Shown here: positions 1 through 48,351 of the stretch, piece after piece
Layout of the letters: each line of letters begins with the position of its first letter
Position numbering within the stretch: position 1 is the first letter of the stretch
Virus record (IMG/VR): IMGVR_UViG_3300033571_027799
Coordinates: 1 to 48,351 of that record
Strand: one strand, 5' to 3'
Length of the DNA stretch: 48,351 nt
Source of the DNA: a virus
The notes under the pieces: generated by a model
Databases searched by the model: none
Told to the model about the DNA's origin: nothing
What the model saw: only the letters and a program-made list of their open reading frames with translations
Position numbers and translations under genes: made by a program

Positions 1-38
1 GATGTTTCTGAAGTATCTTTCTTATTTTTTACCATCAT
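1..38 (-). CDS. Truncated hypothetical gene (5' end only)
   Basis: An ATG ATG pair at 33-38 follows the stop of the upstream nuclease gene by 3 nt and is preceded by an AGAGGA ribosome-binding site. The frame stays open to the window edge and gives about a dozen lysine-, serine- and threonine-rich residues (MMVKNKKDTSET). The rest lies outside the window, so no function can be given. The good ribosome-binding site and close spacing suggest it is the next gene of the same operon. Confidence 0.55.
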   Translation of the reverse strand, partial: MMVKNKKDTSET

Positions 39-41
39 AAT

Positions 42-848
42 TTAATCCTCTATTAAAAAGTTCCTATGATCTGGTTGTGGAAAATTGTTCCGAATATCAT
101 TAAGTATATTTTGTAGCTTTTGAAATAATATATTAGCTCTAGTTTTTGAAAAGTCTTTGGTCTGTTTGATTCTTATCAAGACCAATCCTTTGCCCAAAAT
201 TAGTCCTTGCTTTTTCCTATCATATTCAATATTTTTTTGTAAAGCATCGTCTCCCCAAACTGGCAGAAAGTGTGACGGACCATCAACTTCAATAGCCGTA
301 TTCATACTAGGAAGAAAAAGGTCTATCTGCAACTTTGTTGTTACCAAGCTTTGCTCTTTATGAAATTCTACTTTATATCCCGATGTAATCAATGAACTTA
401 GTAGAAACTTCTCCAGTTTGGATCCTTCTTTACTGCTTTTTCTCACAGCATCTGTTGCGGCCTTTTGCATATTTTGTTTTTCTTCAATGCTTAACTTTTC
501 CCAATTATCTCTAAATTTTTGTTTTCTTTTTTCCAAATCTACATCATCCATACTGTCCCAAAAAGTCATGACAGAAGAACCTATTTTTTGCTTGGTTTCT
601 GATGATCTGGTTTGACCTTTGGTGGGATGTTTATGCTTGCCTGTTTGTAAAGCGTTTTTTTGAGCTTCACTTTTATCTCGTATATTTATTTCAAATTTTT
701 TAGCATCCCTGCGTACCTTATTAGCATAAGTGCCAAATTGATTAGCTATATCAGCAAAACTCTTTTGTTGATCAACATATAGCTGAGTAATTATTGTTTT
801 CTTTTCAGAAACTGAAAGCTTATCATAAGATGTTTTTAAGTTCTTCAT
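42..848 (-). CDS. Homing-type endonuclease: NUMOD3-like DNA-binding motif plus Vsr-like PD-(D/E)XK domain
   Basis: Probable free-standing homing or very-short-patch-like DNA endonuclease. Starting at the ATG at 848 (GGAG about 10 nt upstream) gives 268 residues. An upstream in-frame ATG at 911 would run deep into the preceding gene and lacks a ribosome-binding site. The N-terminal 60 residues look like a helix-turn-helix (SFADIANQFGTYANKVRRD). A middle segment TRSSETKQKIGSSV matches the NUMOD3 motif of homing enzymes. The C-terminal third has the Vsr/DUF559-like core: QIDLFLPSMNTAIEVDGPSH, then DRKKQG and LVLIRI, with D and E-V-D as likely metal ligands. It overlaps the upstream gene by 26 nt. 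The architecture recalls the EDxHD (I-Bth0305I-type) homing endonucleases. The cleavage site cannot be inferred. Confidence 0.7.
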   Translation of the reverse strand: MKNLKTSYDKLSVSEKKTIITQLYVDQQKSFADIANQFGTYANKVRRDAKKFEINIRDKSEAQKNALQTGKHKHPTKGQTRSSETKQKIGSSVMTFWDSMDDVDLEKRKQKFRDNWEKLSIEEKQNMQKAATDAVRKSSKEGSKLEKFLLSSLITSGYKVEFHKEQSLVTTKLQIDLFLPSMNTAIEVDGPSHFLPVWGDDALQKNIEYDRKKQGLILGKGLVLIRIKQTKDFSKTRANILFQKLQNILNDIRNNFPQPDHRNFLIED

Positions 849-1287
849 AAGTAAAATTCTCCGATATTCCCATTGGTTTTTTCCAGCACATATCATATAT
901 ATCATGAACATATTTGTTGTGTGTAATTATATTGAGATTATCTTTCATTAGAATAGATTCCCATTCATTATAGCTATTGCCAGGATCTGCTGTCCAAAAT
1001 AAATCTTTAGTATATAGATATCTATTGGATAAATTAGGAAAATTTTGAGTTAATAAGCATGAAATAAAATCAAAAACAAATAGATCTCCATAAAAAAACT
1101 TAGCTTGATTAATATGCAGAATAGGAACATTAATAGTATCAATTTTGTCTGAAAAACTATTAAATATAACATATTGATTATATGGATTATTTAGAATAAA
1201 ATCTGAAATAGTTTTTAAGATTCTATTATATGTAGAATCATTATTCATTTTTATCAACAAGAAACCGATATCTTTATTATTAATCAT
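823..1287 (-). CDS. Hypothetical protein in the glycan cluster
   Basis: A 154-residue protein of unknown function, rich in Asn, Ile, Phe and Tyr. The middle has alternating hydrophobic strands (YVIFNSFSDKI, VPILHINQAKFFYGDLFVFDF) like a Rossmann-type alpha/beta fold, but there is no recognisable motif. Its ATG overlaps the stop of the upstream gene by 4 nt (ATGA type), so it is translationally coupled to the glycosyltransferase-like genes. The C-terminal segment (MCWKKPMGISENFTYEELKNIL) overlaps the nuclease gene. By position it probably takes part in the same glycan or surface-modification pathway. That is context only. Confidence 0.6.
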   Translation of the reverse strand: MINNKDIGFLLIKMNNDSTYNRILKTISDFILNNPYNQYVIFNSFSDKIDTINVPILHINQAKFFYGDLFVFDFISCLLTQNFPNLSNRYLYTKDLFWTADPGNSYNEWESILMKDNLNIITHNKYVHDIYDMCWKKPMGISENFTYEELKNIL

Positions 1288-2009
1288 AGTATATTTTCTA
1301 AGATAAAATCATAGTACGTTTGGTGGGTATTTGATACTGTAGCATATTTTCGCGGTATCATATCAGATAATTCCTGTAAATCTAATATAGAGCAATTACA
1401 GGTAATAGCTTCTGATAAATAATCATTATTAATAAGAATATAGTATTTAGAGATATTTAATATTCTAGCTTTATCTATTTCTGAAAGAATACCAAGATTT
1501 TGCGCATGATGGATTTTATTGTTGTTGAATAGCTTAATTCTATGTCGTGTATGAGGATATAATACAGATTCTAGTTCTAATGGCAATTCTGACAACCCAT
1601 CTAAAAAACAAACAGCTTGATCTAATTTGGGTCCGTCAGATGGCATAAAGATTTGATGATTTAATAGATTATCAGGAATACTTATAATTTTTAGTAGCGT
1701 ATTATCAGGCATAAACTTCTCATGGACTAAATTAGTACATACTGTTTTATATGAGTTTATAAATTCTTGGTTTGGTTCTTTGTCATGATAGATAAAAATC
1801 CTATTCGTGTGACCAAATTCGGCTACGAATTGTAATATCTCGTTGGTCAAATCTGAAAATGAAAAAATCATATAATCAAATTTATACCGATAATACAAAG
1901 CATACAAATCGCCAATTAATTTAGCGGAATAGATTTGTAAGTTATCTATCTTCGTATGTCTAATGTTATTAAAAAATTTATGGTTACAATCTTGTATAAG
2001 TAATTTCAT
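1284..2009 (-). CDS. Hypothetical protein, possibly a degenerate GT-B glycosyltransferase
   Basis: This 241-residue product begins MKLLIQDCNHKFFNN and alternates beta strands and helices. It contains a segment (DYMIFSFSDLTNEILQFVAE, then RIFIYHDKEPN) that resembles the N-terminal Rossmann domain of GT-B glycosyltransferases. The late segment SEAITCNCSILDLQEL sits where the donor-site acidic pair of GT4 enzymes would be, but the usual E-x7-E motif is not clear. It overlaps both neighbours by 4 nt. Its similarity in style to the protein at 3837-4718 and its place among sugar genes support a glycosyltransferase-like role. I do not recognise the family with confidence. Confidence 0.55.
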   Translation of the reverse strand: MKLLIQDCNHKFFNNIRHTKIDNLQIYSAKLIGDLYALYYRYKFDYMIFSFSDLTNEILQFVAEFGHTNRIFIYHDKEPNQEFINSYKTVCTNLVHEKFMPDNTLLKIISIPDNLLNHQIFMPSDGPKLDQAVCFLDGLSELPLELESVLYPHTRHRIKLFNNNKIHHAQNLGILSEIDKARILNISKYYILINNDYLSEAITCNCSILDLQELSDMIPRKYATVSNTHQTYYDFILENIL

Positions 2010-2680
2010 ATAAAGTTTTTAGCTTTCGATATATCTTTGGTGCTACTAATTTTTAAAATATTTTTGGTTTTTATATATTCTCTATCAAATACTATATGAC
2101 TATGTATTAATTCATTAATTAATTCAAATATATACATTTGAGATAGATTATTTTTGACAAATAATTCTCCTAAAGTATTCAGCGTTGCGCGATTGAAATA
2201 GGCACATTCTGACCAGGGTAATGGAAGATCATAAAATAAATATTCTGTGTCTGCTGTTCTGTCGCATCCTATGCTAAAATTAGATTTTGCCTTATCTAGT
2301 ATAAACAGCTTATTATTGTTTTGCAATATAGACATATTGATTGTTAATTTTTTGATCAGGATTCCGCTACCAATCATCAGTAATCCATCTATGTCCTTAT
2401 TTTCTTGTATATAGAGGGCTATGGATTGTGCCTGATTAGTATTAGCATAATTCTCATTATAAAGTATAGAAATATCAGAGTATTTATGCTCTAAACATTT
2501 CAAGATTTTTTCGTTATCAAATCCTGTTAATATTGTAATATTTATGTCTGGATGTATAGCTTTAATTTGATTAATCTGATGCTCTATTATAGTGGAGTCC
2601 TTAATCTTTAATAAAGATTTAGACCCAATAGATTTCATCCCTTTAGTTATCTCTGGTATAATTATTATTGCACTAATCAT
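2006..2680 (-). CDS. Sugar nucleotidyltransferase-like protein (GT-A/NTP_transferase fold)
   Basis: This 224-residue product resembles NTP_transferase enzymes that activate sugars as NDP-sugars. It opens with a beta strand (MISAIIIIPEITKGMKSIGS), then KSLLKIKDSTIIEHQINQI, which matches the family pattern of a glycine-rich loop, K-x-L-L and I-x-x-x-I. INITILTGFDNEKI and ISILYNENYANTNQAQSIAL fit the second strand and the nucleotide-binding N-x-x-x-x-N-x-x-S region. The signature G-x-G-x-R loop is degenerate (E-I-T-K-G-M-K), so activity or nucleotide preference may have changed. It overlaps its neighbours by 4-8 nt and probably supplies the activated sugar for the adjacent transferases. Confidence 0.65.
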   Translation of the reverse strand: MISAIIIIPEITKGMKSIGSKSLLKIKDSTIIEHQINQIKAIHPDINITILTGFDNEKILKCLEHKYSDISILYNENYANTNQAQSIALYIQENKDIDGLLMIGSGILIKKLTINMSILQNNNKLFILDKAKSNFSIGCDRTADTEYLFYDLPLPWSECAYFNRATLNTLGELFVKNNLSQMYIFELINELIHSHIVFDREYIKTKNILKISSTKDISKAKNFI

Positions 2681-3443
2681 AGTAAGCTATAGTCATATTT
2701 TCTAAATTGCCCACAGCTTTTTCCAATGACTGAGATATATTTTGACAAAATGCTTTATAGGTATCAAAGTTTAAAAATAGTGTGTTAAAATTATGGGCAT
2801 CAATCTCATCTTTATGCTTCAAGAGATTACAAACTGGTTGCTTAATATTAACAATATATTGAATATTTTCAATACTATTTTTCATACTCTTGACTTGTTC
2901 TGGTTTTAGTATCCAGAAATATTGAGAATTATTAGCTTTAGCATTAGTTTCTAAAGCGCTATGAAGAGCATAATTCTTATCTAGATCTTCTAAAAAAGAA
3001 TGTATCTTCCACTTAGAGTCTAGTGTAAGACTATTTCTAAATATATCAATAGCTTCATTGGGTTTCTGCTTATTATTTTGATATAACAATACCGATATAA
3101 ATTTAGGTGCTATGCTTAGATCATTCAGATCGTTGCATAGAGATTCTAAAGGATAATCTGACATTGAATAATCTATAACTAGATAATATTTAATATAAGC
3201 ATTTTTCTTTATTTGTTCTTTAATATCTATGTTCTGCTTTTCTAATTCATCTTTATTTTTCTCATAAATTTCTCTAGACATACCATATTGACACAAATAG
3301 TTCTCTATATGAAAAAAATTGTCTTTGATAGTAATAGTTTTATTTTCTTTTATATGATCAATAATATTAAATTCGCATGGACTATCAGAAGATGCTTCAT
3401 GGCTAAACAAACAATTTTTACATGATGTATTATTATATTTCAT
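2673..3443 (-). CDS. Hypothetical protein with N-terminal Cys cluster and GT-A-like core
   Basis: A 256-residue protein. The N-terminus has cysteines at about 8, 11, 23 and 51 (C-x2-C-x11-C, then YLCQYG), a likely zinc or iron-sulfur site. Then comes a helical, lysine-rich stretch and an alpha/beta region (YYLVIDYSMSDYPLESLCND, PKFISVLLYQN, YFWILKPEQV) that resembles a GT-A glycosyltransferase core with a strand, a nucleotide-facing loop and a helix. No clear D-x-D motif was seen. It is translationally coupled on both sides in the glycan cluster. I do not recognise a named family; a divergent transferase or a partner protein is the best guess. Confidence 0.5.
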   Translation of the reverse strand: MKYNNTSCKNCLFSHEASSDSPCEFNIIDHIKENKTITIKDNFFHIENYLCQYGMSREIYEKNKDELEKQNIDIKEQIKKNAYIKYYLVIDYSMSDYPLESLCNDLNDLSIAPKFISVLLYQNNKQKPNEAIDIFRNSLTLDSKWKIHSFLEDLDKNYALHSALETNAKANNSQYFWILKPEQVKSMKNSIENIQYIVNIKQPVCNLLKHKDEIDAHNFNTLFLNFDTYKAFCQNISQSLEKAVGNLENMTIAYYD

Positions 3444-3853
3444 ATATTATTCCTTGTGATAATCATAACAATAATATTTTCATCGTAATCTATTTTTGAT
3501 ATTTGAACATTATCAAGCAATCTGCTCATAATAAAATCTATAGATAATATATTATGCTTACCACGAGCTTCATTTAATAATTCCGAACCAGATATTGAGC
3601 TACCAATATATGATTCACATATTTTTTTAAAGTCTGAAAATCTAATAATTAAATTTCCTGATGGTCTTAATTTATGCAATAGGGCGTGGATAGTATCTAC
3701 TAGGGTATTTTCATTAATATATTCTAAGATGTAACAAAAAATAGTATCTACTGAACAATTGATAATATCATTTAGGTTTGATATATTTACGCTATCAATA
3801 TTAGGCAAAGATACCTTGTATTGATCGCTTGTGATATTAAGAATTCTTTTCAT
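3440..3853 (-). CDS. Methyltransferase-like fragment (Rossmann C-terminal half)
   Basis: The 137-residue product looks like the second half of a class I SAM-dependent methyltransferase: DTIFCYILEYINENTLVDTI, then a helix and LRPSGNLIIRFSDFKKI, corresponding to strands 4 and 5 around the L-x-P-G-G motif. The N-terminal glycine-rich SAM-binding loop of full-length enzymes is missing, and there are only about 30 residues before strand 4. The gene may therefore encode a degenerate or partner protein rather than an active enzyme. It overlaps its neighbours (ATG at 3853 inside the upstream gene, end at 3440), so it is kept as part of the operon and is not obviously broken. Confidence 0.5.
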   Translation of the reverse strand: MKRILNITSDQYKVSLPNIDSVNISNLNDIINCSVDTIFCYILEYINENTLVDTIHALLHKLRPSGNLIIRFSDFKKICESYIGSSISGSELLNEARGKHNILSIDFIMSRLLDNVQISKIDYDENIIVMIITRNNI

Positions 3854-4718
3854 ACACGAACGGCTCCTTTTTGATAGTAGACATCAAAAGCTCAATATTT
3901 GACTTAAAGGTTTCAAAAGAATGATTGCGCTTAATATATTCAAAATTATTGGCAAAATTTTCTAGTTGGTAACTATTAAGTATAGTAGAAATCATATTAG
4001 ATATATTGGTAAAGTCTGTAATTCCAAAAGATCCTATAAGATTTTGATTAAATGTGTCTGTCATATTTGTTATAGTATAACATCCACACGCACTAGCAAA
4101 TAACATATTAATCATATAGTCTAACTCTATGCAAACCTTATAAGAACTTATCTTATTGGCAATTTGCTGCATTGACATATCGGACATATTTGTTAGCATT
4201 TCGGCGTCTGGAAAAACATTCTTAATATATTCATATAATGATTTAACATTATTTGTTTGCTTAGAATTTAGGATAATTACAGAAGATCTCTTGTGTTGAG
4301 TAGTATGATCCAAAATTGGAAGACCGTAATCTATTTTGTACGATAAATGGTCTACCATTCCCCAGCCAGTAACTAAAGAGTCATGCATGAATACCTTGTG
4401 AGTATTCTTTAATAATCCTTTTAGGATAATATAATCCTCTTTCTTAAATCTATTAGAAGGTAATTCATGAAAAATAACAAGATCAGATAAATGCAAAGGA
4501 TTACAGAGTGAATTCTTGGTGTTACTATGATCTAATATATCATTTGACACATAACAATCTGCCGGTATATCATATGATGATATGGATTTTTTTGAATATA
4601 TTCCTAGATCGGTATAAGCTAATAGCTTATCAAAAATAGTATTATTAGAATCATATATAATATTTATGGAATCTCCTACAATTTTTTGTAGAACATTGTA
4701 TGTTGGATTGTTTAACAT
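3837..4718 (-). CDS. GT-B-like glycosyltransferase-like protein
   Basis: The 293-residue product has two Rossmann-like halves. The N-terminal half includes DLVIFHELPSNRFKKEDY and HKVFMHDSLVTGWGMVDHL. The C-terminal half includes SSVIILNSKQTNNVKSLYEY, then IANKISSYKVCIELDYMINM, LFASACGCYTITN and FGITDFTNI. The latter order (helix, strand, A-x-A-C-G-x-x-x-I) resembles the donor-binding domain of GT4-type enzymes, where E-A-x-A-x-G-x-P-V is usual, but the acidic residues are replaced. It overlaps the upstream gene by 7 nt and the downstream gene by 17 nt. The assignment rests on fold-like pattern and neighbours, not on a full motif. Confidence 0.55.
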   Translation of the reverse strand: MLNNPTYNVLQKIVGDSINIIYDSNNTIFDKLLAYTDLGIYSKKSISSYDIPADCYVSNDILDHSNTKNSLCNPLHLSDLVIFHELPSNRFKKEDYIILKGLLKNTHKVFMHDSLVTGWGMVDHLSYKIDYGLPILDHTTQHKRSSVIILNSKQTNNVKSLYEYIKNVFPDAEMLTNMSDMSMQQIANKISSYKVCIELDYMINMLFASACGCYTITNMTDTFNQNLIGSFGITDFTNISNMISTILNSYQLENFANNFEYIKRNHSFETFKSNIELLMSTIKKEPFVYEKNS

Positions 4719-5704
4719 AAGACCTTGTCATCTAATTTTTTGGAATTATTGAACTGGTTAGCACTTCCTCCCTTGCTGCCAACAATGATAGAATCAATAG
4801 CCTTGGATATGCTATTTGGAGCAGGAATATGGAACATACTATCGGAATACCTATCGTTTCTTGTGCAGCACAGGACTGATTCTAGGTCCGTTATGTCTAT
4901 AATTTTTTTATCTAGAATCTTGGCATACCAAAGATTTAACGATTGTTTAGGAGTATCATTAATGTTAAGAAATACATGTCCAGAATTATGAGCCGTTATT
5001 AATGATCCTGGATCGGTTTTGATATTAACAATTACGATATTAATATTGGAAGTTTTGATATTGGCCATTTCATACATTCTTTTAATATATAGTTCTAATT
5101 TTTGGGAAGACGACGGATTAATACCAGATAAAAATAAAACTAAACTAATATTATCTCGATGCTTTAATATATGAATAAATTCTGTTATCAATGAATGTAT
5201 TAGGTCTTTATTATTTTCATAATGTGATATGGTATAAAACTTTTGCATGTGGTCGTGGATACCCAAATTAAATGTTTGATTTTTGATACTATTAATTTGA
5301 TCTATATTAATGGATGGTCTAATTAAAGTGGGCGATTTCTTTAAGATTTTATCTAAATAGTTTTTAGAATACGGAGTATCTACTAATATTTTATCGAACC
5401 TATTCAAAATATCACAAGTCCTGCTATTACATAGCTCGTTGCCCATAATCGGTATTGCTATATTTTTTTTAAATCTCTGAGTAATAACTAACTGATTTAT
5501 TGGCAAATGCTGAATAAGAGCATCATACTTTGATTGGGGTGTCTCTAAATCGCTAAATGTTTCTTTTATTGTTTCAACATCAAAAGATGTATAGACGCAT
5601 CCGGCTGTTATCTTATGATTAATGATAAGAGTTTGCAAATATAATCTAGATATTTCTCCAGAATCATCTAATTGTTTGTATGGTCCTAAATATAAGATGT
5701 TCAT
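4712..5704 (-). CDS. Glycosyltransferase-like protein (GT-B fold)
   Basis: The 330-residue protein starts NILYLGPYKQLDDSGEISRL, a typical GT-B N-terminal strand-loop-helix. RFDKILVDTPYSKNYLDKIL matches the 'alarm' helix segment of GT4 enzymes (the D-x-V-x-x-x-S-x-x-x-x-x-x-L pattern). The donor-domain part is weaker: LVLFLSGINP, INIVIVNIKTDPGSLITAHN and HVFLNINDTPKQSLNLWYAK, where the terminal segment stands in for E-x-x-G-x-x-x-x-E-A. The stop and start codons of this gene and the next upstream one share one base. It probably transfers a sugar in the same pathway as the large GT4 enzyme immediately upstream. Confidence 0.65.
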   Translation of the reverse strand: MNILYLGPYKQLDDSGEISRLYLQTLIINHKITAGCVYTSFDVETIKETFSDLETPQSKYDALIQHLPINQLVITQRFKKNIAIPIMGNELCNSRTCDILNRFDKILVDTPYSKNYLDKILKKSPTLIRPSINIDQINSIKNQTFNLGIHDHMQKFYTISHYENNKDLIHSLITEFIHILKHRDNISLVLFLSGINPSSSQKLELYIKRMYEMANIKTSNINIVIVNIKTDPGSLITAHNSGHVFLNINDTPKQSLNLWYAKILDKKIIDITDLESVLCCTRNDRYSDSMFHIPAPNSISKAIDSIIVGSKGGSANQFNNSKKLDDKVLC

Positions 5705-7374
5705 TATTTTTGACCCTTCATTTTTGCATATGTAATGAAGTCTTCTTCTATCTGTAGATTAGTTGATCTAGCTTGTTCCGACAGATTATTATTTGCTATG
5801 GCTGTACGAAAATATTCCAAAATATTTTTATAGTCAAAGCCTCTTATAGCCATGCCACTATGAGAAAATCCATAATCACAATCTTTTAACATAGTTAAGA
5901 TGTGTTGTTGTTCTATATGAGATAAGTTTTGTAGATAATTCTTACAAAGTCCTAGAATAGTATCAAAATTTTGATTTGGAGATATCGATATCTGACTAGT
6001 ATCCGGCAAGGTATTTAAAATCTTGGCCTGATCATCCCAATTTGATCTAAATCCAGCCTGATCCAGTTTATCAAAATATTTTTCCCAAATTTTAGCAATA
6101 TTATCCCAGTTATAGTGCTTTTCTGTTAAAGATCTGACTTCATTTCTTTTTTGATTAACTTCAGCTTTAGATAGAGAAATAAAATCATTAATATAGGATA
6201 TCAGAACATCATTATCTGGATAAACTCTATATGCTTTAGTTTCTAGTTCCTTAAACTTACTCTTAATAGGAATAGCATACGCTTTTAGCTTATGTATGAT
6301 GTCGCACATGGCGCTATAGTCTACTGTAGCAACAGGAACACCACAAGCCCCAGCCTCCACCTGTGGCATACCAAATCCTTCACAAATAGAATACTGAACA
6401 TAAAGATCAAATAGATTATAAATTTCTGCTAAATTTTTTGAGCTAATACCATCTGATACAGAAGGAAAACTCACTGATCTTTGAAGACATTTTTTGCAAG
6501 TGATTTGGGGTCCAGAAAAAGTTTTAACCTCAATATTTTGACAATTTTTACAAGAATACGAGAATAAAACTCTGTTTGATAGTCTATTATCTTTTAGTAG
6601 TTCTGGTATATCCCAGCCCATATCTGGATAGCTGGTATGTAAATATAGGTAAAGTTTTTCTCCAATCGATGGATTATTCTGTTGCAATTGATCCAGCAAT
6701 CGTCTAAATGAAATAAATAATTCTGGAATCAATTTTCTCTTTTGGTTTCTCATGACAGAGCCAATAATGATAGAGTCTTGATCTAAATGATACTTTTCTT
6801 TAAGCTTTGTCTTATCTAGTATTTTGAATATGTCTAAATCAACCCCAGGAGATGCTGTGTCTATGTAGTTAATTTTACCAGAGCTTTGTTTAGATAAAAC
6901 ATTGGCGCCCCAATCAGAATACGTAAAAATAGCATCAGCAGATAAAAAGGTATCAATCCATTCTTCTTGCTGGGGTTCTGAATCAACAGTAGGCATCAAG
7001 ATCCAATGAAAATATTTTCTTAGCGGAGAAACTCCCTGATAAGCACTCATCCAATAATCTCTTACATCAATAACAATATCCGGCCTAAAATCTAATAATA
7101 CTTTTTCAAATCTCCATCTGCCGAACTGATTATCCCCTCTAGAGTTATATTCATCATATCTAGGATCGCCTTCTTTGACCCCATTAGCATAAAAAATCCA
7201 GTCAATATCCTTATCTCTAGGATCATTTACAAACCCATAAGAAGCAAACTCTGCAATAGTATATTTATTGGTTTTATGTAGCCTAGACAATATCTCTCTA
7301 GCATAAGTGCCAAATCCAGAATTTAAAAAACTGGATTCTGAACACATTAATATTTTTAGTTTTCTATTATTCAT
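5704..7374 (-). CDS. GT4-family glycosyltransferase with zinc-ribbon insertion
   Basis: This 556-residue retaining glycosyltransferase is the best-conserved enzyme of the cluster. The N-terminal domain begins KILMCSESSFLNSGFGTYAR, the acceptor-side glycine loop. FLSADAIFTYSDWGANVL and DTASPGVDLDIFKIL form the domain junction. IIIGSVMRNQKRKLIPELF starts the donor domain. CEGFGMPQVEAGACGVPVAT carries the E-x7-E donor-site motif. Between these lies a C-x2-C-x15-C-x2-C zinc ribbon (SCKNCQNIEV...TCKKCLQRS) inside the donor domain, an insertion absent from ordinary GT4 enzymes. The C-terminal 120 residues are helical and unassigned. It is the first gene of the glycan operon, starting 72 nt after ssb ends and downstream of the ssb terminator. 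Confidence 0.85.
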   Translation of the reverse strand: MNNRKLKILMCSESSFLNSGFGTYAREILSRLHKTNKYTIAEFASYGFVNDPRDKDIDWIFYANGVKEGDPRYDEYNSRGDNQFGRWRFEKVLLDFRPDIVIDVRDYWMSAYQGVSPLRKYFHWILMPTVDSEPQQEEWIDTFLSADAIFTYSDWGANVLSKQSSGKINYIDTASPGVDLDIFKILDKTKLKEKYHLDQDSIIIGSVMRNQKRKLIPELFISFRRLLDQLQQNNPSIGEKLYLYLHTSYPDMGWDIPELLKDNRLSNRVLFSYSCKNCQNIEVKTFSGPQITCKKCLQRSVSFPSVSDGISSKNLAEIYNLFDLYVQYSICEGFGMPQVEAGACGVPVATVDYSAMCDIIHKLKAYAIPIKSKFKELETKAYRVYPDNDVLISYINDFISLSKAEVNQKRNEVRSLTEKHYNWDNIAKIWEKYFDKLDQAGFRSNWDDQAKILNTLPDTSQISISPNQNFDTILGLCKNYLQNLSHIEQQHILTMLKDCDYGFSHSGMAIRGFDYKNILEYFRTAIANNNLSEQARSTNLQIEEDFITYAKMKGQK

Positions 7375-7394
7375 ATAGCTGATATTGTTATGAT

Positions 7395-7426
7395 AAGAAA
7401 AAAGGGGGCACGAGCCCCCAGTTTCT
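7395..7426 (-). terminator. Rho-independent terminator after ssb (possibly bidirectional)
   Basis: On the minus strand a GGGGGC stem, TCGT loop and GCCCCC return are followed directly by TTTTTT. Outer AAGAAA/TTTCTT bases extend the stem. It begins 20 nt after the ssb stop codon and separates ssb from the glycan operon. The A-run on the other side means it could also act in the opposite direction. Confidence 0.9.
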
Positions 7427-7445
7427 TACCTAGATAATATTTATC

Positions 7446-7823
7446 TTAGAATGCAACAACTTCTTGTTCGCTTTCTTCAGACTTACTCTGACGAGAAAGT
7501 CTAGTAATCTTAGAAAAGTTATTAACTCTAACCTTAAGACTACTATGCTTAACTCCATCCTTTTCCCAAGAGTCATTCCTTAACGATCCTTCGATCATAA
7601 CAAGATCACCCTTCTTAAAAGACTCTGCGATTACTTCAGCACCAGTATCCCATGCTTCACAGTTTATAAATGAAGTAATCTTATCCTTTTCCCCACTATT
7701 CTTAGTATACTCACGAGATACTGCAACAGTAAAATTGACAACAGAAGTTTGCTTTCCTGATGTGTTTACAATGCGTAGTTCTGGATCTCTGGCCAGATTG
7801 CCCTTCAATAAAGTAATATTCAT
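7446..7823 (-). CDS. ssb: Single-stranded DNA-binding protein
   Basis: A 125-residue OB-fold SSB. The N-terminus MNITLLKGNLARDPELRIV is the family signature (N-x-x-x-L-x-G-N-L-x-R-D-P-E-x-R). FINCEAWDTGAEVIAESFKK and KGDLVMIEGSLR are the central strands that bind ssDNA. The acidic C-terminal end (SEESEQEVVAF) matches the short acidic tip ending in Phe that recruits replication partners. An AGGAG ribosome-binding site precedes the ATG. The gene has its own near-consensus promoter and a strong terminator, so it forms a one-gene unit suited to high expression, next to the polymerase genes it serves. Confidence 0.95.
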   Translation of the reverse strand: MNITLLKGNLARDPELRIVNTSGKQTSVVNFTVAVSREYTKNSGEKDKITSFINCEAWDTGAEVIAESFKKGDLVMIEGSLRNDSWEKDGVKHSSLKVRVNNFSKITRLSRQSKSEESEQEVVAF

Positions 7824-7871
7824 TTAATTCAAACTCCTAAAAGGTAAAACAGTCTTAAACCAACACGATTT

Positions 7872-7899
7872 ATTATAAAGTTGCCGCGCCCACGGTCAA
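7872..7899 (-). promoter_or_regulatory. Near-consensus sigma70 promoter for ssb
   Basis: The minus strand reads TTGACC (7894-7899), a 16-nt spacer, then TATAAT (7872-7877). The -35 box overlaps the stop codon of the polymerase C-terminal gene. Transcription would start near 7865, leaving a leader of about 40 nt before the ssb ATG. The match to the host housekeeping consensus suggests early expression. Confidence 0.85.
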
Positions 7900-9518
7900 G
7901 TTGCTGGAACAAAACATTTTTCTACTACGAAGCTATCCTTGGACTTGCTACGACCACCAACAAATATCAGTATGTTGCCTTCAAACAGATGAGGCATATA
8001 CTTGGCGTAAGTTTCTGGAAAAAATATAACTGAATCCAACAGACCAAACTGATCTTCTATACTTAAAAAGGCCATATCTAATCCTGGATTTTTCCCATTT
8101 TTAGTTTTAGTAACATTAACATTAGATATTTCTCCGGCTATAATAATATTATGAGATAATGAAGATTGTTTAAATTCTTTACAATTGGTATTGGTCATAC
8201 CTATATCATAAGAATCTAATTTTGAACAAGAGATAGTCACCCCCAAAAGATTACTCTCACAGTCTGATAACCACTCTACTTTATCTAATAAAGAATAGGC
8301 CGGATGATCTATAGAAGAAATCATATCCGCGATAACAGATTTTCTATTTTTATTAATTTTAGCCACTAATAGCATTTGATCAAATATATCTCTAATTTTA
8401 GTATGTCCAGCATTAACAAGCTGTAGAAAATATTCTTGCTCTTTATTGGTTAAGCCAGCACATAATTCATATTCAAACAGCATCTCTGTTCTATTTTTCA
8501 GAAAATAATCAAATGCGCCACAAGAAATCAAAGCCTTACTAGCTGTAGAATTAATTTTTAACAAGATTTTGCCTATAGTCATAGGCCAATTAAGAGTGTT
8601 GACATCTTCTTCTTTGACAAGTTCCTTTATCTTAGAAAATACAGATTCTCCGACTCCCTTAATATCTGTTAGTCCAAAATATATGTTTTTATTTTTGATA
8701 GTAAAAAACTGATTTAGGTTTCTAAAATCTGGAATATGAATATTAATATCCATCTCGTTGGCATTTCTCACCAACTCTTTAATTTCTTGTTGAGGATCAA
8801 TTTTGTCTTTAGCAAATCTAAGGTATGATGCAAAAAATATTTTGGGGAAGTGTGCTTTAGCATAGGCCGATAAATAAGCATTAACGGCATAAGATACCCC
8901 GTGAGACTTATTAAAACTATATCTTTGACTTTTTTCGATCCAGCCGAATATTTCTTCAGCTTCTTTGTCTGTAACTATTTTAAGTTTTTTGGTGCCATCT
9001 AAGAATTTTTGCTTAATCTTAGCCATTTCTTCTGGTTTCTTTTTACCGATGGCTTTTCTTAGATAGTCTGCTTCTTGTAGATTAAAACCAGCTAATTCTT
9101 TGGCTATAGACATAGCTTGTTCTTGATATATCATTTCTCCATAGCTAGACTTTAATGAAGATTCTAGTGCGGGATGAAAGTAATCAACACTTTCTAATCC
9201 ATTCTTTTTATCGATAAAATGATTAGATACAGATTTACCTTCTCTAATAGCTTCTAGACATCCTGGTCTAAGAATACTTATAAGGCCCGATAATTGCTCA
9301 ATATTTTCTGGCTTCAATTTTTTAGACATCATCTGTCCCAGCCTTGATTCTAACTGGAAACACCCTTTGGTATTACCATCAGATATTAAGTCCCAAGTTC
9401 TGCGACATTCTAAATTAATATCTTCTATCTTGGCAGTAAATTCTATCTTTGGGAAATCAGACGATCTCTCAAGAATAGGGAATTTACATCCACAATCAAA
9501 TGCATAATACTCAGGCAT
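7896..9518 (-). CDS. dnaE: DNA polymerase III alpha subunit, C-terminal half (fingers, HhH, OB)
   Basis: This 540-residue protein is the second half of a split replicative polymerase. After an unusual 30-residue start with FDCGCKF (Cys 9 and 11), DnaE homology begins at IEDINLECRRTWDLI. GCFQLES (about 52-58) and ISILRPG (about 80) mark the fingers domain. RYSFNKSHGVSYAVNAYLSA is the conserved F-N-K-S-H motif. LTDIKGVGESVFSKI (about 285) is a helix-hairpin-helix, and an OB fold occupies roughly 440-530. The palm aspartates are in the other gene, so this protein must pair with the product of 10382-12267. Its ATG overlaps the end of the exonuclease gene by 8 nt. No clear C-terminal clamp-binding motif was seen. 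Confidence 0.92.
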   Translation of the reverse strand: MPEYYAFDCGCKFPILERSSDFPKIEFTAKIEDINLECRRTWDLISDGNTKGCFQLESRLGQMMSKKLKPENIEQLSGLISILRPGCLEAIREGKSVSNHFIDKKNGLESVDYFHPALESSLKSSYGEMIYQEQAMSIAKELAGFNLQEADYLRKAIGKKKPEEMAKIKQKFLDGTKKLKIVTDKEAEEIFGWIEKSQRYSFNKSHGVSYAVNAYLSAYAKAHFPKIFFASYLRFAKDKIDPQQEIKELVRNANEMDINIHIPDFRNLNQFFTIKNKNIYFGLTDIKGVGESVFSKIKELVKEEDVNTLNWPMTIGKILLKINSTASKALISCGAFDYFLKNRTEMLFEYELCAGLTNKEQEYFLQLVNAGHTKIRDIFDQMLLVAKINKNRKSVIADMISSIDHPAYSLLDKVEWLSDCESNLLGVTISCSKLDSYDIGMTNTNCKEFKQSSLSHNIIIAGEISNVNVTKTKNGKNPGLDMAFLSIEDQFGLLDSVIFFPETYAKYMPHLFEGNILIFVGGRSKSKDSFVVEKCFVPAT

Positions 9519-10206
9519 TTAAAAAAGATCCTTTGAATTTAACCTTTGATCCCAAACTTCTGTGTAATTTCATAAATCTAATCATTATTTGAGCCGTATC
9601 CTTAACATCCTTAAGGGCATCATGGGCGCCCTCTTTATCTATGCCTAAATAGTCTCGTAGATTATCTAATGTATAATTTTTAAGTTCGCGGTTACCCTCA
9701 AACCAATAAAAAATAACGTTCATTAAATCTATAACGTCTCTAGGATAAAATAGACTACTTCGCCCCTCCTTATTAAGATTTCCATATTTAACACTTAGTT
9801 TTTCAATAATTCTTAAGTCAAATCTATTAATATTATAGCCAGCAGCTATTGGGGCAGTAAAGTGTGATTTTTTATCTGATCTTATATGATACATTTCTAA
9901 ATAAGAAACAAACATTTTCCACCCAAGCTCTTGCTTCTGAAATGATTGCCAAGACGACAATATCTCTGTTTTGGCACAACCTCTAACTTTAGCATGAAAG
10001 TCTAAGACATCACTATCTTCATACTGATAGGACGGATTGGATTCCAGAGCTTCGGGCTTTAAGCTAATATTAAATTCTGAGTCTGGGATGATTTCAAGCC
10101 GAATAGGATCAACAATCATAGCAGCTATTTGAACCGGGCTGCAAATATCTGGATTAGCTCCATCAGTTTCTAAATCGAATACACAAATTTTTTGAGAATT
10201 AGCCAT
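9511..10206 (-). CDS. DEDDh 3'-5' exonuclease (DnaQ/epsilon-like proofreading subunit)
   Basis: The 231-residue product has all three exonuclease motifs: ExoI at FDLETDG (D11, E13), ExoII at NINRFDLRIIEK, and ExoIII at GAHDALKDVKDTAQI, with the histidine characteristic of the DEDDh subclass. It lacks a polymerase domain. It lies between the two halves of the DnaE-like polymerase, overlapping the C-terminal half by 8 nt and the 59-residue gene by 8 nt. A role as the proofreading partner of that polymerase is therefore the natural reading. TREX-type repair nucleases share these motifs, so the exact partner is inferred from position. Confidence 0.9.
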   Translation of the reverse strand: MANSQKICVFDLETDGANPDICSPVQIAAMIVDPIRLEIIPDSEFNISLKPEALESNPSYQYEDSDVLDFHAKVRGCAKTEILSSWQSFQKQELGWKMFVSYLEMYHIRSDKKSHFTAPIAAGYNINRFDLRIIEKLSVKYGNLNKEGRSSLFYPRDVIDLMNVIFYWFEGNRELKNYTLDNLRDYLGIDKEGAHDALKDVKDTAQIMIRFMKLHRSLGSKVKFKGSFLNA

Positions 10207-10378
10207 TTATAGTTACTACAGTGTCCTGAGAGAAATAGGTACGATTATCCGCATTAGCAGTAGCCTGAGCATTTATAGACTTACAACAACTAACTCTTAC
10301 TTCTTGAATCTTAGTATATTCTGCTCCATTAACAACAAATTTATCACCTACTGATATTTCATTAAAAGTTTTTTGCAT
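10199..10378 (-). CDS. Conserved small phage-type protein (59 aa) between the DnaE halves
   Basis: An ATG at 10378 follows the stop of the polymerase N-terminal gene by 3 nt. The ORF encodes 59 residues starting MQKTFNEISVGDKF, with NGAEYTKIQEVRVSCCKSIN in the middle and a TVVTING end. The pattern V-G-x-x-F-x-x-x-G-x-E-Y-x-K looks like a small SH3-like or beta-barrel fold, and the Cys pair is notable. Its stop overlaps the exonuclease start (ATAAATGGCTAA). I recall similar short proteins in other phages but know no function. Its place inside the polymerase operon is the only hint. Confidence 0.75.
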   Translation of the reverse strand: MQKTFNEISVGDKFVVNGAEYTKIQEVRVSCCKSINAQATANADNRTYFSQDTVVTING

Positions 10379-10381
10379 AAT

Positions 10382-12267
10382 TTAAACTCCGTGTTTTAAT
10401 ATGTCTGAAATGGTCATAACCTTATCCAACATAGCAACCCCTAAAATATCAAATTTGATAATACCCAAATTTTCTAAGTCTTGCATCTCCATGCCTGCGA
10501 TAGTTTGTTTGTTCTTATTGTCGTAGATCATCGGACACACAGACTTCAGATCTTGACTACTAATAACTACACCAGCAGCATGTTTGGATTGATTAGATTT
10601 AGTTCCTTCTAGTCTGATAGCCTGTTCAAATCTTTTTGCTAGTGGTCCGGCGAGAGAACCATCACTATCAATATAGCACCATTCTTTGAGTTTGTCAACC
10701 TGATTTTCTAAAGCCCACCTAATGATAGAAGCTTCTCCGGTATCTTCCTTCATTTCCTGTAGTTCGTCAGCAATCTTTGCTTCATCTGGTATGTGTTTAG
10801 TTATCCTATTCATTTCCTCAAATGAAATATTATCATATACTCTTAGTACCTCTTTCAAGGCACCTCTTCCCTTTAGGGTATTATATGTTATCATTTGAGA
10901 AACCTTATCTCGTCCATATTTGGATTTAATATATTCTATTATAGACTCTCTCTTATTAATTGGAACATCCACATCTATATCTGGCATAGAGATTCTATCT
11001 TTAGTATTTCTGCCAGAATTATAAAATCTTTCAAAAATTAAATCATACTTGATAGGATCAATAGAAGTAATGCCAATTAAATACGACACCAAACAACCAG
11101 ACGCTGAACCTCTGCCCGGACCAGGAAGCCATCCATTATTTCTTACATAGTTCACTATATCTTGTACAATCAAGAAATAGCTTGATAATCCAGCGCCTTG
11201 TAATACTTCTAGTTCTCTTTTAATACGATCAATATATACTTGTTGATCATCCTTAGCTATAGTATTGGCTATCTTGTCTTTCCAGCCTTCTCTACATAAT
11301 TGTCTAAGGTATTCATCGGGATTTAAATTATTTGGACAATCAAATACTGGTAGCATAGGCTTATGCAAGATATCAAAAGATTCTATTAGAGAATCGACAT
11401 AATTGGTATTATCTATCTCTTCTTCAGTATGTAAAGCAAGCATTTCTTCTGGAGATAAAATATAATAATTATCAGATTTGAAAAAACATCCCATAGGAAT
11501 ATCTTCATTGTTTAATAATTTTTTATTGATATCTACTAAAGTCATCTTTAGATTATTGCATAACAAGATCCTTTGATCTATTGCGTCGGATTTATCTGCG
11601 TAGTGCGCATCGGGTGTGCAAATAACTTTAGTTTTAGAAATATTACCTAATTCCCTAATAATATTTGTTAGCTCTATTTGTTCTGGTAAATGTTCTTGAT
11701 CCATAAGTTGAGATTCCAAAAAGAAATTTTCTGCCCCGAACATCTCCTTCATTCTGGATATAAATGACAGACCGTTTTTAATGGCCTCTGGCTTATCTCT
11801 AAGTATCAAATTTGCTAAAGATGATCCTAAATGACCACAAAAGCCAATAAGATTACCATCTAAAAATTCTGCTAATTTATCAAAACTTAATCTGGGCTTA
11901 TGATAAAAATTGGTTTCTGTATTAGATTCTGAAATGATTCTAATTAAGGTTTTCCATCCTTGTAAGTTTTTTGCTAGCACTATAAAGTGGCTAAGAGAAT
12001 TATTCTCCTTATTTTTTATTGACGAATCTTGTTCGGATATATATAATTCACATCCTAGAATCGGTTTTATCCCAACCTTTTTCATTGATTCATAAAATTG
12101 TACTGAACCAGATATTGTTCCGTGATCAGTCAAAGCACAAGACTTTATGCCAAGTTTAGAACATCTATCAGCAATCTGATTAGGCTTACTTAGTCCATCC
12201 AAAAGCGAGTAATGAGACTCACTTAAGAATGGACGTGTAGAGGCACATACCTCTGAGTCACGTCCAT
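10382..12267 (-). CDS. dnaE: DNA polymerase III alpha subunit, N-terminal half (PHP + palm), interrupted near its 5' end by an 11-nt out-of-frame insert
   Basis: This is the catalytic half of the split polymerase. The ATG at 12267 (AGGA 9 nt upstream) encodes MDVTQRYVPLHVHS, the standard DnaE opening with the PHP H-x-H metal motif, then TAA at 12223-12225. Eleven nt further on the frame that continues to 10382 reads HYSLLDGLSKP, the exact family continuation. That frame has no ATG or GTG upstream; its first possible start is TTG at 12202 without a ribosome-binding site. Downstream are TDHG, LPGPGRGSASG (near residue 360 from the TTG), the palm aspartates in MPDIDVDV (about 405) and the third in IIKFDILG (about 582). 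The protein ends just before the fingers domain. Translational bypass is suspected; a disrupting mutation is the alternative. Confidence 0.9.
12215..12228 (-). promoter_or_regulatory. Candidate translational bypass site in dnaE (TCT-TAA ... TCT)
   Basis: The upstream frame reads CAT TCT and then TAA. The downstream frame resumes at CAT TAC just after a second TCT (12215-12217). Removing the 11 nt TAAGTGAGTCT restores LHVHS-HYSLLDG with no residue lost or gained. Identical take-off and landing codons and a stop directly after take-off are features of the T4 gene 60 bypass. A -1 shift would instead insert four residues (LSES). Confidence 0.55.
12229..12267 (-). promoter_or_regulatory. Hairpin covering the dnaE start codon and ending at the bypass site
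   Basis: The mRNA segment folds as ATGGACGTG (including the start codon) pairing with CACGTCCAT, an internal loop (ACTC opposite A), AGAGG pairing with CCTCT, and a TATGTG loop. The 3' arm encodes His-Val-His and ends directly before the take-off TCT. It could hide the start codon or, when it re-forms behind the ribosome, help forward movement as the 5' stem-loop of T4 gene 60 does. Confidence 0.7.
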
Positions 12268-12299
12268 CTTTATTGTTCCTTTTTGTTATGAGAAAATAT

Positions 12300-13343
12300 T
12301 TACTCTATACTACCAGGGGCCTTATATTTACCAAATGTATGATTAGGATGTTTATATAAATCCACTACTGTATTAATACCATATAATTCTATATCATGTT
12401 TTACTTGTTCGCACTTTGTCATATAAGAGCCATTAGAGCATACTTGATTATCTCTATATTCTTTAGATGGCAGAATAGATGTATTTTCAAATGTACTTTT
12501 ACCAAAATGACATAATTTACTGCACATCCAGGTTCTATTTAATTTGGGTCGCTTGTTTTGCTTAATATGTTCAAATTTTTGTCTAATCATATTTTCTGTT
12601 TTTTCTATATCAGAATCATCAAAACATATAGAGAATGGACCACCATCATTAATAAAATATATTGAAAAGATAATATGTTTTATATGAGGGAATAAATTTT
12701 TAATAGCATAGAAATATATTCTAAGTTGCGGATCATTTTCTAATTTTTCTTGAGTTTTTTCCTGTCCGGTAGCCCAGTCTATCCTACGACCAGTTTTCCA
12801 ATCCACCACTTCAATTGTATTGTCGTCTACCAGCGTGATTAAGTCAATAGTGCCTTTTAAAGCTAATTTTCCCTCAATCTTACCATCGCTAGTATCAAAA
12901 GAATAATTAGCCCAAGGCTTATGGATTTCAAAATCAAAATGTTGTTCTGGACACAATATGTTTCTATTTCTAGGATCAAACATACCTCCATTAAACTCTA
13001 TGGCCTTATAAACCCAAGCATGACAATCTTTATAGTCTTTTGGCATCCATTTATGGTGCGTATTCATTTCTGAATAGTATTTGTATACTTTTTCTATAAT
13101 GGTATTCAGACTATACGATGAGCAGTTTACTATTCCTATTACATCATCATTAATTTCTAGCAGATTATCTTGCTGTGCTTTTTTGATTACTGCTAGAATT
13201 TCTAAAACTTTATGAACAATAGTGCCTTTATCGGCCTTTTGTCCTGATGGGCCTCGCCAGCCTAATACGTATTCAAAAAAATATTGTTGCTCACACATAC
13301 TATGAGCATTATAAGAAGAGCTTCTAAAGTAGGTTATTATCAT
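12300..13343 (-). CDS. Cas4/RecB-like PD-(D/E)XK exonuclease with probable Fe-S cluster
   Basis: The 347-residue nuclease has the RecB-family core: GTIVHKVLE (H44), LKGTIDLITL (metal-binding D) and IEVVDWKTGR (D-x-K), then QLRIYFYAI (motif QxxxY-like). Cysteines at 17 (SMCEQQYFFEY) and in the C-terminal part (WMCSKLCHFGK, then QVCSNGSYMTKC) are placed like the four cysteines of Cas4 and AddB iron-sulfur domains. It lies directly upstream of the polymerase in the replication block, with 32 nt between its stop and the dnaE ATG. A role in recombination or end-processing with the RecA-like protein is likely. No CRISPR array or other cas gene is present. Confidence 0.85.
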   Translation of the reverse strand: MIITYFRSSSYNAHSMCEQQYFFEYVLGWRGPSGQKADKGTIVHKVLEILAVIKKAQQDNLLEINDDVIGIVNCSSYSLNTIIEKVYKYYSEMNTHHKWMPKDYKDCHAWVYKAIEFNGGMFDPRNRNILCPEQHFDFEIHKPWANYSFDTSDGKIEGKLALKGTIDLITLVDDNTIEVVDWKTGRRIDWATGQEKTQEKLENDPQLRIYFYAIKNLFPHIKHIIFSIYFINDGGPFSICFDDSDIEKTENMIRQKFEHIKQNKRPKLNRTWMCSKLCHFGKSTFENTSILPSKEYRDNQVCSNGSYMTKCEQVKHDIELYGINTVVDLYKHPNHTFGKYKAPGSIE

Positions 13344-13388
13344 CGTTTATGTATTACCTTAATGTTAAATATTGATTTTTAGACTATA

Positions 13389-14117
13389 TTATTGGGTAGA
13401 CAATATCTTTTCTAGTACATCTTTTATTTCTACTGATTGTTCATATAGTGAATACTCTTTATTATCTATGACATGATTAAAATTAGCCCAATCATATCTA
13501 TCTTTATCTAAAATAGATTCGCTAATATGGTCAGACTCAAAAGGATTTCTAGTTAATCTAATAATGTGACCACCATATGACTTTATAGCATCTACTTCGT
13601 TTGGAAATCTACAATCCCCAATAATAGCAATTTGTGCGTTCTCTCTTTCTATCTGATTGAGGGTTGCTGAAACCCATACGTCGCTCTTGATATTGCGGAA
13701 AATATCTGTCCCAATATATTGCATAATTTCTCTGGCGGTAGCTGGTTTATTATCTATTAATAGATCTGTCATAACATTTTTATCATCATCAGACCCATAA
13801 CATTGATCATAAGACAGATTAAGAATATCCATACAAATATTTCTTTTTAAGATATCTGCAAAATTATAGACTTTAATTACTGAATCTAGTATATCAAATG
13901 CCTTTTTAATGGTAACATCTGACCGATTTTTATTTTGTGGATCAAAAATACCGCCGTAGGCTATATCTCCGAACAAATCAGAAATCATAATTTTTCCATT
14001 ATCATCTAACATGATTTTATCACATATCTCAAGGTTAGACATTATCATAGAAAAAATAAGATTAGCAGCGGTACTTTTGCCAGATTGCTTTCTGCCCGAT
14101 AAGCCTATAATTAACAT
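13389..14117 (-). CDS. Deoxynucleoside monophosphate kinase (T4 gp1-like)
   Basis: This 242-residue P-loop kinase begins MLIIGLSGRKQSGKSTAANL; residues 8-16 form the Walker A loop. ATAREIMQYIGTDIFRNI and DVWVSATL are the typical middle segment of phage dNMP kinases, followed by IAIIGDCRFPNEVDAIKSYG (strand with D-x-R-F-x-N-E) and GHIIRLTRNP. The family phosphorylates dNMPs to dNDPs, feeding dNTP synthesis together with NrdAB and dCMP deaminase encoded at 22-26 kb. Its start overlaps the primase stop by 7 nt on the upstream side. The N-terminal half carries a longer insert than usual between the P-loop and the QYIGTD motif. Confidence 0.88.
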   Translation of the reverse strand: MLIIGLSGRKQSGKSTAANLIFSMIMSNLEICDKIMLDDNGKIMISDLFGDIAYGGIFDPQNKNRSDVTIKKAFDILDSVIKVYNFADILKRNICMDILNLSYDQCYGSDDDKNVMTDLLIDNKPATAREIMQYIGTDIFRNIKSDVWVSATLNQIERENAQIAIIGDCRFPNEVDAIKSYGGHIIRLTRNPFESDHISESILDKDRYDWANFNHVIDNKEYSLYEQSVEIKDVLEKILSTQ

Positions 14118-15271
14118 TGAAAATACTTTCTTAATAAAGGTTTGATTTCTGTATCTATTTGTTCAATTGTCATTTCGCCCAAATCTGGATAATTAATTTT
14201 AATATCGAATATATTATATGTTTTCTCACATTTTTTAAATATTTTATCCGATGCATTCCTGCCAGCATCATCATTATCCATTATGGTTATAATAGTCATA
14301 GCGCCCGAAATATCTAATAACATTTTTTGTCTATCGCTCAAAGAAGATCCAAACATAGCTACGGAGTTAGTAATCCCAGCTTCCTCTAGTCTCCAAACAT
14401 TTCCAGGACTTTCTACTAAGATAATAACATTATGATTTTTTACATGGTTCTTAGCCTTCCAAAAGTTATACAAATGTTCTTCTGTTTTAAATCCATAACT
14501 ATGTTTCCATTTTGAATATTTCCATATATCATCTACTGGACAAGATTCTGACGGATCATGATATGCTTTGCATTGGCCGCATTTTTCGAATAAACTTCTT
14601 CCTGTGCATCCCACCATATATTCATGATCAATATCATAAATCGGTGCAACAGCCCTATTGTACATCTCTTTGCCTTTTACTGTACATTCTCCAACGTCAT
14701 AGGAGTTCAATACGTCGCCGGAGAAGCCTCTATTTAAAAAATATGACGAGGGAATAGTAAGGCTTTTACGGATTAAAGATCTGGTAATTTTGGTGATATT
14801 TTTCTTTTCTGGCTTAGATATATACTTAACCGTATTGATAAATTGATTCTTTTCTTTTTCTTTTCGAGAAATAGATATATCTTCCAAATTCTTATTAGTA
14901 AATTTGACCGCAAAATCCACAGCGTCTTGAAACGAGACTACATTATCTCCATCTTTAGTCCAAGAATGTTTACTATTAGATAAGCATCCTCTAATAAAAC
15001 CCAAGATAGAAGATTTGAAAGTATGTTCACATTGATGTGTTCTGCATTTCCAATTACCCCTATAGGTGTCCCCTTGGTAATATAGATTAAAAGCAGATTC
15101 ATTGTCACCACCATGTATTGGGCAACTCATAGTGATCATATTATTGAATATCTTATAGTCTGAGATATTTAAAACAGCTAATAGATTCTCAATATCATCA
15201 CACACCAAATCTGAAATAGCCTTCAATCTAAACTGATCATACGAAGGAGATTTCTTTGTTTTCATGTTCAT
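14111..15271 (-). CDS. DNA primase (zinc-binding domain + TOPRIM)
   Basis: A 386-residue DnaG/T7-type primase. An N-terminal zinc site is formed by C50, H53, C76 and C81 (MSCPIHGG ... WKCRTHQCEHTF). A linker leads to the polymerase core with IILVESPGNVWRLEEAGITN (TOPRIM glutamate) and SVAMFGSSLSDRQ, then IITIMDNDDAGRNASDKIF (the D-x-D metal pair). It makes RNA primers for lagging-strand synthesis. The gene overlaps the upstream DnaB-like helicase gene by 35 nt, which fits a helicase-primase pair made from one transcript. A second in-frame ATG lies two codons in (15265), so the exact start is uncertain by two residues. Confidence 0.92.
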   Translation of the reverse strand: MNMKTKKSPSYDQFRLKAISDLVCDDIENLLAVLNISDYKIFNNMITMSCPIHGGDNESAFNLYYQGDTYRGNWKCRTHQCEHTFKSSILGFIRGCLSNSKHSWTKDGDNVVSFQDAVDFAVKFTNKNLEDISISRKEKEKNQFINTVKYISKPEKKNITKITRSLIRKSLTIPSSYFLNRGFSGDVLNSYDVGECTVKGKEMYNRAVAPIYDIDHEYMVGCTGRSLFEKCGQCKAYHDPSESCPVDDIWKYSKWKHSYGFKTEEHLYNFWKAKNHVKNHNVIILVESPGNVWRLEEAGITNSVAMFGSSLSDRQKMLLDISGAMTIITIMDNDDAGRNASDKIFKKCEKTYNIFDIKINYPDLGEMTIEQIDTEIKPLLRKYFQC

Positions 15272-16697
15272 TTACAATAAACCCATCTTTTTGATTTTTA
15301 GTATTGTGCATAAGTTCCAGTCTGGTTTTTCCTTCTGATATCTTAGCACACCAACCTTTCATATAACAATTAATATAATCATTATCGTCCAATCCACCAC
15401 CATGCCTACTAATGAGCGGTATTAACTTACGATTACCAGCGTCTGGTCCATCTTCAGCAATTTCCTCATCAGATTTTCTCTTAAAGATAGTAAAGTTACT
15501 ACATAGCCAAATGATTCTATCAGAACCACTGGCAGAATCCGTACTTTCTTTTGTTATGCCGTCTCTATTGAGCTGAATGAATGCGACTATGGGTATCTGA
15601 TATTTTACTGCAAAATTGTGTAATGCTGTCATCATGAATCCCAATACCTGATATTCTTTCATATCTTGGGACATTCCAACAGAATCCATCAATTTTAGAT
15701 AATCATAAAAGACTACACAATCTTTAGCTGTCCCATCGTCATTCAATCCTACTTCTTTAACTATCCATCGTCGCATAATTGATAACTGTTCATCGAAAGG
15801 CTTGCCGGCTATAACTTTATGATATAACGGCGCTTGTTCTAGTTCTTTCGTGATGTCTAAGATTTTTTTATGAAGAATGGGCGATTCAGCAAATTTACCG
15901 GTTTCAATTTTATTAATTTCGATTTCTGTACTCATAGCTAATAATCTATGGATATGATCAGCCTTACTCATCTCAGTATCCATATTAAGAACAGGTATTT
16001 TAAGCTTATTGGCTATATGAAAACCCATATTGTCTGATAACAGAGTTTTGCCCGTTTTGGGTCTTGCTCCGATAACATTAACTGTGCCTTTTCTTAAGCC
16101 TCCGCCAATAGCTTGGTCATAAATAGGAAATCCAGTAGATATGCCAACTTGATCAATCTTATTATCTTGTAGAAATTGAATATAATCAGCAATACCATCT
16201 CCGATAGTGGTAGGAGCATTATCATTATCATTGTTGAGCGAAGAAGAAAAACTAAAAATAGCATCTTCAGCAATACCAAGAATAGAAGATATAGATTCAC
16301 TACCATTTAGGTCTAAGATTTTATCTTGAGTATCCTTTAATTGCTTATGTAGCAGTCGTGCTATTTCTAATTTTCTTATCTTGGCTGCAAATTTTCTAAC
16401 ATTTTCTAAATTTACTGGAAAATCATATATAGCTTTTAGGTGCTGTGCTTCCTCTTTTCTAGATAGTATGTGAGAAAGCTCTAGTTCTTGAGCAGCAGAG
16501 TAGACAAGAGCTATATCTATTGATGGCTTATGATATTTTTCACAGATGTTTTTTAAACACCTATATAAAATTTGATTACTATCTACGGTAAAGGTGGTTT
16601 CACTAATTAGATCATTAATGTCCAAAAATGCATCTTCTCCGTAATGAAGAATGCCGCTTAGTATTGCTCTTTCTGATGATGGATCTGAGAGAATCAT
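15237..16697 (-). CDS. dnaB: Replicative DNA helicase, DnaB-like
   Basis: The 486-residue protein has an N-terminal DnaB domain (DPSSERAILSGILHYGEDAF, then the helical region through LEIARLLHKQL) and a C-terminal RecA-fold motor. The Walker A is GARPKTGKTLLSDNMG (near 210); VLNMDTEMSKADHIHRLLAM is motif H1a; VVFYDYLKLMDS is the Walker B; and VAFIQLNRDG is the DNA-binding/H3-like segment with a glutamine. Length and order match hexameric DnaB-family helicases. It overlaps the primase gene downstream and follows a small zinc-ribbon gene by 1 nt. The initial ATG has no competing start nearby. Confidence 0.95.
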   Translation of the reverse strand: MILSDPSSERAILSGILHYGEDAFLDINDLISETTFTVDSNQILYRCLKNICEKYHKPSIDIALVYSAAQELELSHILSRKEEAQHLKAIYDFPVNLENVRKFAAKIRKLEIARLLHKQLKDTQDKILDLNGSESISSILGIAEDAIFSFSSSLNNDNDNAPTTIGDGIADYIQFLQDNKIDQVGISTGFPIYDQAIGGGLRKGTVNVIGARPKTGKTLLSDNMGFHIANKLKIPVLNMDTEMSKADHIHRLLAMSTEIEINKIETGKFAESPILHKKILDITKELEQAPLYHKVIAGKPFDEQLSIMRRWIVKEVGLNDDGTAKDCVVFYDYLKLMDSVGMSQDMKEYQVLGFMMTALHNFAVKYQIPIVAFIQLNRDGITKESTDSASGSDRIIWLCSNFTIFKRKSDEEIAEDGPDAGNRKLIPLISRHGGGLDDNDYINCYMKGWCAKISEGKTRLELMHNTKNQKDGFIVNEHENKEISFV

Positions 16698-16698
16698 T

Positions 16699-17076
16699 TT
16701 ATCCTGCTTGTGTTGAACAGTTGTTACATTTATATCTTGATGGAGCGTCGGCCAGTGATGGACTCACGCTCTCTTTTTTCCCGCATACGCGACACACCAC
16801 ATCTATCATAGAACTTTCTCTAGATCGTGCGACTGGCGGTTTGTTACATAATATCTTATCTAGTTTAGAGTCTTCTTTGTGCATAGAGAACTCTGGCATG
16901 GATAAGAATTTATTATTAGTATCTTCTTTGTTCTTGTTCCTACTGCCCCTACTTTTTGTTTTCATCTTAGACACATTAGTCTCGGGCTGCTCTTTATTTG
17001 TTTGGTCATCTTCTGGAACCAGAGATTGTAATAGGGCTATTAGTTCCTTAATTTGTTTCAAATCATTAAGATCCAT
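16699..17076 (-). CDS. Hypothetical protein with C-terminal zinc ribbon
   Basis: A 125-residue protein with an N-terminal short helix (DLNDLKQIKELIALLQSLVP), a long charged, low-complexity middle (Lys, Glu, Asn, Ser) and a C-terminal C-x2-C-x16-C-x2-C zinc ribbon (VCRVCGKKES ... YKCNNCSTQ). It sits between the helicase and a helical unknown in the replication operon. A helicase-loading, single-strand-binding or late-transcription accessory role is possible, but nothing in the sequence decides it. Confidence 0.65.
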   Translation of the reverse strand: MDLNDLKQIKELIALLQSLVPEDDQTNKEQPETNVSKMKTKSRGSRNKNKEDTNNKFLSMPEFSMHKEDSKLDKILCNKPPVARSRESSMIDVVCRVCGKKESVSPSLADAPSRYKCNNCSTQAG

Positions 17077-17554
17077 GCTTCACCTTTGTTTTTTGAATAG
17101 ATAACAGAATATTAGAAAGATTATTCAAGCTATTAGCGATATATGAAAGCCTATCGATTCTTTGTTTAGAATATTTCTTAATACTATTTAAGCTAGAAGC
17201 TTTTTCATTGTGCTTTATAGCCTGAAGAGATTTTTCTATGTAGCCATACCCCTTGTAGTTATTAATTTCATCTGCAATAGTTTCTTTAATATTCTCTTCC
17301 GACCAATTATGTCGAGCGATTTCTCTATTAATAGTTCTCTGAATATGAAAACTAAACTGGCCTAACCTATAAGATATTTGCGCACAATCTTCTGGAGATA
17401 ATTTTTCTAATTGATCTCTACCCATAGTTAAATAAGTATTAAGTTCTTCTTCTGGCATTGAGGTAGAAGAATATTGTGGTAATGCTATACTTTTTTCATA
17501 ATCGTCTAGAATAGCATCCCAATACTGTACCTCTTCTTTTGATGTCTTAGCCAT
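17066..17554 (-). CDS. Hypothetical all-helical protein in the replication operon
   Basis: The 162-residue product is predicted mostly helical, with a conserved-looking core (EEELNTYLTMGRDQLEKLSP, then QISYRLGQFSFHIQRTINRE) and a basic C-terminal coil. It overlaps the upstream nuclease gene by 8 nt and the downstream zinc-ribbon gene by 11 nt. No motif is recognised. Its place between a recombinase-nuclease pair and the helicase suggests a loader or mediator protein. Confidence 0.6.
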   Translation of the reverse strand: MAKTSKEEVQYWDAILDDYEKSIALPQYSSTSMPEEELNTYLTMGRDQLEKLSPEDCAQISYRLGQFSFHIQRTINREIARHNWSEENIKETIADEINNYKGYGYIEKSLQAIKHNEKASSLNSIKKYSKQRIDRLSYIANSLNNLSNILLSIQKTKVKHGS

Positions 17555-17954
17555 TATTCAATCTCCCCTGCCATTGCTCTAATGCTTCATTATAAGGGAA
17601 TACTATCTGTCTTATATTATTAATCTCACACCACTCTGTCTTTTCTCTATCTCTTTTTTGAGATTTTAAGAATCCTAATTGGGTATTGTGGTAAAAACCA
17701 ACAAATTTATAATGCTGTTCGCCATGAACTTCTATACAGGTTTTTATTAAGGGCAAATAAAAATCTAAATATAAGGTCTCAGATTTTCTTAATTGTATAG
17801 GAACTTCTTCTAAGATTTGAAGAGTAGGGAAATGATTAGTTATCAGATCCCTAGCCTTGATATGAAATGTAGACTTGTGATCTATTTTACCCTTGGCCAT
17901 ATGTCCTGTCAAGTGCCAAGAATGAGAATTTCCGTCCAAATCCCTAATAATCAT
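17547..17954 (-). CDS. Small Vsr/DUF559-like PD-(D/E)XK nuclease
   Basis: This 135-residue protein has the nuclease core LYLDFYLPLIKTCIEVHGEQ: D in the first strand, E-V-H-G in the second, then QHYKFVGFYH. It continues with DREKTEWCEINNIRQIVFPY, the usual helix and strand of the Vsr/DUF559 fold. Unlike the larger relative at 42-848 it has no NUMOD or HTH part. It overlaps the RecA-like gene by 4 nt and the helical unknown by 8 nt, so it is a fixed member of the replication operon rather than an obvious mobile insert. A repair or recombination nuclease is likely; the substrate is unknown. Confidence 0.75.
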   Translation of the reverse strand: MIIRDLDGNSHSWHLTGHMAKGKIDHKSTFHIKARDLITNHFPTLQILEEVPIQLRKSETLYLDFYLPLIKTCIEVHGEQHYKFVGFYHNTQLGFLKSQKRDREKTEWCEINNIRQIVFPYNEALEQWQGRLNNG

Positions 17955-18970
17955 TTGATACCCATTGTCTCTTTAACAGATTTCCATAGTTCATCGTATA
18001 CTTTGGGATTCTCTAGGAGATAGCTTCTAACCTTTTCAGTTCCTTGAAATTTTGGCTTATCTGCTACTCCTATAAGAGTATACCAAGCACCACCTTTTTG
18101 TATTAAGCCAATATCTGAAGCTAAATTAATTAACTCCATATTTTTATCTACTCCTTGACCATATCTTAAATAGCTGGTAATAGTAGCTCCAGGAGCACCC
18201 AAAGCAGAACATAATACTTGCCATTCAACTTCTTGTCCTATTTGTGTACTATCGGCACTTAAAACCCAAGGCTTGAAAGTTTTTGCTCTGAGCTTAACGT
18301 CAGTTTGATAAGCAATAGCCTGCCCAGACTTCTCCTTAAATTCTGCACCATATCCAGTAGGATTACCCATTAAGTGAGTAATACCTATGACTATATTTTT
18401 ATTGACAGGTATAACATTTGCTACTTTTCTACAAAATTTAGCCAATAACTTAGCCCCATCTGCTCTCTGCATCTTATCCATATCTGATGTTATTTCTGCT
18501 TCAGTACATAATGCAGAATATGAGTCGATGATCATTACGGATCCGGGAATTTCATTTATAATTCTTTCTGCTATTTGTAGATATTCTTCAGCATGTAGTA
18601 TTTTGCCCTGCTGAGAACCTATGACATGAAATTTATCAAGATTTAATCCTGGAATACCTTCTAAATCTCTTTTTTTCAATCTACCTTCTATGTTTAGATA
18701 ATACACTTCTCTGCCGTCTTTGAATGATCCATATGCGTATTCTAATTTTTGAGCTGTTGCACAGAAGTCTAGCGAGGTTGTAGTTTTACCGCATTTGGGC
18801 TGTCCCGTTAATACAACAAAGCTACCTTCTGGGATACCACCATTTAAAATAATGTCTAGAGATGGACTTACAGGAATAGTTAATACCTTTTTATCTACTA
18901 TAGCATTACCACTCAGAATAATATTATCACCAAAATTTTTTGTCACATCTTCTTTAAGTGCCATTATCAA
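17951..18970 (-). CDS. RecA/UvsX-like recombinase
   Basis: The 339-residue recombinase has Walker A GQPKCGKTTT (56-65), preceded by LDIILNGGIPEGSFVVLT, which is typical of RecA/UvsX. Walker B is SVMIIDSYSALC; IVIGITHLMGNPTGYG follows (L1/L2 side); and the C-terminal part has QEVEWQVLCSALGAPG. It forms filaments on ssDNA for recombination-dependent replication and repair. It overlaps the next gene upstream by 17 nt. Two ATGs (18970 and 18964) are possible starts, differing by two residues. It heads a unit with the Vsr-like nuclease, and the SSB and Cas4-like nuclease elsewhere in the block are likely partners. Confidence 0.92.
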   Translation of the reverse strand: MIMALKEDVTKNFGDNIILSGNAIVDKKVLTIPVSPSLDIILNGGIPEGSFVVLTGQPKCGKTTTSLDFCATAQKLEYAYGSFKDGREVYYLNIEGRLKKRDLEGIPGLNLDKFHVIGSQQGKILHAEEYLQIAERIINEIPGSVMIIDSYSALCTEAEITSDMDKMQRADGAKLLAKFCRKVANVIPVNKNIVIGITHLMGNPTGYGAEFKEKSGQAIAYQTDVKLRAKTFKPWVLSADSTQIGQEVEWQVLCSALGAPGATITSYLRYGQGVDKNMELINLASDIGLIQKGGAWYTLIGVADKPKFQGTEKVRSYLLENPKVYDELWKSVKETMGIK

Positions 18971-19382
18971 TATCCTTTAGCTTATTTATGATAGTTTTTT
19001 TATCTACAGATGATTTACGAAAAGATACTACTTCTTTTCTTTCTAATTCTAATGTTAGTTCAGTATTTTCAGCATCCAAAAGTCTTTGTTTTGTTTCTAT
19101 TATAGGAATGAGATGGGGTGCTCGCAGAGAATAAATATTTTGTGCCTTCGTATCCTGTAAAGCGTTAATAATAGCTTTTGCGCTATACTTTTTTAAAAGA
19201 GAATGAGCAGATGCTATCTGATTCCTATAATATTTTTCCCAAGCTGGAGTTGTCCAAAACCTATAATGTAAATCGGACTTGTCTTTTTTAGCTTTATTCT
19301 CACATATAATTTCTGTTATATATTGAGCAGCAGATACTGTTTTACCATTAGAATACCTAGACGGATATTTGGTATTTTTCAT
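18954..19382 (-). CDS. Hypothetical protein
   Basis: The 142-residue product has a basic N-terminus (KNTKYPSRYSNGKTVSAAQY), a central stretch with RFWTTPAWEKYYRNQIASAH and a C-terminal helix rich in Leu and Glu. SAKAIINALQDTKAQNIYSL looks like a small helical domain. It overlaps its neighbours by 4 and 17 nt, tying it to recombinase expression. I recognise no family. The W-x-x-Y-Y and R-x-P-H-L-I-P-I elements suggest a conserved DNA- or protein-binding surface. Confidence 0.6.
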   Translation of the reverse strand: MKNTKYPSRYSNGKTVSAAQYITEIICENKAKKDKSDLHYRFWTTPAWEKYYRNQIASAHSLLKKYSAKAIINALQDTKAQNIYSLRAPHLIPIIETKQRLLDAENTELTLELERKEVVSFRKSSVDKKTIINKLKDIDNGT

Positions 19383-19738
19383 TTTTTATTTGGTCTAAAA
19401 ATTCCTTTTTGATCGTCTGTTCGTCCATTAGACTTTAGTCTTTTTTTCATTTCGTCGCCCACTTCTGAAGCTTCTTTAGTCATGATAGCTACAGAATTAT
19501 TCTTTTTTCCAGAAGTATGAGTAATCATTAGGTCTTTAGCTTTAGGACCAGGAACTACTGAAGATTTTACAGTTTTAAGATCTTCTGTCTCTGGTGTTTT
19601 AGACTGGGCATATTTCTCAAGCGTAGATACTATCTGTTTTTCTAAAAGATTAAGTTCTTCTGCTATCTGATTAGTAATCATTCCCTGACTATCTAGCCAA
19701 CGAATAGCATATATTTGTGTTTTGTTTAGCTTCGACAT
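19379..19738 (-). CDS. Small HTH-containing hypothetical protein
   Basis: Starting at the ATG at 19738 (GGGAG about 9 nt upstream) gives 119 residues; the longer reading from 19762 enters the preceding gene. Residues about 6-45 (TQIYAIRWLDSQGMITNQIA, then EELNLLEKQIVSTLEKY) look like a helix-turn-helix of the kind used by phage regulators. The rest is a basic, disordered tail ending RTDDQKGIFRPNKK. It may bind DNA in transcription control or replication. Confidence 0.6.
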   Translation of the reverse strand: MSKLNKTQIYAIRWLDSQGMITNQIAEELNLLEKQIVSTLEKYAQSKTPETEDLKTVKSSVVPGPKAKDLMITHTSGKKNNSVAIMTKEASEVGDEMKKRLKSNGRTDDQKGIFRPNKK

Positions 19739-19739
19739 A

Positions 19740-20123
19740 TTATTCCATCTCCCTTTCTGCATTATGTAGCCAAGCTACATTTTTGGTTTTTAAAAATTTA
19801 ATATACAGACTAAAAGCTTTAGCACTAATATCTCTAAATTTATCGTTATTTTTGCAAACTCTCTCTAAGAATCCATTCGATTTCTCTGCACCGTATAAAG
19901 ATATTGGATTATAAGCTTTACCATTATTATTGATCTTAATAGAAAACCTAACAGAATTATCATCCCTAACAATTTTTTTTGCCATAATTTTATTGTTAGA
20001 CATATCACTAATGCGTGGATTATGATCAGAGTCTAAAAAATCTTCTAGTCCAGCTAGAGTATAATATTCGTTCTCTTCTATTTTATTCTGAATATTTTGT
20101 TGAAAGATAAAACTATCATCCAT
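19740..20123 (-). CDS. Hypothetical protein
   Basis: A 127-residue acidic-to-neutral protein of unknown role. Segments YYTLAGLEDFLDSDHNPRIS and VRFSIKINNNGKAYNPISLY suggest a small alpha/beta domain, followed by a helical C-terminus (AKAFSLYIKFLKTKNVAWLH). It overlaps the gene upstream by 8 nt and is followed by the HTH gene. No family is recognised. Confidence 0.6.
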   Translation of the reverse strand: MDDSFIFQQNIQNKIEENEYYTLAGLEDFLDSDHNPRISDMSNNKIMAKKIVRDDNSVRFSIKINNNGKAYNPISLYGAEKSNGFLERVCKNNDKFRDISAKAFSLYIKFLKTKNVAWLHNAEREME

Positions 20124-20463
20124 CTTGAATCTCCTTTGTGTTTATATCTGATTCATTGGCCGACGAAGTCATACATTTTTCCATATGATCAAAAAATGCA
20201 GACATATATTCATTATAGTCTTTATTTGCTGGAACAGGAATGTGATAATTTTTGCGACAAATACTTTTTGAGCCAATTTTTTCTCCCTGATCATTTTCCT
20301 CTAAAACATTAGCAATAACATTAATCACAATTTCGTGTCTACAAGATATTAATTTTTGATCTTCTAGTGCCAGTTGTTCAGCAAGTGATGGATTAAAATT
20401 ATCGCCACTCATCTTTTCTAGATAAGTATGCAATTGTTCTATGTCTTTATCTGTAAGTTCCAT
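20116..20463 (-). CDS. Hypothetical protein
   Basis: The 115-residue product starts MELTDKDIEQLHTYLEKMSG, a helix, then LISCRHEIVINVIANVLEEN, an alpha/beta stretch, and ends with a helical segment containing EYMSAFFDHMEKCM. No motif is recognised. The gene starts 3 nt after the FmdB-like gene ends and overlaps the next gene by 8 nt. Confidence 0.6.
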   Translation of the reverse strand: MELTDKDIEQLHTYLEKMSGDNFNPSLAEQLALEDQKLISCRHEIVINVIANVLEENDQGEKIGSKSICRKNYHIPVPANKDYNEYMSAFFDHMEKCMTSSANESDINTKEIQDG

Positions 20464-20466
20464 ATT

Positions 20467-20814
20467 TTATGTCCATTTAATCTTAGGTTGTTTTTTCATT
20501 CTACTCATACCAGAAGGCAGATCTTTACTAGATTGTTCTTCTTTGTATTTATTATGTTTGATATTTAATGCTTGTTTATGATCATCGCTTAATTTATCTC
20601 TATTTCTATTAGCAATATCTCCGATAGTTTTTAGTTCATTATCAGATTTTTTAATAGAGGTATTAAGAGATATCAGATCTTCTCTATATAATCTATATGT
20701 GCCATTTGACTTATTGCAATATGAGCATTTAGCATTCTCTTGATATTCTCTAATGCTACAGATAACCTCAAATTTTTTGTTGCACTTATCGCAATAGTAG
20801 GAATATTCAGGCAT
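20467..20814 (-). CDS. FmdB-like zinc-ribbon protein
   Basis: The 115-residue product begins MPEYSYYCDKCNKKFEVICS, which matches the FmdB/CxxC_CXXC_SSSS family (start M-P-x-Y-x-Y-x-C-x-x-C). A second C-x2-C (AKCSYCNKS) completes a single zinc ribbon near residue 30. The remaining 70 residues are charged and probably disordered, ending MKKQPKIKWT. Family members are small putative regulators of unclear biochemical role and are common in phages. Its start overlaps the HNH gene stop by 8 nt. Confidence 0.8.
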   Translation of the reverse strand: MPEYSYYCDKCNKKFEVICSIREYQENAKCSYCNKSNGTYRLYREDLISLNTSIKKSDNELKTIGDIANRNRDKLSDDHKQALNIKHNKYKEEQSSKDLPSGMSRMKKQPKIKWT

Positions 20815-21406
20815 TTGAATTAGTGTAAGAATAAGATTCTGGAAGATAAATTGACCACTCTGATGGTATGTCCGATCTTATCTTAAGTAAGAAGTGGGTG
20901 ATTGGCAAGTACTTAGGACTCTTATCTGGAACAATAGGCATATTTTTAAGAGGCATATTAGCCTGTTTGGGTGTTCTATTTCCTTTATTACGATTACATT
21001 CAATACATGCAGTAACAATATTAGTCCAAGTGGTTGGAGACCCTATCATATTTTTCCATAATGATTTAGGTATAACGTGATCATAAGTTAATTTATTAAT
21101 ATCTTTCTTGAGACCACAATATTGACAGCTATAATTATCTCTAATAAATAAATTTTTTCTAGAAAAATTCACTTTCTGATTATGTATTCTAAAATAATGA
21201 GATGTTTTAGCTACTGCTGGTACAGGAAATTTTTTCCCATTAGGACCACTGATATAATCGTTTTTATAAAAGTCAATAACTTCTATGCTTAAATCATGTT
21301 TATAATCATAATTCATAGACCATACTAATGCTCTTTTCCAATTCACAATACTAAGTGGGGTATAGTCGGCATTCAAAATTAAGCACTTACTATTTTCTGG
21401 TCTCAT
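20807..21406 (-). CDS. HNH endonuclease
   Basis: This 199-residue protein contains a complete HNH core: NLFIRDNYSCQYCGLKKDIN, then LTYDHVIPKSLWK (the catalytic D-H), followed by TNIVTACIECNRNKGNRTPK (N and the second zinc C-x2-C). The N-terminal domain (CLILNADYTPLSIVNWKRAL) is a conserved extension of stand-alone bacterial and phage HNH proteins. It overlaps the PhoH gene by 17 nt and the FmdB-like gene by 8 nt. It could be a homing enzyme, or a phage or host DNA nuclease. The tight overlap argues for a resident function. Confidence 0.9.
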   Translation of the reverse strand: MRPENSKCLILNADYTPLSIVNWKRALVWSMNYDYKHDLSIEVIDFYKNDYISGPNGKKFPVPAVAKTSHYFRIHNQKVNFSRKNLFIRDNYSCQYCGLKKDINKLTYDHVIPKSLWKNMIGSPTTWTNIVTACIECNRNKGNRTPKQANMPLKNMPIVPDKSPKYLPITHFLLKIRSDIPSEWSIYLPESYSYTNSNA

Positions 21407-22175
21407 TTTCGTAACTATCTAGTCTTCCTAAGATTTTGGCAATAATGGGATTTCTTACAATATCGGAGAATTCTAATCTTGATACCCCTATTCCTTCGAC
21501 ACCTTCTAATCGACTAACCATATCATAAAATCCACCTTGCAAATGTCTTTGTAGATCTGATTGACTAACATCTCCAGTTAATACCATCTTACTTTCTTTA
21601 CCTAATCTTGTTAATAACATTTTAAGCTGTTCATATGAAGCATTTTGACATTCATCAGCAACAATAAAACAGTTATTAAAGTTTCTGCCTCTCATTAATC
21701 CTAGTGGAACAATTTCTATTCTATTGTTTAATTTTAGTGATGCGTATTGTCCAGCAGATATGAAGTGATTAACTTCGTCTAATATGGGCAATAGGTATGG
21801 ATGTAATTTAGTATCAGCATCTCCTGGTAAAAATCCTATCTTTTCTCCAGCTTCTACTACTGGTCTTGTAATAACAATCTTTCTAACTCTTTCATCCAAT
21901 AAGTATTCTAAAGCCATACCAATAGCGATATGCGTTTTTCCACTACCGGCTACTCCTTGACAAAATGTAATACTATTTTCAGCTACTGTTCTAATGTATT
22001 CAATCTGATTGGGACTTCTTGGTTTAAGCCTATTACGATAAGCTTCTCCAACCGGCTTGATGTTATTTGTTACATCAATCACCTTGGTCTTTTTATTAGA
22101 CCGTTTTGGTTTTTTTCTCAAGAGCAGGCCCTTTATATAAGTAATAGTATTAACTCTTGTACTATTATTATACAC
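21390..22175 (-). CDS. phoH: PhoH-like ATPase
   Basis: This PhoH-family P-loop ATPase has Walker A GVAGSGKTHIAIG, KIVITRPVVEAGEKIGFLPG (the hallmark R-P-x-x-x-x-G-E-x-x-G-F-L-P-G) and FIVADECQNASYEQLKMLLT (Walker B D-E-x-Q-N). KMVLTGDVSQSDL follows. The family is frequent in phages and is linked to RNA metabolism or phosphate stress; its precise role is unsettled. The GTG at 22175 is the longest start but lies within a GGTGTATAAT promoter-like element and lacks a ribosome-binding site. A TTG at 22121 with AAAGGG 7 nt upstream is an alternative that removes 18 residues. Confidence 0.9.
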   Translation of the reverse strand: MYNNSTRVNTITYIKGLLLRKKPKRSNKKTKVIDVTNNIKPVGEAYRNRLKPRSPNQIEYIRTVAENSITFCQGVAGSGKTHIAIGMALEYLLDERVRKIVITRPVVEAGEKIGFLPGDADTKLHPYLLPILDEVNHFISAGQYASLKLNNRIEIVPLGLMRGRNFNNCFIVADECQNASYEQLKMLLTRLGKESKMVLTGDVSQSDLQRHLQGGFYDMVSRLEGVEGIGVSRLEFSDIVRNPIIAKILGRLDSYENETRK

Positions 22176-22177
22176 CT
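22167..22177 (-). promoter_or_regulatory. GGTGTATA-type late-promoter-like element before phoH
   Basis: The minus strand reads AATAGGTGTATAATAATAG, which includes a TATAAT hexamer without a clear -35 box. It lies 50 nt upstream of the TTG start candidate of phoH and is one of eight related elements in this window. Confidence 0.45.
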
Positions 22178-22204
22178 ATTATTGTGCCGACTATAAGAAT
22201 AAAA

Positions 22205-22573
22205 TTATTTGACCAATAAATATTTATCTAGTTTTGGAGATTCCCATCCGTCTGGTTTTAAAACTTTTCCATCTTCTCTTTTTCTAACTTTTCCTGTTGT
22301 TGAATCTATCTTGGCAAAATTAGTTTTCATAACTTCATTCCATGCCCCTTCTCCATCTGCGCCCAAAGAATGTATTGCCCCAATAGTAACTACCAAAATA
22401 TCAATTAATGCATCAAGTTGTTCAACATTATTTTTTTCATCAACAGCATGATTAAGTTCTGATACTTCTTCTGCAATTAGGTTGCGATATAGATTATATT
22501 GAGACTCATTAAAAGTCTTAACAGACTGATCACAAGCAACCATAAATTTTTCTTGATCTTGAAACGGATTCAT
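22205..22573 (-). CDS. MazG-like NTP pyrophosphohydrolase
   Basis: The 122-residue product (ATG at 22573, one nt after the NrdA stop) has the all-alpha NTP-PPase metal site: LIAEEVSELNHAVDEKNNVE (E-E-x-x-E) followed by LDALIDILVVTIGAIHSLG (D-x-x-x-D). The C-terminal part (AWNEVMKTNFAKID, then KVRKREDGKVLKPDGW) is typical of phage MazG-like proteins. They hydrolyse dNTPs or (p)ppGpp-like nucleotides and sit beside ribonucleotide reductase genes. Here the gene is coupled to nrdA. A start at 22594 is possible but overlaps nrdA without a better ribosome-binding site. Confidence 0.85.
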   Translation of the reverse strand: MNPFQDQEKFMVACDQSVKTFNESQYNLYRNLIAEEVSELNHAVDEKNNVEQLDALIDILVVTIGAIHSLGADGEGAWNEVMKTNFAKIDSTTGKVRKREDGKVLKPDGWESPKLDKYLLVK

Positions 22574-22574
22574 T

Positions 22575-24227
22575 TTATGACTCACATGATGCACAAGTAA
22601 GGATGCTTCTTGCTAATTCTTGTGCTGGATTAGCAGAGCGTTGGTAATAAAAAGTTTTGATGCCCATATTCCATCCCTCTATTAATAGAGCGCTAACTTC
22701 TTTTGGGGAGCAAGTAGGGCTAATCATAAGATTTAATGATTGGGATTGATCAATATATTTTTGTCTTTGGGCAGCCTGTATGACTATTTCTTTTTGGCTG
22801 ATTTCACCAAAGGTTTTAAATATTTGTTTTTCTTGTGTTGTTAAAAAGTCTAGATGCTGAACGGATCCGCCTCTAACTAGAATACTCTTCCATGTATCGT
22901 CATCATTTTTCTCGTACTTTTTTAATATTTCTTTAAGATAAGGATTCTTGTAAGTAAACTTACCTTTTGCTAAATTCTTTACAAAATAGTTACTATTTAG
23001 TGGTTCTATGCTAGGGCTAGTTTGTCCTAGAATAAAAGAACTAGATGTTGTGGGAGCTACAGCAAGCGTCGTAACATTTCTTCTGTTATAGCCTTTTAGT
23101 AGTTCTGGTTCTCCTAAAGTTTTTGCTAAAGTTTCTGTGGCGTTGTCTGCTCTTTCTCTAATTATTTGCCATATTGATGTGTTAAGCAATTTCGCTTCCA
23201 TCGATTCAAATGCTATGGACTTAGATTGCAATAAAGAATGCCATCCTAAAGCACCCATACCCAAAGCTCTTTGAGACTTAGCAAAAAATCTTGCAGCTTC
23301 CATAAATGGCATATGTTCTGTTTTATCAATAAACTCTTCGTTAACAGCATCTAAAAAATAGATTAAAGTTTCTACAGCATCGGTTTCTACAATCTCGTCC
23401 CAATGCACTAAATTTAATGATGATAACACACACACAAATGAATTATTCTCATCAGATAATAATTGAATTTCACTACATAGATTAGATGATTTTATCTTAA
23501 GATTTTTGTCTTTGTAAACTTGTGGAGCATTCTTATTAGATGTATCATAAAACATTATATAAGGATATCCGGTTTCAAATCTTTTTTGAATTACTTTACC
23601 CCATATTTTTCTTTTATCCTTATTGCCATCAACCATATCTTGCATCCATTCATCAGAAATGGTAATGCCGATACTCATATTTTGAATAGAGTGACCCTCT
23701 GATCTAATTTGTAAAAATTCTTCTATATCAGGATGTTCGATAGGTAAATATGCAGCAAAAGAACCTCTACGAGCAGACCCTTGACTAACTACATCTGCAA
23801 CAGTATCAAATAATTCCATAAAATGGACTGGTCCACTAGATTCTCCACCAACACTAATTTTGGCGCCTCTTTCTCTTAGATCCCCAAAAAATCCACTAGT
23901 TCCGCCGCCCAATTTGCTCATCATTCCAACTTCGGCCACCTTATATAAGATACTATACATAGTGTCAGATAGATGTGAATTAAAGCAGGATACTGGCAGA
24001 CCTCTGGTAGTACCAAAATTATTCCACACCGGAGTAGATAAAGAATAAAATCCTCTAGCCATATAGTCTTCGAACTTATTAGAGAATCCTTCGATATTAA
24101 GAATTTTCTCTGCATTATCAGCTATTTCTTTTATTCTCTGCTCAGGGGTTACGCCCTCTGTTAGATATCCTCTTTCCAGAAAAATTCTACTATGAGAATT
24201 AAGCCAATAGTATCTCTTATGAGTCAT
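22575..24227 (-). CDS. nrdA: Class I ribonucleoside-diphosphate reductase, large subunit
   Basis: The 550-residue catalytic subunit reduces ribonucleotides to deoxyribonucleotides. STPVWNNFGTTRGLPVSCFN carries the first redox cysteine; LGGGTSGFFGDLRERG and SNLCSEIQLLSD the active-site cysteine region; FVCVLSSLNL the second redox cysteine. The C-terminus ends SILTCASCES, a C-x2-C that relays electrons from thioredoxin or glutaredoxin. It is much shorter than E. coli NrdA (761 residues) because the N-terminal ATP-cone is absent, so dATP feedback inhibition through that domain should be missing. nrdB lies 26 nt upstream and a MazG-like gene 1 nt downstream. Confidence 0.95.
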   Translation of the reverse strand: MTHKRYYWLNSHSRIFLERGYLTEGVTPEQRIKEIADNAEKILNIEGFSNKFEDYMARGFYSLSTPVWNNFGTTRGLPVSCFNSHLSDTMYSILYKVAEVGMMSKLGGGTSGFFGDLRERGAKISVGGESSGPVHFMELFDTVADVVSQGSARRGSFAAYLPIEHPDIEEFLQIRSEGHSIQNMSIGITISDEWMQDMVDGNKDKRKIWGKVIQKRFETGYPYIMFYDTSNKNAPQVYKDKNLKIKSSNLCSEIQLLSDENNSFVCVLSSLNLVHWDEIVETDAVETLIYFLDAVNEEFIDKTEHMPFMEAARFFAKSQRALGMGALGWHSLLQSKSIAFESMEAKLLNTSIWQIIRERADNATETLAKTLGEPELLKGYNRRNVTTLAVAPTTSSSFILGQTSPSIEPLNSNYFVKNLAKGKFTYKNPYLKEILKKYEKNDDDTWKSILVRGGSVQHLDFLTTQEKQIFKTFGEISQKEIVIQAAQRQKYIDQSQSLNLMISPTCSPKEVSALLIEGWNMGIKTFYYQRSANPAQELARSILTCASCES

Positions 24228-24253
24228 GTGATGATTTGCTTTCTATTATTTTT

Positions 24254-25225
24254 TTAGAATAGATCTTCTTCAGAAAAGCTCTGAGAAAACTTAGAATATT
24301 CAACTGGACGACTATGAAAAAAGTCAGTCATATTATTTCCGAGAATCTGTTCATCAAACCACATGGTTTTAGATATGATATCTTTATCAATATCAAATAT
24401 GGTAGAATATCCTATTTTTTCTAGCGAATCATTCATACGATTTTTAATAAATTCCTTCAGAATATCAGCATTAAGTTTTTCATGACTATATCCATTGATG
24501 ATCCATTCAATGATCTGGCATTCATATTTTATTGCTTCCTTGGCTTCGTGCATGATTTTATTTTTTAGTTCGTCATCAAAAATTTCCGGATATTCTGCTT
24601 TAATGACATTAATTAGTTTAATGCCAATGATTGCGTGGAGATTTTCTTCTCTTGATGTATACTCAACTTGTTTATTTGTATCTTTTAGGAGATTTTTATA
24701 TCTACCAAAAAAACCAATAGTATAAAATTGAGAAAATAAAGCTATATTTTCCACAAACAAAGTAAATAGTATTAAAGAATAAATAAACTGTTTTTTATTG
24801 TCGTTATGAAATTTATGTAAATGTTTACGAAGATAGTTTACCCTATTTTTGATCATATCTAGCTTAAGGATTTCTTCAAAAGAATCATGAATGCCTAAAA
24901 CTTCTAGAAGTCTTTCATACGCATCTCCATGAATTACTTCAGTATTAGCCATTACATATCCCATATCGTTAATTGATGGGTGTGGAAGATTATCTCCGAG
25001 TTTAGCCCAGAATTTTTTAACAGATATTTCTAGTTGACCGATAGTGGACAATGCTCTAATAATAATTTCTTTTTCTTGATCAGTTAGGTTGACCCTAAAG
25101 TCTTGAATATCACTTTGAAAATTAAATTCTTTATGAGTCCAAAAGCCATTATGCATAGCCTCTATGAATTCTTGAGTCCAAGGATAATAGTCTGGTTTGC
25201 GTGTAATTTGTTCATTAAAAATCAT
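24254..25225 (-). CDS. nrdB: Class I ribonucleotide reductase, radical-generating small subunit
   Basis: This 323-residue ferritin-like helical protein holds the metal cofactor and radical. LTDQEKEIIIRALSTIGQLE gives the first carboxylate ligand; TEVIHGDAYERLL gives E-x-x-H with a tyrosine seven residues after the Glu, the position of the radical Tyr in class Ia/Ib enzymes; YTSREENLHAIIGIKL gives the second E-x-x-H. The C-terminus (VEYSKFSQSFSEEDLF) is the flexible tail that docks on NrdA. It begins 41 nt after the dCMP deaminase stop; a GGTGTA element overlapping that stop lies 48 nt upstream of the ATG. Confidence 0.95.
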   Translation of the reverse strand: MIFNEQITRKPDYYPWTQEFIEAMHNGFWTHKEFNFQSDIQDFRVNLTDQEKEIIIRALSTIGQLEISVKKFWAKLGDNLPHPSINDMGYVMANTEVIHGDAYERLLEVLGIHDSFEEILKLDMIKNRVNYLRKHLHKFHNDNKKQFIYSLILFTLFVENIALFSQFYTIGFFGRYKNLLKDTNKQVEYTSREENLHAIIGIKLINVIKAEYPEIFDDELKNKIMHEAKEAIKYECQIIEWIINGYSHEKLNADILKEFIKNRMNDSLEKIGYSTIFDIDKDIISKTMWFDEQILGNNMTDFFHSRPVEYSKFSQSFSEEDLF

Positions 25226-25266
25226 GATTAGACCCTATTCTATTTCTTATTTGTTTATATAATAAA

Positions 25267-25734
25267 TCATATTACACCACATAAATTTTTCAGCCATGAA
25301 AGATCTGGAGAAATTTTATGAACTACTATTCCGCTCATATCAACAAATGTATCAAATCTTTGTTGTTCTTCTTCGTTAAATAACAAAGTTCCATGATGAT
25401 TCATCATATAAACTTCTTGTATGCCCTCTTGCCATAAGGCTATAATACAGTCGTTGCAGCATTGTCCGGTAACGTATGCTATCCCATTATCTGGTCGTAC
25501 AACACAATTAGAAAGAGCATTTCTTTCAGAATGAACCATCCAAGGATATTTATCCGGCCTATTAGTAGGCAATACAGAATCATTAAGTCCTCTAGGGAAG
25601 CCATTATAGCCTACTCCTAAAATCCTATTACTCTGGTCTGTGATCACACATCCATGTTGAGTATGTATATCATGACTACGTTGAGATACAACCTTAGCCA
25701 ATCCTAAAAAATAATCCGTCCAGTTGGGTCGCAT
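25267..25734 (-). CDS. dCMP deaminase (ComEB/T4 Cd-like)
   Basis: The 155-residue zinc deaminase converts dCMP to dUMP for dTTP synthesis. HGCVITDQSNRILGVGYNGF is the family N-terminal block; MVHSERNAL (H68-S-E70) supplies a zinc ligand and the catalytic Glu; GQCCNDC (C93-x2-C96) supplies the other zinc ligands, with Cys in place of the usual Pro before the pair. It lies upstream of nrdB and nrdA. The promoter's -10 box ends only 8 nt before the ATG, so the transcript may be nearly leaderless, and no ribosome-binding site is seen. Confidence 0.92.
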   Translation of the reverse strand: MRPNWTDYFLGLAKVVSQRSHDIHTQHGCVITDQSNRILGVGYNGFPRGLNDSVLPTNRPDKYPWMVHSERNALSNCVVRPDNGIAYVTGQCCNDCIIALWQEGIQEVYMMNHHGTLLFNEEEQQRFDTFVDMSGIVVHKISPDLSWLKNLCGVI

Positions 25735-25742
25735 AATGATGT

Positions 25743-25770
25743 ATCATACATGAATTCGTGATCTTGTCAA
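25743..25770 (-). promoter_or_regulatory. Sigma70 promoter for the deaminase-nrdBA-mazG block
   Basis: The minus strand has TTGACA (25765-25770), a 16-nt spacer, then TATGAT (25743-25748). The predicted start of transcription is close to 25736, next to the deaminase ATG at 25734. The consensus -35 indicates host-polymerase, probably early, expression of nucleotide-synthesis genes. Confidence 0.8.
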
Positions 25771-25797
25771 TAGGTCTGGACTAAAGATTTTATAAAG

Positions 25798-26055
25798 TCA
25801 CACCGATGGCGGCGATGTTAATTTATTATATAACACCAATGCAAGAGTTGACCCCACAACACCCATGAATAATCCTGTTGGGGATAGAGACTCATATGAC
25901 CCTAATAGATAAAGAATGGCTCCCCCCATATAAGATCCTGCTACTCCTAGTGCCACGGTTTTAACAAAGCCGAAGTTTTCTTCACCAGGAACAAGACTCT
26001 TACCTATCGACCCTACGAGTAAGCCATAAACACACCATACTAGTATATCAAACAT
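25798..26055 (-). CDS. GlsB/YeaQ/YmgE-like membrane protein
   Basis: This 85-residue protein is hydrophobic with three probable membrane segments: FDILVWCVYGLLVGSIGKSL, VKTVALGVAGSYMGGAILYL and GLFMGVVGSTLALVLYN. The glycine-rich pattern and length fit the GlsB/YeaQ/YmgE (transglycosylase-associated) family. Its start overlaps the upstream gene by 8 nt. In a phage it could act in the host envelope or as a holin-like protein; this is uncertain. Confidence 0.75.
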   Translation of the reverse strand: MFDILVWCVYGLLVGSIGKSLVPGEENFGFVKTVALGVAGSYMGGAILYLLGSYESLSPTGLFMGVVGSTLALVLYNKLTSPPSV

Positions 26056-26437
26056 TTGCGGCCTCCGCTAAAGTAATTAATTCATCCTCCTTGAGTTCTT
26101 CTCCTATATCTAAGATAGCATTCATAAGAGCGTTGCCGTGTTCTTTATAAGCAACCATACCAAGCTCTCTGCGAATAGCTTTTTTAATTGTCATTTTAGT
26201 AAACCAAGTTCTACGAATAATAGTCTTTTTAATTTCACCCGCAAAGAATTGGGTTTTTTCTGTAGTTGAAAATGTGGACATTTTATTTTTATTACATTCT
26301 TGTAAAACTCTAATAACAGTTAGCATTATACTAATAATCATTAAGATAGCTATTACACTACCAAATTTTTCAGGATCATTATTAGATATTTTATCTAAAA
26401 CTTTTTGAGCAATAGCCTTTAGTTTTACTTTATCCAT
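26048..26437 (-). CDS. Hypothetical membrane-anchored protein
   Basis: A 129-residue protein with one clear membrane segment (VIAILMIISIMLTVIRVL, about 28-45) after a short charged N-terminus, and a helical, basic cytoplasmic or periplasmic part (TIIRRTWFTKMTIKKAIRRE). It ends with an acidic helix (LKEDELITLAEAANV). It forms a two-gene unit with the GlsB-like gene, preceded by a GGTGTATA element. I recognise no family. Confidence 0.6.
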   Translation of the reverse strand: MDKVKLKAIAQKVLDKISNNDPEKFGSVIAILMIISIMLTVIRVLQECNKNKMSTFSTTEKTQFFAGEIKKTIIRRTWFTKMTIKKAIRRELGMVAYKEHGNALMNAILDIGEELKEDELITLAEAANV

Positions 26438-26480
26438 TTTATGCCTTTAATAAAATAGGATGATATTATCGTAGCATAAT

Positions 26481-26491
26481 AATATACACCT
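26481..26491 (-). promoter_or_regulatory. GGTGTATA late-promoter-like element
   Basis: The minus strand reads TATAGGTGTATATTATTATG within the 79-nt gap before the membrane-protein gene. The motif ends 48 nt upstream of the ATG at 26437. No -35 box is visible. Confidence 0.5.
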
Positions 26492-26516
26492 ATAACCAAT
26501 ACAAAGATTTTAGAAT

Positions 26517-26741
26517 TTATCCCTTTGCTTCGCCATCAAGTCCCGGACCAGCTGGGGCATATGGGGCTTGATTATTTTCCATTGATAATATACAGAGCTG
26601 CGCCCAAGTTTCTGCTTCTTGAGCATTTGCCCAAGGTGTAGAATTTGGCCAATCTGGTTGGAAAATTACAGCATTCTCTTGAGAGTCACTATAAATTCGA
26701 ACAGCAAAAGTATTTGGATCTATCGAGTATGTAAATGCCAT
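26517..26741 (-). CDS. Small virion-type hypothetical protein
   Basis: The 74-residue product begins MAFTYSIDPNTFAVRIYSDS, a beta-rich start, then FQPDWPNSTPWANAQEAETW and ends with a Pro/Gly-rich tail (APYAPAGPGLDGEAKG). It directly follows the beta-propeller fibre gene (18 nt apart), and such short proteins often accompany fibre genes as adhesin or chaperone parts. No family is firmly recognised. Confidence 0.65.
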   Translation of the reverse strand: MAFTYSIDPNTFAVRIYSDSQENAVIFQPDWPNSTPWANAQEAETWAQLCILSMENNQAPYAPAGPGLDGEAKG

Positions 26742-26759
26742 TGTGTTAATCTCCTATTA

Positions 26760-28253
26760 TTAAGATAATGTTCCATATGCTATGTCGCTCCACGCACAAT
26801 TACTTATGGTTCTTTGGGTCCATGTTATTCCATCTTCAGATACCATTATAGTAGAACCATCTGTTAATATCACAAATAAGCCATTACCAAAAATAATTTT
26901 CTTAGAATCATAACTAGGATTATAAAATCCGGTAGTCCAATTAATCCCATCTGACGATAGTGCTATATATGATGAACCATTAGATACTGCTGCATATTTA
27001 TTATTACCATAAGCCATAGCTTTCCAAAGAGCGCCTATTTGTATAGAATATGAATTCCAGGTAATACCATCTGAAGAAGATAATACGAAAGGATGATTAT
27101 GGGCAATTAAGAAGAATTTATCATTAAGATAAGCTAAATCTTGCCAATCTCTACTAATGGGTAAAGATCTTTGAGTCCATGTTATACCATCGGATGACAC
27201 TGCTACTACTGATGAGTCATTAGGTATAGCCATATATAAGCCATTACCATATGCTCCGCAGTTCCAATTTGATCTTGCTGGTAAATTACTATTAGAGCTA
27301 GTATTAGTTATTGAATCATATTTAATAGCTGTAGTAGAATTAAAAGCTAATCCTATAAAGTTATTATCACCATAGAATAGCTTGCTAAAATTTAAATCAT
27401 TTCCTAAAAATACAGAATCCCAAGATACTAAATTATTAGATTTAATACCAGAAGGATTAAGTGCAGCACAAGCTAAGAAGATATTATTTCCGTATTCTAT
27501 ACTTGTCCAATTGCTGGATAATGGCAAGGAAATATTATTCCAAGTATTACCATTTGAAGATTTTGACACCACAGAAGAATTAGGACATATTGCAGCAAAG
27601 TAGGCCACAGGGTTATTGTTGGGAGTTTGGGATGGTGTTGGTGTTATTGTTGGAGTAACAGTAGAGGTAACGCTGGGTGTTATAGATATTGTTGGTGTGA
27701 CACTAGGAGTAATGCTAATTGTTGGCGTAATACTAGGAGTAACTGTTGGAGTTGGGGTTGGAGGAATATATCTAGAAATAGTAATAGATCCAGGAGACAT
27801 TAAACCTGATCCAACTGATGTTTTTGTCCAGCTATCAACTTCCCACGGAAAAGATTTGTCTTGATTACTAAAAAATATTAATGTGTTATTATCATAAAAT
27901 CCCCAAAGATCATTTTGAAAATAAATTTCAACAGAATTACTATTAAAGTACGTATACCTATTTCTATTATTCAACCTATTAGCATAATTAAATAATCCAC
28001 TATAATTATTATTGTAATTAGGTGATACTAGAATACTACTATAGTCTTGAGAACTTGCTCCAGCGCCCTGCTCTAAGAATAAAAGTTGTGTAGCATCATC
28101 AAATCTACCGTTATATAAAGCCTGGATACTTTCTATGGTAGGATCGGTATCTTTTGAAGTATCATACGACTTGGTTCCGCTACAACTAGTTTTTATAACT
28201 GTGCGTCCATTATTAATAGGATTATTAGATATAGCCTTCTGTATATGCGTCAT
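26760..28253 (-). CDS. Fibre-like protein: N-terminal anchor, Pro/Thr linker, Asp-box beta-propeller
   Basis: The 497-residue product has three parts. Residues 1-70 (QKAISNNPINNGRTVIKTSC ... ALYNGRFDDATQLLFLEQG) resemble the 70-residue protein at 38589-38801 and are a likely virion-attachment module. About 165-215 is a mucin-like linker of P-T-P-T and I-T-P-S repeats. The rest contains about seven blades with Asp-box motifs (SSDGITW, SEDGITW, SSNGNTW), typical of sialidase- and BNR-type propellers that bind or cleave glycans. No enzymatic triad was identified. It is probably a receptor-binding or spike protein. Five of the repeats share the core S-x-D-G-x-T/N-W. Confidence 0.8.
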   Translation of the reverse strand: MTHIQKAISNNPINNGRTVIKTSCSGTKSYDTSKDTDPTIESIQALYNGRFDDATQLLFLEQGAGASSQDYSSILVSPNYNNNYSGLFNYANRLNNRNRYTYFNSNSVEIYFQNDLWGFYDNNTLIFFSNQDKSFPWEVDSWTKTSVGSGLMSPGSITISRYIPPTPTPTVTPSITPTISITPSVTPTISITPSVTSTVTPTITPTPSQTPNNNPVAYFAAICPNSSVVSKSSNGNTWNNISLPLSSNWTSIEYGNNIFLACAALNPSGIKSNNLVSWDSVFLGNDLNFSKLFYGDNNFIGLAFNSTTAIKYDSITNTSSNSNLPARSNWNCGAYGNGLYMAIPNDSSVVAVSSDGITWTQRSLPISRDWQDLAYLNDKFFLIAHNHPFVLSSSDGITWNSYSIQIGALWKAMAYGNNKYAAVSNGSSYIALSSDGINWTTGFYNPSYDSKKIIFGNGLFVILTDGSTIMVSEDGITWTQRTISNCAWSDIAYGTLS

Positions 28254-28255
28254 AA

Positions 28256-28555
28256 TTATTTCTTAATGTTTTTGCAGCTATTATCTTCGCATTGCTTGGT
28301 GGTAAGACTAGTACTTCCTTTGTCATTTTCGCAATACGTGCAATCAATTTTAAGAATATTATCTCCGCTCATATACCATCCTTTGCCCTTGCAAATTGGG
28401 CAGTCTTTTCTTTTATATTTTTGAGATCCTTCCTGCACATGCTTTGCTTTAATAATGCCTCCAGCAAGCGTCACAGGAGCCGTTGTCGAGCCATAATAGG
28501 ATGAGGACGAGAATAATAAACCAACACAAAATAGTCCAATAAAAAATTTATTCAT
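28256..28555 (-). CDS. Small exported CxxC-type protein
   Basis: The 99-residue product starts MNKFFIGLFCVGLLFSSSSY, a signal peptide or N-terminal membrane anchor (the Cys at 10 is too early for a standard lipobox). The mature part has CPICKGKGWYM, then IDCTYCEND: a C-x2-C-x-G-x-G motif followed by another C-x2-C, which resembles one DnaJ zinc module. A further Cys pair ends the protein (QCEDNSCKNIKK). It overlaps the next upstream gene by 4 nt. A periplasmic role in host lysis or disulfide-linked structure is possible. Confidence 0.6.
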   Translation of the reverse strand: MNKFFIGLFCVGLLFSSSSYYGSTTAPVTLAGGIIKAKHVQEGSQKYKRKDCPICKGKGWYMSGDNILKIDCTYCENDKGSTSLTTKQCEDNSCKNIKK

Positions 28556-28758
28556 TGTTTATCTCTCCATGGAAGAGGTATAATATTATCAATAGTATCT
28601 ACTATTCTTTTTAGTGGTTTTGGTCTCTTTGGACTAGGAGGAGATATGGGATCTACAACATTTGGTTTATTTTTTGAAAATATTTTGGCCAGCTTAATAA
28701 TAAGATCAACCAAGGTTTGAACCAGTCTATTAATGGCGATTCTGTCTATTAGTTTCAT
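28552..28758 (-). CDS. Small hypothetical protein with amphipathic helix and Pro-rich tail
   Basis: A 68-residue protein with an N-terminal helix (LIDRIAINRLVQTLVDLIIK) followed by a Pro/Lys-rich stretch (VDPISPPSPKRPKPLKRIVD) and a C-terminal segment. Its start and stop overlap both neighbours by 4 nt, so it is coupled to the peptidase gene upstream and the exported protein downstream. No function is recognised. Confidence 0.55.
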   Translation of the reverse strand: MKLIDRIAINRLVQTLVDLIIKLAKIFSKNKPNVVDPISPPSPKRPKPLKRIVDTIDNIIPLPWRDKQ

Positions 28759-29681
28759 AAATAATCCTCAAACCCATAACTGGGTAATTTTTGGAGTGGA
28801 AATCCATTAAAACTACTAAAAGCATAAGCTCCATTTTGCTTAAGCATACCTTCTGCAATATCGCTATGGATTAAAAAGGAGCCATCTGGGATTGGACCCC
28901 AAGATGGATGACCGCCATCATTCCACTTACCCCAGCTATTTTGTACTAAAAATGTAGTATCTCCTTGAGTATCATCACACGCTATAAAAGACATGCAATG
29001 CGCCCAGCTACCACTAGTTCTTGAAAATCCCTTACTATCTCTTTTATTACTAAATCCATAATTAGAACATACAGCAATACCATAACCATTAGCTAAGGCA
29101 TCTCTAGCTTCTTCTACTGTTCTTACTAATGAAGTAGTTTTAATTTGATGATCATTGGCTAGATCTAATACAGCATCTGGTACTCCACGACCACCCCATC
29201 CGGCCCCTAACATACCATGATATTTGCTAAGATCAACAACTCCTTTATAGTTTTGCCTAACAAGAATACCACCAATTTTACTAACGAACTCGGCGGCCTT
29301 ACTTCCGGTCATGCCTTCTCCGCTCCAGCCTCTACTCCCATAAATAGCTTCAGTTGCACCTCTTGCTATCCAGCTTTCTTTTTCTCCGTTAATATGAATC
29401 TCTACAGCTCTACTAATATCGCATGCATTACGCGTACCATGTGAAACGCAATCTCCAGTAACCTGTCTCTCTTCATAAGGCTTTTTATCAAATTGATATA
29501 CAGACTTATACGGTAAGCTAAGCTTATTTTTACCTGATGATACGATTTTTTTACTAGCATCCCCAAAATAAGGATACTTTAATGTTTCCATCAAGTGATC
29601 AAATTCATGCTGTAACCAAATGGCTCCTTGAAATCCATCTTTGTATTTTTTATATAGATCTACTGGAGAATATTTAGGCAT
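28755..29681 (-). CDS. Papain-like (C1) cysteine peptidase
   Basis: The 308-residue enzyme carries the C1 triad: RQVTGDCVSHGTRNACD with Cys78 as the likely nucleophile, SGSWAHCMSFIACDD with the catalytic His, and FLVQNSWGKWNDGG with the Asn. The G-x-C-x-S-H and N-S-W-G motifs are the family signature. There is no propeptide of ordinary length and no signal peptide. It overlaps its neighbours by 1-4 nt in a cassette of small membrane proteins. It could digest host proteins or peptidoglycan cross-links during lysis or entry. The substrate is unknown. Confidence 0.88.
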   Translation of the reverse strand: MPKYSPVDLYKKYKDGFQGAIWLQHEFDHLMETLKYPYFGDASKKIVSSGKNKLSLPYKSVYQFDKKPYEERQVTGDCVSHGTRNACDISRAVEIHINGEKESWIARGATEAIYGSRGWSGEGMTGSKAAEFVSKIGGILVRQNYKGVVDLSKYHGMLGAGWGGRGVPDAVLDLANDHQIKTTSLVRTVEEARDALANGYGIAVCSNYGFSNKRDSKGFSRTSGSWAHCMSFIACDDTQGDTTFLVQNSWGKWNDGGHPSWGPIPDGSFLIHSDIAEGMLKQNGAYAFSSFNGFPLQKLPSYGFEDYL

Positions 29682-30181
29682 TATTTGCTACCTTCATTAA
29701 AAGCCCACGCTAAAGCATTAAGACCTTCAACGGCCTTGGTTCTTAGCTCTTTGGATAAAATAATATGATCATCACCAATAGCTGCTACTACTACTTCTTT
29801 AGCCTCTTTTGCTAAATTTGCATATTTACCCTTTATATCTAATCTTAGCATAACACCAGCCAGACTATTAGCTTGGCGGATTTCTTCAGTAGTCTTAATG
29901 ACCTGTTCTTCATCATCAAGTTCAACTAATTTTGCCAAATCAAGATATAGATCTCTTAATTTTTTTGCTTCTGACTTAATACCAGCTTCTTTAACAAGAA
30001 CAACAACTTCTTCAGCTTCTTTTTTAACAAGCTCATCAGATGGAGTTGGTAGTTCGAGCACATCAATGGATTTTGGTCTACTTGGCATGGATAGTAGATT
30101 TGATAGATCTGGTTTTAATAAACCAATTACTATTAAGAGTCCCGCTAAGCCTAATAATAAATTTTTACTAGTTAAGTTCAT
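29681..30181 (-). CDS. Membrane-anchored helical protein (possible spanin or structural role)
   Basis: Starting at the ATG at 30181, which overlaps the upstream stop as ATGA, gives 166 residues. One membrane segment (NLLLGLAGLLIVIGLLKPDL) lies at the N-terminus. The remaining part is a Lys/Glu-rich helix or coiled coil (DELVKKEAEEVVVLVKEAGI ... LRDLYLDLAKLVEL). Such an N-anchor plus coiled coil is typical of spanins or assembly proteins, but no lipobox is present. It is followed directly by the papain-like peptidase. Confidence 0.6.
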   Translation of the reverse strand: MNLTSKNLLLGLAGLLIVIGLLKPDLSNLLSMPSRPKSIDVLELPTPSDELVKKEAEEVVVLVKEAGIKSEAKKLRDLYLDLAKLVELDDEEQVIKTTEEIRQANSLAGVMLRLDIKGKYANLAKEAKEVVVAAIGDDHIILSKELRTKAVEGLNALAWAFNEGSK

Positions 30182-30579
30182 GACAATTTTTCCTCTTTGG
30201 TGGAGCATATTGTTGGAGATAAAAATGGAAACATTTGATCAGCCACTTTAATAGCTTCTGAGCATCCGCTTTTAACAGCTAGATCTCGTGTTTGTTTCCA
30301 GCTAACTACCAACTTAAAAAATAAATCCTCATTATTTTCTGGTTCAGTAGATACAGATGGTTTATTAACTACTGGTAAAACTGGAACACTAACCAAATTA
30401 GTATTCTTATTAGTAATCATACCTTTAATTTTGTCTACAAGAGTTAATACTAGTTGTTGAACAGGGCTTAGTCTGTCTTTAAATAAGACCCACAATACTA
30501 ATCCAACACCGGCATAAAGAGCTAAGTCTGTAGTGGTTAATTTGCTGCTAAATTCTTGAAAGCTTTCTGTAAAATTCAT
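30178..30579 (-). CDS. Small membrane protein
   Basis: The 133-residue product has one membrane segment (ALYAGVGLVLWVLFKDRL, about 20-37) after a Ser/Thr-rich N-terminus, a linker rich in Val and Pro, and a C-terminal helical part with Cys residues (SGCSEAIKVADQMFPFLSPT). It precedes the membrane-anchored helical protein gene with a 4-nt overlap and follows the next upstream gene by 12 nt. No named family is seen. Confidence 0.6.
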   Translation of the reverse strand: MNFTESFQEFSSKLTTTDLALYAGVGLVLWVLFKDRLSPVQQLVLTLVDKIKGMITNKNTNLVSVPVLPVVNKPSVSTEPENNEDLFFKLVVSWKQTRDLAVKSGCSEAIKVADQMFPFLSPTICSTKEEKLS

Positions 30580-30591
30580 TTTTTGATCCTC

Positions 30592-31020
30592 TTATCTCTG
30601 TGAAACTCTGGGCGTAATATCTGCAAAAGCATTAATTTTTGTTGCTGGATCAACAAAGACTCCAGTATTTCTAAAAGTTGTTACCATAGCGTCTATAGTG
30701 GAACTTACCAAGATCATTAAGAATGCTTTCACGTACTTATGTATAATAGGTTCTACAAGAGTTGGAACCAACGGAATATCTACTATAATGAAAACACTAT
30801 CATAAAATTTAGATAAAAGATCCATTGCTATGATTTTTTTGTCTTTACCAGCTAAATCACCTGATGTATTTTCTATAATCTGAATGGTACTAGCAACAGC
30901 TAGTTGTAAAATTCTCCATGCTTGAGCTAAAGCTACTACTTTAACTTCATTTAGAGATATTTTTGCTTGACTTATTAGTTTTTCTATTTCTAGTGCTACT
31001 ATTTCTTTTACGTTTGACAT
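30592..31020 (-). CDS. Hypothetical hydrophobic helical protein
   Basis: The 142-residue product is strongly helical with hydrophobic stretches (QAWRILQLAVASTIQII, YDSVFIIVDIPLVPTLVEPI, AFLMILVSSTIDAMVT). Whether these cross the membrane is unclear. The N-terminus (KEIVALEIEKLISQAKISLN) is amphipathic. The first 74 nt of the gene overlap the end of the upstream holin-like gene in another frame, a long overlap for this genome. Its role is unknown; its position suggests membrane or lysis functions. Confidence 0.6.
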   Translation of the reverse strand: MSNVKEIVALEIEKLISQAKISLNEVKVVALAQAWRILQLAVASTIQIIENTSGDLAGKDKKIIAMDLLSKFYDSVFIIVDIPLVPTLVEPIIHKYVKAFLMILVSSTIDAMVTTFRNTGVFVDPATKINAFADITPRVSQR

Positions 31021-31300
31021 TTTTAACTCCTCGATTATGATTATTCGCTTCTTGTCTTTCTTCTGGATTAGCTGTGCTCCACCACGTTTTTTTCAGCTCT
31101 GTTCGACCATTAATATATTTAAATAATACTGTTAGTTGTCCAATAATAAGAATAGTGGCCTCTAAACCTCTGGTGGTTTCTTGAATTAAGTCTTCTTTTT
31201 GAGCATTATTATCTAAAAGACCGATCAAGTATAAACCACTAAAAATAAAGCTTACGGCTGTAAACCAAAACTCGCTGGACTTCCAACCTGGTTTAATCAT
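30947..31300 (-). CDS. Holin-like membrane protein with basic tail
   Basis: The 117-residue product begins MIKPGWKSSEFWFTAVSFIF and has two probable membrane segments (EFWFTAVSFIFSGLYLIGLL and GLEATILIIGQLTVLFKYI) followed by a strongly basic C-terminus (KRKRNSSTRNRKTNKSSKN). Two membrane helices and a charged tail fit class II holins, and the G-W-K-S-S-E-F-W start is common in phage holins. The last 74 nt are shared with the next gene, so the basic tail is encoded in an overlap. A GGTGTATA element lies 43 nt upstream of the ATG. Confidence 0.7.
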   Translation of the reverse strand: MIKPGWKSSEFWFTAVSFIFSGLYLIGLLDNNAQKEDLIQETTRGLEATILIIGQLTVLFKYINGRTELKKTWWSTANPEERQEANNHNRGVKNVKRKRNSSTRNRKTNKSSKNISK

Positions 31301-31338
31301 TATTTTTTTTACCTTTTATGTATAAAAGAATATATGTA

Positions 31339-31349
31339 TATATACACCA
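31339..31349 (-). promoter_or_regulatory. GGTGTATA late-promoter-like element
   Basis: The minus strand reads ATCTGGTGTATATATACATA in the 129-nt gap before the holin-like gene. The motif ends 43 nt upstream of the ATG at 31300. Confidence 0.5.
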
Positions 31350-31429
31350 GATCAATACTTATCTGTTTTGGCCGTATTTGCTTCGTATAATAAAGATTGT
31401 ATTCAGGCTTTAATATATAGTCTTATATT

Positions 31430-32404
31430 TTAAGCATATTTATCATAAATAGATGCTAAATCTATAGGAGTTAATGAATATCCTTCTCCGGGAGATAGAG
31501 TGTTGATTAGATTATTAATAAGCTCATAATTATCCCCAGAAGTAAATGGTCCACTAGATGGAGTGAGCCATGTTGTTAATATAACCAATTCATTGTCTAT
31601 AAGCATAAAAACAGGATTCCCACTATCTCCTGTAATAATAGTTTCAAAAAAATTAATAAATTTCAAAGGAGAAGGATTCATTGTAGCATAATCGGAGCTT
31701 GGAATATCAGTATTTCCTAAAGAAGTGTTAGTTGTATATCCTGTTATAGGATATATATTACTACTAGCTCTATAAGTAGCAGTTAGTAGCTTTAATATGG
31801 CTTTTTCTTCTTGATCTAATGCTATAGCATATATTTTTGGATTAAACGATATTCTTCCATATCCATTAACTGTGCCAGAAAAATAGTCTGTAAAATTTGG
31901 CGGTAAAACTTTAGCTATTTTAATATTAGACGGCACATCATTATCAAGTTTAGAAATAAGTATATCGCTGTTATTTGGATCTTCAATACTAGCCACAATA
32001 TTACGACGAATAACATTATTATTATCATCAACAAAAATGATAGGTGTTCCGGCTCCGGGTAAAATAGCTATTCCAAAATGTTCTGCTAAGATAATATGTT
32101 TAGTAGTAATTAATGTTCCAGCCTTTGTTCTCCAATTATGTCCGCTTAATTGAGCCGGACTAAAACAGCTAATATTTTTAACTCCATTTAACCAGCACGA
32201 TGGATTGCGAACAAATCGTCCTATTCCATTATGATAAGGATCTTGATAAGTATATATATCACGATCTACTAATGGATTCTTGCCGAATAATCTATTAGAA
32301 GTTGCTATATTAATATGATTAGGAATTATATTTTTATTAATAGAAATATTACTATATAATAATTTATTAGCAGTAAGTTTATTATTTTTAAGATAGAGTG
32401 GCAT
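31430..32404 (-). CDS. Trypsin-like serine protease (virion-associated?)
   Basis: The 324-residue product shows the chymotrypsin-fold triad in order: KHIILAEHFGI (His109, matching the A-A-H-C block), PNNSDILISKLD (Asp147) and ETIITGDSGNPVFML (Ser261 in G-D-S-G-x-P). The N-terminal 90 residues carry Cys70 and Cys80 and a segment SPAQLSGHNWRTKAGTLITT leading to the first barrel. There is no signal peptide. It lies among fibre genes, which suggests a virion-linked peptidase that cuts virion or host surface proteins. The triad is complete, so activity is likely. Confidence 0.8.
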   Translation of the reverse strand: MPLYLKNNKLTANKLLYSNISINKNIIPNHINIATSNRLFGKNPLVDRDIYTYQDPYHNGIGRFVRNPSCWLNGVKNISCFSPAQLSGHNWRTKAGTLITTKHIILAEHFGIAILPGAGTPIIFVDDNNNVIRRNIVASIEDPNNSDILISKLDNDVPSNIKIAKVLPPNFTDYFSGTVNGYGRISFNPKIYAIALDQEEKAILKLLTATYRASSNIYPITGYTTNTSLGNTDIPSSDYATMNPSPLKFINFFETIITGDSGNPVFMLIDNELVILTTWLTPSSGPFTSGDNYELINNLINTLSPGEGYSLTPIDLASIYDKYA

Positions 32405-33414
32405 TAATCATCTTCTCGTCTGTTTAAAAATAATTGCAAACACAATTCAGCATATTCACTATCTGTCCATTCTAATAAACCATCAATATTTTTAGTTAAT
32501 GGATAGTCTCCACTATTGTCTAGTACAGGAACATAGTTATATCTTGTCGTATATTGCCTATTGCGTCTAGTTCCATGATAGAGATGATAAACTATACAGT
32601 CGCTAAGGTATCCGATTTTAGGTTCATTGTTGAGTATCAGTTTTTCGTATTCTTTAAATTTATTGGTTCTAAAAAATCTATGATTATTTTTTTTCCATAA
32701 TTGTATAAAGTCTTTATAGTCTTTGTCTGAATAAGTATCTAAAGCATACCAAAGAGATATGTCTCCTCCTCCTACAACATGCTCTTCATAAAATCCTCCA
32801 ATTTTATTGAAATAATTTTTTGTCATACCCCACGCAAATCCGGGATGATAATCCCCAGGGTTAGGAGGTATTTTATAATGAAGACATTTAGCAACAGATT
32901 CCCTGGTTAGTACAGGTTTATCTGGTTTTTCACTTAACTCAAATGATTGGTTATCCTTTTGCATCCAATAACATCTTTCAAAAGGTTGAATAATATCATA
33001 TTCATCCAATAGGGCGCTACAGCTGTCGAGCCAATCCGGTCTATCAAAAATAATATCTCCGTCTAGAAAAATAAATTTAGGATAGTCCAAAGAGCTTGCT
33101 GCTATATTATATAGATTTTCTTTTAAAAAAATAGTGCTGAGTTTAGATGCATATAATTTTTTGTGAATAACATCTTTTGGTAGTGTCAGTTCGTCTGCTC
33201 CGGGCATTACTGCTTCGATGACACAAACAGGATGCTTATATAATACTAGCTTATCAACAATTTCTGATAAATTCTGTTTAGGTTTTTTATAGTTACAAAT
33301 ATTAAAATAGGCTATAACTATAATAGTATCTTGTTGCTTAGGAATACTATATACAGTATCGTCTAAATTAAAATCGATACTATTATTAGTAACAGATTGT
33401 GTGCTAACTATTGT
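32404..33414 (-). CDS. GT-A glycosyltransferase, probably made by -1 frameshift from the upstream gene
   Basis: The protein contains a GT-A core: TIIVIAYFNICNYKKPKQN (first strand), then IEAVMPGADELTLPKDV, KFIFLDGDIIFDRPDWLDS (D-x-D-type metal motif) and HPGFAWGMTKNYFNKIGGFY ... GGGDISLWYALD, matching the Glyco_transf_7C/GT2-like donor domain. The only ATG is at 33207, after the first conserved strand. The frame is open from 33429, but 33429-33208 contains no ATG, GTG or TTG. It joins the preceding 96-residue gene in the -1 frame at a run of ten A. A product starting at 33207 would lack the nucleotide-binding N-terminus. Confidence 0.75.
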   Translation of the reverse strand, partial: TIVSTQSVTNNSIDFNLDDTVYSIPKQQDTIIVIAYFNICNYKKPKQNLSEIVDKLVLYKHPVCVIEAVMPGADELTLPKDVIHKKLYASKLSTIFLKENLYNIAASSLDYPKFIFLDGDIIFDRPDWLDSCSALLDEYDIIQPFERCYWMQKDNQSFELSEKPDKPVLTRESVAKCLHYKIPPNPGDYHPGFAWGMTKNYFNKIGGFYEEHVVGGGDISLWYALDTYSDKDYKDFIQLWKKNNHRFFRTNKFKEYEKLILNNEPKIGYLSDCIVYHLYHGTRRNRQYTTRYNYVPVLDNSGDYPLTKNIDGLLEWTDSEYAELCLQLFLNRREDD

Positions 33415-33423
33415 TTTTTTTTT
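33355..33423 (-). promoter_or_regulatory. Candidate -1 frameshift site (A10 run plus downstream hairpin)
   Basis: The mRNA has ten consecutive A (33414-33423) in TTA AAA AAA AAA CAA TAG, where a -1 slip on A-AAA-AAA enters the glycosyltransferase frame 9-10 nt before the stop. About 32 nt downstream the mRNA can form a 7-bp stem, AGTATCG/CGATACT (33355-33381). The spacing is longer than usual for a stimulator. Confidence 0.5.
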
Positions 33424-33698
33424 AATGGATCAATATATAATGGCAATAAAATATTGGCTGGATCACTACCTAGTAGTTCTAAAATTCTAGCTTCTGCTTG
33501 AGATTGTGTATAGTCGCCAATTTCAATATATGATTCATTTTCCCATAATGTTAATGGTTTATAAAATGGAGGCATTTGAGCTTGAACTTTTTTAAGTTTA
33601 CTATTATCAATAAGAATTAATGGCAATTCATTAAATGTACGATTTATAGTACCACTTAATGCAGGAAGTTTGATGGTGATTGGATTTGGAAGCTTCAT
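33408..33698 (-). CDS. Small virion-type protein, possible N-terminal part of a frameshift fusion
   Basis: The 96-residue product MKLPNPITIKLPALSGTINR is beta-rich, with ELPLILIDNSKLKKVQ, KPLTLWENESYIEIGDYTQS and a short helix (QAEARILELLG). It ends DPLKKKQ at an A10 run. No family is recognised; the strand pattern resembles small structural or capsid-attached proteins. If the -1 shift operates, the sequence continues as KKK-TIVSTQSVTNN... into the glycosyltransferase, giving one protein of about 430 residues. A GGTGTAT element lies 48 nt upstream. Confidence 0.7.
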   Translation of the reverse strand: MKLPNPITIKLPALSGTINRTFNELPLILIDNSKLKKVQAQMPPFYKPLTLWENESYIEIGDYTQSQAEARILELLGSDPANILLPLYIDPLKKKQ

Positions 33699-33741
33699 AG
33701 TTATATATTTATGTAAAAGTAAACTAATTATTTTCTATAGG

Positions 33742-33752
33742 AGAATACACCG
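33742..33752 (-). promoter_or_regulatory. GGTGTATT late-promoter-like element
   Basis: The minus strand reads GAACGGTGTATTCTCCTATA, 48 nt upstream of the ATG at 33698, just after the stop of a 55-residue ORF. Confidence 0.45.
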
Positions 33753-33754
33753 TT

Positions 33755-33922
33755 CTATTCCATAGATTGTTCAATGACAGATTCTATCTCTTCTACCCTA
33801 TTAGAATATTGAGATATTATTGACCAAATATATTCAATTGCTTCTGGCATTACGGCATAGCAGCGATAAGCACAGTATGCGCCGATAGTGGAACAAATTA
33901 AGAACTCTAGGGTTTGTCTCAT
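33755..33922 (-). CDS. Small hydrophobic protein (55 aa)
   Basis: An ATG at 33922 overlaps the sulfotransferase-like stop (CAATGA) and opens a 55-residue frame: MRQTLEFLICSTIGAYCAYR, then CYAVMPEAIEYIWSIISQYS and an acidic end. The N-terminal hydrophobic helix with three cysteines could cross the membrane. It fills the otherwise empty gap before the 96-residue gene. There is no family match and only coupling evidence. Confidence 0.6.
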   Translation of the reverse strand: MRQTLEFLICSTIGAYCAYRCYAVMPEAIEYIWSIISQYSNRVEEIESVIEQSME

Positions 33923-34521
33923 TGTGTTTCTCTATACAGGGTATTATTATATAATTCTATGTCTAGCGTATATGCTTTTTGAATTCTATTTAATTGATCT
34001 GAGTTAAAAGATATTGGTTGTGAGATTTCATTAACTTGTTCGCACGGTATATTCTCATCTATACCAAGATAGTTTGCCATACTTCTAAGATTAGGAAACT
34101 GAAATAAATTACTATTTTCGTTTACCATTAAGCTATATGGCATAAAATGATATGCGGCATCAAGAGATGATCTTTCTATTAGTCTATTATTTCTGGTTGG
34201 AGATTCTCCAGTATTGTATATCCAATATACTAATTCTAGAGCTGACTCCCAATCATAGCCAGTTCTAGTTAAAAGCGATCCGAATCTTTCTATTGGATTT
34301 CTGAGCATAACTGCACAACCATCTGGTAAAGTATTTACTAATCGTCCACCCAATAATCTATGAGAAGTCCCGGTGTTAATATTATTAGGATCGCTCTCAT
34401 ATTCTACTAATTTTTCTGGATAGAATTGTTTAAGAGCCATTAAGCCAATAGAGCTGCTACCGCTTCTTGAAACAAAAGCAAAACTTTTACCATTTGGTAA
34501 ATCATATACTATTTTAAACAT
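33919..34521 (-). CDS. Sulfotransferase-like protein
   Basis: This 200-residue protein has the two PAPS-binding elements of sulfotransferases in order: KSFAFVSRSGSSSIGLMALK (5'-phosphosulfate loop, R-x-G-S-x-S pattern, residues 17-26) and GCAVMLRNPIERFGSLLTRT (3'-phosphate site, R-N-P-x-x-R-x-x-S, about 71-83). Its length is at the small end of the family. It overlaps the oxygenase gene end/start by up to 3 nt-scale coupling and lies among fibre and glycosyltransferase genes. A sulfate-transferring role on a glycan or fibre residue is inferred; it could also be a degenerate fold relative. Confidence 0.7.
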   Translation of the reverse strand: MFKIVYDLPNGKSFAFVSRSGSSSIGLMALKQFYPEKLVEYESDPNNINTGTSHRLLGGRLVNTLPDGCAVMLRNPIERFGSLLTRTGYDWESALELVYWIYNTGESPTRNNRLIERSSLDAAYHFMPYSLMVNENSNLFQFPNLRSMANYLGIDENIPCEQVNEISQPISFNSDQLNRIQKAYTLDIELYNNTLYRETQ

Positions 34522-35009
34522 ATTGGTTGTAGCCTTTCTTGATCTAGATCATTATGAAAAATAAATCCTATACTAGCCCTTATACAATCACTATAAACCA
34601 TGTGCCATACGGGTGGATTAAATAGTCTTATATTCCAACCCTTGTTGTCAGGGCTATCTATTATGGAATCATTAACATAAAATCTCATTCCGCTTTTTTT
34701 ATCTTCGCTAGCCCAAGAAACATATAATCTTTGACCAAGAATATCACTATTAGTATGCCAACCTTGATAATCTCCCGGTGTGTATATCCAATTCCCACTT
34801 GGGCCTTCTCCACCGATACTTCTGCATAAGTCTATCAATTCTTTTGGAGCATTTTTCCAAATTGATAATTTTCTATCTTTAGTAGAAATCGTAACATCGT
34901 TATGGTTTGGTGATATATTTACAATTCTACTTTGATCATCTTCTCTAGGACCGTATTCTAATACTGGGTCTGGTAATGATTTCACTAAATCTATTAATTG
35001 GTTTATCAT
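34509..35009 (-). CDS. 2OG-Fe(II) oxygenase-like protein
   Basis: The ATG at 35009, with AGGTG 6 nt upstream, gives 166 residues. The double-stranded beta-helix elements are YTPGDYQGWHTNSDILGQRL with H85 (and N87/D89), RLYVSWASEDKKSGMRFYVN, and FNPPVWHMVYSDCIRASIGF with H136 and R144 as the distal iron ligand and 2OG-binding Arg. The first motif reads H-x-N-x-D rather than simple H-x-D, so the carboxylate ligand is uncertain. Such proteins hydroxylate amino acids or sugars. It is coupled to the sulfotransferase-like gene (13-nt overlap) and follows the fibre gene, suggesting modification of fibres or glycans. Confidence 0.75.
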   Translation of the reverse strand: MINQLIDLVKSLPDPVLEYGPREDDQSRIVNISPNHNDVTISTKDRKLSIWKNAPKELIDLCRSIGGEGPSGNWIYTPGDYQGWHTNSDILGQRLYVSWASEDKKSGMRFYVNDSIIDSPDNKGWNIRLFNPPVWHMVYSDCIRASIGFIFHNDLDQERLQPICLK

Positions 35010-35017
35010 GATTACAC

Positions 35018-36985
35018 CTACACTATGCATTGAACTAAAACTATACCGCCGAAAGCTGTACCGTGGTCATTGCCGGGAAAACCGTAGTTAATCAGACTAG
35101 GGGAATATGATAGATAGGCTGCATTGATATAGCTTACGTCATTCCCGGCGATTCCAGACCCGTCCCCGCCGGTTCCGGTTCCGTTAGTGCCGTCCCCAAG
35201 ACCGCCAGTGCCTGTGATGGTGACGCCATTCAGTGTCGCTGTTGACGAAGCACCGTTTGCTGGAATCCCACAGTATCTCCCAGAAAGTGTTCCTCCAACA
35301 CTGTAACTAATAGTTTCTCCCCCAGAAACAGACCATGTTCTATGACTTATTCCGCCGCGGCCGCCTGTCGTACTTGGCCCGCCATCACAATATATGTATC
35401 CTATACCGCCCCCGCCAACAACCCATATTTTAACACTACTATATCCTGTTGGAACCGTAAAAGTTCCGCTGCCGCTGAAGAATGGTAAAACAATATTAGT
35501 CGCTGGTAAAAACTGCATGACTATAGCGCCAGCAGACCCATTACCACCACCATTGCTTCCTCTACCATATGTGTGCGTTGAGGCATTTCCCCCAGCAGCA
35601 TTTATAACAGCATTTATGCCAAGATAGTCTCTTCTTGTGCTAGGGTTAGACCATAAAGTATAAGTGCTAAATCCTCCGCTAGATGGACGATCTCCAAAAT
35701 AAAGAGGATTTGCTGCTCCGCCACCACCGACAACAGAAGATATTGAAGGACTAATAGCAGTAGATAAATTACTTAAAGTACTTGATCCGCCCTGAGTTTG
35801 TAGACTGCAAGTACTCGTTACTGGCTGGCCGATAGATCCACTAACAACAACACTGGTGTTACTTATCAATCCGTGTCGATATGAAACAACCCCCGGATTA
35901 CCATCGATAGATCCACCACCATCGCAATTAAATGTCCAACTTCCACCAGCACCTATACTCCATATTTTCATAACTTTGGCACCAACCGGCACAGTATAAT
36001 TAGAATTGGAACTTAATATCACTGACTGAGGAGAAAAACCAGCAGGAGAAGGGGTCGGCGTGGCTGTTAAAGTAGCTGTGGGTGTGACTGTGGGCGTGAC
36101 TGTGGGCGTTGGAGTGAGTGTTAGCGTTGCCGTAACAGAGGGAGTTGGGGTTCTTGTTGGGCTACGTGTTGGTGTTGGAGTGCGCGTTAGCGTTGCCGTA
36201 ACAGAGGGTGTGGGAGTTGTTGTTGGAGTGGGTGTTAGTGTGGCCGATGGCGTAGGCGACGGAGGATTACCAACCACTCCTCCTAATGGGTTTGATCCCC
36301 CAATACCATACCCCTTAGTTAGTAGATTAGTATCTACTATTCTAGATAAAATAGTATTTGGAAATATACAAGATCCAATCAAGGTTACTGTGCTACGAGA
36401 ATCAAAACTAAGGTATCCATTACGACAGTCTATATTTAAACAATTACTATTAGTTAAATTAATATTACCTCCTGTAGATCCGCCAGTAGGAGGCCAGTCG
36501 GCACATCCATCACTACCACGACTTGTAATAGTGTTAACTATACAATCAATAAGAGTAACATTACCAGCACCAGGATCAGAGCCTTCTGCACAATATGTTC
36601 CTCCTCCATTGGTTTGAATATTTCCAATATTAATAGTTTTATTACTGATAATACTAATATTTGATCCTGGACCACCCATAACTGGCGACCCGTCAACAAC
36701 ATCTGTTGGAGAGCCATCTCCATTAATTCCTCCCACAAAACTTGTAGTTGCTTCAGCCCCACGCACTGCAATTCTAGATGGCCATTCGTAAGCGCTAGCG
36801 GTAGCCAAGTTTACCCCACCAAAACTTCCAACTCCAAAATCTAAAACCTTGTTGCCAGCTCCAGCATAAGCAATTTCAAAACCCTTTTGAGCAGTTAAAT
36901 ATGGGTTTCCGCTAGAGCCATCTCCAGTAGAATCATTTCCATTACTTCGTATATAAATAGGAGTATATGATGATAAATCTGCCAT
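35018..36985 (-). CDS. Fibre-like protein: beta-helix start, Pro/Thr linker, glycine-rich C-terminus
   Basis: The 655-residue product has an N-terminal module [20 protein letters not shown] shared with the next gene, a parallel-beta-like repeat region (about 50-240: [28 protein letters not shown]), a mucin-like linker at about 240-315 built of T-P-T-P and SVTATLT repeats, and two glycine-rich repeats, each starting with a strand ([20 protein letters not shown] and [20 protein letters not shown]). The glycine-rich part resembles the phage glycine-rich fibre domain that forms adhesive sandwiches. GC content is locally higher than the surroundings, and a 23-nt direct repeat lies in the linker. 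Confidence 0.8.
36120..36208 (-). repeat. 23-nt direct repeat in the Pro/Thr linker
   Basis: Positions 36120-36142 and 36186-36208 (66-nt period) carry the same 23 bases, beginning GTTAGCGTTGCCGTAACAG on the plus strand and encoding part of SVTATLT. The surrounding DNA is further degenerate repeats of the same type. This region can expand or contract by recombination or slippage. Confidence 0.75.
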
Positions 36986-37941
36986 TATACAACTCCTAAA
37001 AGAGTACTATTAACACACGTACTACGAATCAATTGTGTAGCATCAATGTGTGCCGCTATAGAGTTGGGGATTGGAACATATCCAATAAGCGTAACAGTTC
37101 CCGCGATTATATTTCCGGTCGCTCCATTATTAACAATAATCGATCCATTACTACCATTTGAATAACCGCTAAATCCAGAACCGCCATATCCTCCAGAAGA
37201 AGTTATATTACCGCTTCTACTATTAGTAATAATTATTGATCCCCCATTACCTCCATAGTCTCCACTGCCCCCATTAGCGCTTATAGTTCTAGTAGTACTA
37301 TCAATAATAGTAATAGATCCCCCTTGTCCGGCATTACTACCATTGGAAAAACCTCCGCTGCTAATTATTTCGCCCTTTATTATAGAGCGCACCAAAAGTA
37401 TAGTTCCGCCAGCACCACTATTATTGCCGCCCACCGTGTCGTTGCCATTAGAATTAATATTATTAACAACTATATCTGTTAGCTCAATATTCCTACCATT
37501 CATACCCCCAGCATATCCACCTCCACTATTTCCGCCATTGGCTGTTATATTTCCTAAATTAATAGTCCTGTTGCTGGTTATAGATATATGTGATCCTGGT
37601 GTTGGCTCAACTATGTAGGTATAAGTTTCATAATCAAAAATACCCTCAATACCATTGCCATTAACTCCACCCAAGAAACTTTCTTCAGAACTTATCCCTC
37701 TAACAGCAATATTATTAGGCCATTCGCTAGCATCAGCTGTTGCTAAATTTACTCCTCCAAAATTACCAATTCCGAAATCCAAAACTAATAATTCATTACC
37801 CCCAGCATATTGAGATATATCATAGGCTCTTTCAAAAGCTATTTGAGCTGTTAAAAACGGAGCATTAATAGATCCATCTCCAGTAGAGTCATTACCATTG
37901 GCTCTAATATAAATAGGGGTATATGAAGATAGATCTGCCAT
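36985..37941 (-). CDS. Fibre-like beta-helix protein, paralogue of the following gene
   Basis: The 318-residue product begins [20 protein letters not shown], nearly identical to the 655-residue fibre, and continues with a right-handed-beta-helix-like repeat ([66 protein letters not shown]). It lacks the Pro/Thr linker and glycine-rich tail of its neighbour. The stop overlaps the next ATG by one base (TAATG). Two paralogous fibres in tandem suggest alternative receptor-binding or baseplate parts. Confidence 0.8.
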
Positions 37942-37950
37942 CTGTAATCC

Positions 37951-38589
37951 TTAATAGCCTGGGACAAAACCTATAATATCCCATTTTGTTCTTGATGCAT
38001 CGTATGTGGCGCCCAAAAGATCAGTCACTCCACTAGCACTGCTAAATGATAAGGTAGATACTACATTTGGAATTTTAAAATTATTACCTAAACTTAAAGG
38101 AATACCACTATTTGCATATGTTATTCTCCATCTTAAAGTTTGACCATCAGTTCCATTTGTAGGATTAGATAAAGTGCCACTAGCAGCTAGAATCAAATCA
38201 AAAATATTCCCAGAGTTAGCATCAGTATTTATGGTTCCGCTCACAGATCCTAAATCAACAACAACAGATTGAGTTGCTCCTATTTTTTTCCAATTAGCTG
38301 GCCTAGACGGAGGAGCATATCCAGCACTTAAGTGTGATCCATCATAACAAAACCAAATATCATTATTGTATATAACTATATCATTGGTAGTATAGCTATA
38401 GCCATTATCATAAACACTAATAGGGCTTGTTGATGATCCCTGATTTCCTCCTATTAGTGAACTAATTTGACTTAAACTAATTTTCTTAGTAATTGCAGAA
38501 CCATTAGGATTATCCATGAACAAGAAAACATCATCATTACTAAGACTACCGCTTCCTTCTGGAAATTCATTTATTTTTTTGATTGGCAT
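37951..38589 (-). CDS. Tail-fibre-like protein with chitin-binding-like module
   Basis: The 212-residue product starts MPIKKINEFPEGSGSLSNDD, DVFLFMDNPNGSAITKKISL, the typical adaptor start of phage tail fibres. Residues about 85-105 (VYDNGYSYTTNDIVIYNNDI, WFCYDGSH) resemble the carbohydrate-binding CBM5/12 type (W/Y-x-x-x-x-Y-x-x-x-D-x-V-x-Y). The C-terminus is a beta-rich region seen in fibre heads. Its stop overlaps no gene; the next is 9 nt downstream. Likely attachment to cell-surface polysaccharide. Confidence 0.75.
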   Translation of the reverse strand: MPIKKINEFPEGSGSLSNDDVFLFMDNPNGSAITKKISLSQISSLIGGNQGSSTSPISVYDNGYSYTTNDIVIYNNDIWFCYDGSHLSAGYAPPSRPANWKKIGATQSVVVDLGSVSGTINTDANSGNIFDLILAASGTLSNPTNGTDGQTLRWRITYANSGIPLSLGNNFKIPNVVSTLSFSSASGVTDLLGATYDASRTKWDIIGFVPGY

Positions 38590-38801
38590 TATGCACCTAC
38601 TATAGTTTGGCCGTCAACTAGTTGAACAAAAATACCATTATAAAATCTATTATCGTATTTATTTTCTATATCACCGATCACAGGCTTATTATTTACGTAA
38701 TTATTATTAGTATTATATTTGCCTGTAAATGATGTTGTGGTTACACAAGTACCATTTTTAATTGGTTGATTTGATACAGCAAGATTAATATCGTTTGCCA
38801 T
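38589..38801 (-). CDS. Small fibre-attachment-like protein (paralogue of a fibre N-terminus)
   Basis: The 70-residue product MANDINLAVSNQPIKNGTCV is similar to residues 1-70 of the propeller protein at 26760-28253: N-P-I-N/K-N-G-x-x-V, then IENKYDNRFYNGIFVQLVDG. It seems to be a free-standing copy of the attachment module. It overlaps the next ATG by 1 nt. A virion-joining or scaffold role is inferred. Confidence 0.65.
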   Translation of the reverse strand: MANDINLAVSNQPIKNGTCVTTTSFTGKYNTNNNYVNNKPVIGDIENKYDNRFYNGIFVQLVDGQTIVGA

Positions 38802-38827
38802 AGTATTTTTACCTTTTTTTGTTTAGT

Positions 38828-39151
38828 TTATTTATCTTTATCTATTCTATCTTCTAAAGCTTCTAAAGTTTTGCCTAACATAGCGATTTGAACTTTTAGC
38901 TCATTCATAACTTCTGTATTTCTTTGTAAAGCATTAGCAAAAGCTGCTTGAGTTTCTTTATTGGTAGCTAGTCTTTCCATAATAAACTGTCTATCAGTAA
39001 TATATGGAGATTGAGTTTCTATCATATGCAAAACATCTGCTTTAGTAACTATATTTTTAATAACTCCTGCCCAAAAAGCAACCAGTGTAACAATAATAGT
39101 AATTGTTGCAGTAGATATTATCTGCCAAAAATGTGATACATTATCATTCAT
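38828..39151 (-). CDS. Membrane-anchored coiled-coil protein
   Basis: This 107-residue protein has a membrane segment (TATITIIVTLVAFWAGVI, about 13-30) followed by helix-rich soluble sequence and a C-terminal coiled coil (TEVMNELKVQIAMLGKTLEA). The layout fits a holin or spanin-like protein. A GGTGTATT element precedes it by 42 nt and the next gene starts 26 nt after it ends. Confidence 0.65.
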   Translation of the reverse strand: MNDNVSHFWQIISTATITIIVTLVAFWAGVIKNIVTKADVLHMIETQSPYITDRQFIMERLATNKETQAAFANALQRNTEVMNELKVQIAMLGKTLEALEDRIDKDK

Positions 39152-39188
39152 ATTAATGGTCGCTTTATTTTAGGAGATAAACACTATA

Positions 39189-39199
39189 TAAATACACCT
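39189..39199 (-). promoter_or_regulatory. GGTGTATT late-promoter-like element
   Basis: The minus strand reads TGATTAGGTGTATTTATATA in the 50-nt gap; the motif ends 42 nt upstream of the ATG at 39151. Confidence 0.5.
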
Positions 39200-39201
39200 A
39201 A

Positions 39202-39387
39202 TCAGGCATTACGAATGATTATAGTATAAATATTTCCAGGATTATGACTATTTATAACAGGTAGGTCTTGGTTATCATTTATAGCATAGGCTTGATAGAC
39301 AATAGATTTTTGTAATACATATTCTTTTAGGTCTATATTAGTCTTTGGTGATAACGAGATGGTTTCGTATTGAATAGATATTTGCAT
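39202..39387 (-). CDS. Small hypothetical protein
   Basis: The 61-residue product MQISIQYETISLSPKTNIDL is probably a small beta-rich protein (ISLSPKTNIDLKEYVLQKSI, GNIYTIIIRNA). It stands alone between two gaps, with a hairpin upstream of it (39419-39445). Nothing more can be recognised. Confidence 0.5.
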   Translation of the reverse strand: MQISIQYETISLSPKTNIDLKEYVLQKSIVYQAYAINDNQDLPVINSHNPGNIYTIIIRNA

Positions 39388-39418
39388 AATTATTTTCTTT
39401 TTAGTATATTAATCAAAT

Positions 39419-39445
39419 AAGCCAGCTCCATACGGATACTGGCTT
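39419..39445 (-). terminator. Hairpin after the virion gene, possible weak terminator
   Basis: The minus strand forms AAGCCAG ... CTGGCTT with an inner TCC/GGA pairing, 31 nt after the stop of the 249-residue virion gene. It is followed by ATTTGATTAA, only a weak U-rich tail, so it may stabilise mRNA rather than terminate. Confidence 0.55.
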
Positions 39446-39475
39446 ATAAGATAGAATAAATTTTATGAATTTAAC

Positions 39476-40225
39476 TCAGCCTGTTTTGGCTTTGTAGTCA
39501 TTATTTGTAACTGGAAGGCGAGCACCACCCTTATAGGTGAGCTGACCAGGAGCTGTTCTAGAAGGATTAGCAGCATTATCTGTTCCGGGATTTTCTGTAC
39601 TTCCCGCAGGACCAGATAAAACAACATTACCACTAGTACTACCAGTAGCAGTATCTGTAAGTGTGAAAGAGTTATTGTCAACTCGAACAATAGAATAAAC
39701 TCCGTCTGTAGCACTTCCAGATGTAAAATCTAGTTTAACAACATCTCCTGTAACAAGGCCGTGGGCCGCAATAGTTACAGTAACAGCATAGCCAGTTCTG
39801 CTATATGTACCATTTTCACTGTATTTGCCAGTATAAGAATTCCACTGAGCTGTTCTAATTGCTGTGGCTGTTTTAGTTACTTTATAGCTTTCTCTCTTAG
39901 CGATACTTCTAACTTGACCAGGAAGATCTGCACCGCTTCGTAAAACCATATTACTTTGACCAGCAACTGTTGTGCTATATCTCATAGCTGTTGGCTTGGT
40001 ATTATTATAAGCAATTGGACCAGCCGATACTGCCTTGTCTGTTTCTGTTCCGTCTACTACTGTAGAAGCAAAGGCTTCTACCTGAGCCCTAGATACTGCA
40101 ACATTTTTTAGAATTGGAGAAACTGATCCGGCTCTTGCGGCTGTGCCGCGATTGTTAACAGAACCGCTGCCTTTTAAGTTTGGCTGTGTTGTATAATCAA
40201 CACCTGATGTATTTGCTATGGCCAT
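39476..40225 (-). CDS. Virion structural protein
   Basis: The 249-residue product MAIANTSGVDYTTQPNLKGS is rich in Ser, Thr, Gly and Val. Residues about 148-200 (YAVTVTIAAHGLVTGDVVKL, DGVYSIVRVDNNSFTLTDTA) form a small beta domain found in phage head, tail and fibre proteins. The N-terminal half (KNVAVSRAQVEAFASTVVDG) is helical. It ends NDYKAKTG. It is preceded by a GGTGTAAA element and followed by a hairpin, a stand-alone late-type unit. An exact virion role cannot be named. Confidence 0.7.
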   Translation of the reverse strand: MAIANTSGVDYTTQPNLKGSGSVNNRGTAARAGSVSPILKNVAVSRAQVEAFASTVVDGTETDKAVSAGPIAYNNTKPTAMRYSTTVAGQSNMVLRSGADLPGQVRSIAKRESYKVTKTATAIRTAQWNSYTGKYSENGTYSRTGYAVTVTIAAHGLVTGDVVKLDFTSGSATDGVYSIVRVDNNSFTLTDTATGSTSGNVVLSGPAGSTENPGTDNAANPSRTAPGQLTYKGGARLPVTNNDYKAKTG

Positions 40226-40262
40226 TTTAAATCTCCATTATTTTGGTGATAGAATTCAAAAG

Positions 40263-40273
40263 TATTTACACCT
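40263..40273 (-). promoter_or_regulatory. GGTGTAAA late-promoter-like element
   Basis: The minus strand reads AATTAAGGTGTAAATACTTT; the motif ends 42 nt upstream of the virion gene ATG at 40225. Confidence 0.45.
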
Positions 40274-40938
40274 TAATTTGTAGATTTTAATACTTTTTGA
40301 TATATTAATTCTAGTGCATTAATTGAATTAACTCTGATGCCAGATAAATTGGCCTTTTCAATTAAATTAATATGATTACTATTCCAAATATTACCATTAC
40401 AAATGAGATTTAAGTCTTTGTTTTTTTTATTTATTAGAACACAAGCTAAGATATTATCATTAATGTCGTCTAAAAAATATCCTGTAGATGGATAGGCCGT
40501 TTTAATGCCATAAGAAACTAAAATTTGAGCAACTTTATATAAAAGCTCATATGAGCAAAGTCTATATTCTAGAATATACCTTAATTCTACATTATATTTA
40601 TCACAAAGCTGTTTTTGGATATTAATATCCTCCCTAAATTTATCATATTTTCTATTAGTTAGGAAATATACAGGGCAAACTAAATCTATAATTTTGGCTC
40701 CATTTTTAATAGATACTTCTATCAGCTCTGTTCTATTTTTAGAATCTAAAATCCCCAAAGGATAGTCTATAGGAGAAGATATGTCTATTTGAGTATTTTT
40801 TAATAAGCTTTTGGCAAGTTTAACGTGTGGCGGGAGTACTGACAGAATATTAATAGGGAATTTAAGAACTTTTGCTAAGACATCTTTTATCTCAATATCA
40901 TTACTAGCCATATCATAATAAGAATATTCTAATTGCAT
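40273..40938 (-). CDS. DeoC-like (deoxyribose-phosphate aldolase family) protein
   Basis: The 221-residue product shows the class I DERA pattern: IDYPLGILDSKNRTELIEVS, then IKNGAKIIDLVCPVYFLTNR (D85), LRYILEYRLCSYELLYKVAQ (E124) and VSYGIKTAYPSTGYFLDD, where K146 fits the Schiff-base lysine of I-K-T-S-T-G-F but three residues (A-Y-P) separate K-T from S-T-G. DERA cleaves deoxyribose-5-phosphate to acetaldehyde and glyceraldehyde-3-phosphate. In a phage the gene could recycle deoxyribose or make a sugar for modification. The inserted residues make strict DERA activity uncertain. The gene starts 1 nt after the ClpP-like stop. Confidence 0.7.
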   Translation of the reverse strand: MQLEYSYYDMASNDIEIKDVLAKVLKFPINILSVLPPHVKLAKSLLKNTQIDISSPIDYPLGILDSKNRTELIEVSIKNGAKIIDLVCPVYFLTNRKYDKFREDINIQKQLCDKYNVELRYILEYRLCSYELLYKVAQILVSYGIKTAYPSTGYFLDDINDNILACVLINKKNKDLNLICNGNIWNSNHINLIEKANLSGIRVNSINALELIYQKVLKSTN

Positions 40939-40939
40939 T

Positions 40940-41611
40940 TTATTTGGCTTTTTTGAGAGAGTCTATATGAGGATATTTTTTATCTCCAAGAATACCATCT
41001 GCAAAACCGTAAGTAACCGCTTCTTGTGCATTCAAAATCCAGTCACACTTACTTGCTAGTTGAGACTGAATATGTTTTTTCGCCATCATTCTTTTCCAAT
41101 TTTTTTCTTTTGCCATATTACTTTGCATACACCGATCAACAAAAATATCAATCATCTTATCGCATTCTCTTTCATTCCATTGCACACTTTCTGCCGCAGC
41201 TTTAGAATGTTCGCTATCTAGACTAATAGATCCATAATGAATCAGAACATTAACATTAGGCATTAGAACTCTTGTGGTGGGAGACTGAAAAATAATACCA
41301 CTAGCAGACTGTACCTTACCATACGCTAAAATGATAGTTTTAGATTTAGAGTGTTTAATACTATCATAAATAGCCATACAATCTTCCCAATCTCCGCCGG
41401 GAATATGCATATGTATTAAAATAGGTTCATTAGATAATAGATTTAGATATCTTAAATTTTTTTCAAATACTATTGCGGCCCTATAGTCTACTCCGGGATC
41501 AGCTTCTGATTCTCCAACATATGAGTGTAAAAAGATTTCTCTATTTTTAATATCAATATTGTATGAGTGAACTGATTGCAGTTCTATGTCTGTTAAATTA
41601 GCATTGGACAT
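40940..41611 (-). CDS. ClpP-like serine protease (prohead protease type)
   Basis: The 223-residue product has the ClpP fold motifs: PILIHMHIPGGDWEDCMAIY (strand and G-G), GKVQSASGIIFQSP with S102 at the place of the catalytic Ser, and PNVNVLIHYGSIS with H125. CDWILNAQEAVTYGFADGIL supplies the third residue and the ClpP C-terminal helix (A-x-x-Y-G-x-x-D). Phage ClpP-like proteins often act as prohead maturation proteases, but a host-type protease adaptor role is possible. It lies in the late region, close to genes with unclear virion roles, which favours head maturation. Confidence 0.85.
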   Translation of the reverse strand: MSNANLTDIELQSVHSYNIDIKNREIFLHSYVGESEADPGVDYRAAIVFEKNLRYLNLLSNEPILIHMHIPGGDWEDCMAIYDSIKHSKSKTIILAYGKVQSASGIIFQSPTTRVLMPNVNVLIHYGSISLDSEHSKAAAESVQWNERECDKMIDIFVDRCMQSNMAKEKNWKRMMAKKHIQSQLASKCDWILNAQEAVTYGFADGILGDKKYPHIDSLKKAK

Positions 41612-41616
41612 ATTGA

Positions 41617-42045
41617 TTATAGTTCTTTATAAATTTTGTTATTGATATCTCTCATAACTTCTGAATCACTAAATGCTTTACCAACAGCTATTCTAAATCT
41701 GTATCTTGTAAATATATCTAGCGTTTCAACACCACTCGTTGTTTCAATAATATCTGCAATGTTCTTAGTAATATCAAAAGTTGTATGACCGATCCAAAAA
41801 TTAAAAATCTTACCACTAGCAGTATTTTCATTAAATGGGATGATCCCCATGGGAGTAGCAATAACTCTAATCTGTTTAGTCGTTTTAGATTTTAATGGAC
41901 TCTCAATAGTTTTATCTTCTTCTTCTTTATCTTCATAGGGTAAAAATTTATCTTCTTCTTCTAAGAAATCTTCTAGTTCTTCTATATCATCTAAACCAAA
42001 AGGATCGACCCATTTTTGCCAAATAATAAGATTTTGGGATTCCAT
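41617..42045 (-). CDS. Conserved phage-type hypothetical protein
   Basis: Starting at the ATG at 42045 (AAAGGA 8 nt upstream) gives 142 residues; the ATG at 42051 is too close to the same ribosome-binding site. The N-terminal third is very acidic (EELEDFLEEEDKFLPYEDKE). The C-terminal domain (RVIATPMGIIPFNENTASGK, IFNFWIGHTTFDITKNIADI, TRYRFRIAVGKAFSDSEVMR) looks conserved and well folded, and I recall similar phage proteins without a known function. A GGTGTATT element lies about 36 nt upstream. Confidence 0.7.
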   Translation of the reverse strand: MESQNLIIWQKWVDPFGLDDIEELEDFLEEEDKFLPYEDKEEEDKTIESPLKSKTTKQIRVIATPMGIIPFNENTASGKIFNFWIGHTTFDITKNIADIIETTSGVETLDIFTRYRFRIAVGKAFSDSEVMRDINNKIYKEL

Positions 42046-42076
42046 ATGCATTATCCTTTATAAGATACTCTTATAG

Positions 42077-42087
42077 AAAATACACCC
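42077..42087 (-). promoter_or_regulatory. GGTGTATT late-promoter-like element
   Basis: The minus strand reads CTCAAGGGTGTATTTTCTAT, 30-36 nt upstream of the start of the conserved hypothetical gene. Confidence 0.5.
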
Positions 42088-42134
42088 TTGAGTATATAAT
42101 AAGAGATTAGTTGACCGATTACATTAATTTGTTT

Positions 42135-42554
42135 TTATAGTTTAAAAACTGAACTTGGTCTTACTAAAGGCTTGTTAACTTTAATTGCCTTATTTAGTTC
42201 TTCATTTAGAAGAGGATAAAAATAAATAATATTGTCAATAAATAGTTTTGATTTTATATTTTCAGTATCGTGCTTTTTTAGTATTTTTAAGATTTGTTTT
42301 TTAAATAGTCCTCTATTTAGTAGTAATAGAAGTTCAGCATATTTTTCTGAAAGTTTAATGATATCATCTGAATTACTATTTTCTAGGTCCGGTATTGTAC
42401 ACGATATATCTATGTCCGCATTAGACGTAATAGAAAAAGATATAGTTCCAAGATCCTTATCGTATACTATCTGATCAGATTCAGTTTGTTTTATAGGCTC
42501 GCTCTTAAATAAGAGATTTAATAATTTTTTGTATATTTGGTAGATTTGTTTCAT
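42135..42554 (-). CDS. Hypothetical protein
   Basis: With the ATG at 42554 the product has 139 residues; the longer frame to 42608 uses codons overlapping the preceding gene. It starts MKQIYQIYKKLLNLLFKSEP, a basic helix, then has a beta stretch (DLGTISFSITSNADIDISCT) and helices in the C-terminal half. The 50-nt overlap with the upstream gene suggests coupling. Its function is unknown; the beta-then-helix arrangement does not identify a family. Confidence 0.55.
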   Translation of the reverse strand: MKQIYQIYKKLLNLLFKSEPIKQTESDQIVYDKDLGTISFSITSNADIDISCTIPDLENSNSDDIIKLSEKYAELLLLLNRGLFKKQILKILKKHDTENIKSKLFIDNIIYFYPLLNEELNKAIKVNKPLVRPSSVFKL

Positions 42555-42852
42555 ATGTAGATATTGGTAAGGTAAAACTATTTTTAAGCTCTGGCCGAAA
42601 TGGCACAAAAACGATATAGAAAATATGTACTTGGTCTAATACCAAAATATCAGATAATTTATAGTTCACAGACTTTGCAGCATTTTCTCCTATATGTAAT
42701 CCTAGGAGATGAACTAAACTATCCTCAATATTTTGATATGAAGAAAGCTCAATATATGGAAGACTAATAGTATCCTCTGATAAGGATAATACTTCATACT
42801 TGAAACTTTTTTCATTTAATATTAGTGGAAAAATATTAAGTAGAGACTTCAT
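42505..42852 (-). CDS. Hypothetical protein
   Basis: The product of the ATG at 42852 (AGG 7 nt upstream) has 115 residues. LPYIELSSYQNIEDSLVHLL and GLHIGENAAKSVNYKL, then VHIFYIVFVPFRPEL, alternate strand and helix in a manner faintly like a NUDIX fold, but the R-E-x-x-E-E box is absent. It overlaps the sigma-factor stop by 17 nt and the next gene by 50 nt. No confident family. Confidence 0.5.
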   Translation of the reverse strand: MKSLLNIFPLILNEKSFKYEVLSLSEDTISLPYIELSSYQNIEDSLVHLLGLHIGENAAKSVNYKLSDILVLDQVHIFYIVFVPFRPELKNSFTLPISTYETNLPNIQKIIKSLI

Positions 42853-43429
42853 CATATTGCCTAATAATATCAATTCCTCGTTTAATGTTTTGTCTTACTG
42901 CTTCTCTAGAAACACCATATTTTTCTCCTATCGCAGACAGGGTTTCGTTCTGGAAATAGTACATCTTAATTTGATCTCTCTGCTTATCAGAAATATCAGT
43001 AGTATTTAACAGGGCGTTTATATTATCAGAAATATTGGAGGCTCGTTCTTTATCTAGTAAAATATCTAATGGAGAAGGATTTTTATGATCCACAATAGTA
43101 GAATTTAAATTATAAGAACTATCTTCTTTATCAAAATCTAGACTCATATCTTTGCGTTTTTTATACTTATTTGTTACATAAGTTTTAATAGCCCAGATAG
43201 CGCATTGATTTCTATAAGAGTAGAGTGTTTTTTGTTGTCCGCTCTTGCCTTTGCGTTCAGGATCAAATCTCCAATCAGCATACATAATTGCTGTAGCAAC
43301 ATCTGATATCGCATCAGAATTTTTTAACATTTCTGCCGATAGGCCATTATAGAATTTTGGACCAAATTTAGATATGGTTTTTTTAGCTAAATGTATATAC
43401 GTATCAAGACCGTCAAATTCCTTGTTCAT
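42836..43429 (-). CDS. Late RNA polymerase sigma factor, T4 gp55-like
   Basis: The 197-residue product has the short sigma architecture of T4 gp55. Residues about 40-85 (VATAIMYADWRFDPERKGKS, TLYSYRNQCAIWAIKTYVTN) match the conserved region-2-like block. The C-terminus (NETLSAIGEKYGVSREAVRQ, NIKRGIDIIRQY) is a helix-turn-helix like region 4. gp55 directs host polymerase to late promoters that have only an extended -10 element. A matching set of GGTGTA(T/A) elements occurs upstream of virion genes in this window. An AAAGGA ribosome-binding site precedes the ATG. Confidence 0.88.
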   Translation of the reverse strand: MNKEFDGLDTYIHLAKKTISKFGPKFYNGLSAEMLKNSDAISDVATAIMYADWRFDPERKGKSGQQKTLYSYRNQCAIWAIKTYVTNKYKKRKDMSLDFDKEDSSYNLNSTIVDHKNPSPLDILLDKERASNISDNINALLNTTDISDKQRDQIKMYYFQNETLSAIGEKYGVSREAVRQNIKRGIDIIRQYDEVST

Positions 43430-43481
43430 TTAAAGTCCTTTAAGGGTGTCCTTGTTATCAATAATAGTAAATCTACATAAT

Positions 43482-44165
43482 TTACTTGGTTAATTTTTTC
43501 CACATTTTAGGATCGGGCCTATCATCATCCCCAGGTTTAGCTGGTCGATATTTCTTGCCTTCTCTTTGCTTCTTTTGACGAATATTATCCCAAAGACCTT
43601 GTTTGTCTTTGCTAGTAGATGTATCGTCATCCTCTGAGACATACATGATAAAATCGTGAATGGTTCTCATGTAATCCTCTGTGATGGCGATTTTACCCTG
43701 TAACCAGCTTTCTGTCAAATTTTCTTTTACGGATGGGTTGTCTATAGCATCTAGTATAGCCTGAGAGTGGTTGGCTATGGCCCTCAAAGATCCAATATTC
43801 ATTTCATAGAAATCTTCTTTATATTCCATTAATTCTGTTTCTGGAGACTCGTTTTCTTCTGCTATTAAGTCATTAGTTTCAATTCTGGTGTCGGTAGACA
43901 TTGGCTGTAATTGATCCATAGTCTTTTTTAAGATATCGTCTTTATTCCAAAACTGTCCACTATTAGTAGCAACATAAGACACTATACTGCCCATATCATC
44001 CGGTAAAGAATCTACAGAATTTACTATACCTTCACTACCATAATGTTTACAAAGACTATTTATATTTTTAACTTTATCTCCAGGCTTTACGGCCATAGGA
44101 GTATTCACCGATACGCTTTTTGCTGCTTCAACAAGACTATTTAGTATTTTATAAATTCTATCCAT
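43482..44165 (-). CDS. Hypothetical acidic phage protein
   Basis: The 227-residue product has an N-terminal part with a KOW/SH3-like stretch (VKPGDKVKNINSLCKHYGSE, GIVNSVDSL), an acidic helical middle (LMEYKEDFYEMNIGSLRAIA) and a C-terminus with GLWDNIRQKKQREGKKYRPA, a motif I recall in several phage proteins. Its role is unknown. A virion or late-gene connection is possible because it lies between the ferritin-like and sigma genes. Confidence 0.6.
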   Translation of the reverse strand: MDRIYKILNSLVEAAKSVSVNTPMAVKPGDKVKNINSLCKHYGSEGIVNSVDSLPDDMGSIVSYVATNSGQFWNKDDILKKTMDQLQPMSTDTRIETNDLIAEENESPETELMEYKEDFYEMNIGSLRAIANHSQAILDAIDNPSVKENLTESWLQGKIAITEDYMRTIHDFIMYVSEDDDTSTSKDKQGLWDNIRQKKQREGKKYRPAKPGDDDRPDPKMWKKLTK

Positions 44166-44189
44166 TTTATTTACCTTATTTATTTTGAA

Positions 44190-44756
44190 TTAAACTTGTA
44201 ATGTTAAAAAATTATCAAGACCCATTTGTTCTATAAGTTTAAGAAAACCTTCATATAGTCGGATGCCATCCTCACTACCTTGTAAAAGAGGAATCATGAT
44301 ATTAGCTGTCATTTCATCTCCAACTGCTCTAGCGGCAACTATCGTTTCTTTTTCTGCTGCTGCTGCTTCTCTGACAGAATTCAGATTGTATTGTATCATA
44401 GAAAGCATATCATGTCTTTTCCATGCTGTAGGACTAATTATTAGTGGTTGATAATCAGCGTCAAAAAATTCTAGCCTATCAATATTAATAGTTGCATGCT
44501 CATGTTCTTGTTCTGCGTCTTTTTTGAAAATAGCCGCAAGTTTTTTATATCCCCATCTTTCAAGATGAACAGCTTGGGCCGTAAGTTCTGTAGTTTGTTG
44601 CCAATGAATATTGAGAGATTTTTTAAGAAGGTCTATTACTGTTTCCGTAGAGTAGTTCGTAACTTCTTGAGATTGAGTATTTTCTGATTGATTCTCCATA
44701 TTAGATGTTTTACTTTCTTGATCTTTATCTTGTAGTAGTTCAGATATTGTTTTCAT
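44190..44756 (-). CDS. Ferritin/bacterioferritin-like protein
   Basis: The 188-residue product has a disordered, Gln/Ser-rich N-terminus (KDQESKTSNMENQSENTQSQ) and a four-helix bundle core: LNIHWQQTTELTAQAVHLER (E with H nearby), AAIFKKDAEQEHEHATINID (E-x-x-H) and later AAEKETIVAARAVGDEMTAN and QGSEDGIRLYEGFLKLIEQM (second set of ligands). The arrangement fits bacterioferritin-like di-iron proteins that bind and oxidise iron. It may protect against oxidative stress or be a virion protein. The next gene upstream is only 3 nt away. Confidence 0.7.
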   Translation of the reverse strand: MKTISELLQDKDQESKTSNMENQSENTQSQEVTNYSTETVIDLLKKSLNIHWQQTTELTAQAVHLERWGYKKLAAIFKKDAEQEHEHATINIDRLEFFDADYQPLIISPTAWKRHDMLSMIQYNLNSVREAAAAEKETIVAARAVGDEMTANIMIPLLQGSEDGIRLYEGFLKLIEQMGLDNFLTLQV

Positions 44757-44759
44757 TGA

Positions 44760-45320
44760 TCACCAAGCCCTGCATGACCAGTATCGACTTTTCCATTTTG
44801 GTCCTGGATTGTCGCAGTTGTGTCTTGCTCTAAAGTTTTTACGTCTTCCTGGAATATTCTTTTTAATTCGCATATTAGGATCACCAAATCTGACTATTAC
44901 GACTTTGCCTTTGTCGTTCTTAACGTAAACTGCAGATTTTTTGGGTCCATCAGGAGTTCTAAAGGGTTTATTTAAGGTTACTTTGCGTCCTTGGTATTCT
45001 GATGCTATTAAGTGAGAAACATCATATTCTTCTATATCTTCCCCAAAATCTATATAATCTTCTGATTTTGGAATAATAAGATTAGATAATGTGAGTAATT
45101 CCTCTGGTTCTTCACAACTTTCGCAATCATAAGCTAAACTAAATCCTAATATTTCTAATACTTGGTCTAATATATTACTCTTAGTTTTTTGAGTTTGACC
45201 TAAGCATACCGCCACTCTTTGTTTTGTATCACTATAATCTCGCTTCATTACTTCGTCGCCCATGCAACGACTAATGAATTTATCTTTATCTTCGTCTTTA
45301 CGTCTTGAGGGGATTGGCAT
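44760..45320 (-). CDS. Conserved phage protein with C-terminal RYWSCRAW motif
   Basis: The 186-residue product MPIPSRRKDEDKDKFISRCM has a conserved N-terminal motif (D-x-F-I-S-R-C-M-x-D then KQRVAVCLGQ), an acidic middle, and a basic C-terminal domain (PKKSAVYVKNDKGKVVIVRF, GDPNMRIKKNIPGRRKNFRA, then NCDNPGPKWKSRYWSC). I recall this C-terminal block in large phage head-associated proteins. Its function, possibly in head assembly, is not established. A GGTGTATA element lies 28 nt upstream. Confidence 0.65.
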   Translation of the reverse strand: MPIPSRRKDEDKDKFISRCMGDEVMKRDYSDTKQRVAVCLGQTQKTKSNILDQVLEILGFSLAYDCESCEEPEELLTLSNLIIPKSEDYIDFGEDIEEYDVSHLIASEYQGRKVTLNKPFRTPDGPKKSAVYVKNDKGKVVIVRFGDPNMRIKKNIPGRRKNFRARHNCDNPGPKWKSRYWSCRAW

Positions 45321-45342
45321 AAATAGTATCTCCTGGATAATT

Positions 45343-46398
45343 TTATATACACCTAGAGATAATATTAGCAGAATTAGCCCAACTTAATTTTTTGGCCGTA
45401 TTTAGTCCATGAATATTAGTATTAATTCTATTACTATAAACATGTCTCATATAATCAATAGTTTGATCTATTTGAGAATCCCCTATTTTTGCCCAATTAC
45501 CTTGTCCTTGAAAAACTTTATTGTCAAATGCTGGCTCAACAGCATCAATATCTACTAAATAGCAATTATCCTTATTGCAAAATTCTGTATGTGCTGAGTA
45601 GTTGGTGGCTATGGTTGGCTTATTCATTGCCATAGTCTCTAAAAGTTCTAAATTCCAACCTTCTGCTCTACTTATATATAAGCCGCAATCACTATTAGTT
45701 ATTAATTGGGCAATATCTGAGTGACTTTTTAGGCCCGGAATGACTTTTAATCTGAAATCAGAACTATATAAATTTTTCCATTTTTGAATCTCATCTGCAT
45801 TAGAATATGAATTAGTATGTTCTGCTGCTAATATTATTAGTCTAACATCATCTTGATCTGGAAAAGCTTTTTTAAATAGCTCTGGTAATAAGTCATGCCC
45901 CTTACGAACTTCCCATTTACCAATAGTTAAAAATGTATATATATTTGTATCATCTCTTTTAAGATTATGATCAAATATTGTAGTATCTACTCCTAAAGGC
46001 ACAACATGAATTTGGCTTTTTATATTATTCTGTTCTAAAACTTGTTTGGCCCAATTAGATGAACAAAAAATTTCATCTGGAATAGACAAGTGATTTTTTT
46101 CAAAGTTATTAAAAGTATCTAATTCGAAAAAAGGATAAGCATAATATCTTCCTCTGCCAATGTGTTCAGCTAAGTCAAATTGATGCCATATCTTAATATG
46201 AGGAGCATATGGATCAAATTCTGATCTGTTATTTAGCAATTGTCCTATAAGGTCGTATTCTTCTTGACTATTAACAGTAGGATTACCTATAGGAAAATAA
46301 CTAATATTATAATCCTTACTAAGATACTTAATAATATTAATAGACGCTATGCCATAACCAGTTAAGTTCAAAGGAGCAGAAATATTGATTTTTTTCAT
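45343..46398 (-). CDS. GT4-family glycosyltransferase
   Basis: The 351-residue enzyme begins KKINISAPLNLTGYGIASIN, with an N-terminal G-Y-G loop. FCSSNWAKQVLEQNNIKSQI and HVVPLGVDTTIF mark the domain junction; YTFLTIGKWEVRKGHDLLPE (K-x-x-x-R-K-G) starts the donor domain; and GLYISRAEGWNLELLETMAM, NKPTIATNYSAHTEF carries the E-x7-E donor-site motif. It is a single-domain-pair retaining transferase without the zinc insertion of the 556-residue relative. It lies away from the main glycan cluster, between GMP reductase and virion-type genes, so it may serve virion decoration. Confidence 0.88.
   Translation of the reverse strand: MKKINISAPLNLTGYGIASINIIKYLSKDYNISYFPIGNPTVNSQEEYDLIGQLLNNRSEFDPYAPHIKIWHQFDLAEHIGRGRYYAYPFFELDTFNNFEKNHLSIPDEIFCSSNWAKQVLEQNNIKSQIHVVPLGVDTTIFDHNLKRDDTNIYTFLTIGKWEVRKGHDLLPELFKKAFPDQDDVRLIILAAEHTNSYSNADEIQKWKNLYSSDFRLKVIPGLKSHSDIAQLITNSDCGLYISRAEGWNLELLETMAMNKPTIATNYSAHTEFCNKDNCYLVDIDAVEPAFDNKVFQGQGNWAKIGDSQIDQTIDYMRHVYSNRINTNIHGLNTAKKLSWANSANIISRCI
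45344..45354 (-). promoter_or_regulatory. GGTGTATA late-promoter-like element
   Basis: The minus strand reads TCTAGGTGTATATAAAATTA, overlapping the 3' end of the glycosyltransferase gene; it ends 28 nt upstream of the ATG at 45320. Confidence 0.5.
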
Positions 46399-47535
46399 TT
46401 AAACACCAAAGACAGGATTTTGATTGGAATGTATTTTATTGACTCTACAAAATTGACTACACTTAGACATGTACTTGATAGAATCTGCCCCAATATAACA
46501 ACAACAAGATCTAATGCCTCCTAATAATTCTTGGATAATTTTTTCTATATTTCCTTTATATGGCACTACAATTTTAGTGCCTTCAGAAGCCCTATAGTTT
46601 TTCTTATCTTCTTCATACATATCTTGTGAATAGTGAGTGCTCATACCATAATAGGTAAATTTAATTTTACGTTTTGAAGTAGGATATCCTGGATCAATTG
46701 GTTGCCAAAACTGATATTCATCAGGTTTTCCTGCTAAATATTCATATTCCCATTCTCCATCACAAGGATCTGATCCAGCAAAATATCCACCCAGCATCAC
46801 AAAATCGCTTCCAGCACATAATGCTTTACAAACGTCTCCTGTGGTTTTGTGACCACCATCAGAACAAATAAGTCCTAGTTTTTTCGGGCCTGACTGTAGA
46901 CCATGAGCTATATATGCATTATCTAAACAACAAGATAATTGCGGTATACCACAACCAGTAACAAATCTTGTACTACAAGCACTTCCTCCGCCGATCCCTG
47001 TCTTGGCGATATCTACGCCTCCATATATTAATAGTTCTTGCGTAGAAGAAGTATTAGTCACATTACCAGCAATTATAATAGATTCTGGGAAATTGTCTCT
47101 TACTTTTTTACAGTACTGAACAAAAGCATCCATATGCCCATTAGGAACATCAATGCATATGTTGGGTTGTATTTTAGTTTTTTGCTTAAAATCTAATAGA
47201 TGATTAAGATCACTTTTTTTATATCCAATAGAAACAAAGGTATAATCTATATTTTGTGGATATTCGCTAAAATAAGATACCAGTTCTTCTACAGTATGGT
47301 ATTTATGTAAACAGCTGATAAGCTTGTATTTTGCTAGTTCTTTTGCCATATTGAACGAGGAAAAACTCATATTAGAACATATGATAGGAACTCCCGTCCA
47401 TCTCCTCGGAGAATGATAAAAACTAAAACTTCTTTCAATTTTAATTTCTGATCTGCTTGTTAGAGTAGATCTTTGAGGCACAATTAAGACATCATCGAAA
47501 TCCAACTTGGTCTCATTAATAATTTTCACAAACAA
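46399..47535 (-). CDS. guaC: GMP reductase / IMP dehydrogenase family (GuaC-like)
   Basis: The 378-residue TIM-barrel enzyme has the family N-terminal LDFDDVLIVPQRSTLTSRSE, the catalytic loop TGIGGGSACSTRFVTGCGIP (active-site Cys in G-S-x-C-x-T-R), the flap region KIKFTYYGMSTHYSQD and KNYRASEGTKIVVPYKGNIE followed by LLGGIRSCCCYIGA, which are typical of GMP reductase rather than IMPDH. It has no CBS domain insert. The likely reaction is NADPH-dependent deamination of GMP to IMP. It starts with a non-ATG codon (TTG at 47535, or GTG two codons later), each with AAAGGA upstream. An adjacent nucleoside deoxyribosyltransferase-like gene points to purine recycling or modification. Confidence 0.88.
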   Translation of the reverse strand: MFVKIINETKLDFDDVLIVPQRSTLTSRSEIKIERSFSFYHSPRRWTGVPIICSNMSFSSFNMAKELAKYKLISCLHKYHTVEELVSYFSEYPQNIDYTFVSIGYKKSDLNHLLDFKQKTKIQPNICIDVPNGHMDAFVQYCKKVRDNFPESIIIAGNVTNTSSTQELLIYGGVDIAKTGIGGGSACSTRFVTGCGIPQLSCCLDNAYIAHGLQSGPKKLGLICSDGGHKTTGDVCKALCAGSDFVMLGGYFAGSDPCDGEWEYEYLAGKPDEYQFWQPIDPGYPTSKRKIKFTYYGMSTHYSQDMYEEDKKNYRASEGTKIVVPYKGNIEKIIQELLGGIRSCCCYIGADSIKYMSKCSQFCRVNKIHSNQNPVFGV

Positions 47536-47550
47536 TAATTCCTTTATATT

Positions 47551-48081
47551 TTAGAGATTAAAAAATTGCCATCTATTATGATGATTAATATTTTCATCAT
47601 GATTTATATGTAGAATATAATCTTTTAGTTCTTCCCAGCTAGAAAAAAACCATTGGTGAGGCAATGTTCCAAATAGCCAGTCTGGAGTATGCTGTTTACC
47701 TTGTTCTATATGAATTAAAATCGGTTTTTTAGAACGATTAGCTGTAAATAGTTCTTCGTATGTCCCTGTTGCATAGTGTTCTAGATTCAGATTAACTATT
47801 AAAAAATCACTAATATCAACCATTCTAAGATCAACATTTCTGATAGTTTTCATCATGGACGACAACTCATCATATCTCTGATTATTTTTAAGAGTAGTTT
47901 TGATAACGTGTGAACTACTATCTTCTAAGCCTACCGAAGCTGGTTTGCTTATGGGATTAAAAACGGTAATACCTAAATTTTCTAAAAATGGAGTTATATT
48001 ATCTCTCCAAGTGGCACCCCTATCAACTACTCGATCCATCGCACCAACCAGATATACTCTTTGATTTTTAAGTCTATGCAT
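47551..48081 (-). CDS. Nucleoside 2-deoxyribosyltransferase-like protein
   Basis: The 176-residue protein starts KNQRVYLVGAMDRVVDRGAT, with WRDNITPFLENLGITVFNPI: the strand-loop-helix pattern of the deoxyribosyltransferase/PF05014-like superfamily (V-Y-L-x-G-x-M, then W-R). RNVDLRMVDISDFLIVNLNL and ATGTYEELFTANRSKKPILI supply the D-x-x-x-x-x-x-S-D and G-x-x-x-E motifs, including the candidate nucleophilic Glu. Such enzymes move or cleave the deoxyribose-base bond. It stands 15 nt upstream of the GMP reductase gene. Substrate preference cannot be read from the sequence. Confidence 0.75.
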   Translation of the reverse strand: MHRLKNQRVYLVGAMDRVVDRGATWRDNITPFLENLGITVFNPISKPASVGLEDSSSHVIKTTLKNNQRYDELSSMMKTIRNVDLRMVDISDFLIVNLNLEHYATGTYEELFTANRSKKPILIHIEQGKQHTPDWLFGTLPHQWFFSSWEELKDYILHINHDENINHHNRWQFFNL

Positions 48082-48087
48082 AAATTA

Positions 48088-48231
48088 TTATTCCGGGAAA
48101 AGGAATGTCCATAAGTTTCTAGATGAAGATTGCCTGAAAACAAAACTTCTATTATTGGATCTTGTTCTAACTAAACCATCTATGATACCAAAAATTGACG
48201 CCAAGATTATAAATACCATTAATTGATCCAT
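48088..48231 (-). CDS. Small membrane protein (47 aa)
   Basis: An ATG at 48231 with GGAGGAAAT directly upstream starts a 47-residue ORF, MDQLMVFIILASIFGIIDGL, followed by an Arg/Ser-rich tail (VRTRSNNRSFVFRQSSSRNL). The N-terminal hydrophobic helix may anchor in the membrane. It lies 6 nt upstream of the deoxyribosyltransferase-like gene. The strong ribosome-binding site supports it although it is very short. Confidence 0.7.
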   Translation of the reverse strand: MDQLMVFIILASIFGIIDGLVRTRSNNRSFVFRQSSSRNLWTFLFPE

Positions 48232-48246
48232 ATTTCCTCCAATAGA

Positions 48247-48351
48247 TTAATGATGCCCAATATATTTATTTCTCATCTCATTTACTTCTCTGATCATTTC
48301 TTGTAAAGTCTCAGGGTTAGATGATCGACCCGTTGGGTTTTGGTAATACAA
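48247..48351 (-). CDS. C-terminal end of a gene running off the window
   Basis: The frame is open from the window edge to TAA at 48247 and encodes 34 residues: LYYQNPTGRSSNPETLQEMI, then REVNEMRNKYIGHH. The helical end suggests an ordinary small protein. It is followed by a GGAGG site for the next gene, which supports it as a real upstream gene. No function can be given. Confidence 0.5.
   Translation of the reverse strand: MYYQNPTGRSSNPETLQEMIREVNEMRNKYIGHH

Follow-up and report, generated by a model that had tools for sequence, protein, structure and literature searches.

A recurrent short interruption in phage dnaE genes, with conserved RNA stems and a linked HNH gene, as a likely translational-bypass element

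Gene 60 of phage T4 has long been the single natural example of efficient, structured translational bypass. There, a stop codon occupies the A site, a stem-loop at that site and another on the 5′ side act on the stalled ribosome, and the peptidyl-tRNA re-pairs downstream (PMC5009743, PMC11194080), and the HNH gene mobA lies upstream of gene 60 (PMC3014915). Other described systems resemble in part the locus reported here, an interrupted DNA polymerase III alpha gene (dnaE). In the mitochondria of Magnusiomyces capitatus, as in this locus, short non-coding inserts in protein genes are skipped and imperfect codon matches are tolerated, but 81 sites, reported as largely independent of mRNA context, occur in that one genome (PMC5009743), compared with one structured site per genome in many phages. 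Synthetic stop-hops in Escherichia coli (PMC5009743) likewise cross a stop by a short hop from one matched codon to the other; they are artificial, whereas the dnaE element is natural, structured and conserved. The bypass proposed for the terminase of Streptomyces phage Hau3 also falls in an essential phage gene, but it is tied to host decoding of UUA, and no stop-hairpin element of the dnaE type is described in the relevant passage (PMC5009743). In the open-access literature that we searched, no such element is described; subscription papers and preprints were mostly outside this coverage. We conclude that the dnaE interruption is likely to be a programmed translational-bypass element carried in a mobile cassette, with the bypass itself inferred from sequence alone, without protein data.

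The element was recognized in a 48,351-nt viral sequence (IMG/VR record IMGVR_UViG_3300033571_027799; hereafter, the window), where it lies on the minus strand. A Shine–Dalgarno-like AAGGAA, seen in the sequence (12276..12281), precedes an ATG (12267-12265) that opens a first coding segment of 14 codons, MDVTQRYVPLHVHS (12226..12267), supported by frame-specific pN/pS. This segment ends at the proposed take-off codon, TCT (12228-12226), directly followed by a TAA stop (12225-12223). Skipping 11 nt, TAAGTGAGTCT (12225-12215), whose last three nucleotides are the landing triplet TCT (12217-12215), leads to the CAT (His) codon at 12214, the first after landing, and to a second coding segment, HYSLLDGLSKP... 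(10382..12214), the N part of DnaE, identified by pN/pS and by Pfam matches to the PHP and polymerase (DNA_pol3_alpha) domains. Near its beginning, the downstream frame has no ATG or GTG start in the window; its listed start is TTG 12202, ahead of which a strong ribosome-binding site is also absent. The initial annotation had described this arrangement: an ATG-initiated peptide running into TAA, an 11-nt skip that restores the DnaE N terminus, and a downstream frame without ATG, GTG or a ribosome-binding site. All of its coordinates were correct and these claims held, the last of them near the beginning of the frame. The other gap loci listed have purine-rich sites of the AAGGA or AGGAG type 5′ of the AUG. 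Upstream of dnaE in the window is a PD-(D/E)XK nuclease gene (12300..13343, minus strand). As a separate observation, the DnaE of the window is split: an N part (PHP and the start of the polymerase) and a C part (fingers, HHH) are encoded by separate ORFs that flank an exonuclease gene (ORFs at 7896-9518, 9511-10206 and 10382-12214). A GMP reductase-like phage protein (46399-47535) and a RecA-like recombinase ORF (17951-18970), the latter overlapping the end of its upstream gene, have TTG starts; at TTG- or GTG-start ORFs elsewhere in the window, no similar element was seen.

A single contig alone could not exclude an assembly or sequencing error, and the initial annotation had named an assembly artefact, or a natural nonsense or frameshift mutant, as its alternative. 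A first protein search returned 80 relative loci, 14 of them interrupted at the same codon; with pattern scans and two further searches, this grew to 48 distinct versions. A scan for the 5′ half alone added a 49th (L290), and two other hits from that scan, L291 and L293, were rejected as chance matches. All 49 are distinct at the DNA level and come from independent IMG/VR contigs. They share the interruption at the identical position of the DnaE N terminus, in the order AUG, a peptide of 13–15 residues ending in LH(V/C)HS, a stop with the rest of the gap, and HYSLLDG or something close to it. The motif is uninterrupted in at least 115 other relatives; intact homologues read LHVHSHYSLLDG in a single frame, and none was seen to start at the position of TTG 12202. 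Because 48 other versions share the conserved structure, an assembly error, a sequencing error or a dead gene is all but ruled out: the 49 versions come from independent metagenomes, the downstream ORF is intact and the stems carry compensatory changes. Exact copies with CAC preceding take-off were absent from IMG/VR, the main pattern had no match in bacterial or archaeal genome contigs, and a covariance model gave no convincing second copy per genome (17 records). A cultured carrier was not found, the nearest isolate phage polymerases being only about 33% identical.

The take-off codon is TCT in 30 and TCC in 18 of the 48 tabulated versions, and a stop follows it in every one (TAA 26, TAG 20, TGA 2). 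Counted with the stop codon, that is, as the stop plus 5–9 further nucleotides, the gaps measure 8 nt (3 versions), 9 nt (11), 10 nt (15), 11 nt (17) or 12 nt (2). Landing triplets are TCT (17), TCA (12), ACT (10), GCT (6), TCC (2) and GCC (1); they are always NCN, with an invariant middle C and at least two of three bases able to pair. The identity of take-off and landing codons noted in the initial annotation holds for the window (TCT/TCT) and for 13 of the 48 versions, but not for the whole family, in which the remaining versions have a two-of-three or wobble match. UCY occupies the take-off position in 48/48 gap versions compared with 38/100 intact versions, and the codon two before take-off is GTC in 47/48 compared with 3/100. 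The scan patterns demanded a stop-like codon (TRR); the protein-based searches did not, and these too returned no gapped version lacking a stop.

These distributions bear on programmed frameshifting or stop readthrough, which we consider very unlikely. A −1 shift at TCT-TAA does stay open in the 11-nt copies (with an LSES insert), and readthrough is in frame in the 9- and 12-nt copies. However, the gap lengths cover all three frames, so no fixed frameshift fits the gap versions and readthrough could serve only those of 9 and 12 nt; a programmed −1 or +1 frameshift with one fixed shift was rejected, the gaps being 8–12 nt long. Moreover, the shift needed differs (8, 9, 10, 11 or 12 nt) under one shared structure, the extra residues would interrupt the PHP motif, and no slippery heptamer is apparent.

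Both sides of the gap are under codon-level, purifying selection as one DnaE N terminus, and this holds for the proposed frames only. A Nei–Gojobori-type estimate over the gap versions gave, for the proposed frame, a pN/pS of 0.27 over the nine codons that precede take-off, compared with 2.0 and 3.1 for the two alternative frames; of 0.31 over the 13 codons that follow landing, compared with 1.2 and 2.8; and of 0.21 for HYSLL by itself, compared with 2.8 and 2.1. Intact relatives encode exactly the joined peptide, with HYSLL or HFSLL, or MYSLL or MFSLL; the same alternatives occur among the gap versions, some of which repeat the SMYSLL or SMFSLL of intact polymerases. A criterion for bypass, that one protein be encoded in two segments split by a non-coding gap, is thus met by selection and by the intact homologues.

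The gap lies within a hairpin that is conserved, covaries and has the landing site in its loop. In the gap versions, this hairpin B (12203..12224, minus strand, as are the stems below), supported by fold energy, covariation and an arm-swap test, begins at the stop codon; in the window, it comprises a 5′ arm, AAGTGAGT (12224-12217), a loop, CTCATT (12216-12211), that holds the landing point, and a 3′ arm, ACTCGCTT (12210-12203). It folds in the window with −8.2 kcal/mol (z −5.1), and a 42-nt hairpin with −21.8 kcal/mol (z −6.9). A second stem, A (12229..12267), supported by covariation, joins the start-codon region, ATGGACGTG (12267-12259), to the bases just 5′ of take-off, CACGTCCAT (12237-12229); in L084, its arms read ATGGCAG/CTGCCAT. 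An alternative stem, C (12193..12234), extends the hairpin by pairing GTCCATTC (12234-12227) with GGATGGAC (12200-12193); it encloses hairpin B and is mutually exclusive with stem A. Stem C, as GUCCAUUC with GGAUGGAC, is the RNAalifold consensus of a plain MAFFT alignment and also the fold of lowest energy for the window element. Hairpin B meets the bypass criterion of a take-off stem-loop that includes the stop, and stem A that of a 5′ stem-loop upstream of take-off.

Covariation was scored in an alignment of 40 versions that was fitted to the structure and hence biased towards it. There, 98.3% of cells pair overall, with changes on both sides in 8 of 17 pairs and 43 cells; 5 of the 8 pairs of hairpin B changed on both sides, and stem A has 98.1% of its cells paired and three pairs with changes on both sides. 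The observed covariation was reached in 0/500 shuffles, and sliding the partners by 1–3 columns lowered pairing to 32–52%. The arm-swap permutation test does not depend on this alignment: each gap's own downstream arm pairs better than swapped arms (0/20000 permutations). The 77-nt window element lies far above chance expectation, scoring 98 bits (E 8.5e-21) against a covariance model, which was built from an alignment that included it. In addition, the codons GTC, CAT, GAT and YTG hardly vary among gap versions, whereas intact versions differ at these positions, a contrast that stem C explains; among these codons is the TTG that had been flagged as a possible start.

Two rivals must be weighed against these structures. 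In the first, the 14-codon ORF would be a leader peptide that regulates a shorter polymerase initiated internally at the TTG or CTG (12202). Such a codon occurs in every tabulated gap version (48/48), and the AUG can be masked within stem A. However, the leader is the DnaE N terminus under purifying selection, and internal initiation would leave HYSLL untranslated although it, too, is under purifying selection; the invariant G is already accounted for by stem C, three versions have CTG instead of TTG, no strong ribosome-binding site lies ahead of the TTG in the window, and the product would lose the metal-ligand motif I of PHP. We therefore regard this reading as very unlikely. The second, RNA excision, holds that a nuclease and a ligase cut the 8–12-nt hairpin segment from the mRNA before translation. 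This reading accounts equally well for the varying length of the gap, for the conservation of the hairpins and for the restored protein, but excision needs no stop, and one of three types is present in every version; UCY-only take-off and NCN-only landing indicate a tRNA instead. One cut would have to fall at the foot of a hairpin and the other in its loop, and to our knowledge no enzyme cuts a hairpin in this way. No Rfam family matches at the site, and this explanation is also very unlikely. A self-splicing intron was rejected as a candidate given the 8–12-nt insert and the same lack of an Rfam match.

Interrupted versions are dispersed over the DnaE tree, and the interruption is linked to a neighbouring HNH gene; it is a recurrent family rather than a one-off. 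The tree requires 21 trait changes, at least 11 of them forced by well supported branches, and gap versions as a single clade are rejected (p-AU 8.8e-50, 64-row subset). In the pairs L005/L113 and L210/L259, the 59 nt before the gap are 98% identical, in polymerases that are 67–68% identical, and the similarity between such phages drops on the downstream side of the element; part of this high identity could possibly stem from RNA constraint, not transfer. L057 and L058 lack the gap and fall on the tree with L047 and L060, which have it. Both gapless genes encode precisely the joined sequence, HVHS-HFSLL, and resemble natural, exact losses of the element, the direction being inferred.

Directly upstream of dnaE in seven gap loci is a gene for a protein of about 240 residues, whose 3′ end overlaps or abuts the dnaE AUG and in most includes the 5′ arm of stem A; three more gap loci have a truncated copy. 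A full or truncated copy is adjacent in 10/48 gap versions compared with 0/100 intact versions (p 6e-6), with the caveat that the counts include related phages and are not fully independent. L290 has an eighth full copy beside its bypass. PHROG profiles identify the protein as an HNH-type endonuclease; Pfam gives only a weak helix-turn-helix match and its AlphaFold model is poor (pLDDT 59). A tblastn comparison with T4 mobA found only a CAITGL motif in common, so common descent is not shown. Beyond dnaE, a search for the gene gave a single distant homologue, L278; it adjoins a nucleotide-sugar gene, and no bypass was seen there. The gene is absent between the PD-(D/E)XK gene and dnaE in the window, although present there in other gap loci; the window lost it or never had one.

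Several neighbouring genes were noted in passing. A related HNH gene (37% identity) follows the DnaE N part in L047, at +1866 to +2525 after landing and near the DnaE split junction. L003, L005 and L022 carry distant HNH homologues or remnants (29–32% identity) about 1.1–1.7 kb upstream of landing, one of which belongs to an intact locus. In L084, the most divergent bypass element, the gene directly upstream of dnaE encodes a DNA methylase rather than an HNH protein. The dnaE of L290, the phage with both a bypass and a full HNH gene, has after GPGRG an intein-like insert (CFVPETNIKMSDG...GVHN) in the polymerase motif GPGRG|SAAG, with an internal stop.

The dnaE element has the ordered parts of T4 gene 60 in smaller form. 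Each lies in a phage gene, in which a stop directly follows the take-off codon and is contained in a stem-loop there; each also has a further stem-loop on the 5′ side and, upstream, a gene for an HNH endonuclease. This pairing of an HNH gene with an adjacent bypass, the mobA/gene 60 type of cassette, occurs in the family but not in the window. By contrast, gene 60 encodes a topoisomerase and dnaE polymerase III alpha; the gap of 50 nt in T4 is about five times longer than the 8–12 nt here; Gly codons are replaced by Ser codons with relaxed landing; landing occurs inside the hairpin loop, unlike in T4; the leader peptide has 13–15 residues instead of 46; and the dnaE element has dozens of natural versions.

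We propose that the ribosome would stall with UCU or UCC in the P site and the stop in the A site, where hairpin B would form and block release. The peptidyl-tRNA-Ser would then detach, and the upstream stem may refold behind the ribosome and help the mRNA to slide by 8–12 nt, the role proposed for the 5′ stem-loop of T4 (PMC5009743, PMC11194080). Because stems A and C compete, C may fold in front of the ribosome and A in its wake. Re-pairing at the NCN triplet in the loop would let translation resume at His or Met, with uninterrupted PLHVHS-HYSLLDG, the PHP motif I, as the predicted product; it would span the junction as ...PLHVHSHYSLLDG... without an extra residue. UCY-only take-off suggests, by inference, a Ser tRNA that reads UCU and UCC. 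Landing inside the loop implies that hairpin B must open when the ribosome resumes, unlike in T4. The nascent peptide is conserved, but it is the DnaE N terminus and, at only 13–15 residues, is unlikely to carry a T4-like exit-tunnel signal. As for mobility, the HNH enzyme is predicted to cut uninterrupted dnaE alleles, the element destroying the target, although no assay data support cleavage; homing would copy endonuclease and element together, and the endonuclease may later decay while the bypass remains, as in the window.

Against bypass, no protein, ribosome-profiling or reporter data support the ribosome steps, all of which are inferred, and landing codons often differ from take-off, ACT and GCT giving two of three pairs. 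The bypass put forward in the initial annotation is nevertheless strongly supported by comparison, in the absence of peptide or reporter evidence. A bolder reading, which taken as a whole we regard as more likely than not, is that this is an independently evolved second family of natural structured bypass, with a mechanism unlike that of T4, spread repeatedly by a dedicated HNH homing endonuclease. It would combine a short hop into the loop of the take-off hairpin, two-of-three pairing and an HNH gene that supplies, with its 3′ end, one arm of the bypass RNA.

With this compact element carried by dozens of environmental bacteriophages, a phage polymerase gene may appear defective when annotated and still be functional. 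A homing endonuclease coupled to a bypassed insert would be seen to recur in an unrelated essential gene, and dozens of natural copies of a smaller element would make the minimal requirements of bypass readable from evolution and directly testable.
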